Assembly (NCBI RefSeq): GCF_900215295.1
Contig: NZ_OCMF01000001.1
Span: 1 to 64,000, forward strand
DNA length: 64,000 bases
Source: Salinimicrobium sediminis
GTDB taxonomy: Bacteria; Bacteroidota; Bacteroidia; Flavobacteriales; Flavobacteriaceae
Direction: 5' to 3'
The notes below the pieces were generated by a model. The model did no database searches and was not told the origin of the DNA. It worked only from the letters and a program-made list of their open reading frames with translations. The position numbers were made by a program, and so were the translations under genes. Shown here one piece after another: positions 1 to 64,000 of this stretch. Each line of letters starts with the position of its first letter. Position 1 is the first letter of the stretch.

Positions 1-116
1 ATTTTTGGAAGGATCGTCTTGTTGAAATAAAAGGAGTTGAACCTTTTCTACCTGTGCCCTACCCGGGATTCCTTTTCAGTATAATTTGTGAACTTCGCTC
101 CTGTTTTAAGCGGCTG

Positions 117-146
117 CAAATATACAACCGATTTTAAAACCTGCAA
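117..146 (-). promoter_or_regulatory. Leftward promoter P3, stable-RNA type
   Basis: Read on the minus strand this is TTG (144-146), a 19-bp spacer and TATATTTG (117-124), an exact match to the Bacteroidota TTG-N19-TANNTTTG promoter. The start region continues GCAGCCGCTT, the same as in P1. It is the last of three tandem promoters pointing off the left edge. No protein gene lies between it and the edge, so an rRNA or tRNA operon is the likely target; that is inference. Confidence 0.65.
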
Positions 147-205
147 GAAAAAATTTTATTTTTTTTCGAAGCTTCCTGGAAAGCTTTCTATTCAGAACAG
201 GGATG

Positions 206-237
206 CAAATCTACAACCTTTTTCCGGTACAAAACAA
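206..237 (-). promoter_or_regulatory. Leftward promoter P2
   Basis: Minus-strand TAGATTTG (206-213) with a TTG 21 bp upstream (235-237); a second TTG sits at 16 bp. It is the weakest match of the three tandem leftward promoters, and its start region (GCATCCC) differs from that of P1 and P3. Confidence 0.5.
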
Positions 238-344
238 ACAAAATTTTAAACTTTTTTCAGAGAACGTATTTGCTTTGAAGCTCCTGCCCTACTGGGCTTA
301 CAACTCCCGGTCCAAAGACCTGTTGTTGTTTCTCAAAGCGGCTG

Positions 345-374
345 CAAATATACGATCGGATTCCATTTGTGCAA
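345..374 (-). promoter_or_regulatory. Leftward promoter P1, stable-RNA type
   Basis: Minus-strand TTG (372-374), 19-bp spacer, TATATTTG (345-352), followed by GCAGCCGCTT as in P3. It lies about 230 bp upstream of P3. Tandem promoters sharing a start region are typical of rRNA operons, but no RNA gene is visible inside the window. Confidence 0.65.
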
Positions 375-520
375 GTCTCCTGCAAAAGTTTTTTAAGTTT
401 TTTTTGACATTTTTAGAGCCACATAAGATAAGGTGTTGGAAATGATATTTTTGAGAGATGTTAAATTTCCAACCCTCCCCAGGTTCCAATCCCTGGCTGG
501 GTTTCTTTTTCGCGTTAGGG

Positions 521-552
521 ACCTGCCTACGCTGAAGCTACGGCAGGCAGGT
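521..552. repeat. Intergenic palindromic repeat (ACCTGCC family)
   Basis: Inverted repeat with arms ACCTGCC and GGCAGGT around a loop of about 18 bases. It lies in the gene-free stretch 1-723, which otherwise holds the three leftward promoters and the thrS promoter. The neighbouring 471-500 contains a GC-rich stretch resembling a decayed copy of the CCCTCC-type palindromes seen elsewhere in the window. Confidence 0.5.
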
Positions 553-673
553 AGCAGCAAAAATCCTTTTTGTGAGGGACAAACAAAAAGATTGAAGTGT
601 ATAGCCCGCCTCACCTAAGCCAAAGACTGTGGAGGGGAAACGCCCAAAAAATTACTAGTCATATATAATAGTA

Positions 674-704
674 TTGTAAAGCAAAGCATAACCTGTTATC
701 TTTG
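674..704 (+). promoter_or_regulatory. thrS operon promoter
   Basis: TTG at 674-676, a 20-bp spacer and TATCTTTG at 697-704 match the Bacteroidota housekeeping promoter. The thrS ATG follows 19 bp later, giving a short leader with no room for a T-box element. It probably drives thrS-infC-rpmI-rplT. Confidence 0.65.
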
Positions 705-723
705 CAGCCTTAATTAAAGTTTT

Positions 724-2670
724 ATGATAAAGATTACGTTGCCGGATGGCAGTATAAAGGAATTCGAAAAGGGAACTACTCCTATGGAGGTTGCCAAAAG
801 TATTAGTGAAGGTCTTGCGCGGAATGTCATTTCGGCAAAATTTAATGATACCACGGTTGAAGTTTCCACACCTCTTACTACCGATGGCAGCCTTACCTTA
901 TATACATGGAATGACGAGGAGGGAAAAAAGGCTTTTTGGCACTCCTCTTCTCACGTGATGGCGCAGGCAATTCAAGATCTTTATCCGGGAGCGAAACTAA
1001 CCATCGGTCCGGCAATCGAGAACGGCTTCTATTACGATGTGGATTTTGGAGCGCAGAAGATATCTGACAGTGATTTCAAAAAGATCGAGGATCGTATGCT
1101 GGAGATCGTCCGCGGAAAACATGACTTCAACATGCGTTCAGTACCAAAGGAAGAAGCATTAGGTTACTATAGACGTGAAAACAATCCGTTCAAAGTTGAA
1201 CTTATTGAAAACCTTGAGGACGGAACCATCACTTTCTGTGACCACGACACCTTCACCGACCTTTGCCGCGGCGGACATCTACCCAATACCGGTTCTATTA
1301 AAGCCGTAAAAATAATGAGCGTGGCCGGAGCCTACTGGAGAGGTAATGAAAAGAATCCACAGTTGACAAGGGTATACGGCATTTCATTTCCGAAGCAGAA
1401 AGATCTTAAGGAATATCTGGAACTCTTGGAAGAAGCAAAAAAGAGAGACCATAGAAAACTTGGAAAGGAATTGGAATTATTCACCTTTTCACAAAAAGTT
1501 GGTCAGGGATTGCCCTTATGGCTACCAAAGGGTGCTGCTTTAAGAGAGCGCCTGGAAAATTTTCTGAAAAAAGCCCAGAAAAGAGCCGGATATGAAATGG
1601 TGGTTACGCCACATATCGGTCATAAAGAATTATATGTGACTTCGGGTCACTATGAAAAATACGGGGAAGACAGCTTTCAGCCGATTAAAACTCCTAATGA
1701 AGGAGAAGAATTTTTGCTGAAGCCTATGAATTGCCCTCACCACTGTGAGATCTACAACAATGGCCACTGGAGCTACAAAGATCTTCCAAAGCGCTTTGCG
1801 GAATTTGGAACTGTTTATCGCTACGAGCAGAGCGGCGAATTACATGGACTTACCCGTGTTCGCGGCTTCACTCAGGATGATGCCCACATTTTCTGTACGC
1901 CAGACCAGCTGGATTCTGAATTTAAGAAGGTGATAGACCTTACCTTATATGTATTCAATTCTTTGGGATTTGAAAATTTCACTGCACAAGTGTCTTTAAG
2001 AGATCCTGAGAACAAAACCAAATACATAGGATCTGACGAAAACTGGGAGAAAGCAGAGAACGCTATTATAAATGCAGCGATAGAAAAAGGCCTTAATTAT
2101 GTGATCGAAACCGGAGAAGCCGCCTTTTATGGCCCCAAACTGGATTTCATGGTAAAGGATGCTCTGGGAAGACAATGGCAGTTGGGAACAATACAGGTAG
2201 ATTACAATTTACCGGAACGTTTCAATCTTACCTATAAAGGAAGTGATAACGAAATGCATCGCCCGGTGATGATCCACCGTGCTCCTTTTGGAAGTATGGA
2301 ACGCTTTGTAGCCATACTCTTAGAGCATACTGCAGGTAATTTCCCGTTGTGGCTGATGCCCGAACAGGCTATTATTCTCTCTCTCAGTGAGAAATACGAA
2401 AAATACAGCCAAAAAGTTTTAACTTTGCTGGAAAATAACGAAATTCGCGCCCTTGCAGACAACCGAAGTGAAACTATTGGTAAGAAGATCAGGGAAGCCG
2501 AGGTAAGCAAGATTCCGTACATGTTGATCGTAGGGGAACAGGAAGAAAATAACGGAACAGTTTCTGTACGTAAACATGGGGAAGGTGATCTTGGCAGCAT
2601 GTCTGTCGAAGACTTTGCCCAATTAATTAAAAAAGAAGTAAATAGTACTTTACAATCATTTGAAGTTTAA
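724..2670 (+). CDS. thrS: Threonine--tRNA ligase
   Basis: Cytoplasmic enzyme that activates threonine with ATP and charges tRNA-Thr. All domains are present over 648 residues: TGS (about 1-60), an editing domain with HxxxH (H73, H77) and a C181/H185 pair, the class II catalytic core, and the anticodon-binding domain from about 540. The catalytic zinc ligands are visible as C337 (NCPHH), H388 (DDAHIF) and H518 (IHRAPFG). Length is normal. It is followed after 16 bp by infC, the usual bacterial order thrS-infC-rpmI-rplT, so cotranscription is likely. The ATG start is supported by the TGS N-terminus and by the promoter 19 bp upstream. Confidence 0.97.
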
Positions 2671-2686
2671 CCAAAATTTTTGAGCC

Positions 2687-3250
2687 ATAGCAATACGTAG
2701 AAAAAGAACCAAAAGACCTCTTAGAGAAATCAAAGAAGATCCGCACAGAATTAACGGAAAAATCCGTGCGGAAGAAGTTCGCCTTGTAGGCGACAACGTG
2801 GAAATGGGTGTTTACCCAACCAGAAAAGCATTAGCCATTGCCGAGGAGCAGGAGCTGGACCTTGTGGAGATCTCTCCCAATGCCAATCCTCCCGTTGCAA
2901 AAGTAATGGACTATAAAAAGTTTCTCTATGAACAGAAAAAACGTGATAAGGCATTAAAGGCCAAAGCCACCCAGGTGGTTGTAAAAGAGATACGTTTTGG
3001 TCCTAATACAGACGATCACGACTATGAGTTTAAGAAAAGGAATGCAGAGAAATTCCTCAAAGACGGAGCAAAATTAAAGGCTTTCGTTTTCTTTAAAGGA
3101 CGTTCTATTGTATTTAAGGAGCAGGGAGAGATCCTGTTACTGCGCCTTGCTACAGATCTTGAAGAACTTGGAAAGGTAGAGCAAATGCCTAAGCTGGAAG
3201 GAAAACGTATGACTATGTTCCTTTCTCCCAAGAAAACCAAATCGAAATAA
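2687..3250 (+). CDS. infC: Translation initiation factor IF-3, probable AUA start
   Basis: IF-3 binds the 30S subunit, keeps it apart from 50S and checks the start codon and initiator tRNA. The frame encodes the IF-3 N-domain ([16 protein letters not shown]), the linker and the C-domain ending KKTKSK, about 187 residues. No in-frame ATG exists before 2798, and starting there would remove the conserved N-terminal 37 residues. An in-frame TGA lies at 2681-2683. The expected M-A-I-R-R-K start therefore falls on ATA-GCA-ATA at 2687. IF-3 discriminates against such codons, and E. coli infC uses AUU for autoregulation, so autoregulation here is a reasonable inference. A GTG at 2792 is possible but would also truncate the domain. 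Confidence 0.9.
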
Positions 3251-3320
3251 TTTCGTGATGGCTTCAAACAGCTAATTACGAATTACAATAATAAGTGAGA
3301 TAATTAAAAAGAAGGACAGA

Positions 3321-3518
3321 ATGCCTAAGATGAAAACAAAATCCAGTGCCAAGAAGCGTTTCAAGCTTACCGGTACCGGAAAGATCAAAAGAAAGCATGC
3401 TTACAAGAGTCACATTTTAACAAAGAAGACTAAGAAGCAAAAGCTTGCGTTGACTCACAGCACTTTGGTGCATGAGGCCGACGAGAATAATATCAAACTT
3501 CAGTTACGTTTAAAGTAA
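3321..3518 (+). CDS. rpmI: 50S ribosomal protein L35
   Basis: Small basic ribosomal protein of 65 residues, starting [15 protein letters not shown] and containing the [14 protein letters not shown] segment typical of L35. It lies 70 bp after infC and 131 bp before rplT, as expected for this operon. In other bacteria L20 represses translation of rpmI and rplT through the mRNA between them; no convincing structure is visible here by eye, so this is only a family expectation. Confidence 0.95.
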
Positions 3519-3649
3519 TTGAACCTTTGATGGTTTACCAAATTTAATAACCCTGGAGTAAGGCAACTGGAAGTACGAATTTAGAAGTTAGAAATTAAAC
3601 TTTCGGTTAAAAGTGTCAACGACCGCCTGCTACAAAAAAATTTAAAAAT

Positions 3650-3994
3650 ATGCCAAGATCAGTAAATTCAGTTGCGAAGAGAGCCAGAAGAAAAAAGGTT
3701 CTTAAGCAAGCAAAAGGTTACTTTGGACGTCGTAAGAACGTTTGGACAGTAGCTAAAAACGCGGTTGACAAAGCAATGTTATATGCTTACAGAGACCGTA
3801 AGACCAAGAAAAGAAATTTCCGTTCACTATGGATCATCCGTATTAATGCAGGTGCCCGTCTACACGGAATGTCTTATTCACAATTCATGGGGAAAGTAAA
3901 AGCCGCAGGGATCGAATTAAACCGTAAGGTTTTAGCCGATCTTGCGATGAACCATCCCGATGCGTTTGAAGCTATCGTCAAAAAAGTAAAATAA
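3650..3994 (+). CDS. rplT: 50S ribosomal protein L20
   Basis: L20 binds 23S rRNA early in 50S assembly. The 114 residues start [20 protein letters not shown], have the long basic N-terminal helix ([16 protein letters not shown]) and the globular C-domain ([19 protein letters not shown]). Length is normal. The last gene of the thrS operon, it is followed by a strong terminator at 4022-4050. Confidence 0.96.
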
Positions 3995-4021
3995 ATTAAA
4001 CTGTTATCTCACTTATAAAGG

Positions 4022-4050
4022 ATCCCGTTCGAAAGAGCGGGATTTTTTTT
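4022..4050 (+). terminator. Terminator of the thrS-rplT operon
   Basis: A 9-bp stem (ATCCCGTTC with GAGCGGGAT, one G-T pair) closed by a GAAA loop and followed by eight T residues, 27 bp after the rplT stop. Confidence 0.9.
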
Positions 4051-4148
4051 GCTGAAATTTTGATGAGGAAATACACATGTGCCTGGGATAACTTTTCACA
4101 CAGACCTGCAAGGTATATGGAACTTTACAGATCCCTGTCTCAGTTTCC

Positions 4149-4598
4149 CTATTTTCTCTCTCCGTAAATCGTCAGGACCAATTTCCTGCTGCCACCTTGA
4201 TTGCGGTGTTCTCCTAAATAGATGCCTTGCCAGGTACCAAGGTTTAATTTTCCATTTGTAATGGGGATCTGAAGGGAATTCCCCATCAATGCAGCCTTTA
4301 TATGAGCCGGCATGTCATCGCTACCCTCTAAGGTATGCCTGTAGTATGGCTGATCCTCCGGCACCATTTTATCAAAATGACTTTCAAAATCTTCCCTAAC
4401 CGTGGGATCTGCATTTTCGTTGATGGTAATTCCGGCGGAAGTATGTTTGATGAAGACATGAAGAAATCCCACAGAAATTTCCTTTAGCTCCGGAAGTTGG
4501 CGGAGAACTTCATCAGTAATTAAATGAAAGCCTCTTGATTTGGCCGAAAGTTTGATCTCCTTTTGAAATATGCAATTCAAATTTCCCGTTTTTGACAC
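4149..4598 (-). CDS. YjbQ/UPF0047 family protein
   Basis: A member of the UPF0047 (YjbQ) family, small trimeric proteins, some with thiamine-phosphate synthase activity in vitro; the physiological role is unsettled. Family marks are SVGFLHVFIKHTSAGITINENADPTV in the middle and GTWQGIYLGEHR near the C-terminus with its conserved His. The frame opens with GTG at 4598, 12 bp after the amidohydrolase gene, so the two are probably cotranscribed. A TTG six codons in is an alternative start. Confidence 0.85.
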   Translation of the reverse strand: MSKTGNLNCIFQKEIKLSAKSRGFHLITDEVLRQLPELKEISVGFLHVFIKHTSAGITINENADPTVREDFESHFDKMVPEDQPYYRHTLEGSDDMPAHIKAALMGNSLQIPITNGKLNLGTWQGIYLGEHRNQGGSRKLVLTIYGERK

Positions 4599-4610
4599 CT
4601 CTGTTCTTTC

Positions 4611-5438
4611 TTACTTCAAATTATAAAAATTCACGGCATTCTTCCCAAAGATCTTCTCTTTTTCTTCTTTTGAAACGCTGCGGAAAAATTCTTCAACTAT
4701 CGCAATTACTTCCTTATAACCTGCTGCGGAAAGGCATACCGGCCAATCTGATCCAAAAATGAGGCGGTCCGCTCCAAAGGCTTCATACGCCACTTCCATA
4801 AAAGGAAAAAGATCAGTAGGTTTCCAGCTGAAGTTTTTGGTTTCAGTCACTAATCCCGAAATCTTACACCATACATTTGCCAATTCCCCTAATTGACGGA
4901 TGTTACTTATCCATTCCTTCTCGGGTTTTCCAAAGATCTTAGGTTTTCCCATATGATCCAGTACAAATTTTTGTCTCGGGAATGCCTCCACGAGTTCAAC
5001 GGCAGATCTAAGCTGGTAATCAAATGCCAGAATATCATAGCTTAGTCCGAGATTAGCCAGCAATCCTATTCCCCGCTGAAATTCCGGAGAGGTCATAAAT
5101 TCACCTTTTTCATCCCAGACGGTGTTACGAATTCCTTTCAAAAAAGGGTTTTTAGAGAAGTATTTCAACCGCTCCTCCACATCGGGCGAAGTGAGATCTA
5201 TCCATCCCACCACTCCTTTGATAAAGCTATACTGTTCTGCCATCTTCAGAAGCTTTTCTGTTTCAGCTTCAGATTGGTCTGCCTGCACTGCAATACAGCC
5301 GGAAAATCCGTTTTCTTTGAGTAGTGGCCGCAAATCTTCGGGAGTATAATCCTTTTTTAATACGGCCATTTCATCTGTAATCCAAGAGTATGTTTGTGGA
5401 TCAAATTTCCAGAAATGTTGATGGGAGTCGATTCTCAT
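4611..5438 (-). CDS. Amidohydrolase family 2 protein (fuconolactonase-like)
   Basis: Metal-dependent TIM-barrel hydrolase of the amidohydrolase-2 family (COG3618), which includes L-fuconolactonase and L-rhamnonolactonase. The N-terminal RIDSHQHFW motif carries the HxH metal ligands; FVLDHMGKP (about 158-166) and IFGSDWPVC (about 229-237) carry the later His and Asp. Length, 275 residues, fits. The substrate cannot be read from the sequence: no fucose or rhamnose catabolic genes are nearby, so a lactonase role is only suggested by homology. Likely cotranscribed with the downstream yjbQ-like gene. Confidence 0.85.
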   Translation of the reverse strand: MRIDSHQHFWKFDPQTYSWITDEMAVLKKDYTPEDLRPLLKENGFSGCIAVQADQSEAETEKLLKMAEQYSFIKGVVGWIDLTSPDVEERLKYFSKNPFLKGIRNTVWDEKGEFMTSPEFQRGIGLLANLGLSYDILAFDYQLRSAVELVEAFPRQKFVLDHMGKPKIFGKPEKEWISNIRQLGELANVWCKISGLVTETKNFSWKPTDLFPFMEVAYEAFGADRLIFGSDWPVCLSAAGYKEVIAIVEEFFRSVSKEEKEKIFGKNAVNFYNLK

Positions 5439-5523
5439 ATGACAAGGGAGGAGATATTGGATTGGTTGATCGTGTTAGAGCCGGACCATGGTCCGTCTTT
5501 ACAAAGGTATAGGTGCATAGCAC

Positions 5524-6765
5524 CTATGTTTTTTGCTTCTGTTTCTTTGCAGCCGGGAAGAGCACATTATTGAGGATGAGCCTGTAACCCGGGGATGTGG
5601 GATGCAATTGCAGCTCGGTCTTGGGATCCCCTACCATGTGCTGATAGTCTTCGGGATCATGACCTCCGTAAAATGTGAAAAATCCGTTGCCTTTAATTCC
5701 GTGGATATATTTTGCTTCGCCGTTGATCTTGCTTTCTCCCATGACCAGTACAGTAGGTTTTATGGTCGCAGGATCATAAGCTGTGGTTTGTCCCATAAAT
5801 CCTTTAACCAGCATGGTATGATTCTGGGTTAGCATGGTAGGTATGGGATCCCATTTTGCCGAATATTCCATAAGTGTAAAATAATCCACATCCATTGAAA
5901 CCTGTCGCTTATTAGTCATATCTATTGAAGAAAATTCATAAACCATAGGATTTCTTTCCAGGATAAAATTTTCAAAGGCAAAGCTCTTCTCAAAATTAAG
6001 TCTGCTCTGGTAGTCTGCATCACTGGGATCGCCGTCAAACATAGGTTCTGCGATATCTACACCTTCGGCAGAAAGAGCGATATCAAAGCTGTCGGTTGCG
6101 CTACACATGGCGAACATAAATCCGCCACCCACCACGTAATCTCTTATTTTTAGGGCAACATCAAGTTTTTCTTCAGAAACCTTATCATACCCCAAACTTG
6201 CCGCTAAAGCTTCCGCCTGTTTTTTATCTTCAATATACCATGGGGCCGTACGGTAGCTGCGGTAAAACTTTCCATACTGCCCGGTAAAATCTTCGTGATG
6301 TAAATGAAGCCAATCAAAGAGCAGTAAAGCATCATTAAGTACTTCTTCATCATAGATGGTCTCGTAAGGAATCTCGGCATAAGTAAGCACCATGGTTACG
6401 GCATCATCCCATGGCTTATTGCCCTGGGGAGAATAAACCGCAATTTTTGGTGCCTTTTCCAGCAGGACCGCCTCCATATTTTTTGCCGGACTGGAAATTT
6501 CTTCCAGGATCTCTTCGGTTTTTTGATCACTTATTACCTCAAAAGAGACTCCACGAATCTGGCATTCGCGCCGCAGTTCTTCAGAATCTGGCAGCAGAAA
6601 GGATCCGCCGCGATAATTTAAAAGCCATTGTACCTTTACTTCTTTTTCAAGCATCCAATAGGTTATTCCATAAGCTTTAAGATGATTCCGCTGGGTTTCA
6701 GCATCCATGGGAATGAGCACCTGGGATGCCATTGCGGGAAGAGAAAGCAGGAAAAACAAGAGCAT
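5524..6765 (-). CDS. Secreted protein of unknown function (often labelled asparagine synthetase B)
   Basis: From the ATG at 6765 the protein has 413 residues and a signal peptide (MLLFFLLSLPAMA, cleavage before SQ), so it is exported. The frame is open back to an ATG at 6897 inside dnaB, but that would put the signal peptide at residue 45. Relatives in Flavobacteria are often labelled asparagine synthetase B; I see neither an N-terminal catalytic Cys nor a PP-loop typical of AsnB, so the label looks unfounded. Segments such as VVGGGFMFAMCSATDSFD and FFTFYGGHDPEDYQH suggest a glutamine-amidotransferase-like or ThuA-like fold, which is a guess. A terminator-type hairpin abuts the start codon. 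Confidence 0.7.
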   Translation of the reverse strand: MLLFFLLSLPAMASQVLIPMDAETQRNHLKAYGITYWMLEKEVKVQWLLNYRGGSFLLPDSEELRRECQIRGVSFEVISDQKTEEILEEISSPAKNMEAVLLEKAPKIAVYSPQGNKPWDDAVTMVLTYAEIPYETIYDEEVLNDALLLFDWLHLHHEDFTGQYGKFYRSYRTAPWYIEDKKQAEALAASLGYDKVSEEKLDVALKIRDYVVGGGFMFAMCSATDSFDIALSAEGVDIAEPMFDGDPSDADYQSRLNFEKSFAFENFILERNPMVYEFSSIDMTNKRQVSMDVDYFTLMEYSAKWDPIPTMLTQNHTMLVKGFMGQTTAYDPATIKPTVLVMGESKINGEAKYIHGIKGNGFFTFYGGHDPEDYQHMVGDPKTELQLHPTSPGYRLILNNVLFPAAKKQKQKT

Positions 6766-6804
6766 AAAAAAGCCGGAAAAGAATGAGTTCTTTCCGGCTT
6801 TTTT
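6766..6804 (-). terminator. dnaB terminator abutting the next start codon
   Basis: Near-perfect inverted repeat (arms 6766-6783 and 6788-6804, core AAAGCCGGAAA) ending in a T run on the minus strand, 53 bp after the dnaB stop. The T run touches the ATG at 6763-6765 of the next gene, so transcripts for that gene must pass through it. It can act as a terminator in both directions. Confidence 0.8.
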
Positions 6805-6856
6805 AATAGGTTCAGTAAAAGATTTTCCGAAGAAAATCAGAAGAAAAATTGCGTTT

Positions 6857-8410
6857 TTAGAAAGGCACGTCGCTGTCGTCATTGTTAAAATCATCATTCA
6901 TTGAGCTTCCAAAGGCTTCATCGGCACTGGGGAAGTGGCTGGTGTTGAAGCCAAAATCTCCGGCATCATCATCGTTCATTTTTGAATGGAATTCAGACGG
7001 AGAATCGAAATCATCTAAGTTATCGAATTTACCTAAATGTCCAACGAATTTCAACCTAATATTCTCTAATCCCCCGTTACGGTGCTTAGCAACAATGAAT
7101 TCTGCCTGCCCGTCTGTTGGAGAGCGTTCTTCATCATCCCACTCCTCTATCTTATAGTATTCGGGACGGTAAATGAAGGATACAATATCGGCATCCTGCT
7201 CAATTGCCCCCGATTCCCTAAGGTCACTCAAAAGTGGCCTTTTTGAACCTCCCCTTGTCTCCACGGCACGGGATAACTGCGAAAGTGCGATCACCGGCAC
7301 GTTCAATTCTTTGGCAAGTGCCTTAAGGTTTCGTGAAATGGTAGAGATCTCCTGTTCACGGTTTCCGCCTTTTTGGCTTCCGCCGGCAGTCATTAACTGC
7401 AGGTAATCAATTACGATCAATCTAATTCCATGTTGTGAAGCGAGCCTTCTTGCTTTAGCTCTAAGGTCAAAGATGGAAAGAGACGGGGTATCGTCTATAA
7501 ATAAAGGCGCTTTTTCAAGACCTTTCACTTTTACGTTAAGCTGTTCCCATTCGTGCTTTTCCAGGTTTCCTGTACGGAGTTTTTCTGAAGAAAGTCCGGT
7601 TTCTGAAGAGATCAATCGGGTGATCAACTGTACAGAAGACATCTCCAGAGAAAAGAATGCTACCGGAATGTTCTGGCCTACAGAAATATTTCGTGCCATG
7701 GACAGCGTTAGGGCGGTTTTACCCATACCCGGACGCGCTGCGACAATAATAAGGTCACTCGGTTGCCATCCCGAGGTCAATTTATCAAGTTTTTCAAATC
7801 CTGAAGGAATTCCGGAAAGCCCCGACTTGTTAGAGATCTCCTGGATCTTTTTCTTCGCCTGCATAACAAGGTCCTGAGCGGTCTCTGAAGATCTTTTGAT
7901 ATTCCCTTGCGTGACTTCGTAAAGTTTGGATTCTGCGGTGTCTAAAAGGTCAAAAACATCGGTAGTTTCGTCATAGGACTCTTCAATGATCTCGTTTGAA
8001 ATTTTTATAAGACTTCGCTGAATATATTTTTGAAGAATGATCCTTGCATGGAACTCAATATGTGCAGAAGAAGACACCTTTTGGGTAAGCTGAACCAGGT
8101 AGAAATCACCTCCCACCTGCTCCAGCTTCTGATCTTTCCTTAATTGATTCGAAACCGTTAATAAGTCGACAGGTTCTGAATTCTCAAAAAGCTTAAAAAT
8201 CGCTTCGAAGATATGCTGATGCGCATTTTTATAGAATACCTCCGGATGTAAAATATCAATAATTTCATCAACCCCTCGTTTGTCGATCATCATTGCGCCA
8301 AGTACAACTTCCTCTAAATCAACGGCTTGTGGCGGAACTTTTCCTTTCTCGAGACTTATCACATTCCCGGGACTGTAATTATAATTTTGGGGGGCTTTGG
8401 CTTTTTCCAT
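6857..8410 (-). CDS. dnaB: Replicative DNA helicase
   Basis: Hexameric helicase that unwinds DNA at the replication fork. The N-terminal domain (about 25-130) carries the family pattern AVDLEEVVLGAMMID; the RecA-like C-domain has Walker A ARPGMGKTA (about 225-233), Walker B LIVIDYLQLM, and the VIALSQLSRAVE and LSDLRESGAIEQDAD motifs. There is no intein. The last 60 residues are acidic and low in complexity, ending DDSDVPF, reminiscent of the acidic tail of SSB; this resemblance is only an observation. Length, 517 residues, is usual for Bacteroidota. Confidence 0.97.
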   Translation of the reverse strand: MEKAKAPQNYNYSPGNVISLEKGKVPPQAVDLEEVVLGAMMIDKRGVDEIIDILHPEVFYKNAHQHIFEAIFKLFENSEPVDLLTVSNQLRKDQKLEQVGGDFYLVQLTQKVSSSAHIEFHARIILQKYIQRSLIKISNEIIEESYDETTDVFDLLDTAESKLYEVTQGNIKRSSETAQDLVMQAKKKIQEISNKSGLSGIPSGFEKLDKLTSGWQPSDLIIVAARPGMGKTALTLSMARNISVGQNIPVAFFSLEMSSVQLITRLISSETGLSSEKLRTGNLEKHEWEQLNVKVKGLEKAPLFIDDTPSLSIFDLRAKARRLASQHGIRLIVIDYLQLMTAGGSQKGGNREQEISTISRNLKALAKELNVPVIALSQLSRAVETRGGSKRPLLSDLRESGAIEQDADIVSFIYRPEYYKIEEWDDEERSPTDGQAEFIVAKHRNGGLENIRLKFVGHLGKFDNLDDFDSPSEFHSKMNDDDAGDFGFNTSHFPSADEAFGSSMNDDFNNDDSDVPF

Positions 8411-8522
8411 GTTACGAATGTAGAAAAATAGAGTTTAGTACCTTGCTGCGAACCGGCTGACTTAGTCCACAGTTTATGAACATTTTAACTGTTGAAAACT
8501 TTAATAATTTGTTGATAAGGCC

Positions 8523-8556
8523 AAAAAAATCCGAAGAGCGACCCTTCGGATTTTTT
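8523..8556 (-). terminator. accA terminator
   Basis: Inverted repeat AATCCGAAG / CTTCGGATT with a 7-base loop, flanked by A and T runs, 22 bp after the accA stop on the minus strand. Confidence 0.85.
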
Positions 8557-8577
8557 CAAATCTTATATATAAGGAGT

Positions 8578-9531
8578 TTAACCTTTAAACACTCCCATTT
8601 GAGCATATTTTTCCATCCGGTTTTTGACCAAATCTGCTGGTGATAAGTTTTTAAATTCACCATAAGCTTCAGAAATGGCATTCTTCACAGTTTCAAAAGT
8701 CATTTCCCTGTTACTGTGTGCACCTCCAAGCGGCTCCTTAACGATCTCGTCAATGAGCTTCTGCTTTTTCATGTCTTTGGCAGTAAGTTTTAGAGCATCG
8801 GCAGCTTTTTCCTTGAATTCCCAGCTTCTCCAAAGAATTGAAGAACAGGATTCAGGAGAAATTACAGAATACCAGGTATTCTCAAGCATAAGCACTTTAT
8901 CTCCCACTCCAATTCCCAAAGCTCCTCCACTGGCACCTTCTCCAATGATCACTACGATAATTGGCACTTTTAGACGGGTCATCTCCAGAATGTTTCTGGC
9001 AATAGCCTCTCCCTGTCCACGTTCTTCGGCTTCAAGGCCGGGATAAGCCCCGGGAGTATCTACAAAAGTAACCACAGGAATTCCAAACTTTTCTGCAGAT
9101 TTCATAAGACGCAGCGCCTTACGGTAGCCTTCCGGATTTGCCATTCCAAAGTTTCGGTATTGACGGGTCTTGGTATTATAACCTTTTTGCTGCCCTACGA
9201 ACATATAACTTTGATCACCTATCTTTCCAAGGCCGCCAATCATAGCTTTGTCATCCTTCACATTGCGATCGCCATGAAGTTCCAGGAAGGTGTCCCCGCA
9301 AATGGCGTTGATATAGTCTAATGTATAAGGACGGTTTGGATGCCTGGAGAGCTGCACCCGTTGCCAGGCAGTTAGATTCTTATATATTTCCTTTTTTGTC
9401 TCGTTAAGTCTTTTTTCAATTTGGCGACAGGTGGCCGAAACATCGACCTCGCTTTCCTTACCTATGGCGCAAGCCTTTTGGTATTGTTCTTCCAACTCCT
9501 TTATAGGTAATTCAAAGTCTAAATATTCCAT
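8578..9531 (-). CDS. accA: Acetyl-CoA carboxylase carboxyltransferase subunit alpha
   Basis: Alpha half of the carboxyltransferase that moves CO2 from carboxybiotin to acetyl-CoA, the committed step of fatty acid synthesis; partners are AccB, AccC and AccD, not in this window. The 317 residues start [16 protein letters not shown] and contain the crotonase-fold core with the [12 protein letters not shown] and [11 protein letters not shown] segments typical of AccA. Length is normal. It stands alone, followed by its own terminator. Confidence 0.95.
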
Positions 9532-9576
9532 AATGAGTTATGGGTTGTTTAAAATTAGCTTACAAATATAAGAAAC

Positions 9577-10500
9577 TTAAAAGGTAGCTTTCGGTTGTTT
9601 TTTGAATTTTCTGCGCGTCTTGAGAAAGCCGTTAAGGATCACCGTAGACAGAATGATCGCTGCACCATAGTAAAATTCAGGGTTCATTGCTTCTTCGCTG
9701 CCAAAGATCCAAAAGGCCAGCAAGATTCCGTAAACCGGCTCCAGGTTGATCGTTAGCATAATGGTGTATGGACTAAGGTGTTTCATCACTGCCACGGAAG
9801 CTATAAAAGCGTAGGCGGTACAGACTGAAGCCAGGATGAGCAGATAGGTCCAGTCCATAGCCGAAACATCAAAGAATTTATTACTAAAACCTGCAGTATT
9901 ACTTCCGGAGAAGGTAATGATAAGAAGGTAAATTGTGATTGCCGCGGTACCGGTAAGTAATTCGTAAAATGAGATTACCGAAGCATCTTCCTTTTGAGCC
10001 AGTTTCCCGTTGATCAAAGAAAATACTGCGGAAAGAAAAGCTGAAAGCAAAGCGAGGAGGATCCCGGCTAAATACTCGGTCTCTACTTTAAAGATGATAT
10101 AAAGCCCGCAGATCACCACCAGACCAAAAAGGATCTCATACCATATTACTTTTCGTTTGTAAAAGATAGGTTCCAGAAAGGAAGTGAAAAATGCTCCTGT
10201 AGAAAGTAAAGCCAGTGTAATGGAAACATTGGAGACCTTAATTGCTCCAAAAAAGGTGAGCCAATGTGCTGCGATAACGACCCCGGCGATCAACATCACC
10301 ATTACTCTTTTGGGTGCGAGACGCAATTTTTTTTTCCTGAATTTGATCCACAGGTAGATGAATCCGCTGGCAAGCAGCATACGGTACCATACCAGCGGCA
10401 CTGCATCGAGGGTGATCAAAGCGCCCAGCACAGCTGTAAATCCCCAAATGAACACGATGACGTGAAAATGGAGATAACTTCTTAATTTATCGTTTGGCAT
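9577..10500 (-). CDS. EamA/DMT family transporter
   Basis: Inner-membrane protein of the drug/metabolite transporter superfamily with two EamA repeats, roughly residues 8-140 and 155-290, and about ten hydrophobic helices. The N-terminal FIWGFTAVLGALITLDAVPL and C-terminal NLEPVYGILLAFWIFGSEE segments are typical. The substrate is unknown. It starts 14 bp inside the upstream permease gene, indicating cotranscription with it and with tgt. Confidence 0.88.
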   Translation of the reverse strand: MPNDKLRSYLHFHVIVFIWGFTAVLGALITLDAVPLVWYRMLLASGFIYLWIKFRKKKLRLAPKRVMVMLIAGVVIAAHWLTFFGAIKVSNVSITLALLSTGAFFTSFLEPIFYKRKVIWYEILFGLVVICGLYIIFKVETEYLAGILLALLSAFLSAVFSLINGKLAQKEDASVISFYELLTGTAAITIYLLIITFSGSNTAGFSNKFFDVSAMDWTYLLILASVCTAYAFIASVAVMKHLSPYTIMLTINLEPVYGILLAFWIFGSEEAMNPEFYYGAAIILSTVILNGFLKTRRKFKKQPKATF

Positions 10501-11563
10501 TCCAGAGCAGGTAAATAGCTAATATCCCAAAGAAAATATTGGGGAACCACACAGCAAGCAAGGGAGAAAAAGTACTTTGTTCGGCGATGGTTCCAAAGAC
10601 CTTGTCCATAAAGATAAAGACAAATGCCAGGGTAATTCCCAGGGCCAGGTTTACTCCCATTCCGCCCCGCCGTTTCATGGAAGAAACAGCCACCGCGATC
10701 ACTGTAAGAATATATGCTGAAACCGGTAAACTCCAGCGTTTGTATGCTACCACCTGGTAACGATTAATATTTCCGGAACCTCTCCTTTTTTCCTGTGCAA
10801 TAAAATCCCGAAGCTCCTGATAGTTCAGGGTTTCGGCCATATAGGAAACCGGAGTAAGATCCTCAAATTCGAAGGGAAGTACCGTATCTAAACTTATTTC
10901 AGTAATAAGTTCATCCCCTTCTTCTCCTATGATCCTCTTATTAAAATTAGTAAGAGTGTAGGTAGAATCCTCCTCGTTGAGTTTCAACCGGGAGGCACTT
11001 ATTTTGAATTTTAGTTCATTGCCTTCAAAATGTTCCAGCGTAAAATTTCTTGCCGTGTTAAGCCGTGGCTGGAAATGCGAAGCATAGATGTACTCCTTAT
11101 CATTAATTTGCCTGTAAACATCGCTTGTTTCCTGAACTTCGGCTCCGCGTTTGAGATAGGTGTACTTAAATTCATTGAAACCTTTGCTGGCATTTGGCGC
11201 CAGGTACATGCCCATCACCAAAGCTCCCAGGGAAACAACAGTGGAACCAATGAGATAAGGCCGCAGAAACCTCCAAAAGCTTACTCCACTACTCAAAAAT
11301 GCAATGATTTCGGTGTTTTGCGCCAGTTTTGAGGTGAACCAGATCACCGACAGAAACAGGAACAGCGGAAACAGCAAATTGGCGAAGTAAACCGTAAAAT
11401 CTATATAGTAATTTACTACCTCCCAAAAAGGCACCTCATTCTCCAGGATCTTGTCGATCTTTTCTGCAATGTTGATGGTGATCCCTATAGGAATAAACAG
11501 GAACAACATCATTACGAATGTTCCCAGGTAACGCTTTAATATGTACCAGTCAAGGATCTTCAA
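10487..11563 (-). CDS. LptF/LptG family permease (YjgP/YjgQ)
   Basis: Inner-membrane permease of the YjgP/YjgQ family, which in LPS-making bacteria pairs with LptB to extract LPS toward the outer membrane. It has three N-terminal transmembrane helices, a soluble periplasmic beta-rich domain (about 135-260) and three C-terminal helices (AYILTVIAVAVSSM, GVNLALGITLAFVFIFMD). DWYILKRYLGTF at the N-terminus matches the family start. The start codon is TTG at 11563, two bases after the tgt stop; the next ATG would remove the first membrane entry. Bacteroidota often carry LptF and LptG apart, so which one this is cannot be settled here. Confidence 0.88.
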   Translation of the reverse strand: MKILDWYILKRYLGTFVMMLFLFIPIGITINIAEKIDKILENEVPFWEVVNYYIDFTVYFANLLFPLFLFLSVIWFTSKLAQNTEIIAFLSSGVSFWRFLRPYLIGSTVVSLGALVMGMYLAPNASKGFNEFKYTYLKRGAEVQETSDVYRQINDKEYIYASHFQPRLNTARNFTLEHFEGNELKFKISASRLKLNEEDSTYTLTNFNKRIIGEEGDELITEISLDTVLPFEFEDLTPVSYMAETLNYQELRDFIAQEKRRGSGNINRYQVVAYKRWSLPVSAYILTVIAVAVSSMKRRGGMGVNLALGITLAFVFIFMDKVFGTIAEQSTFSPLLAVWFPNIFFGILAIYLLWNAKR

Positions 11564-11564
11564 C

Positions 11565-12695
11565 TTAGAGACGATTGTTCATTTGCTTTACCATCACATT
11601 TTTCCAGGAGGAAAAATCCCCGGCTAAGATATGTTTTCTCGCTTCACGAACCAACCAGAGGTAAAATCCGAGATTGTGCATGGTTGCAATTTGTTTGCCA
11701 AGCAGTTCATTTACCGAAAAAAGGTGTTTCAAGTAAGCTTTGGTATAATATGTATCCACATAGGTATTGGCAGCTTCATCTATAGGAGAAAAATCGTCTT
11801 CCCACTTCTTGTTCTTGATGTTAATGGTTCCGTGCGATGTGAATAACATTCCGTTTCTTGCATTCCGGGTAGGCATCACACAGTCAAACATATCAACTCC
11901 CAGAGCTATATTTTCCAGAATATTAATCGGAGTTCCCACTCCCATGAGGTAGCGGGGTTTTTCCTTCGGAAGAATATTGGTCACGATCTCTGTCATGGCA
12001 TACATTTCTTCAGCCGGTTCTCCAACTGAAAGTCCTCCAATGGCGTTTCCTTCTGCTCCGGCGGAAGCTATATATTCCGCAGATTCCTTCCTCAGATCTT
12101 TATAGGTACTTCCCTGAACAATTGGAAATAGCGCCTGAGAATAACCATATAAGGGCGGAGTTTTTTCAAAATGAGTGATACACCTGTCAAGCCACCGGTG
12201 TGTGCGATGCATAGAATTTTTTGCATACCTGTAGTCGCACGGGTAAGGCGTACATTCATCAAAAGCCATAATAATATCGGCCCCGATAGCCCGCTGAATT
12301 TCCATTACGTTCTCGGGCGTGAAGTTGTGATAGGAGCCGTCGATATGCGATTTGAACCGCACCCCTTCTTCTTTGATCTTTCGTCTTTCAGAAAGGGAAT
12401 ACACCTGGTATCCGCCACTATCGGTAAGGATATTCCGGTCCCAGTTCATGAATTTGTGAAGTCCGCCTGCCTTTTTTAAAATTTCTGTTTGCGGCCGAAG
12501 GTAAAGATGATAAGTGTTCCCCAGGATAATATCCGGGTCTACCTGTTCCTTAAGATCCTTTTGGCTTATTCCTTTTACTGTAGCTATAGTTCCCACCGGC
12601 ATAAAGATGGGAGTTTCAATAATTCCGTGATCTGTAGTTATCACTCCGGCCCTTGCACTGCTGCCCGGATCTGTAACTGCTAATTCAAATTTCAT
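11565..12695 (-). CDS. tgt: tRNA-guanine transglycosylase (queuosine)
   Basis: Exchanges guanine 34 of GUN-anticodon tRNAs for preQ1 in queuosine synthesis. Starting at the ATG at 12695 gives 376 residues, the usual length; a TTG seven codons earlier is unlikely. Active-site segments are intact: TDSGGYQVYSL with the catalytic Asp (D92) and VDMFDCVMPTRNARNG with the nucleophile Asp (D271). The C-terminal zinc site is unusual: where most bacterial enzymes have CxCxxC this one reads NTYVDTYYTKAYLKHLF with no cysteine, while the later His (ATMHNLG) is kept. Probably cotranscribed with the permease and transporter genes that follow. Confidence 0.95.
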   Translation of the reverse strand: MKFELAVTDPGSSARAGVITTDHGIIETPIFMPVGTIATVKGISQKDLKEQVDPDIILGNTYHLYLRPQTEILKKAGGLHKFMNWDRNILTDSGGYQVYSLSERRKIKEEGVRFKSHIDGSYHNFTPENVMEIQRAIGADIIMAFDECTPYPCDYRYAKNSMHRTHRWLDRCITHFEKTPPLYGYSQALFPIVQGSTYKDLRKESAEYIASAGAEGNAIGGLSVGEPAEEMYAMTEIVTNILPKEKPRYLMGVGTPINILENIALGVDMFDCVMPTRNARNGMLFTSHGTINIKNKKWEDDFSPIDEAANTYVDTYYTKAYLKHLFSVNELLGKQIATMHNLGFYLWLVREARKHILAGDFSSWKNVMVKQMNNRL

Positions 12696-12771
12696 AGAAG
12701 ATTTTAATGGGCGCAAAGATAGCTATTTTTAGTGGTCAGAGGCCAATGGTCAGTGATCAGAAATTTTTTCG

Positions 12772-13246
12772 ATGTCAGGTCGAGCGGAGTCGAGACCTTG
12801 GTATTAAATTACAAGCACCAAATTCCAAAAATAAATATCCCGACACGGATTGCAAATCCGCGCCACCATCAGCGAAGATCTCTGTAATCAGCGGGAAATA
12901 GTTAAGCACTAAATCCAAAACACACATAATTTCAAAAGCTTTTTCAATGTCAGGTCGAGCGGAGTCGAGACCTTTGTATTAAATTACAAGCACCAAATTC
13001 CAAAAAGAAATATCCCGGCACGGATTGCAAGTCCGCGCCATCATCAGCGAAGATCTGCGTAATCAGCGGGAAATAGTTAAGCACTAAATCCAAAACACAC
13101 GTAATTTCAAAAGCTTTTTCAATGTCAGGTCGAGCGGAGTCGAGACCTTTGTATTAAATTACAAGCAACAAATTCCAAAAAGAAATATCTCGGCACGGAT
13201 TGCAAATCCGCGCCATCAACAGCGAAGATCTGTGTAATCATCGGGA
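12772..13246. repeat. 175-bp tandem repeat, about 2.7 copies
   Basis: Copies begin at 12772, 12947 and 13122, each with ATGTCAGGTCGAGCGG, an exact 175-bp period; the third is cut after about 125 bp. The copies differ at only a handful of positions. Each holds the imperfect palindrome AGGTCGAG...GAGACCT, a CACGGATTGCAAATCCGCGC palindrome and the phrase ATCAGCGAAGATCTG. No open frame is conserved across copies. This explains most of the otherwise gene-free 12717-13414. Confidence 0.95.
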
Positions 13247-13414
13247 AAAAATAGTACTTCCCGAGTCCAATTACCTCTCTAACAAATTAATCATTCTCCA
13301 ATAACTAATCTCCAACTTTCCCACTGTTAACAGCTTTTGATAAGAATTGGGGCTGGTTGATTTCCAAAGCTTTTATAAAATAGTATTTTTGCAACACATT
13401 TAATCAAAACCCAG

Positions 13415-14260
13415 ATGTCAAACACACAACAACTAGAAGATTTTGTCACCCAGGTGAGAAGGGACATTGTAAGGCAGGTTCATAAAGTTAATTCGGGTCA
13501 TCCCGGAGGTTCTTTAGGCTGCGCCGAATTTATAAGCGTCCTTTACCAGGAAGTGATGGATCGCAAAGAAGGATTTGATATGGACGGAAAAGGCGAAGAC
13601 CTGTTCTTCCTTTCCAATGGCCATATCTCTCCTGTTTTTTACAGCGTACTTGCCCGCAGCGGATATTTTCCAGTAGAGGAACTCAGCACCTTCAGGCTTA
13701 TTGATTCCCGTCTGCAGGGACACCCTACTACTCATGAAGGTCTACCGGGAGTAAGAGTAGCTTCAGGCTCTCTCGGTCAGGGACTTTCAGTAGCTATAGG
13801 TGCCGCAAACACCAAGAAACTTAACGGCGATGATCATTTAGTGTATTCATTGCACGGAGATGGCGAACTGCAGGAGGGACAAAACTGGGAAGCTATTATG
13901 TATGCAGCGGCAAAAAAAGTAGATAATCTTATTGCCACTGTAGATAGGAATCACCAGCAAATCGATGGCTGTACAGATGATGTTTTACCTATGGGTAACC
14001 TGGTAGAAAAATTTGAGGCTTTTGGATGGGATGTTTTGGAACTGGAAAATGGGAATGATATTTCTCAGGTTCGTGAAGCTCTTAAGGAAGCCAAGGGTCG
14101 TACCGGAAAAGGAAAACCTGTGGCCGTTATAATGACTACCGAAATGGGTCACGGCGTTGACTTCATGATGGGCAGTCACAAATGGCACGGAGTTGCCCCT
14201 AACGATGAGCAGCTGGAAAAAGCCCTGGCTCAAAATCCTGAAACCTTAGGCGACTACTAG
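13415..14260 (+). CDS. Transketolase, N-terminal subunit
   Basis: Thiamine-diphosphate-binding half of transketolase, which moves two-carbon ketol units in the pentose phosphate pathway. The 281 residues hold the ThDP signature GDGELQEGQNWEA ... DRNHQQIDG (about 148-190) and the HPGGSLGCAEF and GHISPVFY substrate-loop segments. The pyrimidine-binding and C-terminal domains are encoded by the separate gene at 14371. Split transketolases of this kind are common in Bacteroidota and archaea, so this is not a frameshift. A TATTTTTG box at 13384-13391 lies just upstream. Confidence 0.95.
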   Translation: MSNTQQLEDFVTQVRRDIVRQVHKVNSGHPGGSLGCAEFISVLYQEVMDRKEGFDMDGKGEDLFFLSNGHISPVFYSVLARSGYFPVEELSTFRLIDSRLQGHPTTHEGLPGVRVASGSLGQGLSVAIGAANTKKLNGDDHLVYSLHGDGELQEGQNWEAIMYAAAKKVDNLIATVDRNHQQIDGCTDDVLPMGNLVEKFEAFGWDVLELENGNDISQVREALKEAKGRTGKGKPVAVIMTTEMGHGVDFMMGSHKWHGVAPNDEQLEKALAQNPETLGDY

Positions 14261-14370
14261 CCCCACCCTTCCTCTCCGAAGGGGAGGAGTTGAATCGAGA
14301 AAAAATGAAAATTATTACTAATTAAAAATATACCCGAACTCCCCTCCTTTGGAGGGAACGGGGGAGGCTT
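14261..14370. repeat. Inverted pair of GC-rich palindromes (MITE-like) between transketolase genes
   Basis: The whole 110-bp spacer is an inverted pair: left arm 14261-14291 (reverse complement begins AACTCCTCCCCTTCGGAG) and right arm 14337-14370 (AACTCCCCTCCTTTGGAG), around about 45 bp of AT-rich DNA. Each arm is itself an imperfect palindrome. The arms match the repeats that bracket the DUF559 gene at 45421-45983. The element starts right after the TAG and ends right before the next ATG, so it forms the whole leader of the second subunit gene. Confidence 0.8.
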
Positions 14371-15324
14371 ATGAAAAAATATACAAATACAGGAAGTAAA
14401 GACACCCGTTCGGGTTTTGGAGACGGCCTTACCGAACTGGGAAAAACCAATCCTAACGTGGTAGCCCTTTGTGCCGATCTTACCGGATCTTTAAAAATGG
14501 GAGATTTCGAGAAGAATCATCCCGAGCGTTTTTTCCAGGTAGGAATTGCCGAAGCAAACATGATGGGCATTGCAGCCGGAATGACCATTGGCGGAAAAAT
14601 TCCATTTACGGGAACTTTTGCCAATTTCTCTACCGGAAGGGTTTATGACCAGATAAGGCAATCCATTGCCTATAGTGACAAAAATGTCAAAATTTGCGCC
14701 TCGCATGCCGGTCTCACTTTAGGGGAAGACGGGGCAACCCACCAGATCCTTGAGGACATCGGGTTGATGAAAATGTTGCCGGGAATGACAGTGATCAACA
14801 CCTGCGATTATAACCAGACGAAAGCAGCGACCATTGCCATCGCAGAACATCACGGACCTGTTTACCTTCGCTTCGGAAGACCAAAAGTTGCCAATTTCAC
14901 GCCTGAAGATCAAAAGTTCGAGATTGGAAAAGCTGTACTTCTGAATGAAGGTAAGGATGTGACCATTATCGCTACCGGACATCTGGTTTGGGAAGCGCTT
15001 CAAGCGGCTGAACAACTTGAGGAAAAAGGTATTTCTGCTGAAGTGATCAACATTCACACCATCAAGCCTCTTGATGAAGCTGCTATCCTGGCTTCAGTGG
15101 GAAAAACAGGTTGTGTGGTGACCGCCGAAGAGCATAACTTCCTTGGCGGCCTTGGAGAGAGTGTAGCGCGTACTCTTGTACAGCACCAGCCTGCTCCACA
15201 GGAGTTTGTTGCCACGATGGATACCTTCGGGGAAAGTGGAACTCCCGAACAACTTATGGAGAAGTATGGTTTAAACGCCGCAGCAATCGTAAAAGCTTCA
15301 GAAAAAGTGATCAAAAGAAAATAA
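14371..15324 (+). CDS. Transketolase, C-terminal subunit
   Basis: Second half of the split transketolase, 317 residues, with the pyrimidine-binding domain (KDTRSGFGDGLTELG at the start, Glu and aromatic residues in VGIAEANMMGIAAGM, about 58-72) and the C-terminal transketolase domain (GEDGATHQ, LRFGRPKV, AEEHNFLGGLGESVA). It forms the working enzyme with the product of 13415-14260. The spacer between the two genes is entirely a palindromic repeat pair, so translation of this gene begins right after a potential hairpin. Confidence 0.95.
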   Translation: MKKYTNTGSKDTRSGFGDGLTELGKTNPNVVALCADLTGSLKMGDFEKNHPERFFQVGIAEANMMGIAAGMTIGGKIPFTGTFANFSTGRVYDQIRQSIAYSDKNVKICASHAGLTLGEDGATHQILEDIGLMKMLPGMTVINTCDYNQTKAATIAIAEHHGPVYLRFGRPKVANFTPEDQKFEIGKAVLLNEGKDVTIIATGHLVWEALQAAEQLEEKGISAEVINIHTIKPLDEAAILASVGKTGCVVTAEEHNFLGGLGESVARTLVQHQPAPQEFVATMDTFGESGTPEQLMEKYGLNAAAIVKASEKVIKRK

Positions 15325-15346
15325 TTTTTGTTCCCTGAAAGATAAG

Positions 15347-15386
15347 GCCTCTCAAAAAAGCAATTTTTAGAGAGGCTTTTCTTTTT
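15347..15386 (+). terminator. Terminator after the transketolase genes
   Basis: Stem GCCTCTC / GAGAGGC extended by A/T pairs, followed by TTTTCTTTTT, 22 bp after the stop. Confidence 0.85.
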
Positions 15387-15441
15387 AGAAATATTTTTCG
15401 AAGGAAACCGTTCTATAGATCATGAACTTAAAAAACCTATT

Positions 15442-16050
15442 ATGAAAAAGTACGTAGTGCTCTTAATGTTTTGTATCACTTCCGCAGCAATGGCCCAAAG
15501 TGGATTTGGAGTAAAGGGCGGACTCAATTATGCCGACAACGGAGAAATGACCTATACTGATTTTACAAATGCCGGCGAAGACATCATAGAAGGTGGAGAA
15601 AGTAAAATGGGATATCACTTTGGTGTTTTTTATCAGATGAATATCCTTGGATTTTCTCTAAGGCCGGAGCTGGTGTATACCACTACAAAAAGTTCCTACC
15701 AATTCAACCAGGAAGAAGCAGATTACAACGTTTCAAAAATAGATCTTCCCATCCTGGTAGGCACAAAAGTTTTTGGTCCCGTGAAATTGTTTGCCGGGCC
15801 AAGTCTTCAATATATAGTTGACAATGACTTTGAAGGTTTTGAACTGGGCGATGTAAAAGATGAGTTCACCATTGGCGCACAACTGGGAGCGGGAATCCAG
15901 CTCGGAAAGATAGGATTGGACGTGAGATACGAAAGAGCCCTAAAAGAAAACGAAGCAGAATTTATGACGCTGGATGGGAGTAACAGTGGACCAACAAGAG
16001 TGGACACACGGCCGAGTCAGGTAATTTTCAGCCTTTCCCTGGATCTTTAG
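15442..16050 (+). CDS. Outer-membrane beta-barrel protein (PorT-like family)
   Basis: A signal peptide (MKKYVVLLMFCITSAAMA) precedes a 183-residue mature protein with alternating short hydrophobic strands typical of the outer-membrane beta-barrel domain common in Bacteroidota: FGVKGGLNY at the start, HFGVFYQMNILGFSLRPELVY in the middle, and a final strand ending VIFSLSLDL. Such proteins are small barrels of unknown substrate. It has its own terminator and does not seem linked to the transketolase genes. Confidence 0.85.
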   Translation: MKKYVVLLMFCITSAAMAQSGFGVKGGLNYADNGEMTYTDFTNAGEDIIEGGESKMGYHFGVFYQMNILGFSLRPELVYTTTKSSYQFNQEEADYNVSKIDLPILVGTKVFGPVKLFAGPSLQYIVDNDFEGFELGDVKDEFTIGAQLGAGIQLGKIGLDVRYERALKENEAEFMTLDGSNSGPTRVDTRPSQVIFSLSLDL

Positions 16051-16066
16051 TATAAATATAAGCATT

Positions 16067-16098
16067 AAAAAAGCCCCTTTTCGGGGCTTTTATTTTTT
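16067..16098. terminator. Bidirectional terminator
   Basis: AAAAAAGCCCC-TTTT-CGGGGCTTTTATTTTTT serves the convergent barrel gene (plus) and FKBP-like gene (minus). Confidence 0.88.
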
Positions 16099-16109
16099 AG
16101 CTAACATGA

Positions 16110-17015
16110 TTAACTGTCGCTGTCGAGATAATCAGGAGTTCCATCCCCATCGGTATCAGGGAAGGTGAGACTGCCGTCTTCGTTTATTACAATCTCTTCT
16201 TTGGTAGGTACAAAATCCCCGTCATCATCGGCATCCATATAATTAGGAACTAAGTTTCCGTCTGTGTCATCATTGTTTACCTGTTCATCTTCATCAAGAT
16301 CTTCCATCCACGAGGGAATTCCATCATTGTCATGATCGGCTTCATTAGCACCATAGAGTCTAAAGGTAAAAACCAACGGACTGTAGGAAGGAATCGAAGC
16401 CTGTGGAGTGTTGAAATATCCCAAACCTGAAGGCAGGAATACGGCACCAATACCATAGTCATTATTCCAATTGATCGTATTATCCGGCTGCACTTCAAAG
16501 CCCGAAGCTCCTCTAAACTCAGATAGGGATTGTGAAAATCCGGGAATGGTACGGGTAAGATCGAACCATACAGGATTTACCGAAGCATCGAACATTCTAC
16601 GATTTAGCAAAGACCCTCTGTAAGAAACAAAGGTAGAATCAGAGAATTTTGGCTGATATTGATCTTCGGCACCTTCCCTAACCTTTAGAAGATAAATGGT
16701 ATACTCCACGTCTTCAAAAGTATAAGTCTTGGCTTCCAAAAGTGGAGATTGGCTTAGAGGCGTTTTATCTGCATTGGCAGCATTGATCGTATCGATCTCT
16801 ATCTGATAATTAAAATCTGCCGGTGGATTTTCAAAATCCTCATAGTTATAAAAATGAGTCTCAAGATAAGCATCAAGTGCTGCCTGGTCTGCAGTTTCCT
16901 GCTCTCCCCTATCTCTTGGTGGTTCAGGTTCTGCCGATCCATCATCATCTTTATCACAGGATATTAAAAATGCAGCTGCAAGAACAGGCAAAAACAAAAA
17001 TTTCTTCAAATTCAT
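16110..17015 (-). CDS. FKBP-type peptidyl-prolyl isomerase-like lipoprotein with calcium-repeat tail
   Basis: Starting at the ATG at 17015 gives a lipoprotein signal peptide (FLFLPVLAAAFLISC) with the lipidated Cys followed by DKDDD. The middle (about 125-225) fits the FKBP fold: DSTFVSYRGSLLNRRMFDAS, IPGFSQSL, and a late FLPSGLGYFN segment before a strand LVFTFRLYG. The last 75 residues hold thrombospondin type-3-like acidic repeats (DHDNDGIPSWMED, DADDDGDFVPT, DTDGDGTPDYLDS), which usually bind calcium. Similar lipoproteins occur in gliding Flavobacteria; a gliding role here is not shown. Some active-site residues of classical FKBPs are not obvious, so catalysis is uncertain. Confidence 0.82.
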   Translation of the reverse strand: MNLKKFLFLPVLAAAFLISCDKDDDGSAEPEPPRDRGEQETADQAALDAYLETHFYNYEDFENPPADFNYQIEIDTINAANADKTPLSQSPLLEAKTYTFEDVEYTIYLLKVREGAEDQYQPKFSDSTFVSYRGSLLNRRMFDASVNPVWFDLTRTIPGFSQSLSEFRGASGFEVQPDNTINWNNDYGIGAVFLPSGLGYFNTPQASIPSYSPLVFTFRLYGANEADHDNDGIPSWMEDLDEDEQVNNDDTDGNLVPNYMDADDDGDFVPTKEEIVINEDGSLTFPDTDGDGTPDYLDSDS

Positions 17016-17093
17016 CAAAAGGTATTTTAGGGCCGCAAGATACAATATTCTTGTATTTTTGCTGAAGAATGATACATTTTTACTGCAGATTAT

Positions 17094-17486
17094 ATGAGAG
17101 TAGATAAGTTTTTATGGTGTGTGCGGTATCACAAAACCCGAAGCATTGCCACAGAAGCATGTAAACAGGGTAAAGTACGGGTGAATGACGCGATCGTTAA
17201 ACCTTCCCGGGAAGTTTATCCAACAGATAAGCTCACGGTTAGAAAGAACCAGATCAATTACCAGATCGAAGTGCTTGACCTTCCGAAAAGCCGTGTAGGA
17301 GCAAAACTCGTGAACCTGTACATCAATGATATTACTCCAAAGGAAGAATTCGAAAAACTGGAACTGCTTAAATACTCCCAGGATTATTACCGCAAAAAAG
17401 GAACCGGAAGACCTACCAAAAAAGATCGGAGAGAACTGGACGATTGGTTCGATCCAGAGGATAATGAGGAAGATCAAAAAGATTAA
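17094..17486 (+). CDS. S4-domain RNA-binding protein, Hsp15-like
   Basis: 130 residues with an N-terminal S4 RNA-binding domain (MRVDKFLWCVRYHKTRSIATEACKQGKVRVN in the usual pattern) and a basic then acidic tail (KKGTGRPTKKDRRELDDWFD). E. coli Hsp15 binds 50S subunits carrying stalled nascent chains; the same role is inferred. It is divergent from the FKBP-like gene. A TATTTTTG box lies at 17054-17061. Confidence 0.88.
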   Translation: MRVDKFLWCVRYHKTRSIATEACKQGKVRVNDAIVKPSREVYPTDKLTVRKNQINYQIEVLDLPKSRVGAKLVNLYINDITPKEEFEKLELLKYSQDYYRKKGTGRPTKKDRRELDDWFDPEDNEEDQKD

Positions 17487-17505
17487 AAAATAAAAGCCTG
17501 TTTGT

Positions 17506-17513
17506 TATCTTTG
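17506..17513 (+). promoter_or_regulatory. Promoter -7 element for the phosphoribosyltransferase gene
   Basis: TATCTTTG, an exact Bacteroidota -7 box, 12 bp before the ATG at 17526. No TTG is found at the usual distance. It rules out the TTG at 17502 as the start codon. Confidence 0.45.
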
Positions 17514-17525
17514 AAAAAAACCACC

Positions 17526-18029
17526 ATGGAGAAAACTTCTATTCCCATTCTTGATCACGACCAAATTAAGCATAAGATAAAACGAATTGCTTACCAGATA
17601 TATGAAAGCAATGTAGATGAGAAACAGATCGTGCTGGCCGGGATCTCCAAAAGTGGGTTTACATTAGCTAAACGATTACAGAGTGAACTTAATAACATTT
17701 CAGATCTTGATGTCTTGCTGTGCGAAGTAAAGATCAACAAAAAGAACCCCCTGGAAAAGATTTCCACCGGTATGACCTCGGAGGAATATCAGAATAAATC
17801 CCTGGTGCTTATCGATGATGTACTGAATTCCGGAACTACCCTGATCTATGGAGTTAGGCATTTTCTCGATGTGCCGCTTAAAAGATTTAAAACTGCCGTC
17901 CTGGTAGATCGCAGCCACAAAAAATATCCCGTCAAAGCTGATTTTAAAGGCATCTCCTTGTCGACCTCTTTACATGAAACGGTAAAGGTGCATTTTAAGG
18001 AAGGAGACGACAGCGTAGAGCTAATTTAG
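17526..18029 (+). CDS. Phosphoribosyltransferase family protein (PyrR-like)
   Basis: 167-residue type I phosphoribosyltransferase. The PRPP-binding motif is SLVLIDDVLNSGTTLIYG (about 97-114), and AGISKSGFTLAKRL near the N-terminus is the PPi loop. Relatives are labelled PyrR or uracil phosphoribosyltransferase-like; no pyrimidine operon or attenuator is adjacent, so a regulatory role is not supported. The start at 17526 follows the -7 element closely. The 3' end overlaps the convergent aroK by 9 bp. Confidence 0.85.
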   Translation: MEKTSIPILDHDQIKHKIKRIAYQIYESNVDEKQIVLAGISKSGFTLAKRLQSELNNISDLDVLLCEVKINKKNPLEKISTGMTSEEYQNKSLVLIDDVLNSGTTLIYGVRHFLDVPLKRFKTAVLVDRSHKKYPVKADFKGISLSTSLHETVKVHFKEGDDSVELI

Positions 18030-18542
18030 CTTGTCAACTATTTCTGAAGTAATTTCTAAAACACTTTTGTCGTCTGTAGAAATAATTAAGTCACTTTGGT
18101 TATAATAAAAGGTTCTCTCAAAAAGGTGTTTCCGAATAAAATCCTCAAGAACTTCAGGAGAACCCAGATCTTTTATAAGTGGCCGGTGTTCTCTTTCGGA
18201 AAGCAATCTTTGTTTAAGCTGAAGCAGGCCGGTTTTTAAATATATGAGAGTAGCTCCTGCGGAATTCTTTATGAGCTGCAGGTTTTTTCCATAACAGGGA
18301 GTGCCCCCACCCAGGGCAAGAATAAAACTCTCCTCCTGCTCCAGAAGATATTCAAGTACCCGGGCCTCCTTCCTTCGGAAATATATTTCTCCTTTTTCGG
18401 CAAAAATTTCGGCAATTGTTAGATTCTCCTGTTTCCTTATTTCGGCATCCAGGTCAAGAAATTTAAGGTCCATTTTGCCTGAGAGCTCCTGTCCCACTAC
18501 AGATTTACCCGAACCCATGTAGCCTGCTAAAATAATTTTCAT
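18021..18542 (-). CDS. aroK: Shikimate kinase
   Basis: Phosphorylates shikimate at the 3-OH with ATP in aromatic amino acid synthesis. The 173 residues show Walker A GYMGSGKS (8-15), the shikimate-binding DLDAEIRKQE and FRRKEARVL segments, LALGGGTPCY (about 75-84), and the lid Arg in LSEREHRPLI. Length is normal. It is convergent with, and overlaps by 9 bp, the phosphoribosyltransferase gene. Confidence 0.94.
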   Translation of the reverse strand: MKIILAGYMGSGKSVVGQELSGKMDLKFLDLDAEIRKQENLTIAEIFAEKGEIYFRRKEARVLEYLLEQEESFILALGGGTPCYGKNLQLIKNSAGATLIYLKTGLLQLKQRLLSEREHRPLIKDLGSPEVLEDFIRKHLFERTFYYNQSDLIISTDDKSVLEITSEIVDKLN

Positions 18543-18591
18543 GCCTTAATTCAATGATTTATAAGCAGTTTTACCCCACCTTTTAAATGAT

Positions 18592-18615
18592 GAACAAATT
18601 TATATCAATTTGTTC
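18592..18615. promoter_or_regulatory. Perfect inverted repeat abutting the tRNA promoter
   Basis: Arms GAACAAATT (18592-18600) and AATTTGTTC (18607-18615) around 6 bp. It touches the TTG of the tRNA promoter and lies upstream of aroK on the other strand, so it could be an operator for either. No regulator is identified. Confidence 0.45.
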
Positions 18616-18645
18616 TTGAAAAATAAATTAATGTGGGTATATTTG
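18616..18645 (+). promoter_or_regulatory. tRNA operon promoter
   Basis: TTG (18616-18618), 19-bp spacer, TATATTTG (18638-18645), then GCACCCGC. This is a perfect consensus promoter 30 bp before the first tRNA-Lys and probably transcribes all three tRNAs. Confidence 0.8.
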
Positions 18646-18675
18646 CACCCGCATTAGCAAAAATGCAATAAGGCA

Positions 18676-18748
18676 GATCTGGTAGCTCAGCTGGTAGAGC
18701 ATCTCCCTTTTAAGGAGAGGGTCCTGGGTTCGAATCCCAGCCAGATCA
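18676..18748 (+). tRNA. tRNA-Lys (TTT)
   Basis: 73 bases with acceptor stem GATCTGG/CCAGATC, D-arm GCTCAGCTGGTAGAGC, anticodon arm TCTCC-CTTTTAA-GGAGA (anticodon TTT), T-arm CTGGG-TTCGAAT-CCCAG and discriminator A. CCA is not encoded. Confidence 0.97.
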
Positions 18749-18771
18749 CTTTTAGAGTTCTTTTTTATATT

Positions 18772-18844
18772 GACCTGGTAGCTCAGTTGGTAGAGCATCT
18801 CCCTTTTAAGGAGAGGGTCCTGGGTTCGAGTCCCAGCCAGGTCA
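18772..18844 (+). tRNA. tRNA-Lys (TTT), second copy
   Basis: Same anticodon arm as the first copy. Compensating changes in the acceptor stem (GACCTGG/CCAGGTC) keep pairing, and the D- and T-loops differ at one base each. It lies 23 bp after the first copy. Confidence 0.97.
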
Positions 18845-18901
18845 CAATTTCATTTAGACTACTGCAAGAGCAACCTGTTTCTTAAAGAATTCTGAATAAA
18901 T

Positions 18902-18985
18902 GCCCAGGTGCTGGAATTGGTAGACAGGCATGGTTGAGGGCCATGTGTCCATTAGGGCGTGCGGGTTCAAGTCCCGCTCTGGGCA
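18902..18985 (+). tRNA. tRNA-Leu (GAG)
   Basis: 84 bases with acceptor GCCCAGG/TCTGGGC, a long class II variable arm, anticodon loop TTGAGGG in stem CATGG/CCATG (anticodon GAG), T-arm GCGGG-TTCAAGT-CCCGC and discriminator A. It lies 57 bp after the second tRNA-Lys. Confidence 0.96.
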
Positions 18986-19169
18986 CTTCTTCAAAATCCA
19001 ATTCCACTATAGTTTTTTCCTAAGCTTCTTCTTTTCGTTAAAAATTTCACGTTTCTTACCCACCTTCTTACACAAAAGCTAAATTTCTGTTAATCATATA
19101 TTTAGGCAATTCACGAGAAGAAATAAAGTTTATTTTTATCCTGTTGGTTCACTTTATTTATACTCACAG

Positions 19170-19592
19170 ATGCAATTTCAGCTTTACACACAACTTCTAA
19201 AACTCGATCTCTCCAATGATCATCTTTTGCAGATGTATTATGTCATCTACTATGACCTAAGACAGGAAGACAGAGAGATGGCAGAGAATGTGGCAAAACT
19301 CATTGAGATAAGAGAGAAGACAAAGCTGGAGCTTAGAAGACTGCTTTTCAATATAAAAAATTCCATCAACGCATCTAAGGTGGGAAGTGCAGTTCTCAAC
19401 TTTTTACCCGTATTTTTAAAACTGGATTATCTCGCCAGAAACACTTTCAATAAATTAAATTTGAAAGCATGTTATGAAAAAGAGAAAAAAAACATTAAAT
19501 TGTATTACGAAACTCTTTATAATCAGGATATTCCATCTACAACCTTAGATGTTTTGTTAAAACAGAAGCGTAAGCTGGAATCCTTACCATAA
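19170..19592 (+). CDS. Hypothetical protein, helical
   Basis: I do not recognise this 140-residue protein. It is rich in Leu, Lys and Glu, has no signal peptide, and looks almost wholly helical with possible coiled coil around REDREMAENVAKLIEIREKTKLELRRLL (about 33-60). A hydrophobic patch (VGSAVLNFLPVFLKLDYLA, about 72-90) may bury against the other helices. It follows the tRNA genes by 184 bp. Three hairpins lie past its stop (19607-19717). Codon use and the clean ATG start support a real gene. Confidence 0.65.
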   Translation: MQFQLYTQLLKLDLSNDHLLQMYYVIYYDLRQEDREMAENVAKLIEIREKTKLELRRLLFNIKNSINASKVGSAVLNFLPVFLKLDYLARNTFNKLNLKACYEKEKKNIKLYYETLYNQDIPSTTLDVLLKQKRKLESLP

Positions 19593-19606
19593 TAGATGAG
19601 AGTATA

Positions 19607-19717
19607 GTAATTTTTACTGGGGGGCAAAAATTACTTGATTGAATACTCCGGCAGGAATGCCGGGGTTTCTCATCTACTTTTAAAAAAGGCTGTCTTTTTA
19701 GACAGTCTTTGTTTTTT
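19607..19717 (+). terminator. Three consecutive hairpins, last with T run
   Basis: Hairpin 1: GTAATTTTT / AAAAATTAC (19607-19634). Hairpin 2: CCGGC / GCCGG (19648-19663). Hairpin 3: GGCTGTC / GACAGTC with A and T runs (19682-19717), the best terminator. They end the transcript of the 140-residue gene. The rest of 19718-19902 shows nothing I can name. Confidence 0.65.
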
Positions 19718-19902
19718 GGGCAGTACTGGAATAGTTCCGTAAAATCTTACGGCAGAAGTTCAGAAGTTCTCTCCTGCACGCTCTAACCCCATAATGCTGG
19801 GTAACTCTCCATCAACGCCTGATAATTAAAATATGCCGCTCCTGTGGGGTTTCTAAAGAATTTTTTCCCTAAGTCTCTTTACAGGAAGTTGGTTGGTAAG
19901 AC

Positions 19903-19932
19903 CAAAAAAAGCTCCCGCACAGGCAGGAGCTC
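19903..19932 (-). terminator. Aconitase terminator
   Basis: On the minus strand a GAGCTCC...GGGAGC stem is followed by TTTTTTT, 24 bp after the aconitase stop. Confidence 0.8.
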
Positions 19933-19956
19933 GTACTTCATTCTATTTGAAGCTAC

Positions 19957-22227
19957 TTAGGCAGCAGCATTCTCCTTTTTGATAAGATTTAAAGCAGAAC
20001 CTTCCCTAAACCATTCAATTTGTGGCAGGTTGTAGGTATGATTTGCTTTTATTACATCTTTGGAACCATCTGCATGGACTATTTCAATAGTCAGCTGCTT
20101 GTCTGGCGAAAAGTTTTCAAGATCGATAAAGTTAAAGGTATCATCCTCCTGGATAAGATCATAATCGCTCTCATTTTCAAAAGTAATACCCAGCATTCCC
20201 TGTTTCTTCAGGTTCGTTTCGTGGATCCTTGCAAAGGATTTTACAAGTACCACCTTCACTCCTAAGTGACGTGGCTCCATAGCCGCGTGCTCTCTTGAAG
20301 ATCCTTCCCCATAGTTATGGTCTCCCACAACAACAGTAGGAATACCAGCAGCCTTATATTTCCTCTGAGTGGCAGGAACTCCGTCGTAGTCGCCGGTGAT
20401 CTGGTTTTTCACGAAATTGGTCTTCATGTTGAATGCATTGACTGCGCCAATTAGACAGTTATTGGAAATGTTATCCAAATGCCCTCTAAAACGCAACCAT
20501 GGTCCCGCCATGGAAATATGGTCTGTGGTACATTTTCCAAAAGCTTTGATCAGCAATTTAGCCCCAATGATGTTCTTACCATCCCATGGCTCAAATGGCT
20601 CCAGCAATTGAAGTCGTTCAGAATCAGGATTAACTTTTACCTCAACGGAAGATCCATCTTCGGTAGGTGCAAGATATCCCGGATCCTCTACATCAAAACC
20701 TTTTGGCGGCAACTCAATTCCTGTGGGTTCATCCAGTTTTACGTATTCCCCATCTTCATTTAGTAAAGTATCTGTGGTAGGATCAAAATCCAGCCTTCCG
20801 GAAATTGCAATTGCTGCTACCATTTCTGGAGAACCTACAAATGCGTGGGTATTAGGATTTCCATCTGCTCTTTTTGAGAAGTTACGGTTAAAGGAATGTA
20901 CTATGGTATTCTTTTCCTCTCCTTTACGGTCACTTCGATCCCATTGACCTATACATGGTCCGCAGGCATTGGAGAAAATAGTGGCATCAAGATCCTCGAA
21001 GATCTGCAATAAACCGTCTCTTTCTGCAGTATAACGAATAGTCTCAGACCCGGGATTGATCCCGAAATCTGATTTTGCTTTTACTTTTTTATCAACCGCC
21101 TGTTTGGCAATTGAAGCCGCACGGGTTAGATCCTCGTAAGAAGAATTGGTACATGATCCAATGAGTCCCCAATCAACATTGATTGGCCAGTCATTAGCTC
21201 TTGCTTTCTCTCCCATTTCAGAAATTGGAGTAGCAAGATCCGGAGTGAAAGGACCATTAAGGTGAGGCTTCAATTCAGAAAGATTGATCTCTATTACCTC
21301 ATCAAAATATTGTTCAGGATTTGCGTAAACTTCGGCGTCTCCAGTAAGATGTTCTTTTACTTCATTAGCTGCATCTGCAACATCTGCTCTATTCGTGGCG
21401 CGCAGGTAACGTTCCATGGAAGCATCATATCCAAAAGTTGAAGTTGTAGCTCCAATCTCGGCACCCATGTTACAAATAGTACCTTTTCCGGTAGCCGACA
21501 TAGATTGGGCTCCTTCTCCAAAGTACTCAATAATTGCCCCTGTTCCTCCTTTTACGGTAAGGATTCCGGCCACTTTTAAGATCACATCCTTGGGAGCGGT
21601 CCATCCGGAAAGTTTCCCGGTAAGTTTTACTCCAATAAGTTTAGGGAATTTAAGTTCCCATGCCATTCCGGCCATTACATCTACCGCATCTGCACCACCA
21701 ACACCTATGGCAACCATTCCAAGTCCGCCGGCGTTCACTGTATGAGAATCGGTTCCGATCATCATTCCCCCCGGAAAAGCATAATTTTCAAGAACTACCT
21801 GGTGAATGATCCCGGCACCTGGTTTCCAGAAGCCAATCCCGTATTTATTGGAAACAGATTCAAGAAAATCAAAGACCTCATCACTGGATTTTTTGGCACT
21901 TGGAAGATCGAATTGAGCTCCCAGTTTAGCCTGGATAAGGTGATCACAGTGAACAGTAGTTGGCACTGCTACAGTTTTCTTTCCTGCCTGCATGAACTGC
22001 AAGAGGGCCATTTGAGCCGTGGCATCCTGGCAGGCAATTCTGTCCGGTGCAAATTCTACGTAATCTTTTCCACGGGTGTATTTTTGGGTAGGTTTCCCAT
22101 CCCATAAATGCGAATAAAGGATTTTTTCTGAAAGCGTTAAAGGTTTACCGGCAACCTCACGGGCAGCATTCACACGCTCTCCCATTTGGTCATAAACCTT
22201 CCTGATCATATCAATATCGTATGCCAT
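19957..22227 (-). CDS. Aconitate hydratase, mitochondrial type
   Basis: Iron-sulfur enzyme of the TCA cycle converting citrate to isocitrate. At 756 residues it matches mitochondrial aconitase in length, not the roughly 890-residue AcnA or the AcnB fold. The [4Fe-4S] cysteines are in [11 protein letters not shown] and [31 protein letters not shown] and the swivel-domain [16 protein letters not shown] active-site segment are intact. It stands alone with its own terminator; a TAATTTTG -7 box lies at 22260-22267 on the minus strand. Confidence 0.95.
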
Positions 22228-22520
22228 ATATAAGAAATTTATTTTGTCTGAAAGTGATGCAAAATTACGAATTCTCTCAGGAATTAAAAAATCATAACCA
22301 AAGCAGATATTTCCCTGAAGATAATTTAATAATTCCGTAAAATTAGCGGGATAAAATTAAGTACATCCTATAAATGGAGCTTCAGAATAAGAAATTAGTA
22401 AAAGAGAGCCCTGAATTTTACTCCTGATTAAAGTTCACTTAAGGAATCCGAGAACGAAGAAACAATTAGTAGCTGAAAATTTCAGCTAAAAAACAGGAAC
22501 TGCAGAAAAATAAGGGAGAT

Positions 22521-23474
22521 TTAAAATAAGCTTTTGATGATCTCTTCTTCAGAAATCCCTTCGGCTTCGGCTTTATAATTTTTGATCACCCTGTGGCGTA
22601 AAATTCCAAAAGCTACGGCCTGAACATCTTCAATATCCGGAGAGAATTTTCCGTGAACAGCGGCATTAGCTTTAGCTCCTAAAATGAGATTTTGAGAGGC
22701 TCTTGGTCCGGCACCCCAGTCGACATATTCTTTTACCATTGGCGTGGCACGATCTCCTGCAGGCCGAGTTTTACCGACAAGATCCACGGCATATTCCACC
22801 ACGTTATCGGCAACGGGAATACGTCTTACCAAATGCTGAAAATCGACGATCTCTTTTGCAGAAAACAAAGGATTAATCTCTACCACCTCGTCTGAAGTTG
22901 TTCTTTTTACTACCTGTATCTCCTCCTCAAAAGAAGGATACTCGAGTTTGATTGCAAACATGAACCTGTCAAGCTGAGCTTCGGGTAAAGGATAAGTTCC
23001 CTCCTGCTCAATTGGATTTTGAGTTGCGAGCACAAAGTAAGGCAGATCGAGTTTATAATGTTGACCCGCAACCGTCACTGCCCGCTCCTGCATAGCCTCA
23101 AGTAGAGCTGCCTGGGTTTTGGGAGGGGTTCGGTTGATCTCGTCTGCAAGAATTATATTTCCGAAGACAGGACCTTTAATGAATTTAAAGTGCCGGTTTT
23201 CATCCAGGATCTCAGATCCCAGAATATCACTCGGCATAAGGTCGGGAGTGAATTGGATTCTTTTAAAGTTAAGCCCCAAGGCTTTGGCAATGGTATTGAC
23301 CATTAAAGTCTTCGCCAGGCCGGGAACACCTATAAGCAAAGAATGCCCTCCCGAAAAGACCGACAAAAGAATTTGGTCTACTATTTCCTGCTGCCCAATG
23401 ATCCTTTTGGCTATTTCCTGCCTTAGTTCTTGGTGCCGGGTGACCAGATTTTTTACCGCCTCAACGTCTGACAT
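22521..23474 (-). CDS. MoxR family AAA+ ATPase
   Basis: 317-residue AAA+ ATPase with Walker A GVPGLAKT (49-56), Walker B IILADEINRTPPK (about 108-120), sensor 1 LATQNPIEQEGTYPLPEAQLDRF and the C-terminal lid. MoxR proteins act as chaperones, often with VWA-domain partners; in Bacteroidota the related batABCD cluster is usual, but no VWA gene is seen here. It is the last gene of a leftward three-gene operon after two foldase-like genes (20 bp gap). Confidence 0.93.
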   Translation of the reverse strand: MSDVEAVKNLVTRHQELRQEIAKRIIGQQEIVDQILLSVFSGGHSLLIGVPGLAKTLMVNTIAKALGLNFKRIQFTPDLMPSDILGSEILDENRHFKFIKGPVFGNIILADEINRTPPKTQAALLEAMQERAVTVAGQHYKLDLPYFVLATQNPIEQEGTYPLPEAQLDRFMFAIKLEYPSFEEEIQVVKRTTSDEVVEINPLFSAKEIVDFQHLVRRIPVADNVVEYAVDLVGKTRPAGDRATPMVKEYVDWGAGPRASQNLILGAKANAAVHGKFSPDIEDVQAVAFGILRHRVIKNYKAEAEGISEEEIIKSLF

Positions 23475-23494
23475 ACTTTTGCTTTACTTCAAAA

Positions 23495-24943
23495 TTACTT
23501 TTTTAACCAGTTACTTGTATACTCGCAATCACGATACTGTCCATTCACCCGTACATAAGTTTCACTGATCTTCTCTTTTTGCCATTTTTCAATGGCTTTA
23601 AGCTGCTTATCTCTTAGTGCCAGCTCCCTGATTTTATTATAATCCTGGGCATAATTGGCCTCATGTTCCGGGTAGCGATTAATCACCGTGATGATCTTGT
23701 AAAAAGGTCTTCCTGTATTATCCTGATCTGTGAGCACATTTGAAACCTGTCCCTTTTCAAGACTCACCACCTGCTCATACAAAAGAGGATCTATTTTGGT
23801 AAGTTCGAATCTGGTATCTCCTGTAGTAGGATTGATCAGTTTTCCGCCACTCTCTCTTGTTTCTGCTTCATCTGAAACTTCCTTCGCAGCTTCAGCAAAA
23901 GTGATCTCCTTATTGTTGATCCTTTCTCTTACTTTCTGGATCTCCTCTAAGGCTTTTTGCTTGGTTTCTTCACTAACATCCGGAATTAGAAGGATGTGCC
24001 GCACATCAACCTGCTGACCACGGATTTTATCTACTGTAAGAATGTGGTAACCGTATATGGTAGAAAATGGTTTACTTACTTCTCCTTCCTGTAAAGAAAA
24101 GGCTGCATCTTTAAATTCCTTTACAAAAGGATCATTTCGTGATAAGGAAACTTTACCTCCTGATGACCTGGAAGAAGTATCGTCTGAATATAGCACCGCT
24201 TTGGTAGCGAAACTTGCACCATTTTCAAGAACATCTGCCCTCATTTCATTTAAACGAGCAATGATCTCATCTTTCTCCTGCTGCGGAATTTCGGGCTTAA
24301 CTACGATCTGGGCGATCTCAACCTCATCTCCAAAAACCGGGCGCTCTTCTTCAGGAATGCTTGTAAAGAAAGCTCTAACTTCTTCCGGAGTGATCTCTAC
24401 TCCTTCTACGATTTGCATTTGCATTTTAGAAGCCAGTTCGTTCTGTTTTACGATCTCGAACAATTCACTTCTAAATTCGGCTTCATCCTCTCTTTTGTAA
24501 AATTCCAGCACTTTTTCAAGGCTTCCCACCTGTTGCACCATGTATGCCAGTTGTTGGTCAATACGTGCATTGATCTCGGCATCGGGAACAATAATGCTAT
24601 CCTGTACCGCATGGTGAGCATAAAGTTTGTCTTCCATTAACCTTCCTGCCAAATTGCAGTTGGTAACATCTGCGGTAGACACGCCCTGACTTTGCAATTC
24701 CAAATACATTTTGTCAATATCACTTTCTAAAACAACGTAATCCCCAACTACTGCGGCAACCCCGTCCACTTTAAATTTCCCTGTGCGGTCCTGGATCTCA
24801 GTTTTAATGTCAGATTCTATATCAATGGAAGTACTGTCTGTAACGATCACCTCCTGGGCCTGTAATGACCCCGCAAGTAAGGTGAAGAAAAGGATTGGGG
24901 AAAAATTATTTATATATCTCAAAATTGTCATTTTTAATAGCAT
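23495..24943 (-). CDS. SurA-like periplasmic peptidyl-prolyl isomerase
   Basis: A signal peptide ends in GSLQAQ; then comes a SurA-like N-domain (KVDGVAAVVGDYVVLESDI) and two parvulin (PpiC) domains, around residues 195-305 and 310-410, with typical patterns FATKAVLYSDDTSSRSSGGKVS and FAEAAKEVSDEAETRESGGKL. Probably an outer-membrane protein folding factor in the periplasm. It may start at the first ATG (24943) or the fifth codon (24931); both overlap the upstream lipoprotein gene, by 38 or 26 bp, showing tight coupling. Confidence 0.9.
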   Translation of the reverse strand: MLLKMTILRYINNFSPILFFTLLAGSLQAQEVIVTDSTSIDIESDIKTEIQDRTGKFKVDGVAAVVGDYVVLESDIDKMYLELQSQGVSTADVTNCNLAGRLMEDKLYAHHAVQDSIIVPDAEINARIDQQLAYMVQQVGSLEKVLEFYKREDEAEFRSELFEIVKQNELASKMQMQIVEGVEITPEEVRAFFTSIPEEERPVFGDEVEIAQIVVKPEIPQQEKDEIIARLNEMRADVLENGASFATKAVLYSDDTSSRSSGGKVSLSRNDPFVKEFKDAAFSLQEGEVSKPFSTIYGYHILTVDKIRGQQVDVRHILLIPDVSEETKQKALEEIQKVRERINNKEITFAEAAKEVSDEAETRESGGKLINPTTGDTRFELTKIDPLLYEQVVSLEKGQVSNVLTDQDNTGRPFYKIITVINRYPEHEANYAQDYNKIRELALRDKQLKAIEKWQKEKISETYVRVNGQYRDCEYTSNWLKK

Positions 24944-25763
24944 CTTGTGTAATGTCTTTTTCTAATTTTTTAATAAGCTCCAGTTTTCGTCGGTTAAGCA
25001 GGATCTGTTTTATGCCCGGCAAAGAGTATTCCAAGGGAGCTTGTTCGTTGCGTAATTTAACATCTTCAACAGAGATCAAATATACTCCTAATGAATCTTC
25101 AAGTTGCAAAAAATTCTTATTTTTTAGAAAATCAGGAAAATCCTGCGGGTTCAAAGGTCTTATCTTATCATAAACCTGCTTGGTTTTTACCCATACCGAA
25201 TCATTTAGAGAATAGGAATTGAAATGAATGGCCATGTCAAGCAAAGCCTGCTTGTCTTCATCATTGAACCGGCGAAAAAGGGTTTTAATATTTTCAAAGT
25301 CATTATTGTTCTTTGTAATATTGATATAGCGCAGTTTTACAAGATTTTCATTCAGTAGAAAATTCTCTCCGTGCTCCTCATAATAGGCTTCGGCTGCAGC
25401 CCTGCTTATGTTTGTGTCCAGCTCCCGCGCAACAATAGCATCGGTATAAGCCTTGGCATAAAGTTCATTTTTGTAGTTCTGTACCAACCTGTCAAATTCC
25501 GCCTGTTGTTCACTGCTTAAATTGACTCTGGCCCTGTCAAGTAAAAGTTTTTGAGTAGCCCAGCGATTGATGAAATTATTTACCAGGAGAGTACTATCAT
25601 CCGGAGAGGTATTTTCAGAAATGAGCTTAGCCACATCTTCCCTGTATAAATAGGAGTCGTTCACCCTTGCAACAACTTCTTTTTCTTCGGGTTCGTTTAA
25701 AAAACCGCAACCTGCAAAAATAAATAGCAGCAGCAAAACGACAATTCCTTTTCTAATTCTCAA
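24906..25763 (-). CDS. PpiC-related lipoprotein
   Basis: 285 residues with a lipoprotein signal (VVLLLLFIFAGC, Cys about 19) and a SurA/PrsA-like helical domain (VVARVNDSYLYREDVAKLI). The parvulin region is poorly conserved, so it is probably a chaperone-like relative, not a clear isomerase. The apparent start codon is TTG at 25763; no ATG precedes the signal peptide. It overlaps the SurA-like gene by 38 bp, so the two very likely act in the same outer-membrane biogenesis path. Confidence 0.8.
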   Translation of the reverse strand: MRIRKGIVVLLLLFIFAGCGFLNEPEEKEVVARVNDSYLYREDVAKLISENTSPDDSTLLVNNFINRWATQKLLLDRARVNLSSEQQAEFDRLVQNYKNELYAKAYTDAIVARELDTNISRAAAEAYYEEHGENFLLNENLVKLRYINITKNNNDFENIKTLFRRFNDEDKQALLDMAIHFNSYSLNDSVWVKTKQVYDKIRPLNPQDFPDFLKNKNFLQLEDSLGVYLISVEDVKLRNEQAPLEYSLPGIKQILLNRRKLELIKKLEKDITQDAIKNDNFEIYK

Positions 25764-25916
25764 TGTAACTTAAGGTATTATAGATTGGCAAAAATAAGAA
25801 TTCCTGCCTGTTTACCAACCTCCTGTAAAAACGATTAAGAGCGGGAAAAATTATATTTTTGAGGATTATTCAAAAAAGCTAATATTTCCCTTCTCTGCAG
25901 AAGCTAAAAATATTCT

Positions 25917-26168
25917 ATGACCGAAGAAAGAAAACTAAAACTCATCTGGGATTTCAAAGGGCCCGATGCCAATATTACCGCCCGCCATCATGCCGCACAT
26001 CTAAAAGATTTCATTCGGATGAACGATCTTTCCATGAATATCGTAAAAGTGGAGGAACTCTCTCCGGCCCATTCCATTGCCTATCTCGTGGTTACAGATG
26101 CTGAAATGCCTCCTGTAAGAGATGCTCTAAAACCACACCGTGGGCAGCTATATGAGCCGAAAGATTAA
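25917..26168 (+). CDS. Conserved small hypothetical protein
   Basis: 83 residues, soluble, with the striking segment FKGPDANITARHHAAHLKDFIRMND and a C-terminal RDALKPHRGQLYEPK. I think relatives occur in other Flavobacteria but do not know a function. The His-rich RHHAAH stretch could bind a metal; that is a guess. A TATTTTTG box at 25854-25861 may be its promoter. OmpH follows after 67 bp with its own TATATTTG box. Confidence 0.7.
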   Translation: MTEERKLKLIWDFKGPDANITARHHAAHLKDFIRMNDLSMNIVKVEELSPAHSIAYLVVTDAEMPPVRDALKPHRGQLYEPKD

Positions 26169-26235
26169 ATTTATATTATTAAAATCTTCATAAATACCTC
26201 TGCTCCTTTATATTTGCGGAAATCAAAACGAAATC

Positions 26236-26745
26236 ATGAAAAAATACTTTTTAATTTTCAGTTTAGCCATGGTGAGCTTTTCGGCGATGGCACAATCCAA
26301 AATAGGAACCATAGATGCCGAATACATTCTCAATCAGATGCCCGAAATGACTGGCGTCAATGAAGGAATTCAGACCTACAACCAGGAGCTTCAAAAAGAA
26401 CTGGAGACCAATGTTGCCAAATATGAAACTCTGGTAAAGGATTACCAGGCCAATAACACAACTTTTTCTGAAGAGGATAAAAAAGCAAAAGAGAGCGAGA
26501 TCATTGGTCTCGAAAACGACATTAAGGGCTTTAGACAAAAAGCCGGCGTTATGATGCAAATGAAGCGTAATGAATTAACGCAGCCGATTTACGAAAAGAT
26601 CAATGCAGCGATGCTGGAGGTGGTCAATGAGGAAAATTTTACCCAGATCTTCCATGCCGGCGGAACCAGCCTTGCTTTTTCAGCCGAAGAATTTGATATT
26701 ACTATGAAGGTCTTGAAGAAGCTTGGGATTGCAGTAAAGGAATAA
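26236..26745 (+). CDS. OmpH/Skp family periplasmic chaperone
   Basis: 169 residues with a signal peptide (LIFSLAMVSFSAMA-QS), then the OmpH pattern KIGTIDAEYILNQMPEM, a long central coiled coil (about 50-115) rich in Glu and Lys, and a C-terminal beta strand region. Skp-type trimers hold unfolded outer-membrane proteins in the periplasm. A TATATTTG box at 26210-26217 and a strong terminator at 26819-26855 frame it as a single unit. Confidence 0.9.
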   Translation: MKKYFLIFSLAMVSFSAMAQSKIGTIDAEYILNQMPEMTGVNEGIQTYNQELQKELETNVAKYETLVKDYQANNTTFSEEDKKAKESEIIGLENDIKGFRQKAGVMMQMKRNELTQPIYEKINAAMLEVVNEENFTQIFHAGGTSLAFSAEEFDITMKVLKKLGIAVKE

Positions 26746-26790
26746 TTTTAGTGGTCAGTGGTCGGTGGTCAGTGGTCAGAAGTTTTCAGT
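26741..26790. repeat. Short-period GGTCAGTGGTC tract
   Basis: Several near copies of GTGGTCAGTGGTC followed by AGTTACCAGTTACC. The same phrase recurs at 12731-12760. Such tracts occur only between genes in this window. Confidence 0.6.
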
Positions 26791-26818
26791 TACCAGTTAC
26801 CAACAATTTATGTAAAAT

Positions 26819-26855
26819 AAAGGGTCTCCAAAAATAACATTTTTGAGACCCTTTT
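26819..26855 (+). terminator. ompH terminator
   Basis: AAAGGGTCTC / GAGACCCTTTTT stem with extended A/T pairing, 74 bp after the ompH stop. Confidence 0.85.
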
Positions 26856-26985
26856 TAATTTACTCATTCTTTCTGAGGCCAAGTCTATTCAACCTGCTGA
26901 AGAACTACAGAATCTATATTTTGCCCCTACGAAATTTTGTTTTACGGCTACCGATTTTTGGTCCCTACGGAACAAAAACGGAGTT

Positions 26986-27008
26986 GGCGCGGATTTGCAA
27001 TCCGTGCC
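26986..27008. repeat. GCACGGATTGCAAATCCGCGC-family palindrome
   Basis: The reverse-strand copy GCGCGGATTTGCAATCCGTG lies in the spacer between ompH and guaB (26856-27103), which otherwise shows only tracts such as TCTTGGCTCTTGGCTC and no gene. Confidence 0.75.
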
Positions 27009-27103
27009 GAATCAATTCCATTTTCAACCGCCGACTGCCTGCTAAGCACTGCCAACTCAAAAACGTCTTGGTTCTAGTCTCTTGGCTCTTGGCTCTTCAA
27101 AGA

Positions 27104-28588
<1,485 letters not shown>

Positions 28589-28599
28589 TTAATTGCGTG

Positions 28600-28632
28600 C
28601 AAATATACAGACTATAAATTACAAGCAGACAA
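28600..28632 (-). promoter_or_regulatory. Probable guaB promoter
   Basis: Minus-strand TATATTTG (28600-28607) with TTG at 22 bp (28630-28632); the spacer is slightly long. Confidence 0.45.
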
Positions 28633-28760
28633 TTAGTTTTACTAATTATTTGCCATTCCTGGAATTATACAGGGTTCTGGCCGAAAAAGCAGAGTTTTAG
28701 AGGGTCAAAAACCTAAACGGGAAATAACATTTTTGGGAAGTTAACTATATGAAATTAATT

Positions 28761-29255
28761 CTAATTCCCCTTTTTGAAGAGCAGCTGGTAAAGCACTATG
28801 ACCGCTGATGCTGCAAAACAAAAAGTCATTAGAATACCTGAAACTAGCACCAGGTATTTTACCCATTCTATGCCTTTCCAGACAAAATAGATCCCTCCAA
28901 AGGTGAGTAAAATGGAGAAGAAGGGTTCCAGGATTAGAAAAAATTTCAGTTTTTTAGGTAATTCTGCAAATAAAAGTATGCTTCCTAATAAGAAGAAAAT
29001 AAAGGACATTGAGAGGATATGGGTGTGTATGATGGTGAGCATCTCCCGTTCTCCTTTTTCAAACTTCATCACCGCGGCATCAGGATCATCCTCATTCCCA
29101 AGATAATTTTCCTCAATACCCTCTGGAGTTGTAGTTTCTGTTTGCCCTACAAACAAAAGTCCTGTAGCATAGCCAACTGAAAGTACTACCACAAAAACAG
29201 CAAGAAAGGATTTAATTTCCTTCGGAAGGCTTAAAAGAAGACCGTTGTACCGCAT
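28761..29255 (-). CDS. Four-helix inner-membrane protein, unknown function
   Basis: 164 residues with four predicted transmembrane helices (about 18-36, 77-95, 103-124, 132-158) and an acidic extracytoplasmic loop (about 40-70). A His pair sits at the start of helix 2 (TIIHTHILSMSF), a possible heme or metal site. Its start overlaps the stop of the FMN-binding gene by one base (TAATG), so it is translationally coupled. By context it may anchor or feed electrons to the FMN-binding protein; that is inference. Confidence 0.72.
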   Translation of the reverse strand: MRYNGLLLSLPKEIKSFLAVFVVVLSVGYATGLLFVGQTETTTPEGIEENYLGNEDDPDAAVMKFEKGEREMLTIIHTHILSMSFIFFLLGSILLFAELPKKLKFFLILEPFFSILLTFGGIYFVWKGIEWVKYLVLVSGILMTFCFAASAVIVLYQLLFKKGN

Positions 29256-29776
29256 TAAAGAACCTTATTTTCTTTTAAGATCTCAATACTTTCCAATAGA
29301 TCTTTCACAGCCATTTTCATTGAACGTACCGAAATGGTAGCCCCGGAAATTGCAGCGATATTATTTAATTCTGAAGGTTTGGATTTTCCCACAAATTGCC
29401 TAAGCCATCTTTTGCTTCCAATTTCTCCTCCATATTCCTCCCTGTACACTAAAACTTTGGTACGTGCTATAGAAAGATCTTTGTTCAGGATGACCAGGTA
29501 ATCAAATTCAGCAGTTTTACTGGGTGCTTTATCCAGGTATGCATATCCAAGGATTTTCTCTCCACTCTTAAGCCGGAAGAAATTCTCTTCAGATATTTCT
29601 GAAGGCAATTTTTCCTGGAGTTCCTTTCTAATGTGTACTCCTTGATGTTCAAAGGAGTTCACCTGAAACTCATCCTCTATTTCACGATCTACTCTTTTTC
29701 CCAAACCATCGGAATTGAAAATTATTCCGGTTAAAGGTATTATTAGAAGGATCGTGATGAAAAATTTCTGGATCAT
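29255..29776 (-). CDS. FMN-binding domain protein, extracytoplasmic flavoprotein
   Basis: 173 residues with an N-terminal membrane helix (FFITILLIIPLTGIIF) and a C-terminal FMN-binding domain. The motif AAISGATIS (S144-S149) is the site at which ApbE attaches FMN through a phosphoester to Thr (T147), as in NqrC and RnfG. The protein should lie outside the inner membrane. It sits between a porin and a four-helix membrane protein, an arrangement suited to a short electron-transfer chain, perhaps for metal reduction. ApbE is not encoded in the window. Confidence 0.85.
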   Translation of the reverse strand: MIQKFFITILLIIPLTGIIFNSDGLGKRVDREIEDEFQVNSFEHQGVHIRKELQEKLPSEISEENFFRLKSGEKILGYAYLDKAPSKTAEFDYLVILNKDLSIARTKVLVYREEYGGEIGSKRWLRQFVGKSKPSELNNIAAISGATISVRSMKMAVKDLLESIEILKENKVL

Positions 29777-29810
29777 TTTGCAAATTTAATTAATTATAAC
29801 AGATTTGAAT

Positions 29811-29853
29811 AACGCCGAAAGCCGGGAGAAGGTCTCCCAACTTTCAGCGTTTT
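29811..29853. other. Intercistronic hairpin between porin and FMN gene
   Basis: AACGCCGAAAG...CTTTCAGCGTT with an inner GGGAGA/TCTCCC stem. It lies in the 88-bp gap and lacks a T run on the minus strand, so it more likely tunes or protects the porin mRNA than ends the transcript. Confidence 0.5.
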
Positions 29854-29864
29854 TCATCTCCTGT

Positions 29865-31031
29865 TTAGAACCAAACTCCTATTCCGAAGTTCAGTTGGTT
29901 TTTTGCTTCATAGCCTTCAACAGCATTATCCTTAATCTGATAATCCCCTTTAAATACTACTCCTGGTACAATATGATAGCTCAACCCAAGAGTTATATCA
30001 TTGCGGTCATAAGCAGGATTCTCAACAAGGTCACCTTCGGTGGCTGCATGAGTGTCGTAATCCTCATATCGTGCAAATGCAAACAGTTTCTGTTTGTTCA
30101 TCAACGGCAGCAGGTTGTAGGCAGCTTCAGCATACCATCCTGAAAGAGCACTTCCAAGGTCTCTTCCGGTAAGGTCGTTATATGCTTCAGTATCGCTTAA
30201 GGAAGCGTAAATATATTCTCCCCTGGCAGTAAAACGTTTGTACACATAGCGCGCATCCAAACCTACCATAGACATGCCTACATCTGCTCCATCAAGCATA
30301 TCCACTTCGTCTGCAGCCTGGGTTCTTCCAAAATATCCGGCTAGACCGAGTCTCATTCCTAAAATTCCGTAGTATTCAACTTTAGCAGAAAGATTGGGAG
30401 TATTGACTGTGGACTGAATTCCTTTTTGGCGACCTCCGCGAAGTCCGCTGCTGCCACCAATAAGGCCTTTACCACTTGCATCGGTAGATTTAAAGCCGTT
30501 GAAAACATATGCCTGATAGGTAAGGTTGGCCGAGTTGATCCTTCCCGTAAGACCAAGACCAATCTCTCTCCAGGTAGTTGGAATGATGGAACCGGCAATT
30601 GCAGGACGCTCCACGCCATTGAAAGTAGTTGGCTCGTGATATTCGTTAATAATACCCATAGGCACTAACATTAAACCAGCACGAAAATTAATGTTCCTGG
30701 CAAAATTATAATTCACAAATGCCTGCTCAACATAGACTTCTTCGACATGTTCAAATTCTATTTCAGTAAAGAACTGAACCTCATCATTGAACTGGTAACC
30801 CAACAACATCACAAGACGTTGTACATCCAGTTCCCCGTTGTCACCTTCAGGTTGATTATAAGTGATCTCTCCATAAGCTCCAAGGGTAACAGCATCTTTA
30901 TTGGCCGAAAGCACGCGTTGTGCAGAGTTTAATTGATATTGGGGGTCAAAAGTGATAGAATCCTGCTCGGTTTGTGCAAAAGAATTTAATGAAGTAGCTG
31001 CCAAAGCTACCGAGAGTAATAGTTTTTTCAT
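29865..31031 (-). CDS. Porin (OprP-like outer-membrane channel)
   Basis: 388 residues with signal peptide MKKLLLSVALAATSLNSFA and a beta-barrel of phosphate-selective porin type: LGAYGEITYNQPEG, VQFFTEIEFEHVEEVYVEQAFVNYNF, FRAGLMLVPMGIINEYHEPT, and a terminal strand ending LNFGIGVWF, with Phe last as the outer-membrane signal. The substrate is unknown. It is the first gene of the operon porin/FMN-binding/membrane protein. Its promoter lies between two near-identical boxes (31041 and 31101), suggesting repression by a metal-responsive regulator. Confidence 0.87.
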   Translation of the reverse strand: MKKLLLSVALAATSLNSFAQTEQDSITFDPQYQLNSAQRVLSANKDAVTLGAYGEITYNQPEGDNGELDVQRLVMLLGYQFNDEVQFFTEIEFEHVEEVYVEQAFVNYNFARNINFRAGLMLVPMGIINEYHEPTTFNGVERPAIAGSIIPTTWREIGLGLTGRINSANLTYQAYVFNGFKSTDASGKGLIGGSSGLRGGRQKGIQSTVNTPNLSAKVEYYGILGMRLGLAGYFGRTQAADEVDMLDGADVGMSMVGLDARYVYKRFTARGEYIYASLSDTEAYNDLTGRDLGSALSGWYAEAAYNLLPLMNKQKLFAFARYEDYDTHAATEGDLVENPAYDRNDITLGLSYHIVPGVVFKGDYQIKDNAVEGYEAKNQLNFGIGVWF

Positions 31032-31040
31032 CGGTGGTTT

Positions 31041-31059
31041 ATTTAGACTGATTTAAAAT
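31041..31059. promoter_or_regulatory. Operator-like box 1 of the porin operon
   Basis: ATTTAGACTGATTTAAAAT, an imperfect palindrome just downstream of the -7 element and about 10 bp before the porin ATG. It matches box 2 at 14 or more of 19 positions. The form resembles DtxR/Fur-type sites, but the regulator is unknown. Confidence 0.55.
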
Positions 31060-31066
31060 AGTGCTG

Positions 31067-31074
31067 CAAATATA
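31067..31074 (-). promoter_or_regulatory. Porin operon -7 element
   Basis: TATATTTG on the minus strand, followed by GCAGC. No good TTG is present at 19 bp (TTA at 16 bp), so it may need an activator or be weak. Confidence 0.5.
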
Positions 31075-31100
31075 GAACTGTGAATATTTTTAACACATTT

Positions 31101-31119
31101 ATTTAGACCAATTTTAAAT
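31101..31119. promoter_or_regulatory. Operator-like box 2 of the porin operon
   Basis: ATTTAGACCAATTTTAAAT, upstream of the -33 region. With box 1, 60 bp away centre to centre, it brackets the promoter. Confidence 0.55.
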
Positions 31120-31158
31120 ACTTTTTTTTGATACCAAATGAAGAAAGTATTGGTAATT

Positions 31159-32022
31159 CTAATGATAGATGCTGAAGATCTTCGTGGCCTCGTTGTGAGA
31201 AGCTTCGAAACTCATCATTTTCACATTCGTATCGCTCTTTTTGGAAGTAAAATAAGATAGTAACTTTTCGGTAGGCATATTTCCTGTGAGTTCATCCTTG
31301 GCCATTGGGCAGCCTCCAAAACCCTGTATAGCCCCATCAAATCTTTTACAGCCGGATCTATAAGCCGCATCCACTTTTTCAAACCATTTTGTGGGAGTAG
31401 TATGTAGATGTGCCCCAAATTCTATTTCAGGATATTTTGGGATCAGGTTGGAAAAAAGGTACTCAATGACCTCAGGAGTAGAGCTGCCAATGGTATCTGA
31501 AAGGGAAAGGATCTTCACTCCCATTCCTGAAAGTTTTTCTGTCCACTCCCCCACAATCTCCACATCCCACGGATCTCCATAAGGATTTCCAAAACCCATG
31601 GAGAGATATGCGACGACTTCCTTATTCGTTCTTCCGGCAATATCCAGGATCTCCTGCAGCGTTTCCACAGATTCAGCAATAGTTTTGTGAGTGTTTCGCA
31701 TCTGGAAATTTTCCGAAATGGAAAACGGGTATCCCAGATACTGAATTTCGGGATGTTGAGCTGCATCCTGCGCCCCGCGAGTATTGGCAACAATAGCCAG
31801 CAGCTTGCTTTGAGTGCGGGAAAGATCAAGCCGGGAGAGTACTTCGGCCGTATCTGCCATTTGCGGAATGGCTTTGGGAGAAACAAAACTTCCGAAGTCA
31901 ATGGTATCGAATCCGCAGCGCAAAAGAGATTGTATGTACTGAACTTTTTGTTCTGTAGGAATAAAGGTTTTTATTCCCTGCATCGCGTCCCGTGGACATT
32001 CAATGATCTTAATGTTCCCCAT
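31159..32022 (-). CDS. Hydroxymethylglutaryl-CoA lyase-like protein
   Basis: 287 residues from the ATG at 32022, a TIM-barrel enzyme of the HMG-CoA lyase/homocitrate synthase family that splits HMG-CoA to acetyl-CoA and acetoacetate in leucine breakdown. Present are IIECPRDAMQG (catalytic Arg and metal Asp), GSFVSPKAIPQMADT, FGAHLHTTP (metal His) and the Cys loop FGGCPMAKDELTGNMPTE. An open frame runs further upstream into repeats and is not coding. It lies downstream of the LysE/pyrD unit but is separated from it by 270 bp of repeats. Confidence 0.92.
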   Translation of the reverse strand: MGNIKIIECPRDAMQGIKTFIPTEQKVQYIQSLLRCGFDTIDFGSFVSPKAIPQMADTAEVLSRLDLSRTQSKLLAIVANTRGAQDAAQHPEIQYLGYPFSISENFQMRNTHKTIAESVETLQEILDIAGRTNKEVVAYLSMGFGNPYGDPWDVEIVGEWTEKLSGMGVKILSLSDTIGSSTPEVIEYLFSNLIPKYPEIEFGAHLHTTPTKWFEKVDAAYRSGCKRFDGAIQGFGGCPMAKDELTGNMPTEKLLSYFTSKKSDTNVKMMSFEASHNEATKIFSIYH

Positions 32023-32080
32023 AGGCCAAATATAGAATTTAGAATTGAGATATGAGAATAGAGATATGTTTTGAACATCG

Positions 32081-32216
32081 GCACGGATTGCAAGGATTCC
32101 GGATTCAAGATTCAAGATTCAAGATTCAAGATTTAAAATTCAAAATTCTTCTGCCAAAATCCGGGAGGTCAGCACTAAATATTTTTGAGACACGGCACGG
32201 ATTACAAATCCGCGCC
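32081..32216. repeat. Composite repeat: two GCACGGATT palindromes around ATTCAAGATTC tracts
   Basis: A half palindrome GCACGGATTGCAAGG (from 32081) leads into five copies of GATTCAA-type units, then AGCACTAAAT and a second full palindrome at 32193-32216. It is followed to 32300 by CAATACTCAATACTAACTAC tracts. No gene is in 32023-32294. Confidence 0.75.
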
Positions 32217-32294
32217 AATGAGGCCTTAAGCTAACGGCCAACAGCCAAAAGCTAACAGCTTTTTCTCAATACTCAATACTAACTACTAACTACT

Positions 32295-32912
32295 CTATAC
32301 TAATATAAATATCCCTATTCCTACAAACACAATTACCTGCAACCATTTAAAAACCAAACCTGAAGCGGGATGTTTTTGCAGGTAAACAGAGATCTTGCCG
32401 GCGAGGATGGCAACTGCAGAAAAAATGAGAAAGGCCTGCAGCATAAATAAAAAACCAAGGATATAGAACTGGTAAATGGTATTTCCTTCAGGATCCCAGA
32501 GAAAGCCGGGAAAAAAGGCAAGGAAGAAGATGGCAACTTTAGGATTTAAAACGTTCATTAAAAATCCTTTTTTATAAAGGGAAGTCAGCTCCTTCTTTTG
32601 TTCGGTTGCAGGTTTATCGACATGGATGGAAGGATCACTTTTAAAGACTTGCCAGGCCAGGTAGAACAAGTATCCCGCACCTAAGATTTTAATGAAAAAG
32701 AATAAATTTTCAGACTGCCTTATAATGGCTGAAACGCCAAATGCCACTAAACTGGTATGAATAATAATTCCCGATACCAGTCCCAGGGTAGTAACTATGC
32801 CATGCTTCTTGCCGTTGGTCATTCCCTGCACCAGAACATAAATAATATCGGGGCCGGGAGAAATCGTAAGCAGCATGGCTGCTGCAAGAAATGCTATAAG
32901 TTCCCCGGCCAC
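32295..32912 (-). CDS. LysE/RhtB family exporter
   Basis: 205-residue inner-membrane protein with six hydrophobic helices. The N-terminal LTISPGPDIIYVLVQGMTNGKKHGIVTTLGLVSG is the LysE family signature, and FLMNVLNPKVAIFFLAFFPGF is typical of the second half. Relatives export amino acids such as homoserine or threonine; the substrate here is unknown. The start codon is GTG at 32912, overlapping the pyrD TAG by one base, so it is coupled to pyrD. Confidence 0.9.
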   Translation of the reverse strand: MAGELIAFLAAAMLLTISPGPDIIYVLVQGMTNGKKHGIVTTLGLVSGIIIHTSLVAFGVSAIIRQSENLFFFIKILGAGYLFYLAWQVFKSDPSIHVDKPATEQKKELTSLYKKGFLMNVLNPKVAIFFLAFFPGFLWDPEGNTIYQFYILGFLFMLQAFLIFSAVAILAGKISVYLQKHPASGLVFKWLQVIVFVGIGIFILV

Positions 32913-33931
32913 TATGAGCGTTTTAAAATTTCCTTATTGATCTTTTTCACCAATTGTGGTCCTTCATAAATAAATCCCGTGTACAGCTGCACCAGGCTTG
33001 CACCCGCTTCCAGTTTTTCAATGGCATCTTCGGGAGACATGATCCCTCCCACCCCAATGATCGGAAAAGCTTTGTTGCTTTTTTCGGAAAGGAATCTGAT
33101 CACCTCTGTGGCACGCTTTGTAAGAGGTTTACCACTGAGGCCGCCGGCCTCCATTTGATCCGGGGAAGTCAATCCTTCCCTTGAAATTGTTGTGTTTGTT
33201 GCAATTACCCCTGCAATCCCGGTGTCTTTGATGATATCTATGATATCGAGCAGTTGAGAATCCGTAAGATCTGGTGCTATTTTAAGGAGGATAGGTTTGG
33301 GAGCAGGTCGCTTCAGGTTTTCCTGCTGTAAAGTGTTCAAAAGCCTGGTAAGCGGTTCCTTGTCCTGCAGCTCCCTTAGATTGGGTGTGTTGGGAGAACT
33401 CACATTCACCACAAAATAATCTACATGCTCAAAAAGGGCATTAAAGCAGATCATGTAATCATCTACGGCATTTTCATTGGGAGTGACTTTGTTTTTTCCA
33501 ATGTTTCCGCCAATTATGACCCCATCATTCTTTTTAAGTCTCTCAACCGCCTCAACCACACCTCCATTATTGAAGCCCATCCTGTTGATAATGGCCTTGT
33601 CTTCCCTTAACCTGAAGAGTCTTTTCTTTTCATTTCCCGGCTGCGGCTTGGGGGTAAGAGTTCCAATTTCTATAAAACCGAATCCAAAATTCGAAAGTTC
33701 TTTGTATAGCTTTGCATCTTTATCAAAACCTGCAGCCAGTCCCACAGGATTTGGGAATTTAATTCCGAAGACTTCCCGTTCCAACCGCTTATCCTCTACT
33801 ACAAATTTCTCCCGAACAAGTTTTTGGCTTCCGGGTAGCAGGAACAGCTTGCGAAGTGCAGAAAATGTGAAATAATGCACCTTTTCGGGATCAATATTAA
33901 AAAGAAGCGGCCTAATTATTTTTTCGTACAT
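32912..33931 (-). CDS. pyrD: Dihydroorotate dehydrogenase (quinone), class 2
   Basis: Membrane-associated flavoenzyme that oxidises dihydroorotate to orotate with quinone in pyrimidine synthesis. From the ATG at 33931 it has 339 residues, starting [23 protein letters not shown], the N-terminal helical extension of class 2. The core shows [36 protein letters not shown], the Ser-base motif [12 protein letters not shown], and [13 protein letters not shown] longer upstream frame is not needed. It is coupled to the LysE-type gene. Confidence 0.95.
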
Positions 33932-33994
33932 GAAGCAGGTTTTGAACAAAATTAACACAATGCGACATAAAATAGCAGGAAAAGTCAAAAGGTT

Positions 33995-34024
33995 TTGAAG
34001 CTACTTTTTATATCGCTATTTTTG
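33995..34024 (+). promoter_or_regulatory. pepT promoter
   Basis: TTG (33995-33997), exactly 19 bp, TATTTTTG (34017-34024), with the ATG 17 bp later. Confidence 0.7.
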
Positions 34025-34041
34025 GGAAAACTTCAGCAAAA

Positions 34042-35307
34042 ATGACCAATAAAGAAGCAATAATAGATCGCTTTTTAAGCTATGTGAAAATAGATACGCA
34101 AAGCGATGAAACCAGTGATACCACCCCCAGTACAGAAAAACAATGGGATTTGGCAAATAAACTTCGGGAGGAGCTGCAGGAGATGGGAATGCAGGAAGTA
34201 ACTATTGATGAAAATGCTTATGTAATGGCCACGCTCCCTTCCAATGTGGAGCATGAGGTGCCGGTAATTGGTTTCGTATCACATTTTGATACGACTCCCG
34301 ATTTTTCAGGAACAAATGTGAATCCGCAGATCATTGAGAACTACGACGGAAAAGACATAATTCTGAACAAAGAAAAGAATATCATCCTGTCTCCGGATTA
34401 TTTCAGCGATCTGCTTCAGTATGAAGGCCAAACCTTAATAACTACCGACGGAAATACCCTTTTAGGCGCCGATGATAAAGCCGGTATTACTGAAATTATG
34501 GAGGCAATGAAATATCTGCTGAACAATCCGCAGGTAAAGCATGGGAAGATCCGTATTTGTTTTACGCCCGATGAAGAAATAGGACGAGGGGCACATAAAT
34601 TTGACGTAGAAAAATTCGGGGCCGAATGGGCTTATACCATGGATGGCAGCCAGGTAGGAGAACTGGAATTCGAAAACTTCAACGCTGCAGGTGCCGTTGT
34701 TAAGGTCAGCGGAAAAAGCGTGCATCCGGGATATGCAAAGGACAAGATGATCAACAGCATGTATATCGCCATGGATTTCATCAATTCCCTACCGCGTTTG
34801 GAAACTCCGGAGCATACCGAAGATCGTCAGGGCTTTTTCCACCTCAACGCCATTGAAGGAGATGTGGAGGAAACTACCTTACATTATATCATACGGGATC
34901 ATGACCGGGAGCATTTTGAGGCCAGGAAACAAATGATGCAGGATCTTGCCGGAGAGATCTGCAACCAGTATGAAAGAGATTGCGTGACGGTGGAGATCAA
35001 AGATCAATATTTCAACATGCGTGAAAAGGTGGAACCGGTAATGCATATTGTAAATATTGCTGAAGAGGCGATGAAACAAGTAGATGTTACGCCCATCATC
35101 AAACCTATACGTGGCGGAACCGATGGCGCACAATTAAGCTTCAAAGGACTCCCCTGCCCAAACATCTTCGCCGGCGGACATAATTTTCACGGAAAATATG
35201 AATATGTGCCTGTTGAGAGCATGCAGAAAGCGGTGGAGGTAATAGTAAAAATTGCAGAGCTTACGGCTTCCGGGATTCAAAATTCAGAATTAAAGATTCA
35301 GGATTAA
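34042..35307 (+). CDS. pepT: Peptidase T (tripeptide aminopeptidase)
   Basis: Cytoplasmic M20B zinc aminopeptidase that trims tripeptides. Metal ligands are visible in [14 protein letters not shown] (about 77-90), [27 protein letters not shown] and the late [14 protein letters not shown]. At 421 residues it is about ten longer than usual: the last codons ([13 protein letters not shown]) are read from an ATTCAAAATTCAGAATT tract of the intergenic repeat type. The natural end was probably near ELTAS. Confidence 0.95.
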
Positions 35308-35344
35308 GTAAGATAAATGACGGCACGGATTGAAAATCCGCGCC
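35272..35344. repeat. ATTCA tract plus palindrome at the pepT 3' end
   Basis: GGGATTCAAAATTCAGAATT (inside pepT) is followed by the palindrome CGGCACGGATTGAAAATCCG at 35321-35344. The same two parts occur together at 32081, 49111 and 50531. Confidence 0.7.
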
Positions 35345-35366
35345 GATTGTTTTGTTGATGAATTTG

Positions 35367-35399
35367 AACCTTTCAGGGTTTTATACCATGAAAGGGTTA
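35367..35399. repeat. AACCCTTTCAGGGTT-family palindrome, degenerate
   Basis: AACCTTTCAGGG and CCATGAAAGGGTT arms. A better copy lies at 36046-36078, on the other side of the YdeI-like gene. Confidence 0.65.
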
Positions 35400-35448
35400 T
35401 TCCAAGACGTACCAATTAGCTAATAACCTCTAACTAATTAACCAACTC

Positions 35449-36042
35449 ATGGCGGTAAAGTCAGCAGAAGAATATATTGCAAAACATCCCGACTGGGAAA
35501 GCGAGCTAAGGGAACTTAGGGAGATGATCCTCACTACAGATGTAGAGGAGACAATTAAATGGGGAGCTCCAGTGTATACGGTGGACGGCAAAAATGTATT
35601 AGGCCTTGCGGCATTTAAGCACCACGCCGCTATCTGGTTTTTCCAGGGAGCACTTCTAAGAGAGAATACGGCACTTCTTGAGAATGCACAGGAAGGGAAA
35701 ACCAAAGCCTTACGCCAGGTGCGGTTTGAAAAAGGTCAAAATATCCCCCTGTCGCAGCTGCGGAAGTATGTTGAAGAAGCTATACAGAACCAGAAGGAAG
35801 GAAAAGAGATAAAACCGGTTAAAAATAAAGAGGTAGAAGTGCCGGAAGAGCTATTGACAGAATTTTCCAAAAACTCCGAGTTAGCATCGGCTTTTAAGAA
35901 CCTAACTCCCGGTAAACAACGGGAATATTGCGAATATATTAGAGAAGCTAAAAGAGACAGTACAAAAATGAGTCGTTTGGAAAAGATCATTCCCATGATC
36001 CAGGCCGGCAGCGGATTACATGACAAGTATAAAAATTGTTGA
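35449..36042 (+). CDS. YdeI/OmpD-associated family protein (DUF1801)
   Basis: 197 residues: an N-terminal DUF1801 domain (ELREMILTTDVEETIKWGAPVYTVDGKNVLGLAAFKHH) and the C-terminal YdeI/OmdA-type helix pattern (LASAFKNLTPGKQREYCEYIREAKRDSTKMSRLEKIIPMI). Family members have been tied to bacteriocin or peptide resistance in Salmonella, but the mechanism is unclear. It is bracketed by two AACCCTTTCAGGGTT palindromes and ends at a terminator that is itself a palindromic repeat. Confidence 0.88.
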   Translation: MAVKSAEEYIAKHPDWESELRELREMILTTDVEETIKWGAPVYTVDGKNVLGLAAFKHHAAIWFFQGALLRENTALLENAQEGKTKALRQVRFEKGQNIPLSQLRKYVEEAIQNQKEGKEIKPVKNKEVEVPEELLTEFSKNSELASAFKNLTPGKQREYCEYIREAKRDSTKMSRLEKIIPMIQAGSGLHDKYKNC

Positions 36043-36045
36043 AAA

Positions 36046-36078
36046 AACCCTTTCAGGGTTCGGAACCCTGAAAGGGTT
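36046..36078. repeat. AACCCTTTCAGGGTT palindrome
   Basis: Perfect inverted repeat, arms AACCCTTTCAGGGTT and AACCCTGAAAGGGTT around CGG, immediately after the YdeI-like stop. Confidence 0.75.
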
Positions 36079-36088
36079 ACTACAACCA

Positions 36089-36124
36089 AACCTCATAGGT
36101 CTTGAAGACCTGTGAGGTTTTTTT
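36089..36124 (+). terminator. Palindromic repeat acting as terminator
   Basis: AACCTCATAGGTCTTG pairs with the following AGACCTGTGAGGTT, then a run of Ts. A related palindrome without a T run lies at 36199-36229. Confidence 0.65.
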
Positions 36125-36198
36125 GATCGCAGGTTTCAGAACAAGGTTTCAGCCATTAGGAATTCCCCCCTTTGATTTAAGGAAAAGCATCAACCCCA

Positions 36199-36229
36199 GA
36201 CCTGCAAGGTTTTCAAAACCTTGTAGGTC
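36199..36229. repeat. GACCTGCAAGGTTTT palindrome
   Basis: Arms GACCTGCAAGGTTTT and AAAACCTTGTAGGTC. The rest of 36230-36337 holds further repeat-like phrases (GCTCCGTTAGGAGC, GCACCGCAGGTGC) and no gene. Confidence 0.65.
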
Positions 36230-36337
36230 ACTTTTTATAGTAAAACCTACGAGGTTAAATAAAAGACTTTTAGGTTGGCAGGATCAAATAAAGCTCCGTT
36301 AGGAGCCATAGGTTGGCAGCACCGCAGGTGCGACAAC

Positions 36338-36373
36338 AAAAAAAAAGCCCCACGCGATCGCGCAGGGCTTTTT
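36338..36373 (-). terminator. yajC terminator
   Basis: AAAAAGCCC / GGGCTTTTT stem, 20 bp after the yajC stop on the minus strand; the loop contains CGCGATCGCG. It works in both directions. Confidence 0.8.
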
Positions 36374-36392
36374 AATGTTGATCCTTTGGGAT

Positions 36393-36686
36393 CTATTTTG
36401 TTTCCTTTACAGGTTCATTCAGTTTTCGGCTCATCTCCATAGAAATGGAAGACCTGTCAAAAGTGATCTTTCCTGCTCCGGTTTCTATAATTACTGCGTT
36501 TTGTTTTTCGCTGAAATCAATTATTTTACCGTGCATTCCGCTTTTTGTTACAATCCTGTCACCTCTCTTAAGTTCGGATGCGAATTGTTTTTCTTGTTTA
36601 GCACGTTTCATTTGAGGGCGTATCATAAAGAAATACACCACTACAAACATTAAAATAATTGGGGCAAACTGGGTTAATTGATCCAT
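36393..36686 (-). CDS. yajC: Preprotein translocase accessory subunit YajC
   Basis: 97 residues with one N-terminal membrane helix (FAPIILMFVVVYFFMIRPQMKRAKQ) and the small cytoplasmic domain (LKRGDRIVTKSGMHGKIIDF). It associates with SecDF. The upstream DUF1573 and nusB genes read the same way with short gaps, a common Bacteroidota cluster. Confidence 0.94.
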   Translation of the reverse strand: MDQLTQFAPIILMFVVVYFFMIRPQMKRAKQEKQFASELKRGDRIVTKSGMHGKIIDFSEKQNAVIIETGAGKITFDRSSISMEMSRKLNEPVKETK

Positions 36687-36709
36687 ATGGGTCTATGCTA
36701 TGCAGGGTC

Positions 36710-37162
36710 CTAAGACTGTGCTTTAGGCTCTACGAAAGCTTTAATTTTTAATTGTTCTTTTCCGGTCTCTGTATTGGCAGTAATATTTACTGTTTTAGTT
36801 ACCTGATTTTGTCCGGAACCGTTGAATTTCACTACCATTTCTCCTGTTTCTCCCGGAGCGATAGGATCTTTGGTCCAGGTTGGAACAGTACATCCGCAAG
36901 AACTGGTAGCGTTAGTGATCACCAATGGAGCTTTCCCTGTATTTGTAAAAGTAAAGGTGTGCTCTACGTTAGTTCCCTGTGCGATAGTTCCAAAGTCATG
37001 CTCTGTTTCTTCGAAGCTGATCTCAGGATAAACAGTGGCCTGTGCATCACGCACTGCAGCTTCTTCTACGTTTTCTGCCTGTACTTTGTCTGCTGCATTG
37101 TCCTTGCAGGAGGTGAAATTAAACGCAGCAACCAGCGCTAATAATAAGATTCCTTTTTTCAT
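36710..37162 (-). CDS. DUF1573 lipoprotein
   Basis: 150 residues with a lipoprotein signal (LLALVAAFNFTSC) and one DUF1573 domain: ISFEETEHDFGTIAQGTNVEHTFTFTNTGKAPLVI, then SSCGCTVPTWTKDPIAPGETGEM. The domain is an immunoglobulin-like fold with a conserved CGC pair. The function is unknown. It lies between nusB and yajC in the same direction. Confidence 0.9.
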   Translation of the reverse strand: MKKGILLLALVAAFNFTSCKDNAADKVQAENVEEAAVRDAQATVYPEISFEETEHDFGTIAQGTNVEHTFTFTNTGKAPLVITNATSSCGCTVPTWTKDPIAPGETGEMVVKFNGSGQNQVTKTVNITANTETGKEQLKIKAFVEPKAQS

Positions 37163-37211
37163 GATTTACAATTTATAGTTAAAGTGGATAAAATTAAGAA
37201 AATTTACAGGA

Positions 37212-38150
37212 CTACATAAGACCCCTGCCCATTTTGTTCAGTTTGCCGTTCTCCCTGTACTCCTTAGAGAGTTTATCAAGGATACCGTTGATAAAAATAC
37301 TACTTTTAGGGGTACTGTATTCCTTGGCAATTTCTAAATATTCGTTAATAGTGACCTTTACCGGAATTGATGGGAACTTCAGGAATTCACAGATGGCCAT
37401 TTTGATCAAAATAGTATCGAGACCTGCAATTCTTTCCTTATCCCAATTAGGTGTCTTCCCCTCCATTTCGGCTGCTAAACTGTCATCATTAAGCAAGGTC
37501 TTCCTGAAAAGCTGAATGCCATACTCTTTGTCCTCATTACTTTTAAAAAGCCTGGTAAGTGCCTGCTCCTTCCCGGGAGTTGCTTTTTGCAACATTTTTA
37601 CTATTGCGGTATTGACAAGCGGCAGGTCATCGATCCAGGTGATCTTCCTGTCTTCAAGATAATCGTAAAGTTTTTCGTTGGGAGCAATAACTTCTTTAAA
37701 GATGGAAATCAAAAAATCTTTATCCTCTTTAAAAGTTGAAGTTCGGGTAGACATGTAATTCCGGAAGATGTCACTTTTCCTGATCTCAGACCACAGGATC
37801 TCCACATATTCATCGTCATACTTCCAGTTATTAAGCTTACGGGTTTCCAATGCTGCCCGTAATGCCTCATTATCACTAAGCAGAGCGATCAATTCATTGT
37901 TAACGAATTTCCTGTTAGGATCAACATCTTCTTCAGAAGGCAAATGTTTTTGCTGGGCTTTCTCCAGGTAATCCTCTACATGATCCTTAATCTCTACAAA
38001 TAAATCAAGCATTAAAAGATACAGGTCATACATCTCATCCATGCTCTTGAGAAGGAATTTCTCTTCAAGATTAAGATTATCATTTTCACTCTGTGAATAC
38101 GCGTACAACGACTGCATTACTTTAACCCTGATATGTCTTCTGGTCAACAT
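37212..38150 (-). CDS. nusB: Transcription antitermination factor NusB
   Basis: 312 residues; the NusB domain occupies the C-terminal half (VNTAIVKMLQKATPG ... ERIAGLDTILIKMAICEFLKFPSIPVKVTINEYLEIAKEYS ... FINGILDKL), while the N-terminal 170 residues are an extension found in Bacteroidota. NusB with NusE helps RNA polymerase through rRNA operons. The first gene of the nusB/DUF1573/yajC cluster. Confidence 0.93.
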   Translation of the reverse strand: MLTRRHIRVKVMQSLYAYSQSENDNLNLEEKFLLKSMDEMYDLYLLMLDLFVEIKDHVEDYLEKAQQKHLPSEEDVDPNRKFVNNELIALLSDNEALRAALETRKLNNWKYDDEYVEILWSEIRKSDIFRNYMSTRTSTFKEDKDFLISIFKEVIAPNEKLYDYLEDRKITWIDDLPLVNTAIVKMLQKATPGKEQALTRLFKSNEDKEYGIQLFRKTLLNDDSLAAEMEGKTPNWDKERIAGLDTILIKMAICEFLKFPSIPVKVTINEYLEIAKEYSTPKSSIFINGILDKLSKEYRENGKLNKMGRGLM

Positions 38151-38237
38151 AGCTGTAAAAGAACTTTAAAAAATTAGGGCGAAAGGTCTTTTCCTTTCGC
38201 CCGGCAAAAATACTATTAAATTAAAAAACCGCTGGGG

Positions 38238-39335
38238 TTATTTACTATTTTTTCTGTCTGCAATTCTCTGCTGTGCCACCTTAAGTGCAGCTTCATGCGT
38301 TGAAATATCATTAACTTCAGCCGAGTTAAGGATTTCAAGGGTAGTATTGTAGATATTCTCGGTCTTTTCCATGATCTCCTTCTTTCCGTAGCCTTCGAGT
38401 TCTGCGTAAACATTGATGATCCCTCCCGCGTTGATCAGAAAGTCGGGAGCATAAACGATGTTCTTTTCCCTAAGAACTAATCCGTGTCTCCTGTCATCTG
38501 CCAGCTGATTGTTTGCAGCTCCTGCGATAATATCCACTTTAAAGCGCTCAATGGTGTCATCGTTAATCGTAGCTCCAAGAGCACATGGCGCATAGATATC
38601 AACATCTGCGGCATATACATCGGCACCACCATAGATCGTGGCGTTATATCTATCGCGGATCTCTGTTAGTTTCTGCTGATTTATATCACTAATGATCACC
38701 TGTGCACCTTCTTTGGTGAGGTGGTCTACAAGAGATTCACCAACATGACCGATTCCCTGTACAAGAACGCGTTTTCCCTGCAGGTCATCGCTACCGTACC
38801 TATACTTCGCTGCAGCTTTCATCCCCATAAAAACCCCGTAAGCAGTAATGGGAGAAGGGTTACCCGCGCCTCCCTTGCTTTCTGAAATTCCGGTAACATA
38901 AGGAGTCACTTCCCGCACGGTATCCATGTCGGCAGTTTCCATCCCTACATCTTCAGCAGTAATATATTTTCCGCTTAAAGAGTGGACAAATTCTCCGAAC
39001 CTACGCATAAGTTCAGGCGTTTTCTGAGTTTTTGCATCGCCAATAATGACAGCTTTACCACCTCCCAGATTGAGACCGGTGACAGCACTTTTAAAAGTCA
39101 TTCCGCGGGAAAGGCGCAGTACATCATTAACGGCATCCCATTCACTCTGGTAGTTCCACATGCGCGTTCCACCTAAAGCAGGTCCCAAAACTGTGTTATG
39201 GATCCCGATAATTGCCTTTAATCCTGTATCTTTGTCGTTGCAAAAAACCACTTGTTCATGGTCATCAAAAGAAAGCTGCCCAAAGACCGGAGCGGCTTTT
39301 TTAAGTTCATTTGCCTTTAGAACATCCACTGTCAT
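38238..39335 (-). CDS. Leucine/glutamate-type amino acid dehydrogenase
   Basis: 365 residues of the Glu/Leu/Phe/Val dehydrogenase family. LGPALGGTRMWNY, TGLNLGGGKAVIIGD with the catalytic Lys, and the Rossmann motif VLVQGIGHVGESLVDHL are visible; length and the LGGTRM motif favour leucine dehydrogenase. It deaminates branched-chain amino acids with NAD. It is alone on its strand. Confidence 0.93.
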   Translation of the reverse strand: MTVDVLKANELKKAAPVFGQLSFDDHEQVVFCNDKDTGLKAIIGIHNTVLGPALGGTRMWNYQSEWDAVNDVLRLSRGMTFKSAVTGLNLGGGKAVIIGDAKTQKTPELMRRFGEFVHSLSGKYITAEDVGMETADMDTVREVTPYVTGISESKGGAGNPSPITAYGVFMGMKAAAKYRYGSDDLQGKRVLVQGIGHVGESLVDHLTKEGAQVIISDINQQKLTEIRDRYNATIYGGADVYAADVDIYAPCALGATINDDTIERFKVDIIAGAANNQLADDRRHGLVLREKNIVYAPDFLINAGGIINVYAELEGYGKKEIMEKTENIYNTTLEILNSAEVNDISTHEAALKVAQQRIADRKNSK

Positions 39336-39464
39336 AAGTTTTTTAATTTAAAAAATTTCGGTTATCGAAAAATTGTATGGCAAAAGTAAATAATATTTCA
39401 ATTTCTAAACCTTTTGCACCTCCAAAAATAAGAAATCGAAAATATTTTGAAGTTGTTTACCAGT

Positions 39465-41222
39465 ATGAAAGAATTAAAGCATCTAAATAAATACTTCTAT
39501 AAATATAAATGGCACCTCATAGGCGGGATCTTTATTACCATCATCGCCAGGGTATTTGCGCTAGTCACTCCGCGGTACATAGGTGAATCCACCAGTGCCA
39601 TAGAAAGATGGGTGAATGGAGAAGTGACTTCGGAAGCTGCGCTGCGCTCTGAATTGATGACCAATATCCTCATCATCCTTGGCGCCACCCTCCTTGCAGG
39701 ACTTTTCACCTTCCTGATGCGACAGGCGATCATTGTGGTCTCCCGGCATATTGAATACGACCTCAAGAACGAAGTCTTCCAGAAATACCAGGAGCTGTCC
39801 CTTAACTTTTACAAAAAGAACCGAACCGGGGACCTCATGAACCGCATTAGCGAAGATGTTTCCAAGGTGCGTATGTATGCGGGACCGGCCTTTATGTACA
39901 GCATTCAAACCGGGATCCTGTTTATTGTGGTGATCCCGTACATGTTCCTGCAGGCACCGGAGCTTACCCTGTATGTGATCGCTCCCCTGCCCATCCTCTC
40001 TTTTGCCATTTACAAGCTGAGTGTGGCGATCAACAAGAAGAGTACCATCGTGCAGCAATACCTTTCCAAGCTAAACACTTTTACACAAGAGAGCTTTAGC
40101 GGAATATCAGTGATCAAATCCTACGGACTGGAACCTCAAACAGGGGCTTCTTTCGTCACCTTGTCCAATGAAAATAAAGAGAAGAATATTGATCTGGTGA
40201 AGGTGCAGGCTTTCTTTTTTCCACTCATGGTCTTGCTTATTGGTGCCAGTAATATCCTGGTGATCTATATAGGTGGGAAAAAATTCATTAGCGGCGAAAT
40301 AGCCGAACTCGGGATCATAGTTGAATTCCTGCTCTATGTGAACATGCTTACCTGGCCGGTGGCCACTGTAGGTTGGGTGACGTCCATCGTTCAGCAGGCC
40401 GCAGCTTCCCAAAAACGTATAAACGAGTTTCTGAAGGAGGTACCACAAATTCAAAATCCCTCGACAACGCCTGAAGATGTGCAGGGTTCCATAGCTTTCA
40501 AAAATGTCACCTTCACCTACGAAGATACGAATATCACCGCCCTCAAAAATGTAGGTTTCGAAGTAGAATCCGGAGAAACCCTGGCGATCATAGGAAAAAC
40601 AGGTTCGGGGAAATCTACGATCCTGGAATTAATTGGAAGGTTATATGACGTGGAGCAGGGAGAGATAAGCATTGATGGCAAGGACATCAAAACCATGAAC
40701 CTGAAAGAACTCCGGGAAAGCATTGGCTACGTGCCGCAGGATGCTTTCCTCTTTAGCGACTCCATCAGGAATAATATAAAATTTGGGAAAGCTGATGCTA
40801 CCGATGAGGAGATCATCACCGCCGCCAAAAATGCCGCTGTGCACAGGAATATTGAAGGCTTCAGCAAAGGTTATGACACTGTGCTTGGGGAAAGAGGAAT
40901 TACCCTTTCCGGCGGACAAAAACAGCGGGTATCAATTGCCCGGGCGATAGTGCACGATCCAAAAATTCTTCTTTTTGACGATTCACTTTCCGCAGTAGAT
41001 ACAGAAACGGAGGAGGAAATTCTGAATAACCTCTTCAGGATCAGTAAAAATAAGACGACGATCATCGTTAGTCACAGGATCTCATCGGTAAAAAATGCCG
41101 ATAAGATCATCATTCTTGAAGACGGGCAGGTAGTACAACGCGGGACGCACCAGCAATTGCTTAACACCGAGGGATATTACCGGGAGCTCTACCTCAAACA
41201 GCTCAGTGAAAAAGAAATGTAA
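39465..41222 (+). CDS. ABC exporter, fused membrane and ATPase domains
   Basis: 585 residues from the ATG at 39465 (a TTG six codons earlier is unlikely). There are six membrane helices (about 15-310), then an ATPase domain with Walker A AIIGKTGSGKST, signature LSGGQKQRVSIARAI and Walker B ILLFDDSLSAVD. Walker B ends in Asp-Asp where most exporters have Asp-Glu, as in the degenerate site of heterodimeric exporters; a partner may be encoded elsewhere. The substrate is unknown; lipids or drugs are typical. Confidence 0.92.
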   Translation: MKELKHLNKYFYKYKWHLIGGIFITIIARVFALVTPRYIGESTSAIERWVNGEVTSEAALRSELMTNILIILGATLLAGLFTFLMRQAIIVVSRHIEYDLKNEVFQKYQELSLNFYKKNRTGDLMNRISEDVSKVRMYAGPAFMYSIQTGILFIVVIPYMFLQAPELTLYVIAPLPILSFAIYKLSVAINKKSTIVQQYLSKLNTFTQESFSGISVIKSYGLEPQTGASFVTLSNENKEKNIDLVKVQAFFFPLMVLLIGASNILVIYIGGKKFISGEIAELGIIVEFLLYVNMLTWPVATVGWVTSIVQQAAASQKRINEFLKEVPQIQNPSTTPEDVQGSIAFKNVTFTYEDTNITALKNVGFEVESGETLAIIGKTGSGKSTILELIGRLYDVEQGEISIDGKDIKTMNLKELRESIGYVPQDAFLFSDSIRNNIKFGKADATDEEIITAAKNAAVHRNIEGFSKGYDTVLGERGITLSGGQKQRVSIARAIVHDPKILLFDDSLSAVDTETEEEILNNLFRISKNKTTIIVSHRISSVKNADKIIILEDGQVVQRGTHQQLLNTEGYYRELYLKQLSEKEM

Positions 41223-41297
41223 AAATTTGTTGTAGAATGTTAATTTTTTTTAGATTTTTGAACCTATGATTTACAAACCGTAAAAGATAAATTGATT

Positions 41298-41687
41298 ATG
41301 AGCGACAATGGAACGATTGAAAAAGAAGAGATTTTTTCCAAGGTCTTGAGAGCCGGGAGACGCACCTATTTCTTTGATGTTAGGGCGACTAAGGCAAACG
41401 ATTATTACCTGACGATTACCGAGAGTAAAAAATTCACCAATGAAGACGGATCTTTCCACTACAAAAAGCACAAGATCTACCTTTACAAAGAAGATTTTAT
41501 CGGTTTTAATGAAATCCTGCAGGAGATGACCGATTACATTCTTAATGAAAAAGGTGAGGAAGTGATCAGCGAGCGTCACCAGAAGAATTTCAAGAAGGAA
41601 TATGAGGAAGAAACCGAGCCGCAGTCTGCAACTGCCGCTGCTCCTTCTGCTGCTGCCTTTACCGATATCAGTTTTGAAGATATATAA
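41298..41687 (+). CDS. DUF3276 (Pur-alpha-like) nucleic-acid-binding protein
   Basis: 129 residues from the ATG at 41298, with a PUR domain (EEIFSKVLRAGRRTYFFDVRATKANDYYLTITESKK ... KIYLYKEDFIGFNEILQEMTDYIL) as in the DUF3276 family of Bacteroidota and spirochaetes. PUR proteins bind single-stranded nucleic acid; the cellular role here is unknown. The tail is Ala-rich and ends FTDISFEDI. It stands alone with a terminator at 41705-41740. Confidence 0.9.
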   Translation: MSDNGTIEKEEIFSKVLRAGRRTYFFDVRATKANDYYLTITESKKFTNEDGSFHYKKHKIYLYKEDFIGFNEILQEMTDYILNEKGEEVISERHQKNFKKEYEEETEPQSATAAAPSAAAFTDISFEDI

Positions 41688-41704
41688 TTGAAAATATACT
41701 CCAT

Positions 41705-41740
41705 AAAAAAACCGTCCCGAGCAATTGGGACGGTTTTTTT
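41705..41740 (+). terminator. DUF3276 gene terminator
   Basis: AAAAAACCGTCCC / GGGACGGTTTTTTT with an 8-base loop, 18 bp after the stop. Confidence 0.88.
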
Positions 41741-41758
41741 ATATTGGGGTGCTAAAAA

Positions 41759-44290
41759 ATGCCTTTTATGAAATCTCTTTTATTTGCCCTTGGTTTTTTG
41801 CTAAGCCTGCCGGCCTTTGCCCAGGAAGAGCTTGAGCTTGACCTTTCCTATTATCTGCCTCAGGATGTCACCTACAACAAAAATATTCCCACCCCTCAGG
41901 ACGTACTCGACTACATTCCCGGGGAATGGCATGCCAGCCATGATCAAATTCTGATCTATATGTATATCCTGGCCGAAGCTTCTCCACGGATCAGCATTGA
42001 AAACAGGGGTTTCACCTATGAAAAAAGGCCGCTGGTGTTGCTTACCATTACTGCGGAAGAGAATCATGAAAATCTGGAACAAATAAGGGAACAGCATCTT
42101 TCTCTGACCAAAGCCGGATCTGAAAATTTAGATATTTCCCAGATGCCTATTGTGGTAAACCAGGGCTTCTCCATCCACGGGAATGAAGCCAGCGGTGCCA
42201 ATGCCGCTATTCTTGCTGCTTACCATTTAGCTGCTGCTGAAGGACCCGAAATCGAGGAGCTGCTCGACAATACCATAATTCTTTTTGATCCTGTGTTCAA
42301 TCCCGATGGGCTGCAGCGTTTCGCGAACTGGGCCAACATCCATAAAAGCGAAAATATCAACCCCGATCCCCAGGATCGCGAGTACGATGAAGTGTGGCCG
42401 GGCGGCAGAACAAATCACTACTGGTTTGATATGAACCGGGACTGGCTGCCTGTACAGCTGCCCGAAAGCCGCGCCAGAATAAAAACCTTCCATAAATGGT
42501 ATCCCAACATATTGACCGATCATCATGAAATGGGCTCCAATTCCTCCTTTTTCTTTCAGCCCGGTATTCCGTCAAGAACTCATCCTCTTACTCCTGCCTT
42601 GAATCAGGAATTGACAAAGGAAATCGGCACTTATCACGCTGCAGCCTTTGATGACATAGGTTCTCTTTACTATACCGAAGAGAATTACGACGATTTTTAC
42701 TATGGAAAAGGATCTACTTTCCCCGATATCCAGGGAAGCATCGGGATCTTGTTTGAGCAAGGCAGCTCCCGCGGACATGCACAGGAAACCGATAACGGGA
42801 TCCTTACCTTTCCTTTCACCATTAAAAATCAATTCACCGCTGCTCTTTCCACTTTGGAAGCCGCAAAGAAGATGCGTGTAAAGCTGCTGGATTATCAGCG
42901 GAATTTTTATCAGAATGCACGCAAAGAGGCGGGAAAAGGCGCTTATGTCTTCGGAAATTCCAAAGATGCAACTTCGGCTTACAAGCTGGCTGAGATCCTG
43001 CAGCGCCACCAGGTGGAACTGCATGAAGTGAAAGAGAAATTCAGTTTAAACGGAGAAACCTTTGAACCCGGAAGCAGCTACCTGGTTCCTAAACAGCAGC
43101 GACAGCACCGACTTGTAGAAGCAATGTTTGAAAGAAGAACCGAATTTCAGGATAGTTTGTTCTATGATATCTCTGCATGGTCTTTCCCGCTGGCTTTCAA
43201 TCTCGACTTCAGCAGTGATGTCGCGATGAAATATGCAGGGGAACCCATTGACAGCCTTACAAAACCTACCGGGTCTGCACCTGAAAAGAGCGGGTACGCT
43301 TACCTCATGGAGTGGCATGCCTTCGAAGCTCCCAAAGCATTGAACAAGATCCTGAATAAAGGCCTAAGGGCTAAAGTAGCCATGCAGCAGTTCAATCTTG
43401 GCAACCGCAACTACGATTACGGCACCATCATGATCCCTGCGCAGAATCAGAAAATGAATGCAGACGAGATCTATAACTTTCTAAAGCAACTCTCCAAAGA
43501 TACCCATGTGGAAATTTCAGCTGCAGACACCGGACTTACCGGGGGGGTGAATTTGGGTAGCAACGAGTTTCGTGCCCTTGAACCACAGGAAGTAGCACTT
43601 ATTGTAGGCAACGGAATCACACCTTATGATGCGGGAGAGATCTGGCACCTGTTCGACCAGCAATATGATATGAAGATCACCAAACTGGATCTTTCAAATT
43701 TCTCAGGAGCCGATCTAAGCAGGTATACCGATATTATCCTTCCAAACCAATGGGGTGGCAAAGCTTTGGGAGAAGGAGAAGCCAAAAAATTAAAGGAATG
43801 GGTCCACGACGGCGGCACCCTTATAGGTTATAAAAATGCTGCCAGCTGGCTGGATAAAAATGAATTCATGGAGATTGAATTCAAGGAGAATGAAGTGCAG
43901 GCGAAAAATGTCACTTTTGAGCAGCGACAGGATTTTAGAGGTGCGCAGGGAATTGGCGGAGCTATTTTTGAAGCAAAACAGGATCGCTCTCATCCAATCA
44001 ACTTTGGATATAAGAATAACAAAATTCCGCTTTTTAGAGACACCACTATCTTTATAGAAGCCGATTCTACAAGTTATAAGAATCCGCTGCAATACACAGA
44101 GAAACCACTTTTAAGCGGGTACATCAGTGAAGAAAACCTGGAGCTCCTTCCCGGCACAGTTCCGTTTAAGCATAACAGTATGGGAAGAGGAAATGTGATC
44201 CTTTTCACGGATAATACTAACTTCAGGGCTTTTTGGTATGGCACTAATAAGCTATTGATGAATGCTGTGTTCTTTGGGGAAGAAATGTGA
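41759..44290 (+). CDS. M14 family zinc carboxypeptidase, secreted
   Basis: 843 residues with a signal peptide ending FLLSLPAFA-QE. The peptidase domain shows the zinc pair H140-x-x-E143 (SIHGNEASG) and a later HH at 255-256 (ILTDHHEMGS), with FDPVFNPDG between; the catalytic Glu is probably in SIGILFEQGSSRG. The C-terminal 250 residues look like a class I glutamine-amidotransferase-like fold (VALIVGNGITPYDAGEIWHLFDQQYD). It likely degrades peptides outside the cell or in the periplasm. Confidence 0.9.
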   Translation: MPFMKSLLFALGFLLSLPAFAQEELELDLSYYLPQDVTYNKNIPTPQDVLDYIPGEWHASHDQILIYMYILAEASPRISIENRGFTYEKRPLVLLTITAEENHENLEQIREQHLSLTKAGSENLDISQMPIVVNQGFSIHGNEASGANAAILAAYHLAAAEGPEIEELLDNTIILFDPVFNPDGLQRFANWANIHKSENINPDPQDREYDEVWPGGRTNHYWFDMNRDWLPVQLPESRARIKTFHKWYPNILTDHHEMGSNSSFFFQPGIPSRTHPLTPALNQELTKEIGTYHAAAFDDIGSLYYTEENYDDFYYGKGSTFPDIQGSIGILFEQGSSRGHAQETDNGILTFPFTIKNQFTAALSTLEAAKKMRVKLLDYQRNFYQNARKEAGKGAYVFGNSKDATSAYKLAEILQRHQVELHEVKEKFSLNGETFEPGSSYLVPKQQRQHRLVEAMFERRTEFQDSLFYDISAWSFPLAFNLDFSSDVAMKYAGEPIDSLTKPTGSAPEKSGYAYLMEWHAFEAPKALNKILNKGLRAKVAMQQFNLGNRNYDYGTIMIPAQNQKMNADEIYNFLKQLSKDTHVEISAADTGLTGGVNLGSNEFRALEPQEVALIVGNGITPYDAGEIWHLFDQQYDMKITKLDLSNFSGADLSRYTDIILPNQWGGKALGEGEAKKLKEWVHDGGTLIGYKNAASWLDKNEFMEIEFKENEVQAKNVTFEQRQDFRGAQGIGGAIFEAKQDRSHPINFGYKNNKIPLFRDTTIFIEADSTSYKNPLQYTEKPLLSGYISEENLELLPGTVPFKHNSMGRGNVILFTDNTNFRAFWYGTNKLLMNAVFFGEEM

Positions 44291-44326
44291 TGTAGTATTG
44301 AGAAGTTAGTATTGAGTATTGAGAAT

Positions 44327-44376
44327 AAAAAGGAGAGGTTCCAAAAATGTGATTTTTGGAACCTCTCCTTTTTTTT
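44327..44376 (+). terminator. M14 peptidase terminator
   Basis: Very long stem (AAAAAGGAGAGGTTCCAAAAAT against its complement) with a GTG loop and eight Ts, starting 37 bp after the stop. It is preceded by GTATTGAGAAGTTAGTATTG tracts. Confidence 0.9.
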
Positions 44377-44377
44377 G

Positions 44378-44512
44378 GCTAAAGCCCAATATTTTTAAGT
44401 CTTTTCAGAACCTCCGGCTTCGGCCGGAGGCAATTCAAATTTTTTATCAAATATTGAATTACCAGTGGCTTTAGCCACTGGTTAGAGATAATTAAAGGAA
44501 AGGGCTTTAGCC
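44378..44512. repeat. Cluster of four palindromes
   Basis: GGCTAAAGCCC (44378-44388), CCTCCGGCTTCGGCCGGAGG (44411-44430), CCAGTGGCTTTAGCCACTGG (44462-44481) and GGGCTTTAGCCC (44501-44512). The outer two are the same family in opposite sense. A fragment (GGCTTAAGCCGGAGGCAATTC) recurs at 45303-45323 on the other side of the next gene. Confidence 0.75.
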
Positions 44513-44566
44513 CAACGATTCTGTTGACACTAATCTAAATACTCAATTCTCTATACTCAATACTCA

Positions 44567-45211
44567 TTAACAACAATCACTGCTACGACTCAAACTTTTG
44601 GATCTTGCATTTTCAAAGGCTTCCCTGCCCTCTTTCCAGGCATACCAGGCAATCCCAAGACTACCCAGGGCGTCAACATAAGGGATCTGCCACAGTTCAT
44701 AAAGCAGGCTTGAAGCCAAAAGAATAAAGGAAAGATAAAAGCAGGTCTTGGTGCATTTGGCGTCGGAAATGATGGGCTTACTATCCAGCTGATTTCCTAC
44801 CTTTATTTTTTCACGGTACAAAAAGTACATCGTGAGAATAGACAATACAGCAATGATGATCCCTGCCAGGGTGGTGTCGGGTTCAGACTTGTTGATCACT
44901 GCGAGGATCGCTCCAATAACTAATCCGGCGGTGAGGATATACAGGGCTGTACCGGTAACTTTCAATGCCGTTATTTCAAAGCTGTCTCTTTCCACTACAG
45001 GATTTCTTTTCATCCTGTAGATCATATGTGCTATTCCTATTCCCGAAAGCACTTCCACAAAACTGTCCAATCCAAATCCAAAAAGTGCAAGCGTTTCATC
45101 ACTGGCACCATAGAAGGTAGAAACGATCCCTTCAAGAAGATTATACCCAATGGTGATGAAGCTAAGGATAAGGGCATAGTGCAACCTTTTATTGTATAAT
45201 GAAATTTCCAT
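44567..45211 (-). CDS. CDF-like cation transporter, membrane domain only
   Basis: 214 residues with six hydrophobic helices resembling the cation diffusion facilitator fold (LLEGIVSTFYGASDETLALFGFGLDSFVEVLSG), but without the cytoplasmic C-terminal domain. The expected HxxxD-type metal site is partly altered (FGLDSFVE, and YVDALGSLGIAW late). It carries CTKTC in the loop before helix 5 and ends SSDCC, both possible metal sites. The gene is flanked by palindrome repeats on both sides. Metal transport is inferred from fold only. Confidence 0.72.
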   Translation of the reverse strand: MEISLYNKRLHYALILSFITIGYNLLEGIVSTFYGASDETLALFGFGLDSFVEVLSGIGIAHMIYRMKRNPVVERDSFEITALKVTGTALYILTAGLVIGAILAVINKSEPDTTLAGIIIAVLSILTMYFLYREKIKVGNQLDSKPIISDAKCTKTCFYLSFILLASSLLYELWQIPYVDALGSLGIAWYAWKEGREAFENARSKSLSRSSDCC

Positions 45212-45386
45212 AAATACTAAGATAGAAATACGAAGCTAGAATGTCGAAGTTACACACACCAAGTTCACTCCTTTCAATCAATAAAGGAGAATAGAAAAAT
45301 TAGGCTTAAGCCGGAGGCAATTCATGAAAATCCATTTTTACCTGTCAGCTTGAAAAATTCGTTATCAAAATTTATTATTTTTAACA

Positions 45387-45875
45387 ATGGCCGGTAAGAA
45401 CTACAAAGCATCATTTGAACAGTCCCCTCCCTCGGAGGGGTGGCCGCAGGCCGGGGTGGGTAAGCCTCCAATTCTCACTATCATAGATTCCACACCAATT
45501 AAACGAAGACAAATTTCTTACCTGGAAGTAAATAAAAATTTGAGAAACCGAGCAAGATCCTTACGTAAAATGGGTAATAAGCCCGAAATAGTATTTTGGC
45601 AACAGGTTCATAAAGGAAAATTTTACAACATTGATTTTGACAGGCAGAGAGTAATTGGAAATTATATAGTTGATTTTTATATAAAAGGCCTTGGTTTGAT
45701 TATAGAAATTAACGGCTCCAGTCACAACGAGAAGGTAGAGTATGATGAGCGACGTGAGAAATATTTCAAAGATCTGGGACTTCAGGTTTGGAAAACCACT
45801 TCTTCTGAAGTCATGATGGATGTTGAACAGGTGTTGGAGAATTTGAAAACTTTTATTTTAAAAAACTGTTCCTGA
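45387..45875 (+). CDS. DUF559 endonuclease-like protein with repeat-encoded N-terminus
   Basis: 162 residues; from about 45 on it is a DUF559 domain (RNRARSLRKMGNKPEIVFWQQV, FDRQRVIGNYIVDFYIKGLGLIIEINGSSH, LGLQVWKTTSSEVM), related to the Vsr and restriction-endonuclease fold, with the likely catalytic Asp in IVDFY and Glu in IIEING. Residues 13-28 (SPPSEGWPQAGVGKPP) are translated from a GC-rich palindrome at 45421-45465. An inverted copy of that palindrome follows the stop by 58 bp. No methylase or partner gene is adjacent. It may be a mobile-element or repeat-associated nuclease; that is inference. Confidence 0.82.
   Translation: MAGKNYKASFEQSPPSEGWPQAGVGKPPILTIIDSTPIKRRQISYLEVNKNLRNRARSLRKMGNKPEIVFWQQVHKGKFYNIDFDRQRVIGNYIVDFYIKGLGLIIEINGSSHNEKVEYDERREKYFKDLGLQVWKTTSSEVMMDVEQVLENLKTFILKNCS
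45421..45465 (+). repeat. GC-rich palindrome, left copy inside DUF559 gene
   Basis: CCCCTCCCTCGGAGGGG core followed by CCGGGGTGGG and AAGCC. Same family as 14261-14370, 45934-45983, 49062-49087 and 49161-49191. Confidence 0.75.
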
Positions 45876-45933
45876 CATGGTTGCTCAGCCAACAAACTCT
45901 CTTACAATAGTGAAAATACAGGATAAGGAAATT

Positions 45934-45983
45934 GGCTTCCCATCCCACCCCGCCCCCTGGGCACCCCTCCGGAGGAGGGGACG
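45934..45983 (-). repeat. GC-rich palindrome, right copy, inverted
   Basis: Reverse complement reads CGTCCCCTCCTCCGGAGGGG, then GCGGGGTGGG and finally AAGCC, matching the left copy in order and spacing. Confidence 0.75.
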
Positions 45984-46074
45984 CTCAGATGAATAATTTT
46001 TAGCAAAAAAGGCAACTCACAACTGACAACTCACAACTTGAAATAAGCAAAGGGTCACTGGAAATCTGCAATAA

Positions 46075-48258
46075 TTAAAGATTGATCTTTATCCCCCCAT
46101 TCACTACAAAACCATCCACCGGTGCATAGATATCCCTGAACTGCGGATTCGAAATGGAGCCGGTGTAGATGCTGTCAAATCGTGATTGCCGGGTATCTGT
46201 GAAATTCTCAAAATTCAGGAAGAGGGAGAAATTCTCCCATTTCTTCTCAGTCATTAAACCAAAGATCCAGTAATCCTGTCCGGTTAGGTCACCTTCCAGT
46301 TTTTGTTTTCCGAAGTAATAGCCCTCAAGACCAATCATCAGCTTATCATGGATCTCGTAAACCAGCACATTATTCAGCCTGTGTTGGGCAACAAGCGGCA
46401 TCTCAAAAGTCTCTCCGTCGTAATGCCGGTTTACATCGGCCAGAGTATATCCTGTGAAGAGTTTGAAATTTCCGTAGCTAAACCGGAAATTTGCTTCCAG
46501 TCCCTGCGTGTCCAGATACCCCTCAGGCTGCCGGTATTCATAAACCGGAGTTGGTGTATTTTCAAAGCTCTGTCCCAAAATGAGAGGATCATTAACGCGG
46601 GTGTAAAAGAAGAGGGTATTCACACTGAACTCGATCATCTCAAAAAGATCTGTGCGGTAGTTGATGTCAAAATTTGCACCGATCGAACGTTCAGCTTCAG
46701 TTGCTGAAACGTCTATAGGCAACACGTTCCTAAACTGTATCCTTTCAGCATCTTCAGTAAAAATTGTGGGAGTTTTATAGCCGAGTCCGCCGCCAATCCT
46801 GGTGGTAATGGCATCAGAAATATTAAACATCGCAGAAATCCGAGGCAGTACAAACCAGCCATATTCATTCTGGTAATCTGTACGTAAACCGGTTTCAAGG
46901 CTGAATTTGTGAGACAGGCGCCAGTTATTCTGCAAAAATGCTCCATAGGTGATGTGGTTGTAATCTACAACTTCAGTATTTTCAAGCGGTTCCTGCTCAA
47001 AACGATCGGAAACCAGGTTGAGTCCGGCTATCCACTCCAGATTTTCCGTTCCGAAATTATAGGCCAGCTCGGTAAATGAAGCCAGTTGGTCTCCGGAAAA
47101 GGTGTAATCAGGGATCTCAATCTTTCGTTCAAAGAAACTAAAGCTATTCTTGATACTTAAGAAATTGCCATTTTCAAAATCCTGAGAATATCCGGCGCGG
47201 GTAGTGATCCTTTCCGTATTATTTCTCTCAAAATATGGGTCTGTCACATTCTCTCCTTCCAAAAATGCGATATTCCCGCCTGTTCTTTCTTCAATGACTG
47301 TATTCACCCCAATTTCAAGAGTAGCAGCTTCGGAAGGGTAATAAAACAACTTAGGATTCACTGTCACCCTGTTCACTTCCGGAATTGCTGTAAGTCCAAT
47401 GTCTGAAGGATCGTAAGGATCGCTGTAATTATAAGATGCAAAGACCGTAGTTCCAAAGTTGCGGAATTTATCGGAATAGAATCCGCTTGCATCAAGGCCA
47501 AGAGCAGAGGTACCATTCAGCAGAAAATTAATTTCCCGCTCTTCCCCCGGAGTTTTCGAAACCAGGTTAACCAGCCCGGCGATAGCTCCGCCACCATAAA
47601 GCGTCGAGGAAGCTCCCTTCACCACCTCCACCTGTTGCAGGTCAAGTGGCACGATTTGCAGCAGACTTAATCCTCCCGAAAAACCGGAATATAAAGGATA
47701 TCCGTCCTTCAGCAGCTGTGTATATTTCCCGTCCAGTCCCTGAATGCGGATACTGGAATTATAGGAAGTTGCAGAAGTCTGCTGGGTTTGGATCCCGGTT
47801 GTTTCATTCAGCAACATGCGAATATCCCCGGGTTTCATATTTCCTTTTTCGCCCAATTCTTCACCCGAGATCACTTCAACACGGGTTGGAAGATCGGCGA
47901 TAGTTCGGCGGGAACGGGTGGCCGAGATGATCACCTCATCCATATGTTCCCCTTCAGGAGCAAGATAAATGGTACGAAGAGAGGTATCTTCCAAAGGAAA
48001 AGTAAGCTGCAATTCCTCTTGTGCAAAGCCCACATAGCTGAACACTAATATTTGTTTTCCATCAGGAATGCCATCAATTTTGATCATTCCTTCCATATTG
48101 GCCGTAGCTCCAATTGTAGTTCCTTTTACAAAAGCATTGACCCCATAGAGCGGGGTATTGGTTTCGGCATCAAAAACCTGAGCCTCGAATTGATTTTGAG
48201 CAGTTGAAACTGCAGAAATTAGCACCAGGGCTAAAAACGATAATAATCTTATGTACAT
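46075..48258 (-). CDS. TonB-dependent outer-membrane receptor
   Basis: 727 residues: signal peptide ending VSTAQ, a carboxypeptidase-regulatory-like domain (FEAQVFDAETNTPLYGVNAFVKGTTIGATANMEGMI), the plug (DEVIISATRSRRTIADLPTRVEVISGEEL ... VEVVKGASSTLYGGGAIAGLVNLVSK) and a 22-strand barrel ending GFVVNGGIKINL. It imports a siderophore, vitamin or metal complex using TonB energy. Its upstream partner is a Cys-rich small protein (64 bp gap), which points to a metal, but the substrate is not certain. Confidence 0.93.
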   Translation of the reverse strand: MYIRLLSFLALVLISAVSTAQNQFEAQVFDAETNTPLYGVNAFVKGTTIGATANMEGMIKIDGIPDGKQILVFSYVGFAQEELQLTFPLEDTSLRTIYLAPEGEHMDEVIISATRSRRTIADLPTRVEVISGEELGEKGNMKPGDIRMLLNETTGIQTQQTSATSYNSSIRIQGLDGKYTQLLKDGYPLYSGFSGGLSLLQIVPLDLQQVEVVKGASSTLYGGGAIAGLVNLVSKTPGEEREINFLLNGTSALGLDASGFYSDKFRNFGTTVFASYNYSDPYDPSDIGLTAIPEVNRVTVNPKLFYYPSEAATLEIGVNTVIEERTGGNIAFLEGENVTDPYFERNNTERITTRAGYSQDFENGNFLSIKNSFSFFERKIEIPDYTFSGDQLASFTELAYNFGTENLEWIAGLNLVSDRFEQEPLENTEVVDYNHITYGAFLQNNWRLSHKFSLETGLRTDYQNEYGWFVLPRISAMFNISDAITTRIGGGLGYKTPTIFTEDAERIQFRNVLPIDVSATEAERSIGANFDINYRTDLFEMIEFSVNTLFFYTRVNDPLILGQSFENTPTPVYEYRQPEGYLDTQGLEANFRFSYGNFKLFTGYTLADVNRHYDGETFEMPLVAQHRLNNVLVYEIHDKLMIGLEGYYFGKQKLEGDLTGQDYWIFGLMTEKKWENFSLFLNFENFTDTRQSRFDSIYTGSISNPQFRDIYAPVDGFVVNGGIKINL

Positions 48259-48322
48259 TTTTATTGTTTAAAGTGAATAAAGAAGTTCCGTAGTCATATA
48301 ACTTCGGAAAAATTGATAGTTA

Positions 48323-48610
48323 TTACACTTTTTTGGGAGGTTGCCAGATGTCGAACGACAAATCTGATTGAAATTTTACTTCCAGCTGTTCATTAAGAGG
48401 TTTATAGATGCCGGAAAAATAAGGAAGTTCAGGAGATAATTGATTTTGCACAAAACCTGCGCAACTGCCACAGCTTAGAAAGGGAGAGCAGGAGTCATCG
48501 CTTTCAGAAGTTTCTCCTATGGAAATTTGCTCGTCACATGAGTCCCAACAGCAGGGAACAGCATTAAGAAAGATTACCAGAAAGGAAAGTAAAACTGCCG
48601 CAGTTTTCAT
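48323..48610 (-). CDS. Small Cys-rich exported protein (DUF6660-like)
   Basis: 95 residues with a signal peptide (LLSFLVIFLNAVPCCWDSC) and eight cysteines in CCWDSCDEQ, DDSCSPFLSCGSCAGF. I believe it belongs to DUF6660, small proteins found beside metal-related genes in Bacteroidota, but that name is from memory. Cys pairs suggest metal binding or disulfides. It is the first gene of the pair with the TonB receptor. Confidence 0.7.
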   Translation of the reverse strand: MKTAAVLLSFLVIFLNAVPCCWDSCDEQISIGETSESDDSCSPFLSCGSCAGFVQNQLSPELPYFSGIYKPLNEQLEVKFQSDLSFDIWQPPKKV

Positions 48611-48643
48611 GGCCCCAAATTTACAAAAGCTGGAGCAAATTCA

Positions 48644-48982
48644 TTAACCAATTCTCAACCCGTTTTCCACCGGAAAATCGGTATTGAGCAGCACAATATC
48701 ATTTTTAGCACCTACAGCCCCCAGTACCAGGCATTCACTCATAAAACTAGCGATCTGTTTCTTCGGAAAATTTATTACGGCAATTACCTGCCTGTCCTGC
48801 AAATCATTAATACTATAACGCCGGGTGATCTGCGCCGAAGATTTGAGGATGCCGATTTCAGGACCAAAGTCGATCCTGAGCTGATACGCCGGATTCCGCG
48901 CTTCGGGAAAGTCTGAAACTTCAATAATGGTTCCCACCCGCATTTCTACTTTTTCGAAGTCATTCCAGGTTATTTGGTTCAT
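48644..48982 (-). CDS. csaA: tRNA-binding domain protein, CsaA-like
   Basis: 112 residues forming one OB-fold tRNA-binding domain (FEKVEMRVGTIIEVSDFPEARNPAYQLRIDFGPEIGILKSSAQITRRY ... QVIAVINFPKKQIASFMSECLVLGA). B. subtilis CsaA has been described as a secretion-related chaperone; binding to tRNA or protein here is untested. It is a single gene upstream of the Cys-rich gene on the same strand. Confidence 0.92.
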   Translation of the reverse strand: MNQITWNDFEKVEMRVGTIIEVSDFPEARNPAYQLRIDFGPEIGILKSSAQITRRYSINDLQDRQVIAVINFPKKQIASFMSECLVLGAVGAKNDIVLLNTDFPVENGLRIG

Positions 48983-49369
48983 TGGTTAATTGGGGATTAG
49001 TTAATTGGTTAATTGGGCTGTTGGTTATTGGTGTGGAAACAAAGTTAAAAATTCTGTTCATCCCCCCCCAACCCTCCCCAAGGGGGCTATATAAGATTTG
49101 CTTCGCCCTCGTCACGGATTGCAAATCCGCGCCATCGGAAAGGGATTCAAAATTCATCATCTCCCCCCGCCCTCTCCAAAGGAGAGGGAGCTAATCAGTC
49201 AAAAATTCTGCGAAATTCTGCGAGATCAGCGGGAAACATTTTCGGTTTTCCCCTCCCGTATTCCGAAGGATCGGGAGGTGCCGAAAAAGTTTTGGGTATT
49301 TTACACTTCTAACTTCGTACTTCTAAAATCTACCTTCTCAATACTCATTACTAACTACTCACTACTATC
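48983..49369. repeat. Gene-free repeat block
   Basis: In order: GGTTAATTGG tracts (48981-49030), a GC-rich palindrome (49062-49087), the phrase GCTTCGCCCTCGTCACGGATT with its palindrome (49111-49133) and GGGATTCAAAATTC, a second GC-rich palindrome (49161-49191), AATTCTGCGA repeats with ATCAGCGGGAAA (49200-49235), and TACTCATTACTAACTACTCA tracts (49340-49370). No gene is seen. Confidence 0.75.
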
Positions 49370-49828
49370 TCACCCAAACACCTTTTTAATCACCCACGCC
49401 GGACCAATGAGCAGGAATTGAATATCCTTTAAAAAAGAAGGTTTTTGACCTTCGATCTTATGTCCGTAGAACTGGCCGATCCAGGCTATTACAAAGATTA
49501 AAAGGGAGATCATCCATAGTGGGACCAGCTTAGCCAGGTAATAATTCCCGGCAATACAAAGCGTGGCGAAGATGAGGATCTTAATTCCCATAGAAATGGA
49601 AAGCCTCATGTAGAAGAGTAATACCAGGAGCAGCGCTACTACTGCCCAGTTCTCCAAAAACGGAATATACATTGGAAAAACTTTTACCAGCGGACCGGGC
49701 GGAATACTCATTAAGAGGCCGACAATAGAAAAGAAGATGGCCGGAACACAAATATAATGGATGAGTTGATTGGTATGGTTTTGATGGCTTACCGCATATT
49801 CCGAAAACCATTGATCAAGTGTTTTCAT
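49370..49828 (-). CDS. Mpo1-like (DUF962) membrane protein
   Basis: 152 residues with about four membrane helices and the DUF962 pattern: WFSEYAVSHQNHTNQLIHYICVPAIFFSIVGLL with conserved His residues, then WIGQFYGHKIEGQKPSFL. Yeast Mpo1 is an iron dioxygenase that shortens 2-hydroxy fatty acids; the His positions fit, so a similar lipid role is inferred. Confidence 0.9.
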   Translation of the reverse strand: MKTLDQWFSEYAVSHQNHTNQLIHYICVPAIFFSIVGLLMSIPPGPLVKVFPMYIPFLENWAVVALLLVLLFYMRLSISMGIKILIFATLCIAGNYYLAKLVPLWMISLLIFVIAWIGQFYGHKIEGQKPSFLKDIQFLLIGPAWVIKKVFG

Positions 49829-49920
49829 AATTTCTTCAGGATTAGCAGCAACAAGATAGGAATTTCAGGAAAAATCCGAAGGAAATTTGTATTTTCAGAG
49901 CTCTAAAATAACTTTTAAGA

Positions 49921-50490
49921 ATGGCAGAAATCGCTTCCAATAATCTACCGCTGGGTTCAAAACTCATAGATTTTGAATTACCCGATTCGGTTACGGCAAA
50001 CCTGTATTCCCTGGCCGAAGTGCAGGGAGAACGGGGAACCGTGATCATGTTTCTCTGCAACCACTGCCCCTACGTGAAGCACGTGGTAGATGAGATTGTA
50101 AGGGTGGCAAATGATTATAGGGTACTGGGATTTAGTTTTGTGGCCATCAGCAGCAATGATGTGGAGCAGTATCCCGAAGATCATCCGGATCTTATGTGGA
50201 AATTTGCGAGGAAACATAATTTCACCTTCCCCTACCTTTACGACCGCACCCAGGAGGTAGCGCGGAATTACAAAGCCGAATGCACCCCCGATTTTTACCT
50301 TTTTGACGGGGAAGAAATACTGGTCTATCACGGACAGCTTGACAGCTCCCGCCCGGGTAACGGCCATTCCACCAACGGAAGAGACCTTAGAGAAGCCCTG
50401 GACGCCGTCCTCAATAGCCGTCCTGTTCCCGGTCCGCAGAGGCCGAGTGTGGGATGCGGGATCAAATGGAAATATAAGGGGAAGGTTTAA
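49921..50490 (+). CDS. Redoxin / thioredoxin-family protein
   Basis: 189 residues, AhpC/TSA-like fold: DFELPDSV, then TVIMFLCNHCPYVKHVVDEI, where a single Cys replaces the CxxC of thioredoxin, and YKAECTPDFYLFDGEEILVYHGQLDSSRP with cis-Pro. No signal peptide, so cytoplasmic. Members of this group are common beside stress genes; the substrate is not known. It is divergent from the Mpo1-like gene. Confidence 0.9.
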   Translation: MAEIASNNLPLGSKLIDFELPDSVTANLYSLAEVQGERGTVIMFLCNHCPYVKHVVDEIVRVANDYRVLGFSFVAISSNDVEQYPEDHPDLMWKFARKHNFTFPYLYDRTQEVARNYKAECTPDFYLFDGEEILVYHGQLDSSRPGNGHSTNGRDLREALDAVLNSRPVPGPQRPSVGCGIKWKYKGKV

Positions 50491-50816
50491 GGGTAAAAAA
50501 ATTCCAAACACCAAATTCCAGTTCGCCCTCGTCACGGATTGCAAATCCGCGCCAGCGGGAGGGATTCAAGATTCAAAATTCAGGATTCACTCCGGCCTAT
50601 TTTAGACATTGAATTAATGATCCACTGATCACCAACTGCAGAATTAATACTGCCTACGGTGCACCTTGAAGGAGGTTTAATCGACTTGCTTGCCCTAGTC
50701 ACCGCAAATCCGCGCAAGCGGGAGGGATTCAAGGATTCATTGTTTATTGTCATTGTTTCATTTTTCTCACCCCTCCTTCAATATTGTGGGTGCCGAGAAG
50801 AATGGGATGGGATAAA
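50491..50816. repeat. Gene-free repeat block
   Basis: GTTCGCCCTCGTCACGGATT palindrome at 50531-50553 with GGGATTCAAGATTCAAAATT following, and a decayed copy at 50690-50740 (AGTCACCGCAAATCCGCGC then GGGATTCAAGGATTC). No gene is seen. The next gene ends at 50817. Confidence 0.7.
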
Positions 50817-52076
50817 TTATATTCCTGAAACTGTAAATATTAATTCTATTACTCTTGAGATAAATTTTAAAACAATTATAAAGGAACTGGAATTAATAGT
50901 GGAGGTAAGGCTCCATGAATGTGCCGGAAAACCAATTAAAAGACATAGCAAAAGTATAGAAGTTCCTTTAAAAACTTGTGTTAAGAGTAAGTTTATTTTT
51001 CTGGTAGCATTAGAAATAACTTGAGGGAATAGCTGATTCAATTCCCTTTGGGACAGGATTAAATAAACAGCAAAAGATGATGTGACCCACAGAAATATCC
51101 ATCTCCCATAGTCCCAACCAAGAATAAATAAAGGAACAACGGAAATAAATTGAAGAAGCAAGAGATTGGAGATAATTGTTTTAGAAAAGACATTATACCC
51201 CTGGTAACCCAATAATTTAATGTTCAACTTGTCAGTATTGCTTAAAATGAAATAGATTACAACAATAATTACAATCCATCCTATGGGAGCATAAATACCA
51301 TCTTGAAAGTTGCGTAAAGTGTGGTAACTGAATAAAAGACCCTGCTTCAAGGACCAGGACAAACCATCAATTGCTGCTGGAATATTTAATTTTTCAGCAG
51401 ACTCATGTGGAAAAGAAATAGCTTTCCATGAGTCCCAGATTTTTTGAGAAATATAAAATGAACCCTTATAATATAAAACAAGAAAGAAGACCAGCAAAGA
51501 GGGAAATAAAAATAATACAGAAGTCCAGAAGGATTTCTTTTTGGAATAAAGCAATAAAAATATAATCGGAAATCCAAAAAAAGCAATAGACTCGTGGATT
51601 AAGATACCTACTACTAAAGAAAGATTAACAAATATTAAGTTTGGTCTAGTTCTTCTTGTGATTAGATGAATTATTAGAATAAAAATAAGCACTAAGAGAA
51701 TATCCTTTCTTACCCAGAAATCATGAATAATTGGATTCCCTAGAAAAATAACGAAAGGCAGGAAAAATAAAGTGTATCCCCCTTTTTTCAGCTTAATTAC
51801 AAAGAAACCTATTAAAAGAATAAAAGAAATTAGACTCAGAGTTATGATAGCACTATATGGGTCTAATCCACAACATGAATTTAATTTAAGAATTATTTCT
51901 CCGAGTAATCCCCTCCTTACAAAACCTCCCTGGTAATTAATCAAGAACTCGGTAATTTGCCAGCTCTCTTTACTATAACCCAATCTAATTTTCTGGATTA
52001 GTAGATAGATCAGGAAAAAAGAAAAAAGAAAGTAATAACAATTAAGAATTAAGGTTCTGGAGTATTTTACCTTCAT
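50817..52076 (-). CDS. Polytopic membrane protein, polysaccharide locus
   Basis: 419 residues from the ATG at 52076 (a TTG at 52085 is less likely). Ten or more hydrophobic helices, a charged loop NYQGGFVRRGLLGEIIL between helices 1 and 2, and SWSLKQGLLFSYHTLRNFQDGIYAPIGW later. I do not recognise a family with certainty; topology and place fit a polysaccharide polymerase or integral glycosyltransferase. Visibly more AT-rich than the housekeeping genes, which suggests transfer. Confidence 0.7.
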   Translation of the reverse strand: MKVKYSRTLILNCYYFLFSFFLIYLLIQKIRLGYSKESWQITEFLINYQGGFVRRGLLGEIILKLNSCCGLDPYSAIITLSLISFILLIGFFVIKLKKGGYTLFFLPFVIFLGNPIIHDFWVRKDILLVLIFILIIHLITRRTRPNLIFVNLSLVVGILIHESIAFFGFPIIFLLLYSKKKSFWTSVLFLFPSLLVFFLVLYYKGSFYISQKIWDSWKAISFPHESAEKLNIPAAIDGLSWSLKQGLLFSYHTLRNFQDGIYAPIGWIVIIVVIYFILSNTDKLNIKLLGYQGYNVFSKTIISNLLLLQFISVVPLFILGWDYGRWIFLWVTSSFAVYLILSQRELNQLFPQVISNATRKINLLLTQVFKGTSILLLCLLIGFPAHSWSLTSTINSSSFIIVLKFISRVIELIFTVSGI

Positions 52077-52091
52077 GGATAACAATGCTAA

Positions 52092-53087
52092 TTAAGATTT
52101 AATATCCTCTAACCAACTATGTAACAGGTCAAGTTCCTTTTCGCCAACAAAGCCTAATCGAACTAACTCTTTGTAACACGTATTCATATTTTCGGCAATG
52201 TGTTCTTTTCCTTCTTTAAGGTTCAGGTCATTCAAACATTTACCTATTTCTAAGTTTTTCGTATAGCCTATAATTTCATCTTGAAAATCTTTCATGAGGT
52301 CATGATTATTCCTTTCTTGTCGAACAGTACTCTGGTGGAATAAAACCGGCCATCCACAAGTCCAGGCAATTCTTTGAGCCACAAAAGAGCGCCAAATGTC
52401 TGTCATTCGAAAACTACAAAAGGAGGGTAAATATAATAAGGGAAAAGCTTCTTTGAACCATGTAGTATTCTGACTGTTGAAGGGACAAAATGTATGCTTT
52501 CCCAAAGCTACATTGTGAAATTTATTAAAAGTTAATGGCAAAGAACAAGTAAGTCTAAATATGGCATCCACATCTGGATTCTCATCCGCCAATCCCTGCT
52601 GAATGGGACAGTCAATTAAATTTCTTGTGGTCAACTCCGGTAATTTATTTTTAATCTTTTCTAATGGAAACCCCCTTGGCCATATATTAGCTTTTGTAAA
52701 AAATTTATAAACATTAACCCATCCTTCATTCTCTAATAAATACGCAGGCACACTTCGGCTTCTGTTTATCCAAAAATCTTCCAGAGGAAAATTGTCATCA
52801 TCAGTTTCAATTATTTTCTTAGCACCTTTAGAAATTGCTATTAAATAACCTAGATTTTTCCTTGAATAGTGCCTTAATGGTAAAATTTCAGCAAGTGAAT
52901 ATGGCAAGGATTCTTGTCTCTTAAGAGAGTAAAAATCACAGCCTTCCAGCTTAAAATCTTCCGGGCTTTTTGTATCTCCTATCACAATGTATCCAACATC
53001 ATTTTTATAAGTTTCATCAGCAAAGGTTCTTAGGACAGAATTTCTGTCATCTGCAATGGAGGTAATTATTAAAAAGGTTTTATCCAT
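52092..53087 (-). CDS. STELLO-like glycosyltransferase (DUF288)
   Basis: 331 residues from the ATG at 53087. DKTFLIITSIADDRNSVLRTFADET and the DxD motif KKIIETDDDNFPLEDFW match the DUF288/STELLO family, known from plant Golgi proteins and from nematodes and bacteria. CSFRMTDIWRSFVAQRIAWTCGWPVLFHQSTVRQERN is the C-terminal family core. Probably adds a sugar in surface polysaccharide synthesis. Donor and acceptor are unknown. It lies 15 bp upstream of the membrane-protein gene. Confidence 0.8.
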   Translation of the reverse strand: MDKTFLIITSIADDRNSVLRTFADETYKNDVGYIVIGDTKSPEDFKLEGCDFYSLKRQESLPYSLAEILPLRHYSRKNLGYLIAISKGAKKIIETDDDNFPLEDFWINRSRSVPAYLLENEGWVNVYKFFTKANIWPRGFPLEKIKNKLPELTTRNLIDCPIQQGLADENPDVDAIFRLTCSLPLTFNKFHNVALGKHTFCPFNSQNTTWFKEAFPLLYLPSFCSFRMTDIWRSFVAQRIAWTCGWPVLFHQSTVRQERNNHDLMKDFQDEIIGYTKNLEIGKCLNDLNLKEGKEHIAENMNTCYKELVRLGFVGEKELDLLHSWLEDIKS

Positions 53088-53134
53088 AATCTGATATTTC
53101 AAATCTTAATGCCCAGGAATATTCTGCAGCTTCA

Positions 53135-53863
53135 TTAAACCACAGGAGTTTTAAACCTTAAGCGTAAGAAAAAATAATGAAGTAATACTTGAAAGGAATT
53201 TTTAATCGCCTTCTGCGAAACACTTGGAGAAGGAGCACGATAATGTATTGGAATCTCCGCATACCTGCTTTTCCGTAATAAATAACGCAATTCTGTTTGA
53301 TAGAAATGAGCTTTCGATAGTAATTTGTAATCAACAAATCTGTTTACAATATGTGCATGAAAACCCTGATAACCTGAGGTCATATCATATAATTTTGTAC
53401 CTAAAAGAACATTGGATAAAATAGTTCCGAATTTGGACAAGAAGCTACGTTTCCATGTAGAATCACATATTGAACCACCATTAATAAATCGACTCCCAAA
53501 CGCACATTCATTTCCTTCATTTAAGACTCTTAAGAACATTGGTAAAGCTTTTGGATCGTGAGAAAGGCCGGCATCCATTTCAATAATAATTTGATGCCCA
53601 TTATTTAATGCTTCTCTATAACCTCTCAAATAAGCATCAACAACATTTTTATTTTCGGGAGCCCAGACTGTGATAAATCTGACATCACTTCGTGAAAGTG
53701 TCATACATAATTCCAGAGTGTTATCCCGAGAAACTTTATCAACGATGAAATATATTGTTCCAGTTCCTAATCCATCTAATACTTCAGTCAGAGAGGAGAC
53801 AAATGGATGAAAATCTGAAGATTCATTGGCCAGAGGAACTATTACAGCAAAGTCGGATTTCAT
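53135..53863 (-). CDS. Glycosyltransferase family 2
   Basis: 242 residues from the ATG at 53863 (a GTG lies one codon earlier). GT-A fold: FAVIVPLANESSDFHPFVSSL, then IIIEMDAGLSHDP with the DxD-like metal motif, CAFGSRFINGGS and MTSGYQGFHAHIV, close to dolichyl-phosphate-mannose-synthase-like enzymes. No C-terminal membrane helices, so it acts at the cytoplasmic membrane face. Part of the polysaccharide locus. Confidence 0.9.
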   Translation of the reverse strand: MKSDFAVIVPLANESSDFHPFVSSLTEVLDGLGTGTIYFIVDKVSRDNTLELCMTLSRSDVRFITVWAPENKNVVDAYLRGYREALNNGHQIIIEMDAGLSHDPKALPMFLRVLNEGNECAFGSRFINGGSICDSTWKRSFLSKFGTILSNVLLGTKLYDMTSGYQGFHAHIVNRFVDYKLLSKAHFYQTELRYLLRKSRYAEIPIHYRAPSPSVSQKAIKNSFQVLLHYFFLRLRFKTPVV

Positions 53864-54041
53864 CACGTTACTTTATAAAGAAGGAGTTTTGTCTTCTGTC
53901 CAGTTTTCTTGTTACAAGAAAAATGATAGAACAGGTGCGTTATGTTAATAAAATAAAATTGGGTTAAAAGTATAGATAATAATTTAAATTCTGTACCCTT
54001 TATGTCTCTGTTTCCTACTTCTTAATCCCTCATGCTTCAAA

Positions 54042-55058
54042 CTAAGTACGCAATATCTCTAACCACATCAATTTCACTCTCTCCCAATCAAAAGCCTCTA
54101 CTTTATTTCTTGCTGCAACTGTTCTTTCCAGGGAACGATGTGGATCCCGGAGGAGGTTGTTGACGGAAACAGCCATACGTTCCGGATCTTTGGGTGGGAC
54201 CAGCACCCCGTCTATGTCGGCAGAAATGAGGTATGGGAGTCCGCCGGCCTTTGTAGAAATCACGGGCATACCGAGAGCCATAGCCTCAACTACGCTTACG
54301 GGGTTGTTGTCGATATTTGTCGTGTTTAGAAAAATGTCAAAATCGGCAGCAAAGGCTGTCCAATCTTCTCTTGATAAGCGACCGGGAAAGCGAACCGGCA
54401 GCCGGTGTAGTTTAGCATAGCGAATACAATCCTTCCAGGAGTCATCTTTCTTTGGGCCTATCATGCAGAGTTCGGCATCCGGATATTCAGGCAGCAGGAG
54501 TTCCAACACCTTTATTGCCAGCAGCGGATTATAGATCTCTGCAAAGGCACGTACCCACAAAAGTTTTGGCCGAAGCTCATTTCGTTCTTTGTATTGATAA
54601 TCTTTCAGGTTTATGCTGTTAGGTATATATCTCACGTTTGTAAATCCTGCCTGCTGAAAAATAGTTTTCATGTATAGCGAAGGAGCCACATTTAGAAAAG
54701 CCTTCCCAAAGAGCTTTTTTGATGCTTCGGGCGAGCTTTCCAGTCTATTCGGTAATTCTCCCCCATGAAGTATGGGAATATATTTTAGATTAAGCTTTTG
54801 ACATAGTCGGCCGACTGCATAAGCATACCAGAAATTTTGAGTGCTGTAAGTATCGATAAGGACGTAGTCTGCAGTTTTTCTGTACCTGTAAACCAGCAAG
54901 AGCATTTCCACAATGCGAAATAGTTTGTTCTTTTTTGAAGAGGCTGTTTTTACATTAAATCCTTCTTCTCTGAGTAGTGGTGCCAGAGTGTCGATGGAGG
55001 TGGGAGTGCCGCCGCTGGTGTATAATTTGTTACCTATGTAGATTAGGTTTTTCAGGAT
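54042..55058 (-). CDS. GT4 glycosyltransferase with no ordinary start codon
   Basis: The frame runs without a stop from 55058 to 54042 and encodes a whole GT4 enzyme: KNLIYIGNKLYTSGGTPTSIDTLAPLLREEGFNV aligns with the start of the intact paralogue at 55571-56587. Yet no ATG, GTG or TTG exists before the GTG at 54911, which would drop 48 residues of the first Rossmann half. Where the paralogue has ATG this one has ATC (55056-55058) or CTG (55053-55055). Either a start-codon mutation or use of a rare codon is possible. The C-half (NNPVSVVEAMALGMPVISTKAGG) is intact. About half of the residues match the paralogue. Confidence 0.75.
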   Translation of the reverse strand: MLKNLIYIGNKLYTSGGTPTSIDTLAPLLREEGFNVKTASSKKNKLFRIVEMLLLVYRYRKTADYVLIDTYSTQNFWYAYAVGRLCQKLNLKYIPILHGGELPNRLESSPEASKKLFGKAFLNVAPSLYMKTIFQQAGFTNVRYIPNSINLKDYQYKERNELRPKLLWVRAFAEIYNPLLAIKVLELLLPEYPDAELCMIGPKKDDSWKDCIRYAKLHRLPVRFPGRLSREDWTAFAADFDIFLNTTNIDNNPVSVVEAMALGMPVISTKAGGLPYLISADIDGVLVPPKDPERMAVSVNNLLRDPHRSLERTVAARNKVEAFDWERVKLMWLEILRT

Positions 55059-55084
55059 CTGCTTAAAATGTTTGAGTAAAAGTA

Positions 55085-55560
55085 TATAATTTTAGTAGAA
55101 TTTCACCCTGAGCTCTGACCGTCTTAAGGAAAGGTGGAAGGAGTTTTTTATTAAATGATAATTTTGGACCATTTGCTTCTTTTCCCGTTTTACCCCAACC
55201 CTAAAGGGAGCAGGGAAAAGCGTTCTATCAAACCAATGTCCATTAAGTAATTACTAATAATAGTTTTGGATTTAAAACGGCCTATCGAAAATTTTGCGTG
55301 AAAATTGAAATGATCCCGATAGCTATCGGGAGTAAAATTTTAGGCTGTTTGAGCGTAATGATTTATAGTTTTAAAAGAAATTTTTCCCGCGAGTTCCTAA
55401 AATTTAGGCTCCGAATGAAAATATTAGCAACATTTTCGTAAGCCTAGACTTTTTTGGTTCTTTTTTGGGCGATGCAAAAAAGAACATGCAATTTGTTAAA
55501 ATTCATTCTCTTGCCCCCGCTCTAAAGGTCGGTGGGCAGAAGAAAGAATGAATTTGAGTT
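55085..55560. repeat. Gene-free spacer between GT4 paralogues, repeat-like
   Basis: Contains TCCCGATAGCTATCGGGA (55314-55331), direct repeats TAAAATTTTAGGCT / TAAAATTTAGGCT, a hairpin GTTCTTTTTTG / CAAAAAAGAAC (55457-55485), and two decayed GC-rich palindromes (55193-55215 and 55513-55537). No gene. It breaks the otherwise continuous leftward gene cluster. Confidence 0.65.
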
Positions 55561-55570
55561 ACATCATACC

Positions 55571-56587
55571 TTATCCATTCAAAACAGAAATCCACTCCTC
55601 CTTCACAATTTCCCAGTCGAACTGTTTGACCTTCTCATAAGCGGCTTGTGCAATTTGCTGACACTTTTGAGAGTTCTCAAGCAGTTCTTCTATGGCAGCG
55701 ACCATAGCGGGGACATCGTTTTGCGGGACTAGGATGCCATCTTTGCCGTTTTCTATGAGGTAAGGCATGCCACCAACGTCTGTGGAGATGACGGGAAGTC
55801 CAAGAGCCATGGCTTCTATAACACTTATAGGCGTATTATCAACATCGGTAGAATTAATAAAGAAGTCGTAGTCAACAGAAAGAGCTGCCCAATCCCTCTT
55901 TTTCATCTTTCCCGGGAATTCCACGGGTAAATGGTGTTGTGCTGCGTATTCCATGCACTTTTCCATTGAACCGTCCTTCTCAGGTCCTACCATGCACATT
56001 TTTGCCTCCGGATGTTTGCGATATATCTGTTCAAAAACCTTTACTGCCATCATGGGATTATAGCGCTCCTGAAATCTGCGGACCCAAAGGAAATTTGGTT
56101 TAAAAGTCTTCCTCTCCTTAAAAGGATAATTTTCCAGAGTGATGGAATTTGGAATGATACGGGAATTGGTAAACCCGTGATCAACAAAAATATCATATAA
56201 AAAATGAGAGGGCGCTACATTTAGTCGGGCGTTACCGAAGAGAGACTTTGTAAGGTTTGGAGTTTTGTCCAGCCGTTCCTTTAGGTTTCCTCCGTGTAAG
56301 ATAGGTATATAAGGCAGTTTTAACTGCTGACACAGCTTACCAATGCTGTAGGCATAATAAAAATTTTGGGCGCCATAGGTATCGATAAGCACCACATCGG
56401 TATCCTTACGATGACTCCAAATAAGCGAAAGCATTTCCACCAGGCGCAGCGCCTTATTATCTTTAGCAGAGGCCGTTTTCACCCAATATCCCTCCTGCTT
56501 CAATACTTCGCTGAAAAAAGAAATATAGGTAGCGGTAAAAGTAGGATTGGATAGATTGTTACCTATATAAAGAATTCTTTTTTTCAT
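55571..56587 (-). CDS. Glycosyltransferase family 4
   Basis: 338 residues from the ATG at 56587 (a TTG lies one codon earlier). GT-B fold: RILYIGNNLSNPTFTATYISFFSEVLKQEGY at the start, IPNSITLENYPF in the middle, then VDNTPISVIEAMALGLPVISTDVGGMPYLIENGKDGILVP with the E-x7-E donor motif. It is the paralogue of the gene at 54042-55058, which probably arose by duplication. Separated by 3 bp from the polymerase-like gene upstream. Confidence 0.9.
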   Translation of the reverse strand: MKKRILYIGNNLSNPTFTATYISFFSEVLKQEGYWVKTASAKDNKALRLVEMLSLIWSHRKDTDVVLIDTYGAQNFYYAYSIGKLCQQLKLPYIPILHGGNLKERLDKTPNLTKSLFGNARLNVAPSHFLYDIFVDHGFTNSRIIPNSITLENYPFKERKTFKPNFLWVRRFQERYNPMMAVKVFEQIYRKHPEAKMCMVGPEKDGSMEKCMEYAAQHHLPVEFPGKMKKRDWAALSVDYDFFINSTDVDNTPISVIEAMALGLPVISTDVGGMPYLIENGKDGILVPQNDVPAMVAAIEELLENSQKCQQIAQAAYEKVKQFDWEIVKEEWISVLNG

Positions 56588-56590
56588 CAA

Positions 56591-57964
56591 CTATTCTATA
56601 GCCGTACCGGCCGTTTTTGCTTCAAGGCGTTTTATTTTCCCTGGTTTCTTCTTGTCCTCCACAATGTATAAAAGGGCCAGTCCATACACAAAAGCCGGTA
56701 GGGCGATCCTCATGGCCGAATGATTTATGGTGAGGAACCAAAAGGCGACAAAGGCTAAAAAGTAGTAATTATTTTTAAATTTCAGCCAAAACAATAAAGG
56801 CACAAATATAAGAATAAGGATCGCAAAAATACCAAACATGCCGTGTTCCGATAAGAGACGACTTAATTCATTGTGAGAAGCTACTGCCCAACCTCTGAAT
56901 TTTTTTCCTCTATCCACTCCAATACCTATAAAGGGATTATTATAAAAACCCTCCAATTCAGTTACAAATAACTCCACCCTTCCTGTAGTAATATCATCTT
57001 TTAGCTCTCCTGAAGCGTCACGACCGGTATACCTGTTCACAATTAGCCCCTGTGTCTCTCTAGCAGTGTAACCAACTACCAATAATGCTGCTATTCCCAA
57101 CATCCCTAACTTAAAGAGAATTCCACTTCTTTCGTGTGCGTTTTGCTTGTAGTAAAAAAGAAGCACAAAAGCTACTATACAAATAATAGCCGTTACAACG
57201 CCTCCTCTTGAAAAGGTAACAAGGGCCCTGTAACTCATCAAAGCAAAAAGGATCAAGTCAACCACATTTATAAATTTATTCTTAATAGTGAAAAGGCGCA
57301 TAAAAAGTATAACTGCACCTAATCCTAATACTGTAGCAATTTGGTTGGGGCCGTAGCCCCCGGAAGTTGCAAAATTTGAGTTGGTACCATACATCAAGGT
57401 TTCCCCCACACTTGGGGTACGGAAATACAAATAAACCATATTTGACACCAAAGGCAGCACCAGCATTAAAAGCACTAAATTAAATTCCTTTTTAGATATT
57501 TTTTTGTAATAACAATAGAGTGCAGATATACCAAGACAAACAGGACCACTCAAATTAAAAGCTACAGATCTTCTAAATTCACCTAAAGTACTATCCATAG
57601 ACTGAGACGCAACAAAAATAGCCGGAAACAGAAGAAGGAGGTAAATCCAATAGGGAATAGTTTTCGCTGATGCACCTTTATAGAACATTCCAATCAACAA
57701 AAATAGAATAACTGAATACTTTCCTGTTTCCCAAAAAACCGTTGCATGGGTCATCCGAAAAAAAACTTCGCCCCCGGCCATGTAGGCAGCAGCCATTAAG
57801 GCCTCGTTATTTCTATTGCGGTTATTTATGACCAGCAAAATAAGCATTACCAAAACTACCGGAAGAATCAAAGCAGCCAAAGGTCTGTATAAAAACACTA
57901 CAAATCCCAGGGCTACATGAAGCAGCACAAGTGTAAAATAATTATAATTTAATATGCTCCCCAT
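56591..57964 (-). CDS. O-antigen ligase/polymerase family protein
   Basis: 457 residues with about 12 membrane helices and a large extracytoplasmic loop (about 300-365) that contains ELEGFYNNPFIGIGVDRGKKFRGWAVASHNELSRLLSEHGMFGIF, the Wzy_C/O-antigen-ligase region with conserved His and Gly. It polymerises repeat units or joins chain to lipid; which one cannot be told. It overlaps the upstream glycosyltransferase gene by 23 bp. Confidence 0.88.
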   Translation of the reverse strand: MGSILNYNYFTLVLLHVALGFVVFLYRPLAALILPVVLVMLILLVINNRNRNNEALMAAAYMAGGEVFFRMTHATVFWETGKYSVILFLLIGMFYKGASAKTIPYWIYLLLLFPAIFVASQSMDSTLGEFRRSVAFNLSGPVCLGISALYCYYKKISKKEFNLVLLMLVLPLVSNMVYLYFRTPSVGETLMYGTNSNFATSGGYGPNQIATVLGLGAVILFMRLFTIKNKFINVVDLILFALMSYRALVTFSRGGVVTAIICIVAFVLLFYYKQNAHERSGILFKLGMLGIAALLVVGYTARETQGLIVNRYTGRDASGELKDDITTGRVELFVTELEGFYNNPFIGIGVDRGKKFRGWAVASHNELSRLLSEHGMFGIFAILILIFVPLLFWLKFKNNYYFLAFVAFWFLTINHSAMRIALPAFVYGLALLYIVEDKKKPGKIKRLEAKTAGTAIE

Positions 57965-59078
57965 AACCCATTACCTCCTTCTGCAAAATTTTTTCCTGAA
58001 CTTCGTTTAAAAAAGAATTAAAAGTAAATTGGTAGGACAACATATAATTCCGTTTCACAATTTCCCTGTAATCTTCGTTCTTCAGCAAGAAGCTTTTTTT
58101 CAAAATGGAAAATAATCTTTCTTTAGTTATCGGCATTATTAAAAATCCGTTTTCTCCATCTTTAATTATTTGTCCAATGCAGGAGACATCTGAAACTATA
58201 GGTACACACCCATAATTCATTCCTTCAGCTATCACCTTTGGGAAACCCTCACTTAGAGAAGGCAGAACAATAAAGTGACACTTTGAAAGAATTACATGTA
58301 CCTTTTCTCTTGGTTGAAAACCGTGAAAGACAATTCCGGGGATCATTTGTTCATATTTCTCTTTTAATTGCCCATCTCCTACGATATGCACCTGGTTAAA
58401 TTTTAGTCTGAGATCTACCAAAGCAGACATGAAAATATCGAAACCTTTCTTTTCAGTCAGGCTTCCTACAAAACATATATTGGCACCCTCTGTAATTGTT
58501 TTTTGTTCAATTATGCTCTTTCCTAATTCCCTATTCTGTTGAGTTAAACAGGGGTTTTCAAAAGGAACAATGTTCTCAGCCTGATCTGGCCAGGAACCAT
58601 TCACAGTAACCTTACGACTCTGCTGCTTTAACATCCAGCGTTGCAAGGCATACCCGAAGGGAGGATTTTTTTGTTGCCAATTACCGGCATATTTGAACCA
58701 GCCCTTCTTCTTATATTTCATGGTTAGGTAAGGGATAAGATAGATACCTATTCCGGTCGGGGCCCGAAACTGAAATATATCTGATTTTTTCAATACCCCT
58801 GATACAATACCTATTGTTTTCCTCAATTGGCTTAAAACCGTCCATTTTTCTTTTAGAGAATTTCCTCCGGAAGGCGGCAGAGGTACAAATTCCACCTTGT
58901 TAGACTGGTAGGGAACCGCGCTGCGAGGAGCATTTTCATCATGTAGAAAGGCAACATGATAGATCTTTTTGAAAATTAATGACAGATGATCGATTTCAGC
59001 CACTGTTGGTCCCCATCCCACAATGCGTCCATCGGATGTTCTGTAGTGAGCAGTATGTGAAATAATTGCTAGGGTCAT
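57942..59078 (-). CDS. Glycosyltransferase family 4
   Basis: 378 residues from the ATG at 59078, which overlaps the previous stop as ATGA; a longer upstream frame is not used. GT-B fold with NICFVGSLTEKKGFDIFMSAL, VHIVGDGQLKEKYEQM, HFIVLPSLSEGFPKVIAEGMNYGCVPIVSDV and an N-terminal HTAHYRTSDGRIVGWGPTVAEIDHL. Cytoplasmic, acting on a lipid-linked oligosaccharide. Donor sugar unknown. Confidence 0.9.
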   Translation of the reverse strand: MTLAIISHTAHYRTSDGRIVGWGPTVAEIDHLSLIFKKIYHVAFLHDENAPRSAVPYQSNKVEFVPLPPSGGNSLKEKWTVLSQLRKTIGIVSGVLKKSDIFQFRAPTGIGIYLIPYLTMKYKKKGWFKYAGNWQQKNPPFGYALQRWMLKQQSRKVTVNGSWPDQAENIVPFENPCLTQQNRELGKSIIEQKTITEGANICFVGSLTEKKGFDIFMSALVDLRLKFNQVHIVGDGQLKEKYEQMIPGIVFHGFQPREKVHVILSKCHFIVLPSLSEGFPKVIAEGMNYGCVPIVSDVSCIGQIIKDGENGFLIMPITKERLFSILKKSFLLKNEDYREIVKRNYMLSYQFTFNSFLNEVQEKILQKEVMGYGEHIKL

Positions 59079-60169
59079 TCTTCCAGTATTTGTATATATT
59101 TCCCTACCACGTTTTCCCAACGGAACTTCTGGGCCCACTCCATAGCGTTAGAACTATATTCCTGATAATCCTCGAGAATTCTATTAACTGCTGCAAATAC
59201 TTCTTCCGTATTGCTTTTATTAACCACCAATCCTGAAAAACCATCCTGAACAGCTTCTTCAATTCCGCATCCTTTCGAACCTACGGATGGAATACCAAGA
59301 GAATTGGCTTCAAGTATGGCAATACCAAATCCTTCTACATCACCCTCTTCCGTATTTTCACTTAACATCATGAAAATATCAGCTTTTCCAAGCAAGGTAC
59401 ATTTTTCAGCTTCACTCACAGCACCACAGAAAACAACTGCCTTTTCGACCTCAAGTTCTCTTGCCAGGTTTTGTAACTTCTCTATTTCACTAGGAATACC
59501 TACTATATAATATCTAAGATCGGGATATTTCTCAAGAAGGCGGGGAAGAGTTTTAATAACATTCTGTTGTCCCTTTCTTTGAGTTACATTCCCAACGGTG
59601 ATCAGAATAGGCCCGGTTTCAGATCTACTATTTTCCATCGGGGAACAAAAAAGACGAAAACCATTATGGATAACATGTACTTCTTTTAAAGATGAAAGTT
59701 TAAGCAGGGATTTTGTGAAGTTACTAACAGAAATTACTTTATCAAAACGTCTTAAAGAAAATTCTGTAAAGCTCCGTAAACCTTTATGTGGTAGTAAAAG
59801 CTCACTTCCATGGACTATGGCAATATTTTTTTTCTTCTTACAAAATGATAACAATGCTCCTAACCACAATTGAAATTTGCCTGAAGCCAAAATCACTTCA
59901 CTCCTACCCGCCAGATAAAAAGCCATTTTTATTCTGTGCAAATAACTTAAAATCATCAGCTTTTTTCTCGGAATTCTTATCACCTGGAACTCGAGAGCAG
60001 CATCAAACTTACTTTCTTCTTCTCCTTTTGCTGAACGTCTGTCAGTAAGAACAGTAACAGTATACCCGTGATCTGCCAAACCCTGAGCAAGATTATAGGA
60101 ATGATTTCCAATACCGCCGGGCTGAGGTGGAAATTCGGAAGTAAATATGGAAATTTTACTTAAACTCAT
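59075..60169 (-). CDS. Glycosyltransferase family 4
   Basis: 364 residues; N-terminal IFTSEFPPQPGGIGNHSYNLAQGLADHGYTVTVLTDRRS with the GG-loop, then ITVGNVTQRKGQQNVIKTL, RYYIVGIPSEIEKLQ, and TEEGDVEGFGIAILEANSLGIPSVGSKGCGIEEAV with the E-x7-E donor motif. It overlaps the upstream GT2 gene by 14 bp. Confidence 0.9.
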   Translation of the reverse strand: MSLSKISIFTSEFPPQPGGIGNHSYNLAQGLADHGYTVTVLTDRRSAKGEEESKFDAALEFQVIRIPRKKLMILSYLHRIKMAFYLAGRSEVILASGKFQLWLGALLSFCKKKKNIAIVHGSELLLPHKGLRSFTEFSLRRFDKVISVSNFTKSLLKLSSLKEVHVIHNGFRLFCSPMENSRSETGPILITVGNVTQRKGQQNVIKTLPRLLEKYPDLRYYIVGIPSEIEKLQNLARELEVEKAVVFCGAVSEAEKCTLLGKADIFMMLSENTEEGDVEGFGIAILEANSLGIPSVGSKGCGIEEAVQDGFSGLVVNKSNTEEVFAAVNRILEDYQEYSSNAMEWAQKFRWENVVGKYIQILEE

Positions 60170-61484
60170 GAATTCGTGCTCCTTGCTCTAATTTTTTAGT
60201 TGCCAGTCTCCAGGAAATCAAAACCTGAAGCAAGACCAATGGAAACAAAAGTAGAGAGATAAATGCTCCAAACACTACAAATTTTCTTTCATTTCTGTAC
60301 CGATAAGGTATTATAGAAGGCGGTACTGATTTTAGCAGAGCTAGAATGCTTCTTTTTGTACCAAAATATTTCCTGTAATAGTATAAGACACTGGGAACAG
60401 GTCTGGGAGAAAATAAATTTTTGGGTCGGAAAGAATCCCAACTACCCAGTTCTCTTAATCCTCCACTATGCGCTTTAAGATCAGTACAGTAAGCATAAGG
60501 ATTGGAAATACTTCTAAAGCCAAAAAGAAAAGCTCTTAAACCAAATTCCCCATCCCCCATTCTCTGCTTTTCGAACTGCCTGTCGAACAGACCTGTTTTT
60601 TTAAAAATGTGTTTGTAGAGCATTGCGTTTCCGGAAGCAAATTGCGAGGCAATCGCAAAAAATGATCGGTCTTGAGGAATCTCCGCTCCCTCCGGGAAAA
60701 AAACCCCGGCTGAAATATCTGCATCGAAAAAATCCAGACAAACCAAATGACTGCTTAACCAGTCTGTAGGTATTCGCACATCATCTTCAGAAAATGCAAC
60801 AATATTGGCTTTGGCCTCCTCTACCGCCCTGTTGCGGGCGAGCCACAGCGCTTTTTCCCTCTGTTTCAGCACCTTGATCTGCAGCCGAAAATCTGAATAG
60901 AAATCCTCCCTAAAGGGTTGTGATTGATCAACAATAATAATTTCGAAATTTTTATAATCCTGTCTCTCAAAATCAGATAAGACATCCCCCAGGTATTCAT
61001 AGCGATTTAAAGTGGGAATAATAACACTAACGAGCGGATTTTCCTTTACCAGAGAAGATTGGTAATTGTCCCATTCCAAATCGTTATTTAGGATGGAAAA
61101 ATTTGTTATCCTTTTTTTACTGCTACTCCGTCTCCAGGCAATGACCTCTTTAACGATGTTTTTGAAAGTCAGCACTCGTAGGAGAAAAACATACACCGCC
61201 CAAACCGGGTGAAAATATTTTCTGAGAAAACGATATTCATCCTCCAGAGGGATTTCTTTAAACTTTGAATATGTTGGAGCTGGACCTGTATACCCAAATT
61301 TTACAGCCCGCCAGGATCTGTCATATTCAGCGGCAGAGGAACTAATGAAATCCTGATCGGGAAGGATCTGTTCCAATACTCTCTCGGGCAGATGGGAAAC
61401 AACAGGGAAGATCGAAGTTCCATCCTTTCGGTATAACTGGAAGTAATGTGTCGGTTGAAGATATTTCAGGAATTGGAACATCAT
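60156..61484 (-). CDS. Glycosyltransferase family 2, membrane associated
   Basis: 442 residues; a 150-residue N-terminal extension precedes the GT-A domain (NPLVSVIIPTLNRYEYLGDVLSDFERQDYKNFEIIIVDQSQPF), with the metal motif AFSEDDVRIP and GDGEFGLRAF near the acceptor site. C-terminal hydrophobic helix (VVFGAFISLLLFPLVLLQVLISW) anchors it. It starts MMF with two ATGs at 61484 and 61481; either is possible. Confidence 0.88.
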   Translation of the reverse strand: MMFQFLKYLQPTHYFQLYRKDGTSIFPVVSHLPERVLEQILPDQDFISSSAAEYDRSWRAVKFGYTGPAPTYSKFKEIPLEDEYRFLRKYFHPVWAVYVFLLRVLTFKNIVKEVIAWRRSSSKKRITNFSILNNDLEWDNYQSSLVKENPLVSVIIPTLNRYEYLGDVLSDFERQDYKNFEIIIVDQSQPFREDFYSDFRLQIKVLKQREKALWLARNRAVEEAKANIVAFSEDDVRIPTDWLSSHLVCLDFFDADISAGVFFPEGAEIPQDRSFFAIASQFASGNAMLYKHIFKKTGLFDRQFEKQRMGDGEFGLRAFLFGFRSISNPYAYCTDLKAHSGGLRELGSWDSFRPKNLFSPRPVPSVLYYYRKYFGTKRSILALLKSVPPSIIPYRYRNERKFVVFGAFISLLLFPLVLLQVLISWRLATKKLEQGARIHEFK

Positions 61485-61505
61485 AATTTTCTGAGAGAGA
61501 ACATT

Positions 61506-62378
61506 TTATTTTTGACTGATTTCGGAAAAAACTGAATTATAAATTCTTTCAATTTCCTGCTGTTTTTCAACTAGATAATTTTCAGTATATCTTAGTTTAC
61601 ACCTTCCAATGATCTCCTCTACAGATAAATCCGGCCTATAATCAAGATGTTCAGGATCAACATCCATTCCCAGGTAATAATCGCAAAACTTAAAAATGCC
61701 GCCAACCGGCCTGTCTCCTAACCGAAGGTGAATATTCGGAATTCTGAATGAATCGGCAAAAATAAGTCCGTGAAGGGAAGAGGAAGCTATAAAACGACAT
61801 TGCTTAATCTGTTTGGCTACCTTAAATGGATGATCTCTCGGATCTATGATCTTAGTTTCAGCAACACAAGATAAATGTTTAATAAAATCTATATCTCTTT
61901 TATGGGGGACTATTCCCAATTTAAACTTTTTCTTCTCCTGACATGGGTATATTTTAGAAGCAAGTATTCCCGGATCAGCATATAAAACTTCAGAGGGGGC
62001 ATCACATCTTTTTCCGCTCAGGGGTCCTCTGATTATTCTTATTTTCCATTGATTAGAATTTCTTACATATCTTTCCGAAATAAAACCTGCACCAAGTATA
62101 TATCCTGAATATTCTCTTTTAAAGTTTCCAAGAATCGATCCTGTGAAAACGGTTTGACTTTTTTCGGGAACAACATAAATTAATTCTGCATCAAAATAAT
62201 TAACAAGATCTCTGTTAAAGCTATCTCCAAAATTATTGATGCGGGCATAATAAGAATAAATTATTCTTTGGTTAAAAATTTTGGCCTTCAATTTCCTCCA
62301 ATTATTTACCTGATCAAGATATAACCGGTGAAAAATAAGATAGGTAGTTTTAAAAAAAGAATATTTCCCTTTTGCCAT
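61506..62378 (-). CDS. Polysaccharide pyruvyl transferase family protein
   Basis: 290 residues; NNFGDSFNRDLVNYF near the N-terminus, GYILGAGFISERY, KIRIIRGPLSGKRC, LYADPGILASKIYP and the late FIASSSLHGLIFADSFRIPNI are the family marks of the PS_pyruv_trans domain. Such enzymes add a pyruvate ketal to a sugar or act in related exopolysaccharide steps; pyruvylation is inferred. Confidence 0.87.
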   Translation of the reverse strand: MAKGKYSFFKTTYLIFHRLYLDQVNNWRKLKAKIFNQRIIYSYYARINNFGDSFNRDLVNYFDAELIYVVPEKSQTVFTGSILGNFKREYSGYILGAGFISERYVRNSNQWKIRIIRGPLSGKRCDAPSEVLYADPGILASKIYPCQEKKKFKLGIVPHKRDIDFIKHLSCVAETKIIDPRDHPFKVAKQIKQCRFIASSSLHGLIFADSFRIPNIHLRLGDRPVGGIFKFCDYYLGMDVDPEHLDYRPDLSVEEIIGRCKLRYTENYLVEKQQEIERIYNSVFSEISQK

Positions 62379-62390
62379 TCCTGAAATTTC

Positions 62391-63458
62391 TTATTCTATT
62401 AGAACGTCGAGAACTTCCCGGTATATTTTCTCTTTTTTAAAATGTTCTGTATACAAGGTTTTATAAAAATCCCGGTCTATTCTTTTCTGACCTACAATAT
62501 CAGAAATTTTATTAGCTAACGCTTCAGGATCTTCAGGATCGAAAAGAATCTCTTTGACATCCTTGTTTTCTTTATTCACAAAATCAAGGGCCCCAAATCT
62601 ATCTGATACAAGAACAGGTATACCTAAAGAAAGTGCTTCAATAAAAACCAATCCAAAAGATTCAAAAAGACTAGGTAAAACGATCAGATCCATTTTTTTA
62701 TAAAAATCCACCATCTGGCCTGCTGACAAAACACCTAAAAAGTTCACTTCCTCTCCAAGGTTGAGTTTGCTCACCTGCATTTCCAGGTTTTTGCGGTTAG
62801 GTCCATCTCCCGCCAAATAAAATTTCAGCTCTTTCGAAGCATTAGCTTTTGCCGAGGCAAGAGCCGTTATAATTACCTGCTGATTTTTAATTATTGTAAA
62901 TCTTCCGGGGCAACCTATTAAAAATTGATCGCTTGTTTCTCCTATTGCGATCAGGTTTGGTTTAACCTCCTGAATATTTGACCAAAAAGGTATAGGGATA
63001 ATTTTTGACCCTTTAACGTGAAAAACCTCCTTTAGCTCTTTCTCAAGAATACAGGAATTGACTATGATCTTGTCGGCAAGTTTATAGAACTGCCTCTTTA
63101 TCATAATTACATAATGTCCCGGATCACCGTGTTTTTTTAAAGAGTGTACCCAGACAATATTTCTTTTTATTTTCAAAATTTTACCGGCTAACATGGAGGG
63201 ATTAGCATAACTAAAATTGGAAATAATAACATCGGGAGAAATTTCATTTATGGATCTAAAAATTCTAAAATAGTCGCTTCCATAACCTCCTTTTTTTTCT
63301 ACAATAATTTCTATACTTCCAACCTTATATCTTCCCGGGTGTTCTTTTAAAGAATATACCTTTACTTCATGACCATCTTCAATTAGCTGTTGACCTAAGT
63401 CCATGAAAAAATCAGAGAGTAATCCTTTGTTGTAGGTAAAAAGAAATAAAATCTTCAT
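62391..63458 (-). CDS. Glycosyltransferase family 4
   Basis: 355 residues; KILFLFTYNKGLLSDFFMDLGQQLIEDGHEV at the start, FLIGCPGRFTIIKNQQVIITAL, KFYLAGDGPNRKNLEMQV, and DLIVLPSLFESFGLVFIEALSLGIPVLVSDRFGALDFV with the donor motif. It overlaps the upstream sulfotransferase gene by one base (TAATG), so it is cotranslated. Confidence 0.9.
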   Translation of the reverse strand: MKILFLFTYNKGLLSDFFMDLGQQLIEDGHEVKVYSLKEHPGRYKVGSIEIIVEKKGGYGSDYFRIFRSINEISPDVIISNFSYANPSMLAGKILKIKRNIVWVHSLKKHGDPGHYVIMIKRQFYKLADKIIVNSCILEKELKEVFHVKGSKIIPIPFWSNIQEVKPNLIAIGETSDQFLIGCPGRFTIIKNQQVIITALASAKANASKELKFYLAGDGPNRKNLEMQVSKLNLGEEVNFLGVLSAGQMVDFYKKMDLIVLPSLFESFGLVFIEALSLGIPVLVSDRFGALDFVNKENKDVKEILFDPEDPEALANKISDIVGQKRIDRDFYKTLYTEHFKKEKIYREVLDVLIE

Positions 63459-64000
63459 TACTTCCAGTTATTCTTTTTATTCCAGTAAAAGGATCTCAGA
63501 TCCCGGTATAATTTAATTTTTGCCCGTAACCTGGTATTTTTTCTACTATGAGGAAATTCTTCAGGAGGGATCCCCAAACTTAGAAAATCACACAAGGTTT
63601 TATAATCGAAATTCTTTCCTTGTTCCATAACCAAAAAATTGGGTTTATTTTGAAAGAAATCTAAAACCTTCTTATTATGGCCGGTATAGATCCTTTTGTA
63701 GGTTTCCTCGAATCCTTCAGCACAGGGAACATTATAGATCTTTCTATGCAATGGCACCCTAATGCTTCCCCAGTGCCTTACAACACTATTTATCCAGCCT
63801 TCGGTTTCTCTTAGGGTCATAATGAATTTTGCATCGGGATAAAGATCGTGCAATTCTTTATAGAACAGAGGCCAGGGCATATCCTGCACTGCATCCCAAT
63901 CTTGCAATGCTCTATGGATATATTCCTTCAGATCCTTACTATCATCAAACTTCAAAAGATTCTTATCGCCTCCATAGACCCGGTAACCCAAATTTTCCAG
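63458..64000 (-). CDS. Sulfotransferase family protein, 5' end outside the window
   Basis: At least 180 residues are in view; the frame is open to the right edge (LENLGYRVYGG), so the true start lies beyond 64000 and the PAPS 5'-phosphate loop is not visible. Family marks are DAVQDMPWPLFYKELHDLYPDAKFIMTLRETEGWINSVVRHW and a basic C-terminus. It resembles the Sulfotransfer_4 group. It may sulfate the polysaccharide made by this locus, common for marine bacteria. Confidence 0.8.
   Translation of the reverse strand: MENLGYRVYGGDKNLLKFDDSKDLKEYIHRALQDWDAVQDMPWPLFYKELHDLYPDAKFIMTLRETEGWINSVVRHWGSIRVPLHRKIYNVPCAEGFEETYKRIYTGHNKKVLDFFQNKPNFLVMEQGKNFDYKTLCDFLSLGIPPEEFPHSRKNTRLRAKIKLYRDLRSFYWNKKNNWK

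Follow-up and report, generated by a model that had tools for sequence, protein, structure and literature searches.

A DUF559 endonuclease gene between inverted triplex-type repeats in Salinimicrobium sediminis, and the association of DUF559 genes with this repeat class

HuH Y1 nucleases go with GTAG REPs, and in REP/RAYT (TnpA_REP) REPtrons short palindromes lie on either side of the nuclease gene and are also scattered over other places. Palindromes that are inserted in frame and translated occur as Rickettsia palindromic elements and as CGTC REPs, and the latter are reported, in the part of the source used here, to be without a dedicated transposase (PMC3733652). Another dispersed repeat, the BoxC or PIT element, is the triplex motif (TM) of Holder et al. 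2015 (PMC4666352), which has the pattern CCCTCNCCCN3-6GGGNGAGGGN3GGGNGAGGG and was counted 3610 times in 262 proteobacterial genomes; MG1655 holds 23 TM copies, five inverted pairs among them, and more rearrangement was seen at TM sites. In the sections of that paper drawn on here, the origin of the motif is termed unclear, transposase or integrase remnants are said never to have been found around TMECO sites, and no nuclease is linked to the motif. A link between DUF559 proteins and such repeats was likewise not found in the portion of the open-licence PMC literature consulted.

Here, a DUF559 gene lies between two copies of a repeat of this kind. The window, which is the whole 64-kb stretch of S. 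sediminis DNA that was analysed, had been described in an initial annotation as holding this gene with one palindrome in frame near its 5' end and an inverted one past its stop codon, and both were confirmed as copies A and B (Table 1). The former contributes in frame to the translated SPPSEGWPQAGVGK in the N-terminal part of the DUF559 protein. In both copies, the arms of a 7-bp hairpin (CCCCTCC-NNN-GGAGGGG) pair perfectly; after 12 nt of linker comes a third block, GGGGTGG, which mirrors the purine arm of the hairpin with A read as T, as expected for intrastrand triplexes of the purine type. Judged from its letters, the repeat falls into the BoxC/PIT/TM class of intrastrand-triplex motifs. 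As in that class, the pyrimidine block, the purine block, and the mirror third block follow in the same order (four copies in the window), and the repeats are dispersed, some of them as inverted pairs. Unlike TMECO, which has 9-nt stems and a 3-nt second loop, the window copies have stems of 6-7 nt and linkers of 4-12 nt, and they are therefore members of the class, not TMECO itself. The proposal of a new repeat-associated system holds for the association with DUF559, which generalises as described below, but not for the repeat, which belongs to a known class.

Motifs were located with a strict finder that requires a pyrimidine block of at least 6 nt, a loop of 2-8 nt, the exact complement, and a mirror block within 45 nt. 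The finder was written after one look at the later set of loci described below, and its parameters were left unchanged after the first run; its design broadly matches the published definition, with a 45-nt linker limit that is wider than the published one. Four motifs were detected in the window, whereas 20 shuffled versions from a first-order Markov model had 0.05 on average. Apart from copies A and B, these are one arm of the gene-less pair at 14261-14370 and the solo copy, both of which had been claimed before; the other arm of the pair is decayed, and the further places claimed, 49062, 55193, and 55513, show a loose likeness by eye but gave no motif with the finder. The third blocks of the gene-less pair point outward (by reading), opposite to those of the DUF559 pair. 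In the whole genome of 3.48 Mb, the hairpin CCCCTCCN2-8GGAGGGG was found in 14 copies.

Table 1. Positions of the DUF559 gene and the triplex-type repeat copies in the window
Feature	Position	Strand	Remarks
DUF559 (PF04480) endonuclease gene	45387..45875	+	162 aa; domain about 45537-45854
Copy A, intrastrand-triplex (BoxC/PIT-like) repeat	45424..45459	+	third block towards gene body; translated in frame
Copy B, inverted	45945..45980	-	past stop codon; third block towards gene
Gene-less dispersed copy, 6-bp stem	14342..14367	+	one arm of inverted pair 14261-14370
Decayed partner arm of gene-less pair	14266..14289	-	2 mismatches; missed by strict finder
Solo dispersed copy	49160..49188	-	strict finder

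The single-strand folding energies of the two copies at the gene were ordinary (z -0.97 for copy A and 0.33 for copy B). Hairpin stability was therefore rejected as the signal, which lies in the three-block architecture. No GTAG tag was present beside copy A or B (by reading), and no Rfam family reached its gathering threshold between 44000 and 47000. A second dispersed palindrome, around CACGGATTGCAAATCCGCGCC, was observed in the window at 12830-13214, 26974, 32182, 35310, 49099, and 50519, with three copies within a 175-bp tandem triplicate (12757-13281). The genome contains two DUF559 genes. At the second one (L001 / L059, genome C8 near 177862), no triplex motif was detected at a minimum stem length of 6; this gene is flanked by direct copies of another palindromic repeat, which encodes its final residues, TIPFSGSL.

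The window protein matched PF04480 with an E value of 1.9e-24 (86.1 bits; Pfam cut-off, 20.6) and has the conserved nuclease-core residues D96, E107, and H113. The domain was predicted well (mean pLDDT 85.6) and the repeat-encoded N-terminus weakly. The closest solved chain to the predicted fold was NGO0050 of Neisseria gonorrhoeae (Z 13.9), followed by the Vsr-like homing endonuclease I-Bth0305I (3r3p; Z 11.7, 2.2 Å, 94 aligned residues), a mitoribosomal protein (Z 9.3), and E. coli Vsr (1cw0; Z 9.1, 2.4 Å, 99 aligned residues, 18% identity). I-Bth0305I was also found with a profile of 18 DUF559 relatives (E 2.3e-6). The Vsr-type fold attributed to the protein was thus borne out by the predicted structure, and the catalytic domain is homologous to that of a homing endonuclease. 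The Pfam search of the window protein returned DUF559 and a sub-threshold nuclease match, and no HuH Y1 transposase. A parallel with REP/RAYT systems, which had been drawn, is apt insofar as a nuclease is flanked by its dispersed repeats; the HuH Y1 domain and the GTAG tag are absent, and a fold of the PD-(D/E)XK Vsr type and a triplex architecture stand in their place. A phage origin was rejected, as one DUF559 query (the protein of L044) matched 3 of 50,697 phage records at 1e-5.

Another explanation takes DUF559 proteins to be Vsr-like repair or methyl-directed nucleases with a housekeeping or defence function and the repeats to be transcription insulators. The PADLOC model of a methyl-directed enzyme matched the window protein weakly (0.0045) and the second DUF559 gene at 4.8e-7, and in the part of the report used here the Caulobacter DUF559 protein VsrA was required for the DNA-damage response in cells without a cytosine methyltransferase (PMC12907096). 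Because of that requirement, at least one member of the family probably acts on DNA in vivo. We nevertheless consider this explanation improbable, as it leaves unexplained the translation of repeats into protein, the in-frame inserts in MetH and LeuS, and the specificity for the triplex motif, all described below.

Next, the neighbourhoods of other DUF559 genes were analysed in four samples: the order of the window organism (40 of roughly 60 standalone matches, together with the window locus making 41 loci), named genomes (best 80 of 580 confirmed places), a plasmid collection (16 of 43 records, other phyla), and a later set from the phylum (27 fetched, 23 usable, and 4 incomplete loci left out). 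Searches of single families contributed at most 30 loci each. One locus occurs twice in the samples (L056 and L093). Phyla sampled beyond that of the window organism include Pseudomonadota, Cyanobacteriota, and Deinococcota; in Qipengyuania, for example, neighbouring copies share the architecture of the window copies. Inspection of the first DUF559 and GIY-YIG loci preceded the design of two regular expressions, G1 and C; both were final by the time the later set (L296-L346) was retrieved.

The results showed that a strict motif lay within 400 bp of the gene in 132 of 160 DUF559 loci, with motifs on both sides in 87, the best 80 of 580 places in named genomes being included in these sums. By sample, the motif was found at 29/41, 68/80 (best 80 of 580), 12/16, and 23/23 loci, and on both sides at 18/41, 44/80 (best 80 of 580), 5/16, and 20/23 loci for the order, named-genome, plasmid, and later samples, respectively. 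As controls, small ORFs from the order, named-genome, and plasmid loci had it at 27 of 553, with both sides at 5. The expectation that the palindrome would be commoner near DUF559 genes than near other genes was therefore upheld. The density of motifs was 1.67 per kb near DUF559 and 0.065 per kb elsewhere in the same 137 loci, and clustering at 80% protein identity left 114 of 142 DUF559 genes with a motif and 76 with motifs on both sides. The strict motif was absent at 28 of the 160 loci, including the second DUF559 gene of the window genome.

Consistent with the motif counts, the upstream and downstream flanks had a repeat in common at 29/41, 45/80 (best 80 of 580), and 8/16 loci of the first three samples and at 17/23 of the later set, versus 75/2401, 69/4192, and 14/959 control positions of the same geometry in the first three. 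The sums vary slightly with the anchoring (99/160 loci; 104/159 clusters), and the flank score discriminates poorly in loci crowded with repeats. An example of the latter is the gonococcal locus L222, whose DUF559 protein has the sequence of NGO0050; its flanks have a 120-bp direct repeat in common but lie in a repeat-rich stretch, where 4 of 60 control positions scored equally high.

Near the DUF559 genes, 213 distinct hairpins had an asymmetric pyrimidine-purine stem of 7. The third block, on either side, mirrored the stem of its own hairpin in 189 of the 213, whereas the mirror of a different stem fitted in 7.8% of 6868 trials; the third block therefore covaries with the stem. A direct copy of the stem was present at 49 of the 213 hairpins. 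When each hairpin was counted on both strands instead of once, the own mirror was found in 207 of 462 cases and that of another stem in 4%. Among the 87 two-sided loci, the nearest motifs formed an inverted pair whose third blocks face the gene in 55, had the opposite orientation in 19, and were direct in 13, at median distances from the DUF559 domain of 68 nt upstream and 25 nt downstream. The linker was slightly longer in the DUF559 subfamily of the window (median 25 versus 20 nt, p 0.03), a difference too small for co-evolution of gene subfamily and motif subtype to be claimed. An origin of the signal in chance or composition, with an unusual gene beside intergenic DNA of high GC content, would agree with the ordinary folding energies seen for copies A and B, but is refuted by the shuffles, the control positions, the loci fetched later, and the covariation, and its probability is negligible.

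Two other small gene families, GIY-YIG and IVP (PF05635, 23S rRNA intervening-sequence protein), were compared after incomplete loci (3 GIY-YIG of the first set, 5 of the later set, and 2 IVP), the IVP locus L293, and 4 fused GIY-YIG genes had been left out. Genes of both were also flanked by repeats, GIY-YIG at 17 of 23 loci and 15 of 19 of the later set, and IVP at 11 of 27. The strict finder detected no triplex motif within 400 bp at any of the 42 GIY-YIG or 27 IVP loci. Therefore, it is the repeat class, not repeat flanking as such, that is peculiar to DUF559, and an explanation by small genes in general was rejected, because these families are often flanked but by other repeats. The CGTC-type pattern GTCAYY[CTG]YGA was found at 12/23 and, in the later set, 11/19 GIY-YIG loci, and at 4/41, 3/73, 0/15, and, in the later set, 0/23 DUF559 loci; conversely, a cruder DUF559-type pattern (CCCCTCC or CCCTCTCC) was found at 0/23 and 2/19 GIY-YIG loci.

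Standalone GIY-YIG genes (L236-L265, L323-L346, and L388-L393) were observed between CGTC-type REP palindromes at 23 of 42 loci by this pattern, on both sides at 15. Six more plasmid records, of which five are alphaproteobacterial, were added; the flanks shared a repeat at 5 of 6 GIY-YIG genes and the pattern matched at one of 6. Alphaproteobacterial CGTC variants are GC-rich and escape the C expression, so they were judged by eye; in this way, what we take to be CGTC heads and CCA tails were readable in three others of the six, and CGTC-type palindromes were recognised in 3 of the 5 alphaproteobacterial records. GIY-YIG is thus a candidate for the dedicated nuclease of CGTC REPs. At five loci (L247, L250, L251, L253, and L260) the GIY-YIG gene presumably lies just behind a tRNA 3' end (by eye), and this apparent tRNA end and a terminator-like hairpin are repeated beyond the gene, an arrangement that looks like insertion with target duplication. 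IVP genes were observed between inverted runs of roughly 7-base repeats (L269, L273, L274, L278, L285, L291, and L295). The gap between sufB and sufC is occupied by DUF559 in Sphingomonas (L226) and by GIY-YIG in Azospirillum (L393).

The same comparison bears on the view that triplex motifs are fragile sites that catch any foreign gene, with DUF559 as a bystander. Such a view would fit the tie between motifs and rearrangement drawn by Holder et al. 2015 in the sections drawn on here (PMC4666352). It is already disfavoured, and we give it very little probability, as the motif was found at none of the 42 GIY-YIG and 27 IVP loci, which are repeat-flanked small families of the same phylum, and as small ORFs of the DUF559 loci themselves seldom have it.

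In E. coli MG1655, the DUF559 gene ycjD ends within a BoxC-like repeat (by reading), and an exact copy of the TMECO pattern, with no substitutions, follows after another 167 nt, before fabI. Given 23 copies in the genome, the chance of one within 300 bp of ycjD is p about 0.005. With a 54-nt query taken at the end of ycjD in a different strain, matches were obtained in 5353 of 5426 genomes, the median number of places being 18 in each.

DUF559 domains with flanking palindromes also occur inside large open frames in which the palindromes are translated, and 30 such loci were listed. We take their hosts to be 9 MetH, 8 LeuS (L370 by reading), 1 IleS, and 5 HsdR-type proteins, the remainder presumably including methylases, a RecB-like helicase, and PurL. 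The inserts recur at the same sites in MetH, LeuS, and HsdR; in the MetH of Raineya, for example, the DUF559 domain (785-890) lies between two B12-binding modules. Insertion at recurring sites in conserved genes is shared with I-Bth0305I, from which these inserts differ in having repeats at both ends, a frame that stays open through the insert, and no intein domain: an intein was rejected because no Hint domain was found in three in-frame host proteins (Pfam, E 0.001). The window gene itself is intergenic and does not lie inside a host gene. As with Rickettsia palindromic elements and CGTC REPs, palindromes are inserted in frame and translated, but they are of another class and have a nuclease gene between them.

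Empty sites were common for these inserts. Among 30 LeuS loci of the family, the 15-residue loop was kept in 17, 11 had 19-38 residues, and there were one clear and one degenerate DUF559 insert (by eye). Some of the 11 longer loops are clearly translated CGTC-type palindromes; five loci (L162, L166, L173, L178, and L183) have translated palindromes without a nuclease in the loop that DUF559 uses elsewhere. In MetH, 26 of 30 loci were readable, and all 26 sites were empty. The strict motif was present at 11 of 20 in-frame inserts of the order and genus, on both sides at 6, and absent from 7 of 8 of the MetH inserts in this group; in the later set, the flanks shared a repeat at 7 of 10 in-frame inserts. 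Many of the in-frame inserts are, we infer, old.

The window locus was then compared with the same place in relatives. The G608 region did not align, and the comparison covers seven aligned genomes, all of which have DUF559 elsewhere. In the interval between the same neighbours, G611 has one decayed hairpin and one strict motif with the 38-bp core of copy B in common, and G610 has two strict motifs (-, +), one of them with copy A including its start context; DUF559 is absent between these neighbours in both. One decayed copy was seen by eye at the locus in G603, and no strict motif was found there in G606, G607, G301, or G605. Gene-less versions of the locus, which had been suggested as something to look for, thus exist in the genus. 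The DUF559 locus shows presence-absence variation, which could reflect loss rather than gain.

Copy number was surveyed in 296 genomes of the order with the single 7-bp hairpin CCCCTCCN2-8GGAGGGG, and the counts include copies that flank DUF559; genomes with a match of E at most 1e-8 were taken as DUF559-positive. The hairpin was present in 52 of 70 positive genomes versus 19 of 226 others, and at least 3 copies, a threshold that discounts a flanking pair, were present in 41/70 versus 9/226. Within families, the hairpin was found in 13/23 positive versus 3/27 other genomes, 31/34 versus 8/14, and 7/10 versus 4/39; within the genus g25, the difference was not significant (20/21 versus 5/7, p 0.15). 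Three genomes without DUF559 are rich in hairpins (G103 with 16, G088 with 15, and G019 with 7), which fits loss of the nuclease but also matches what the initial annotation had named as evidence against its proposal, many repeats in genomes that lack DUF559 proteins. Copy number thus tracks the gene across the order, but the counter-evidence that was named is present in part, in these three genomes and in the non-significant trend within g25.

The strongest rival explanation is that DUF559 is a homing-like selfish gene that lands in pre-existing triplex repeats spread by something else. Homology to the homing endonuclease I-Bth0305I speaks for it, as do the repeat-rich genomes without DUF559, the relative with a solo copy that has the 38-bp core of copy B in a place where the gene is absent, and the palindromes without DUF559 in the LeuS loop. 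The complete inverted copies on both sides of the gene, their short distances and preferred orientation, and the absence of the hairpin from 207 of 226 genomes without DUF559 speak against it. Nearly all of the evidence is common to this explanation and to the spread of repeats by the nuclease, and we regard landing in pre-existing repeats as rather unlikely, though a serious contender.

On balance, we lean towards DUF559 being the dedicated nuclease of BoxC/PIT/TM-type triplex repeats, which spreads the element or its repeats through break repair. The element would consist of a repeat, the DUF559 gene, and an inverted repeat. The target of this Vsr/homing-type nuclease would most likely be the three-block motif, either folded or as duplex, with the cut made in or beside it; repair of the break would then copy the whole element, the gene with its two repeats, to new places, or it would copy the repeats alone, in which case solo copies and gene-less inverted pairs would be the non-autonomous form. 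Since translation can run through the repeats in frame, copies would persist in intergenic DNA, across the ends of genes, or inside host proteins, translated as part of loops and linkers. Counted against the spread of repeats by the nuclease were the 28 of 160 loci without a motif, the repeat-rich DUF559-negative genomes, the genus g25, the MetH inserts without a motif, the repeat flanking of GIY-YIG and IVP genes, the possibility of loss rather than gain, and the fact that no target-site duplication was established. DUF559 is nonetheless the best candidate yet for spreading these triplex repeats.

In a wider and tentative reading, which we consider possible without expecting it, REP-like repeats would be split among unrelated nucleases, HuH Y1 with GTAG REPs, DUF559 with triplex BoxC-type repeats, and GIY-YIG with CGTC REPs, and DUF559 elements would be a kind of selfish DNA whose movement involves no splicing. 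If so, this selfish DNA would include read-through inserts translated within essential genes, of which the nuclease inserts in MetH, LeuS, and HsdR are described here, with gene-less repeats as passengers. One nuclease per repeat class would make the origin of triplex repeats and the mobility of CGTC REPs testable, ycjD of E. coli K-12 included, and would assign a role to DUF559, a large protein family of unknown function.
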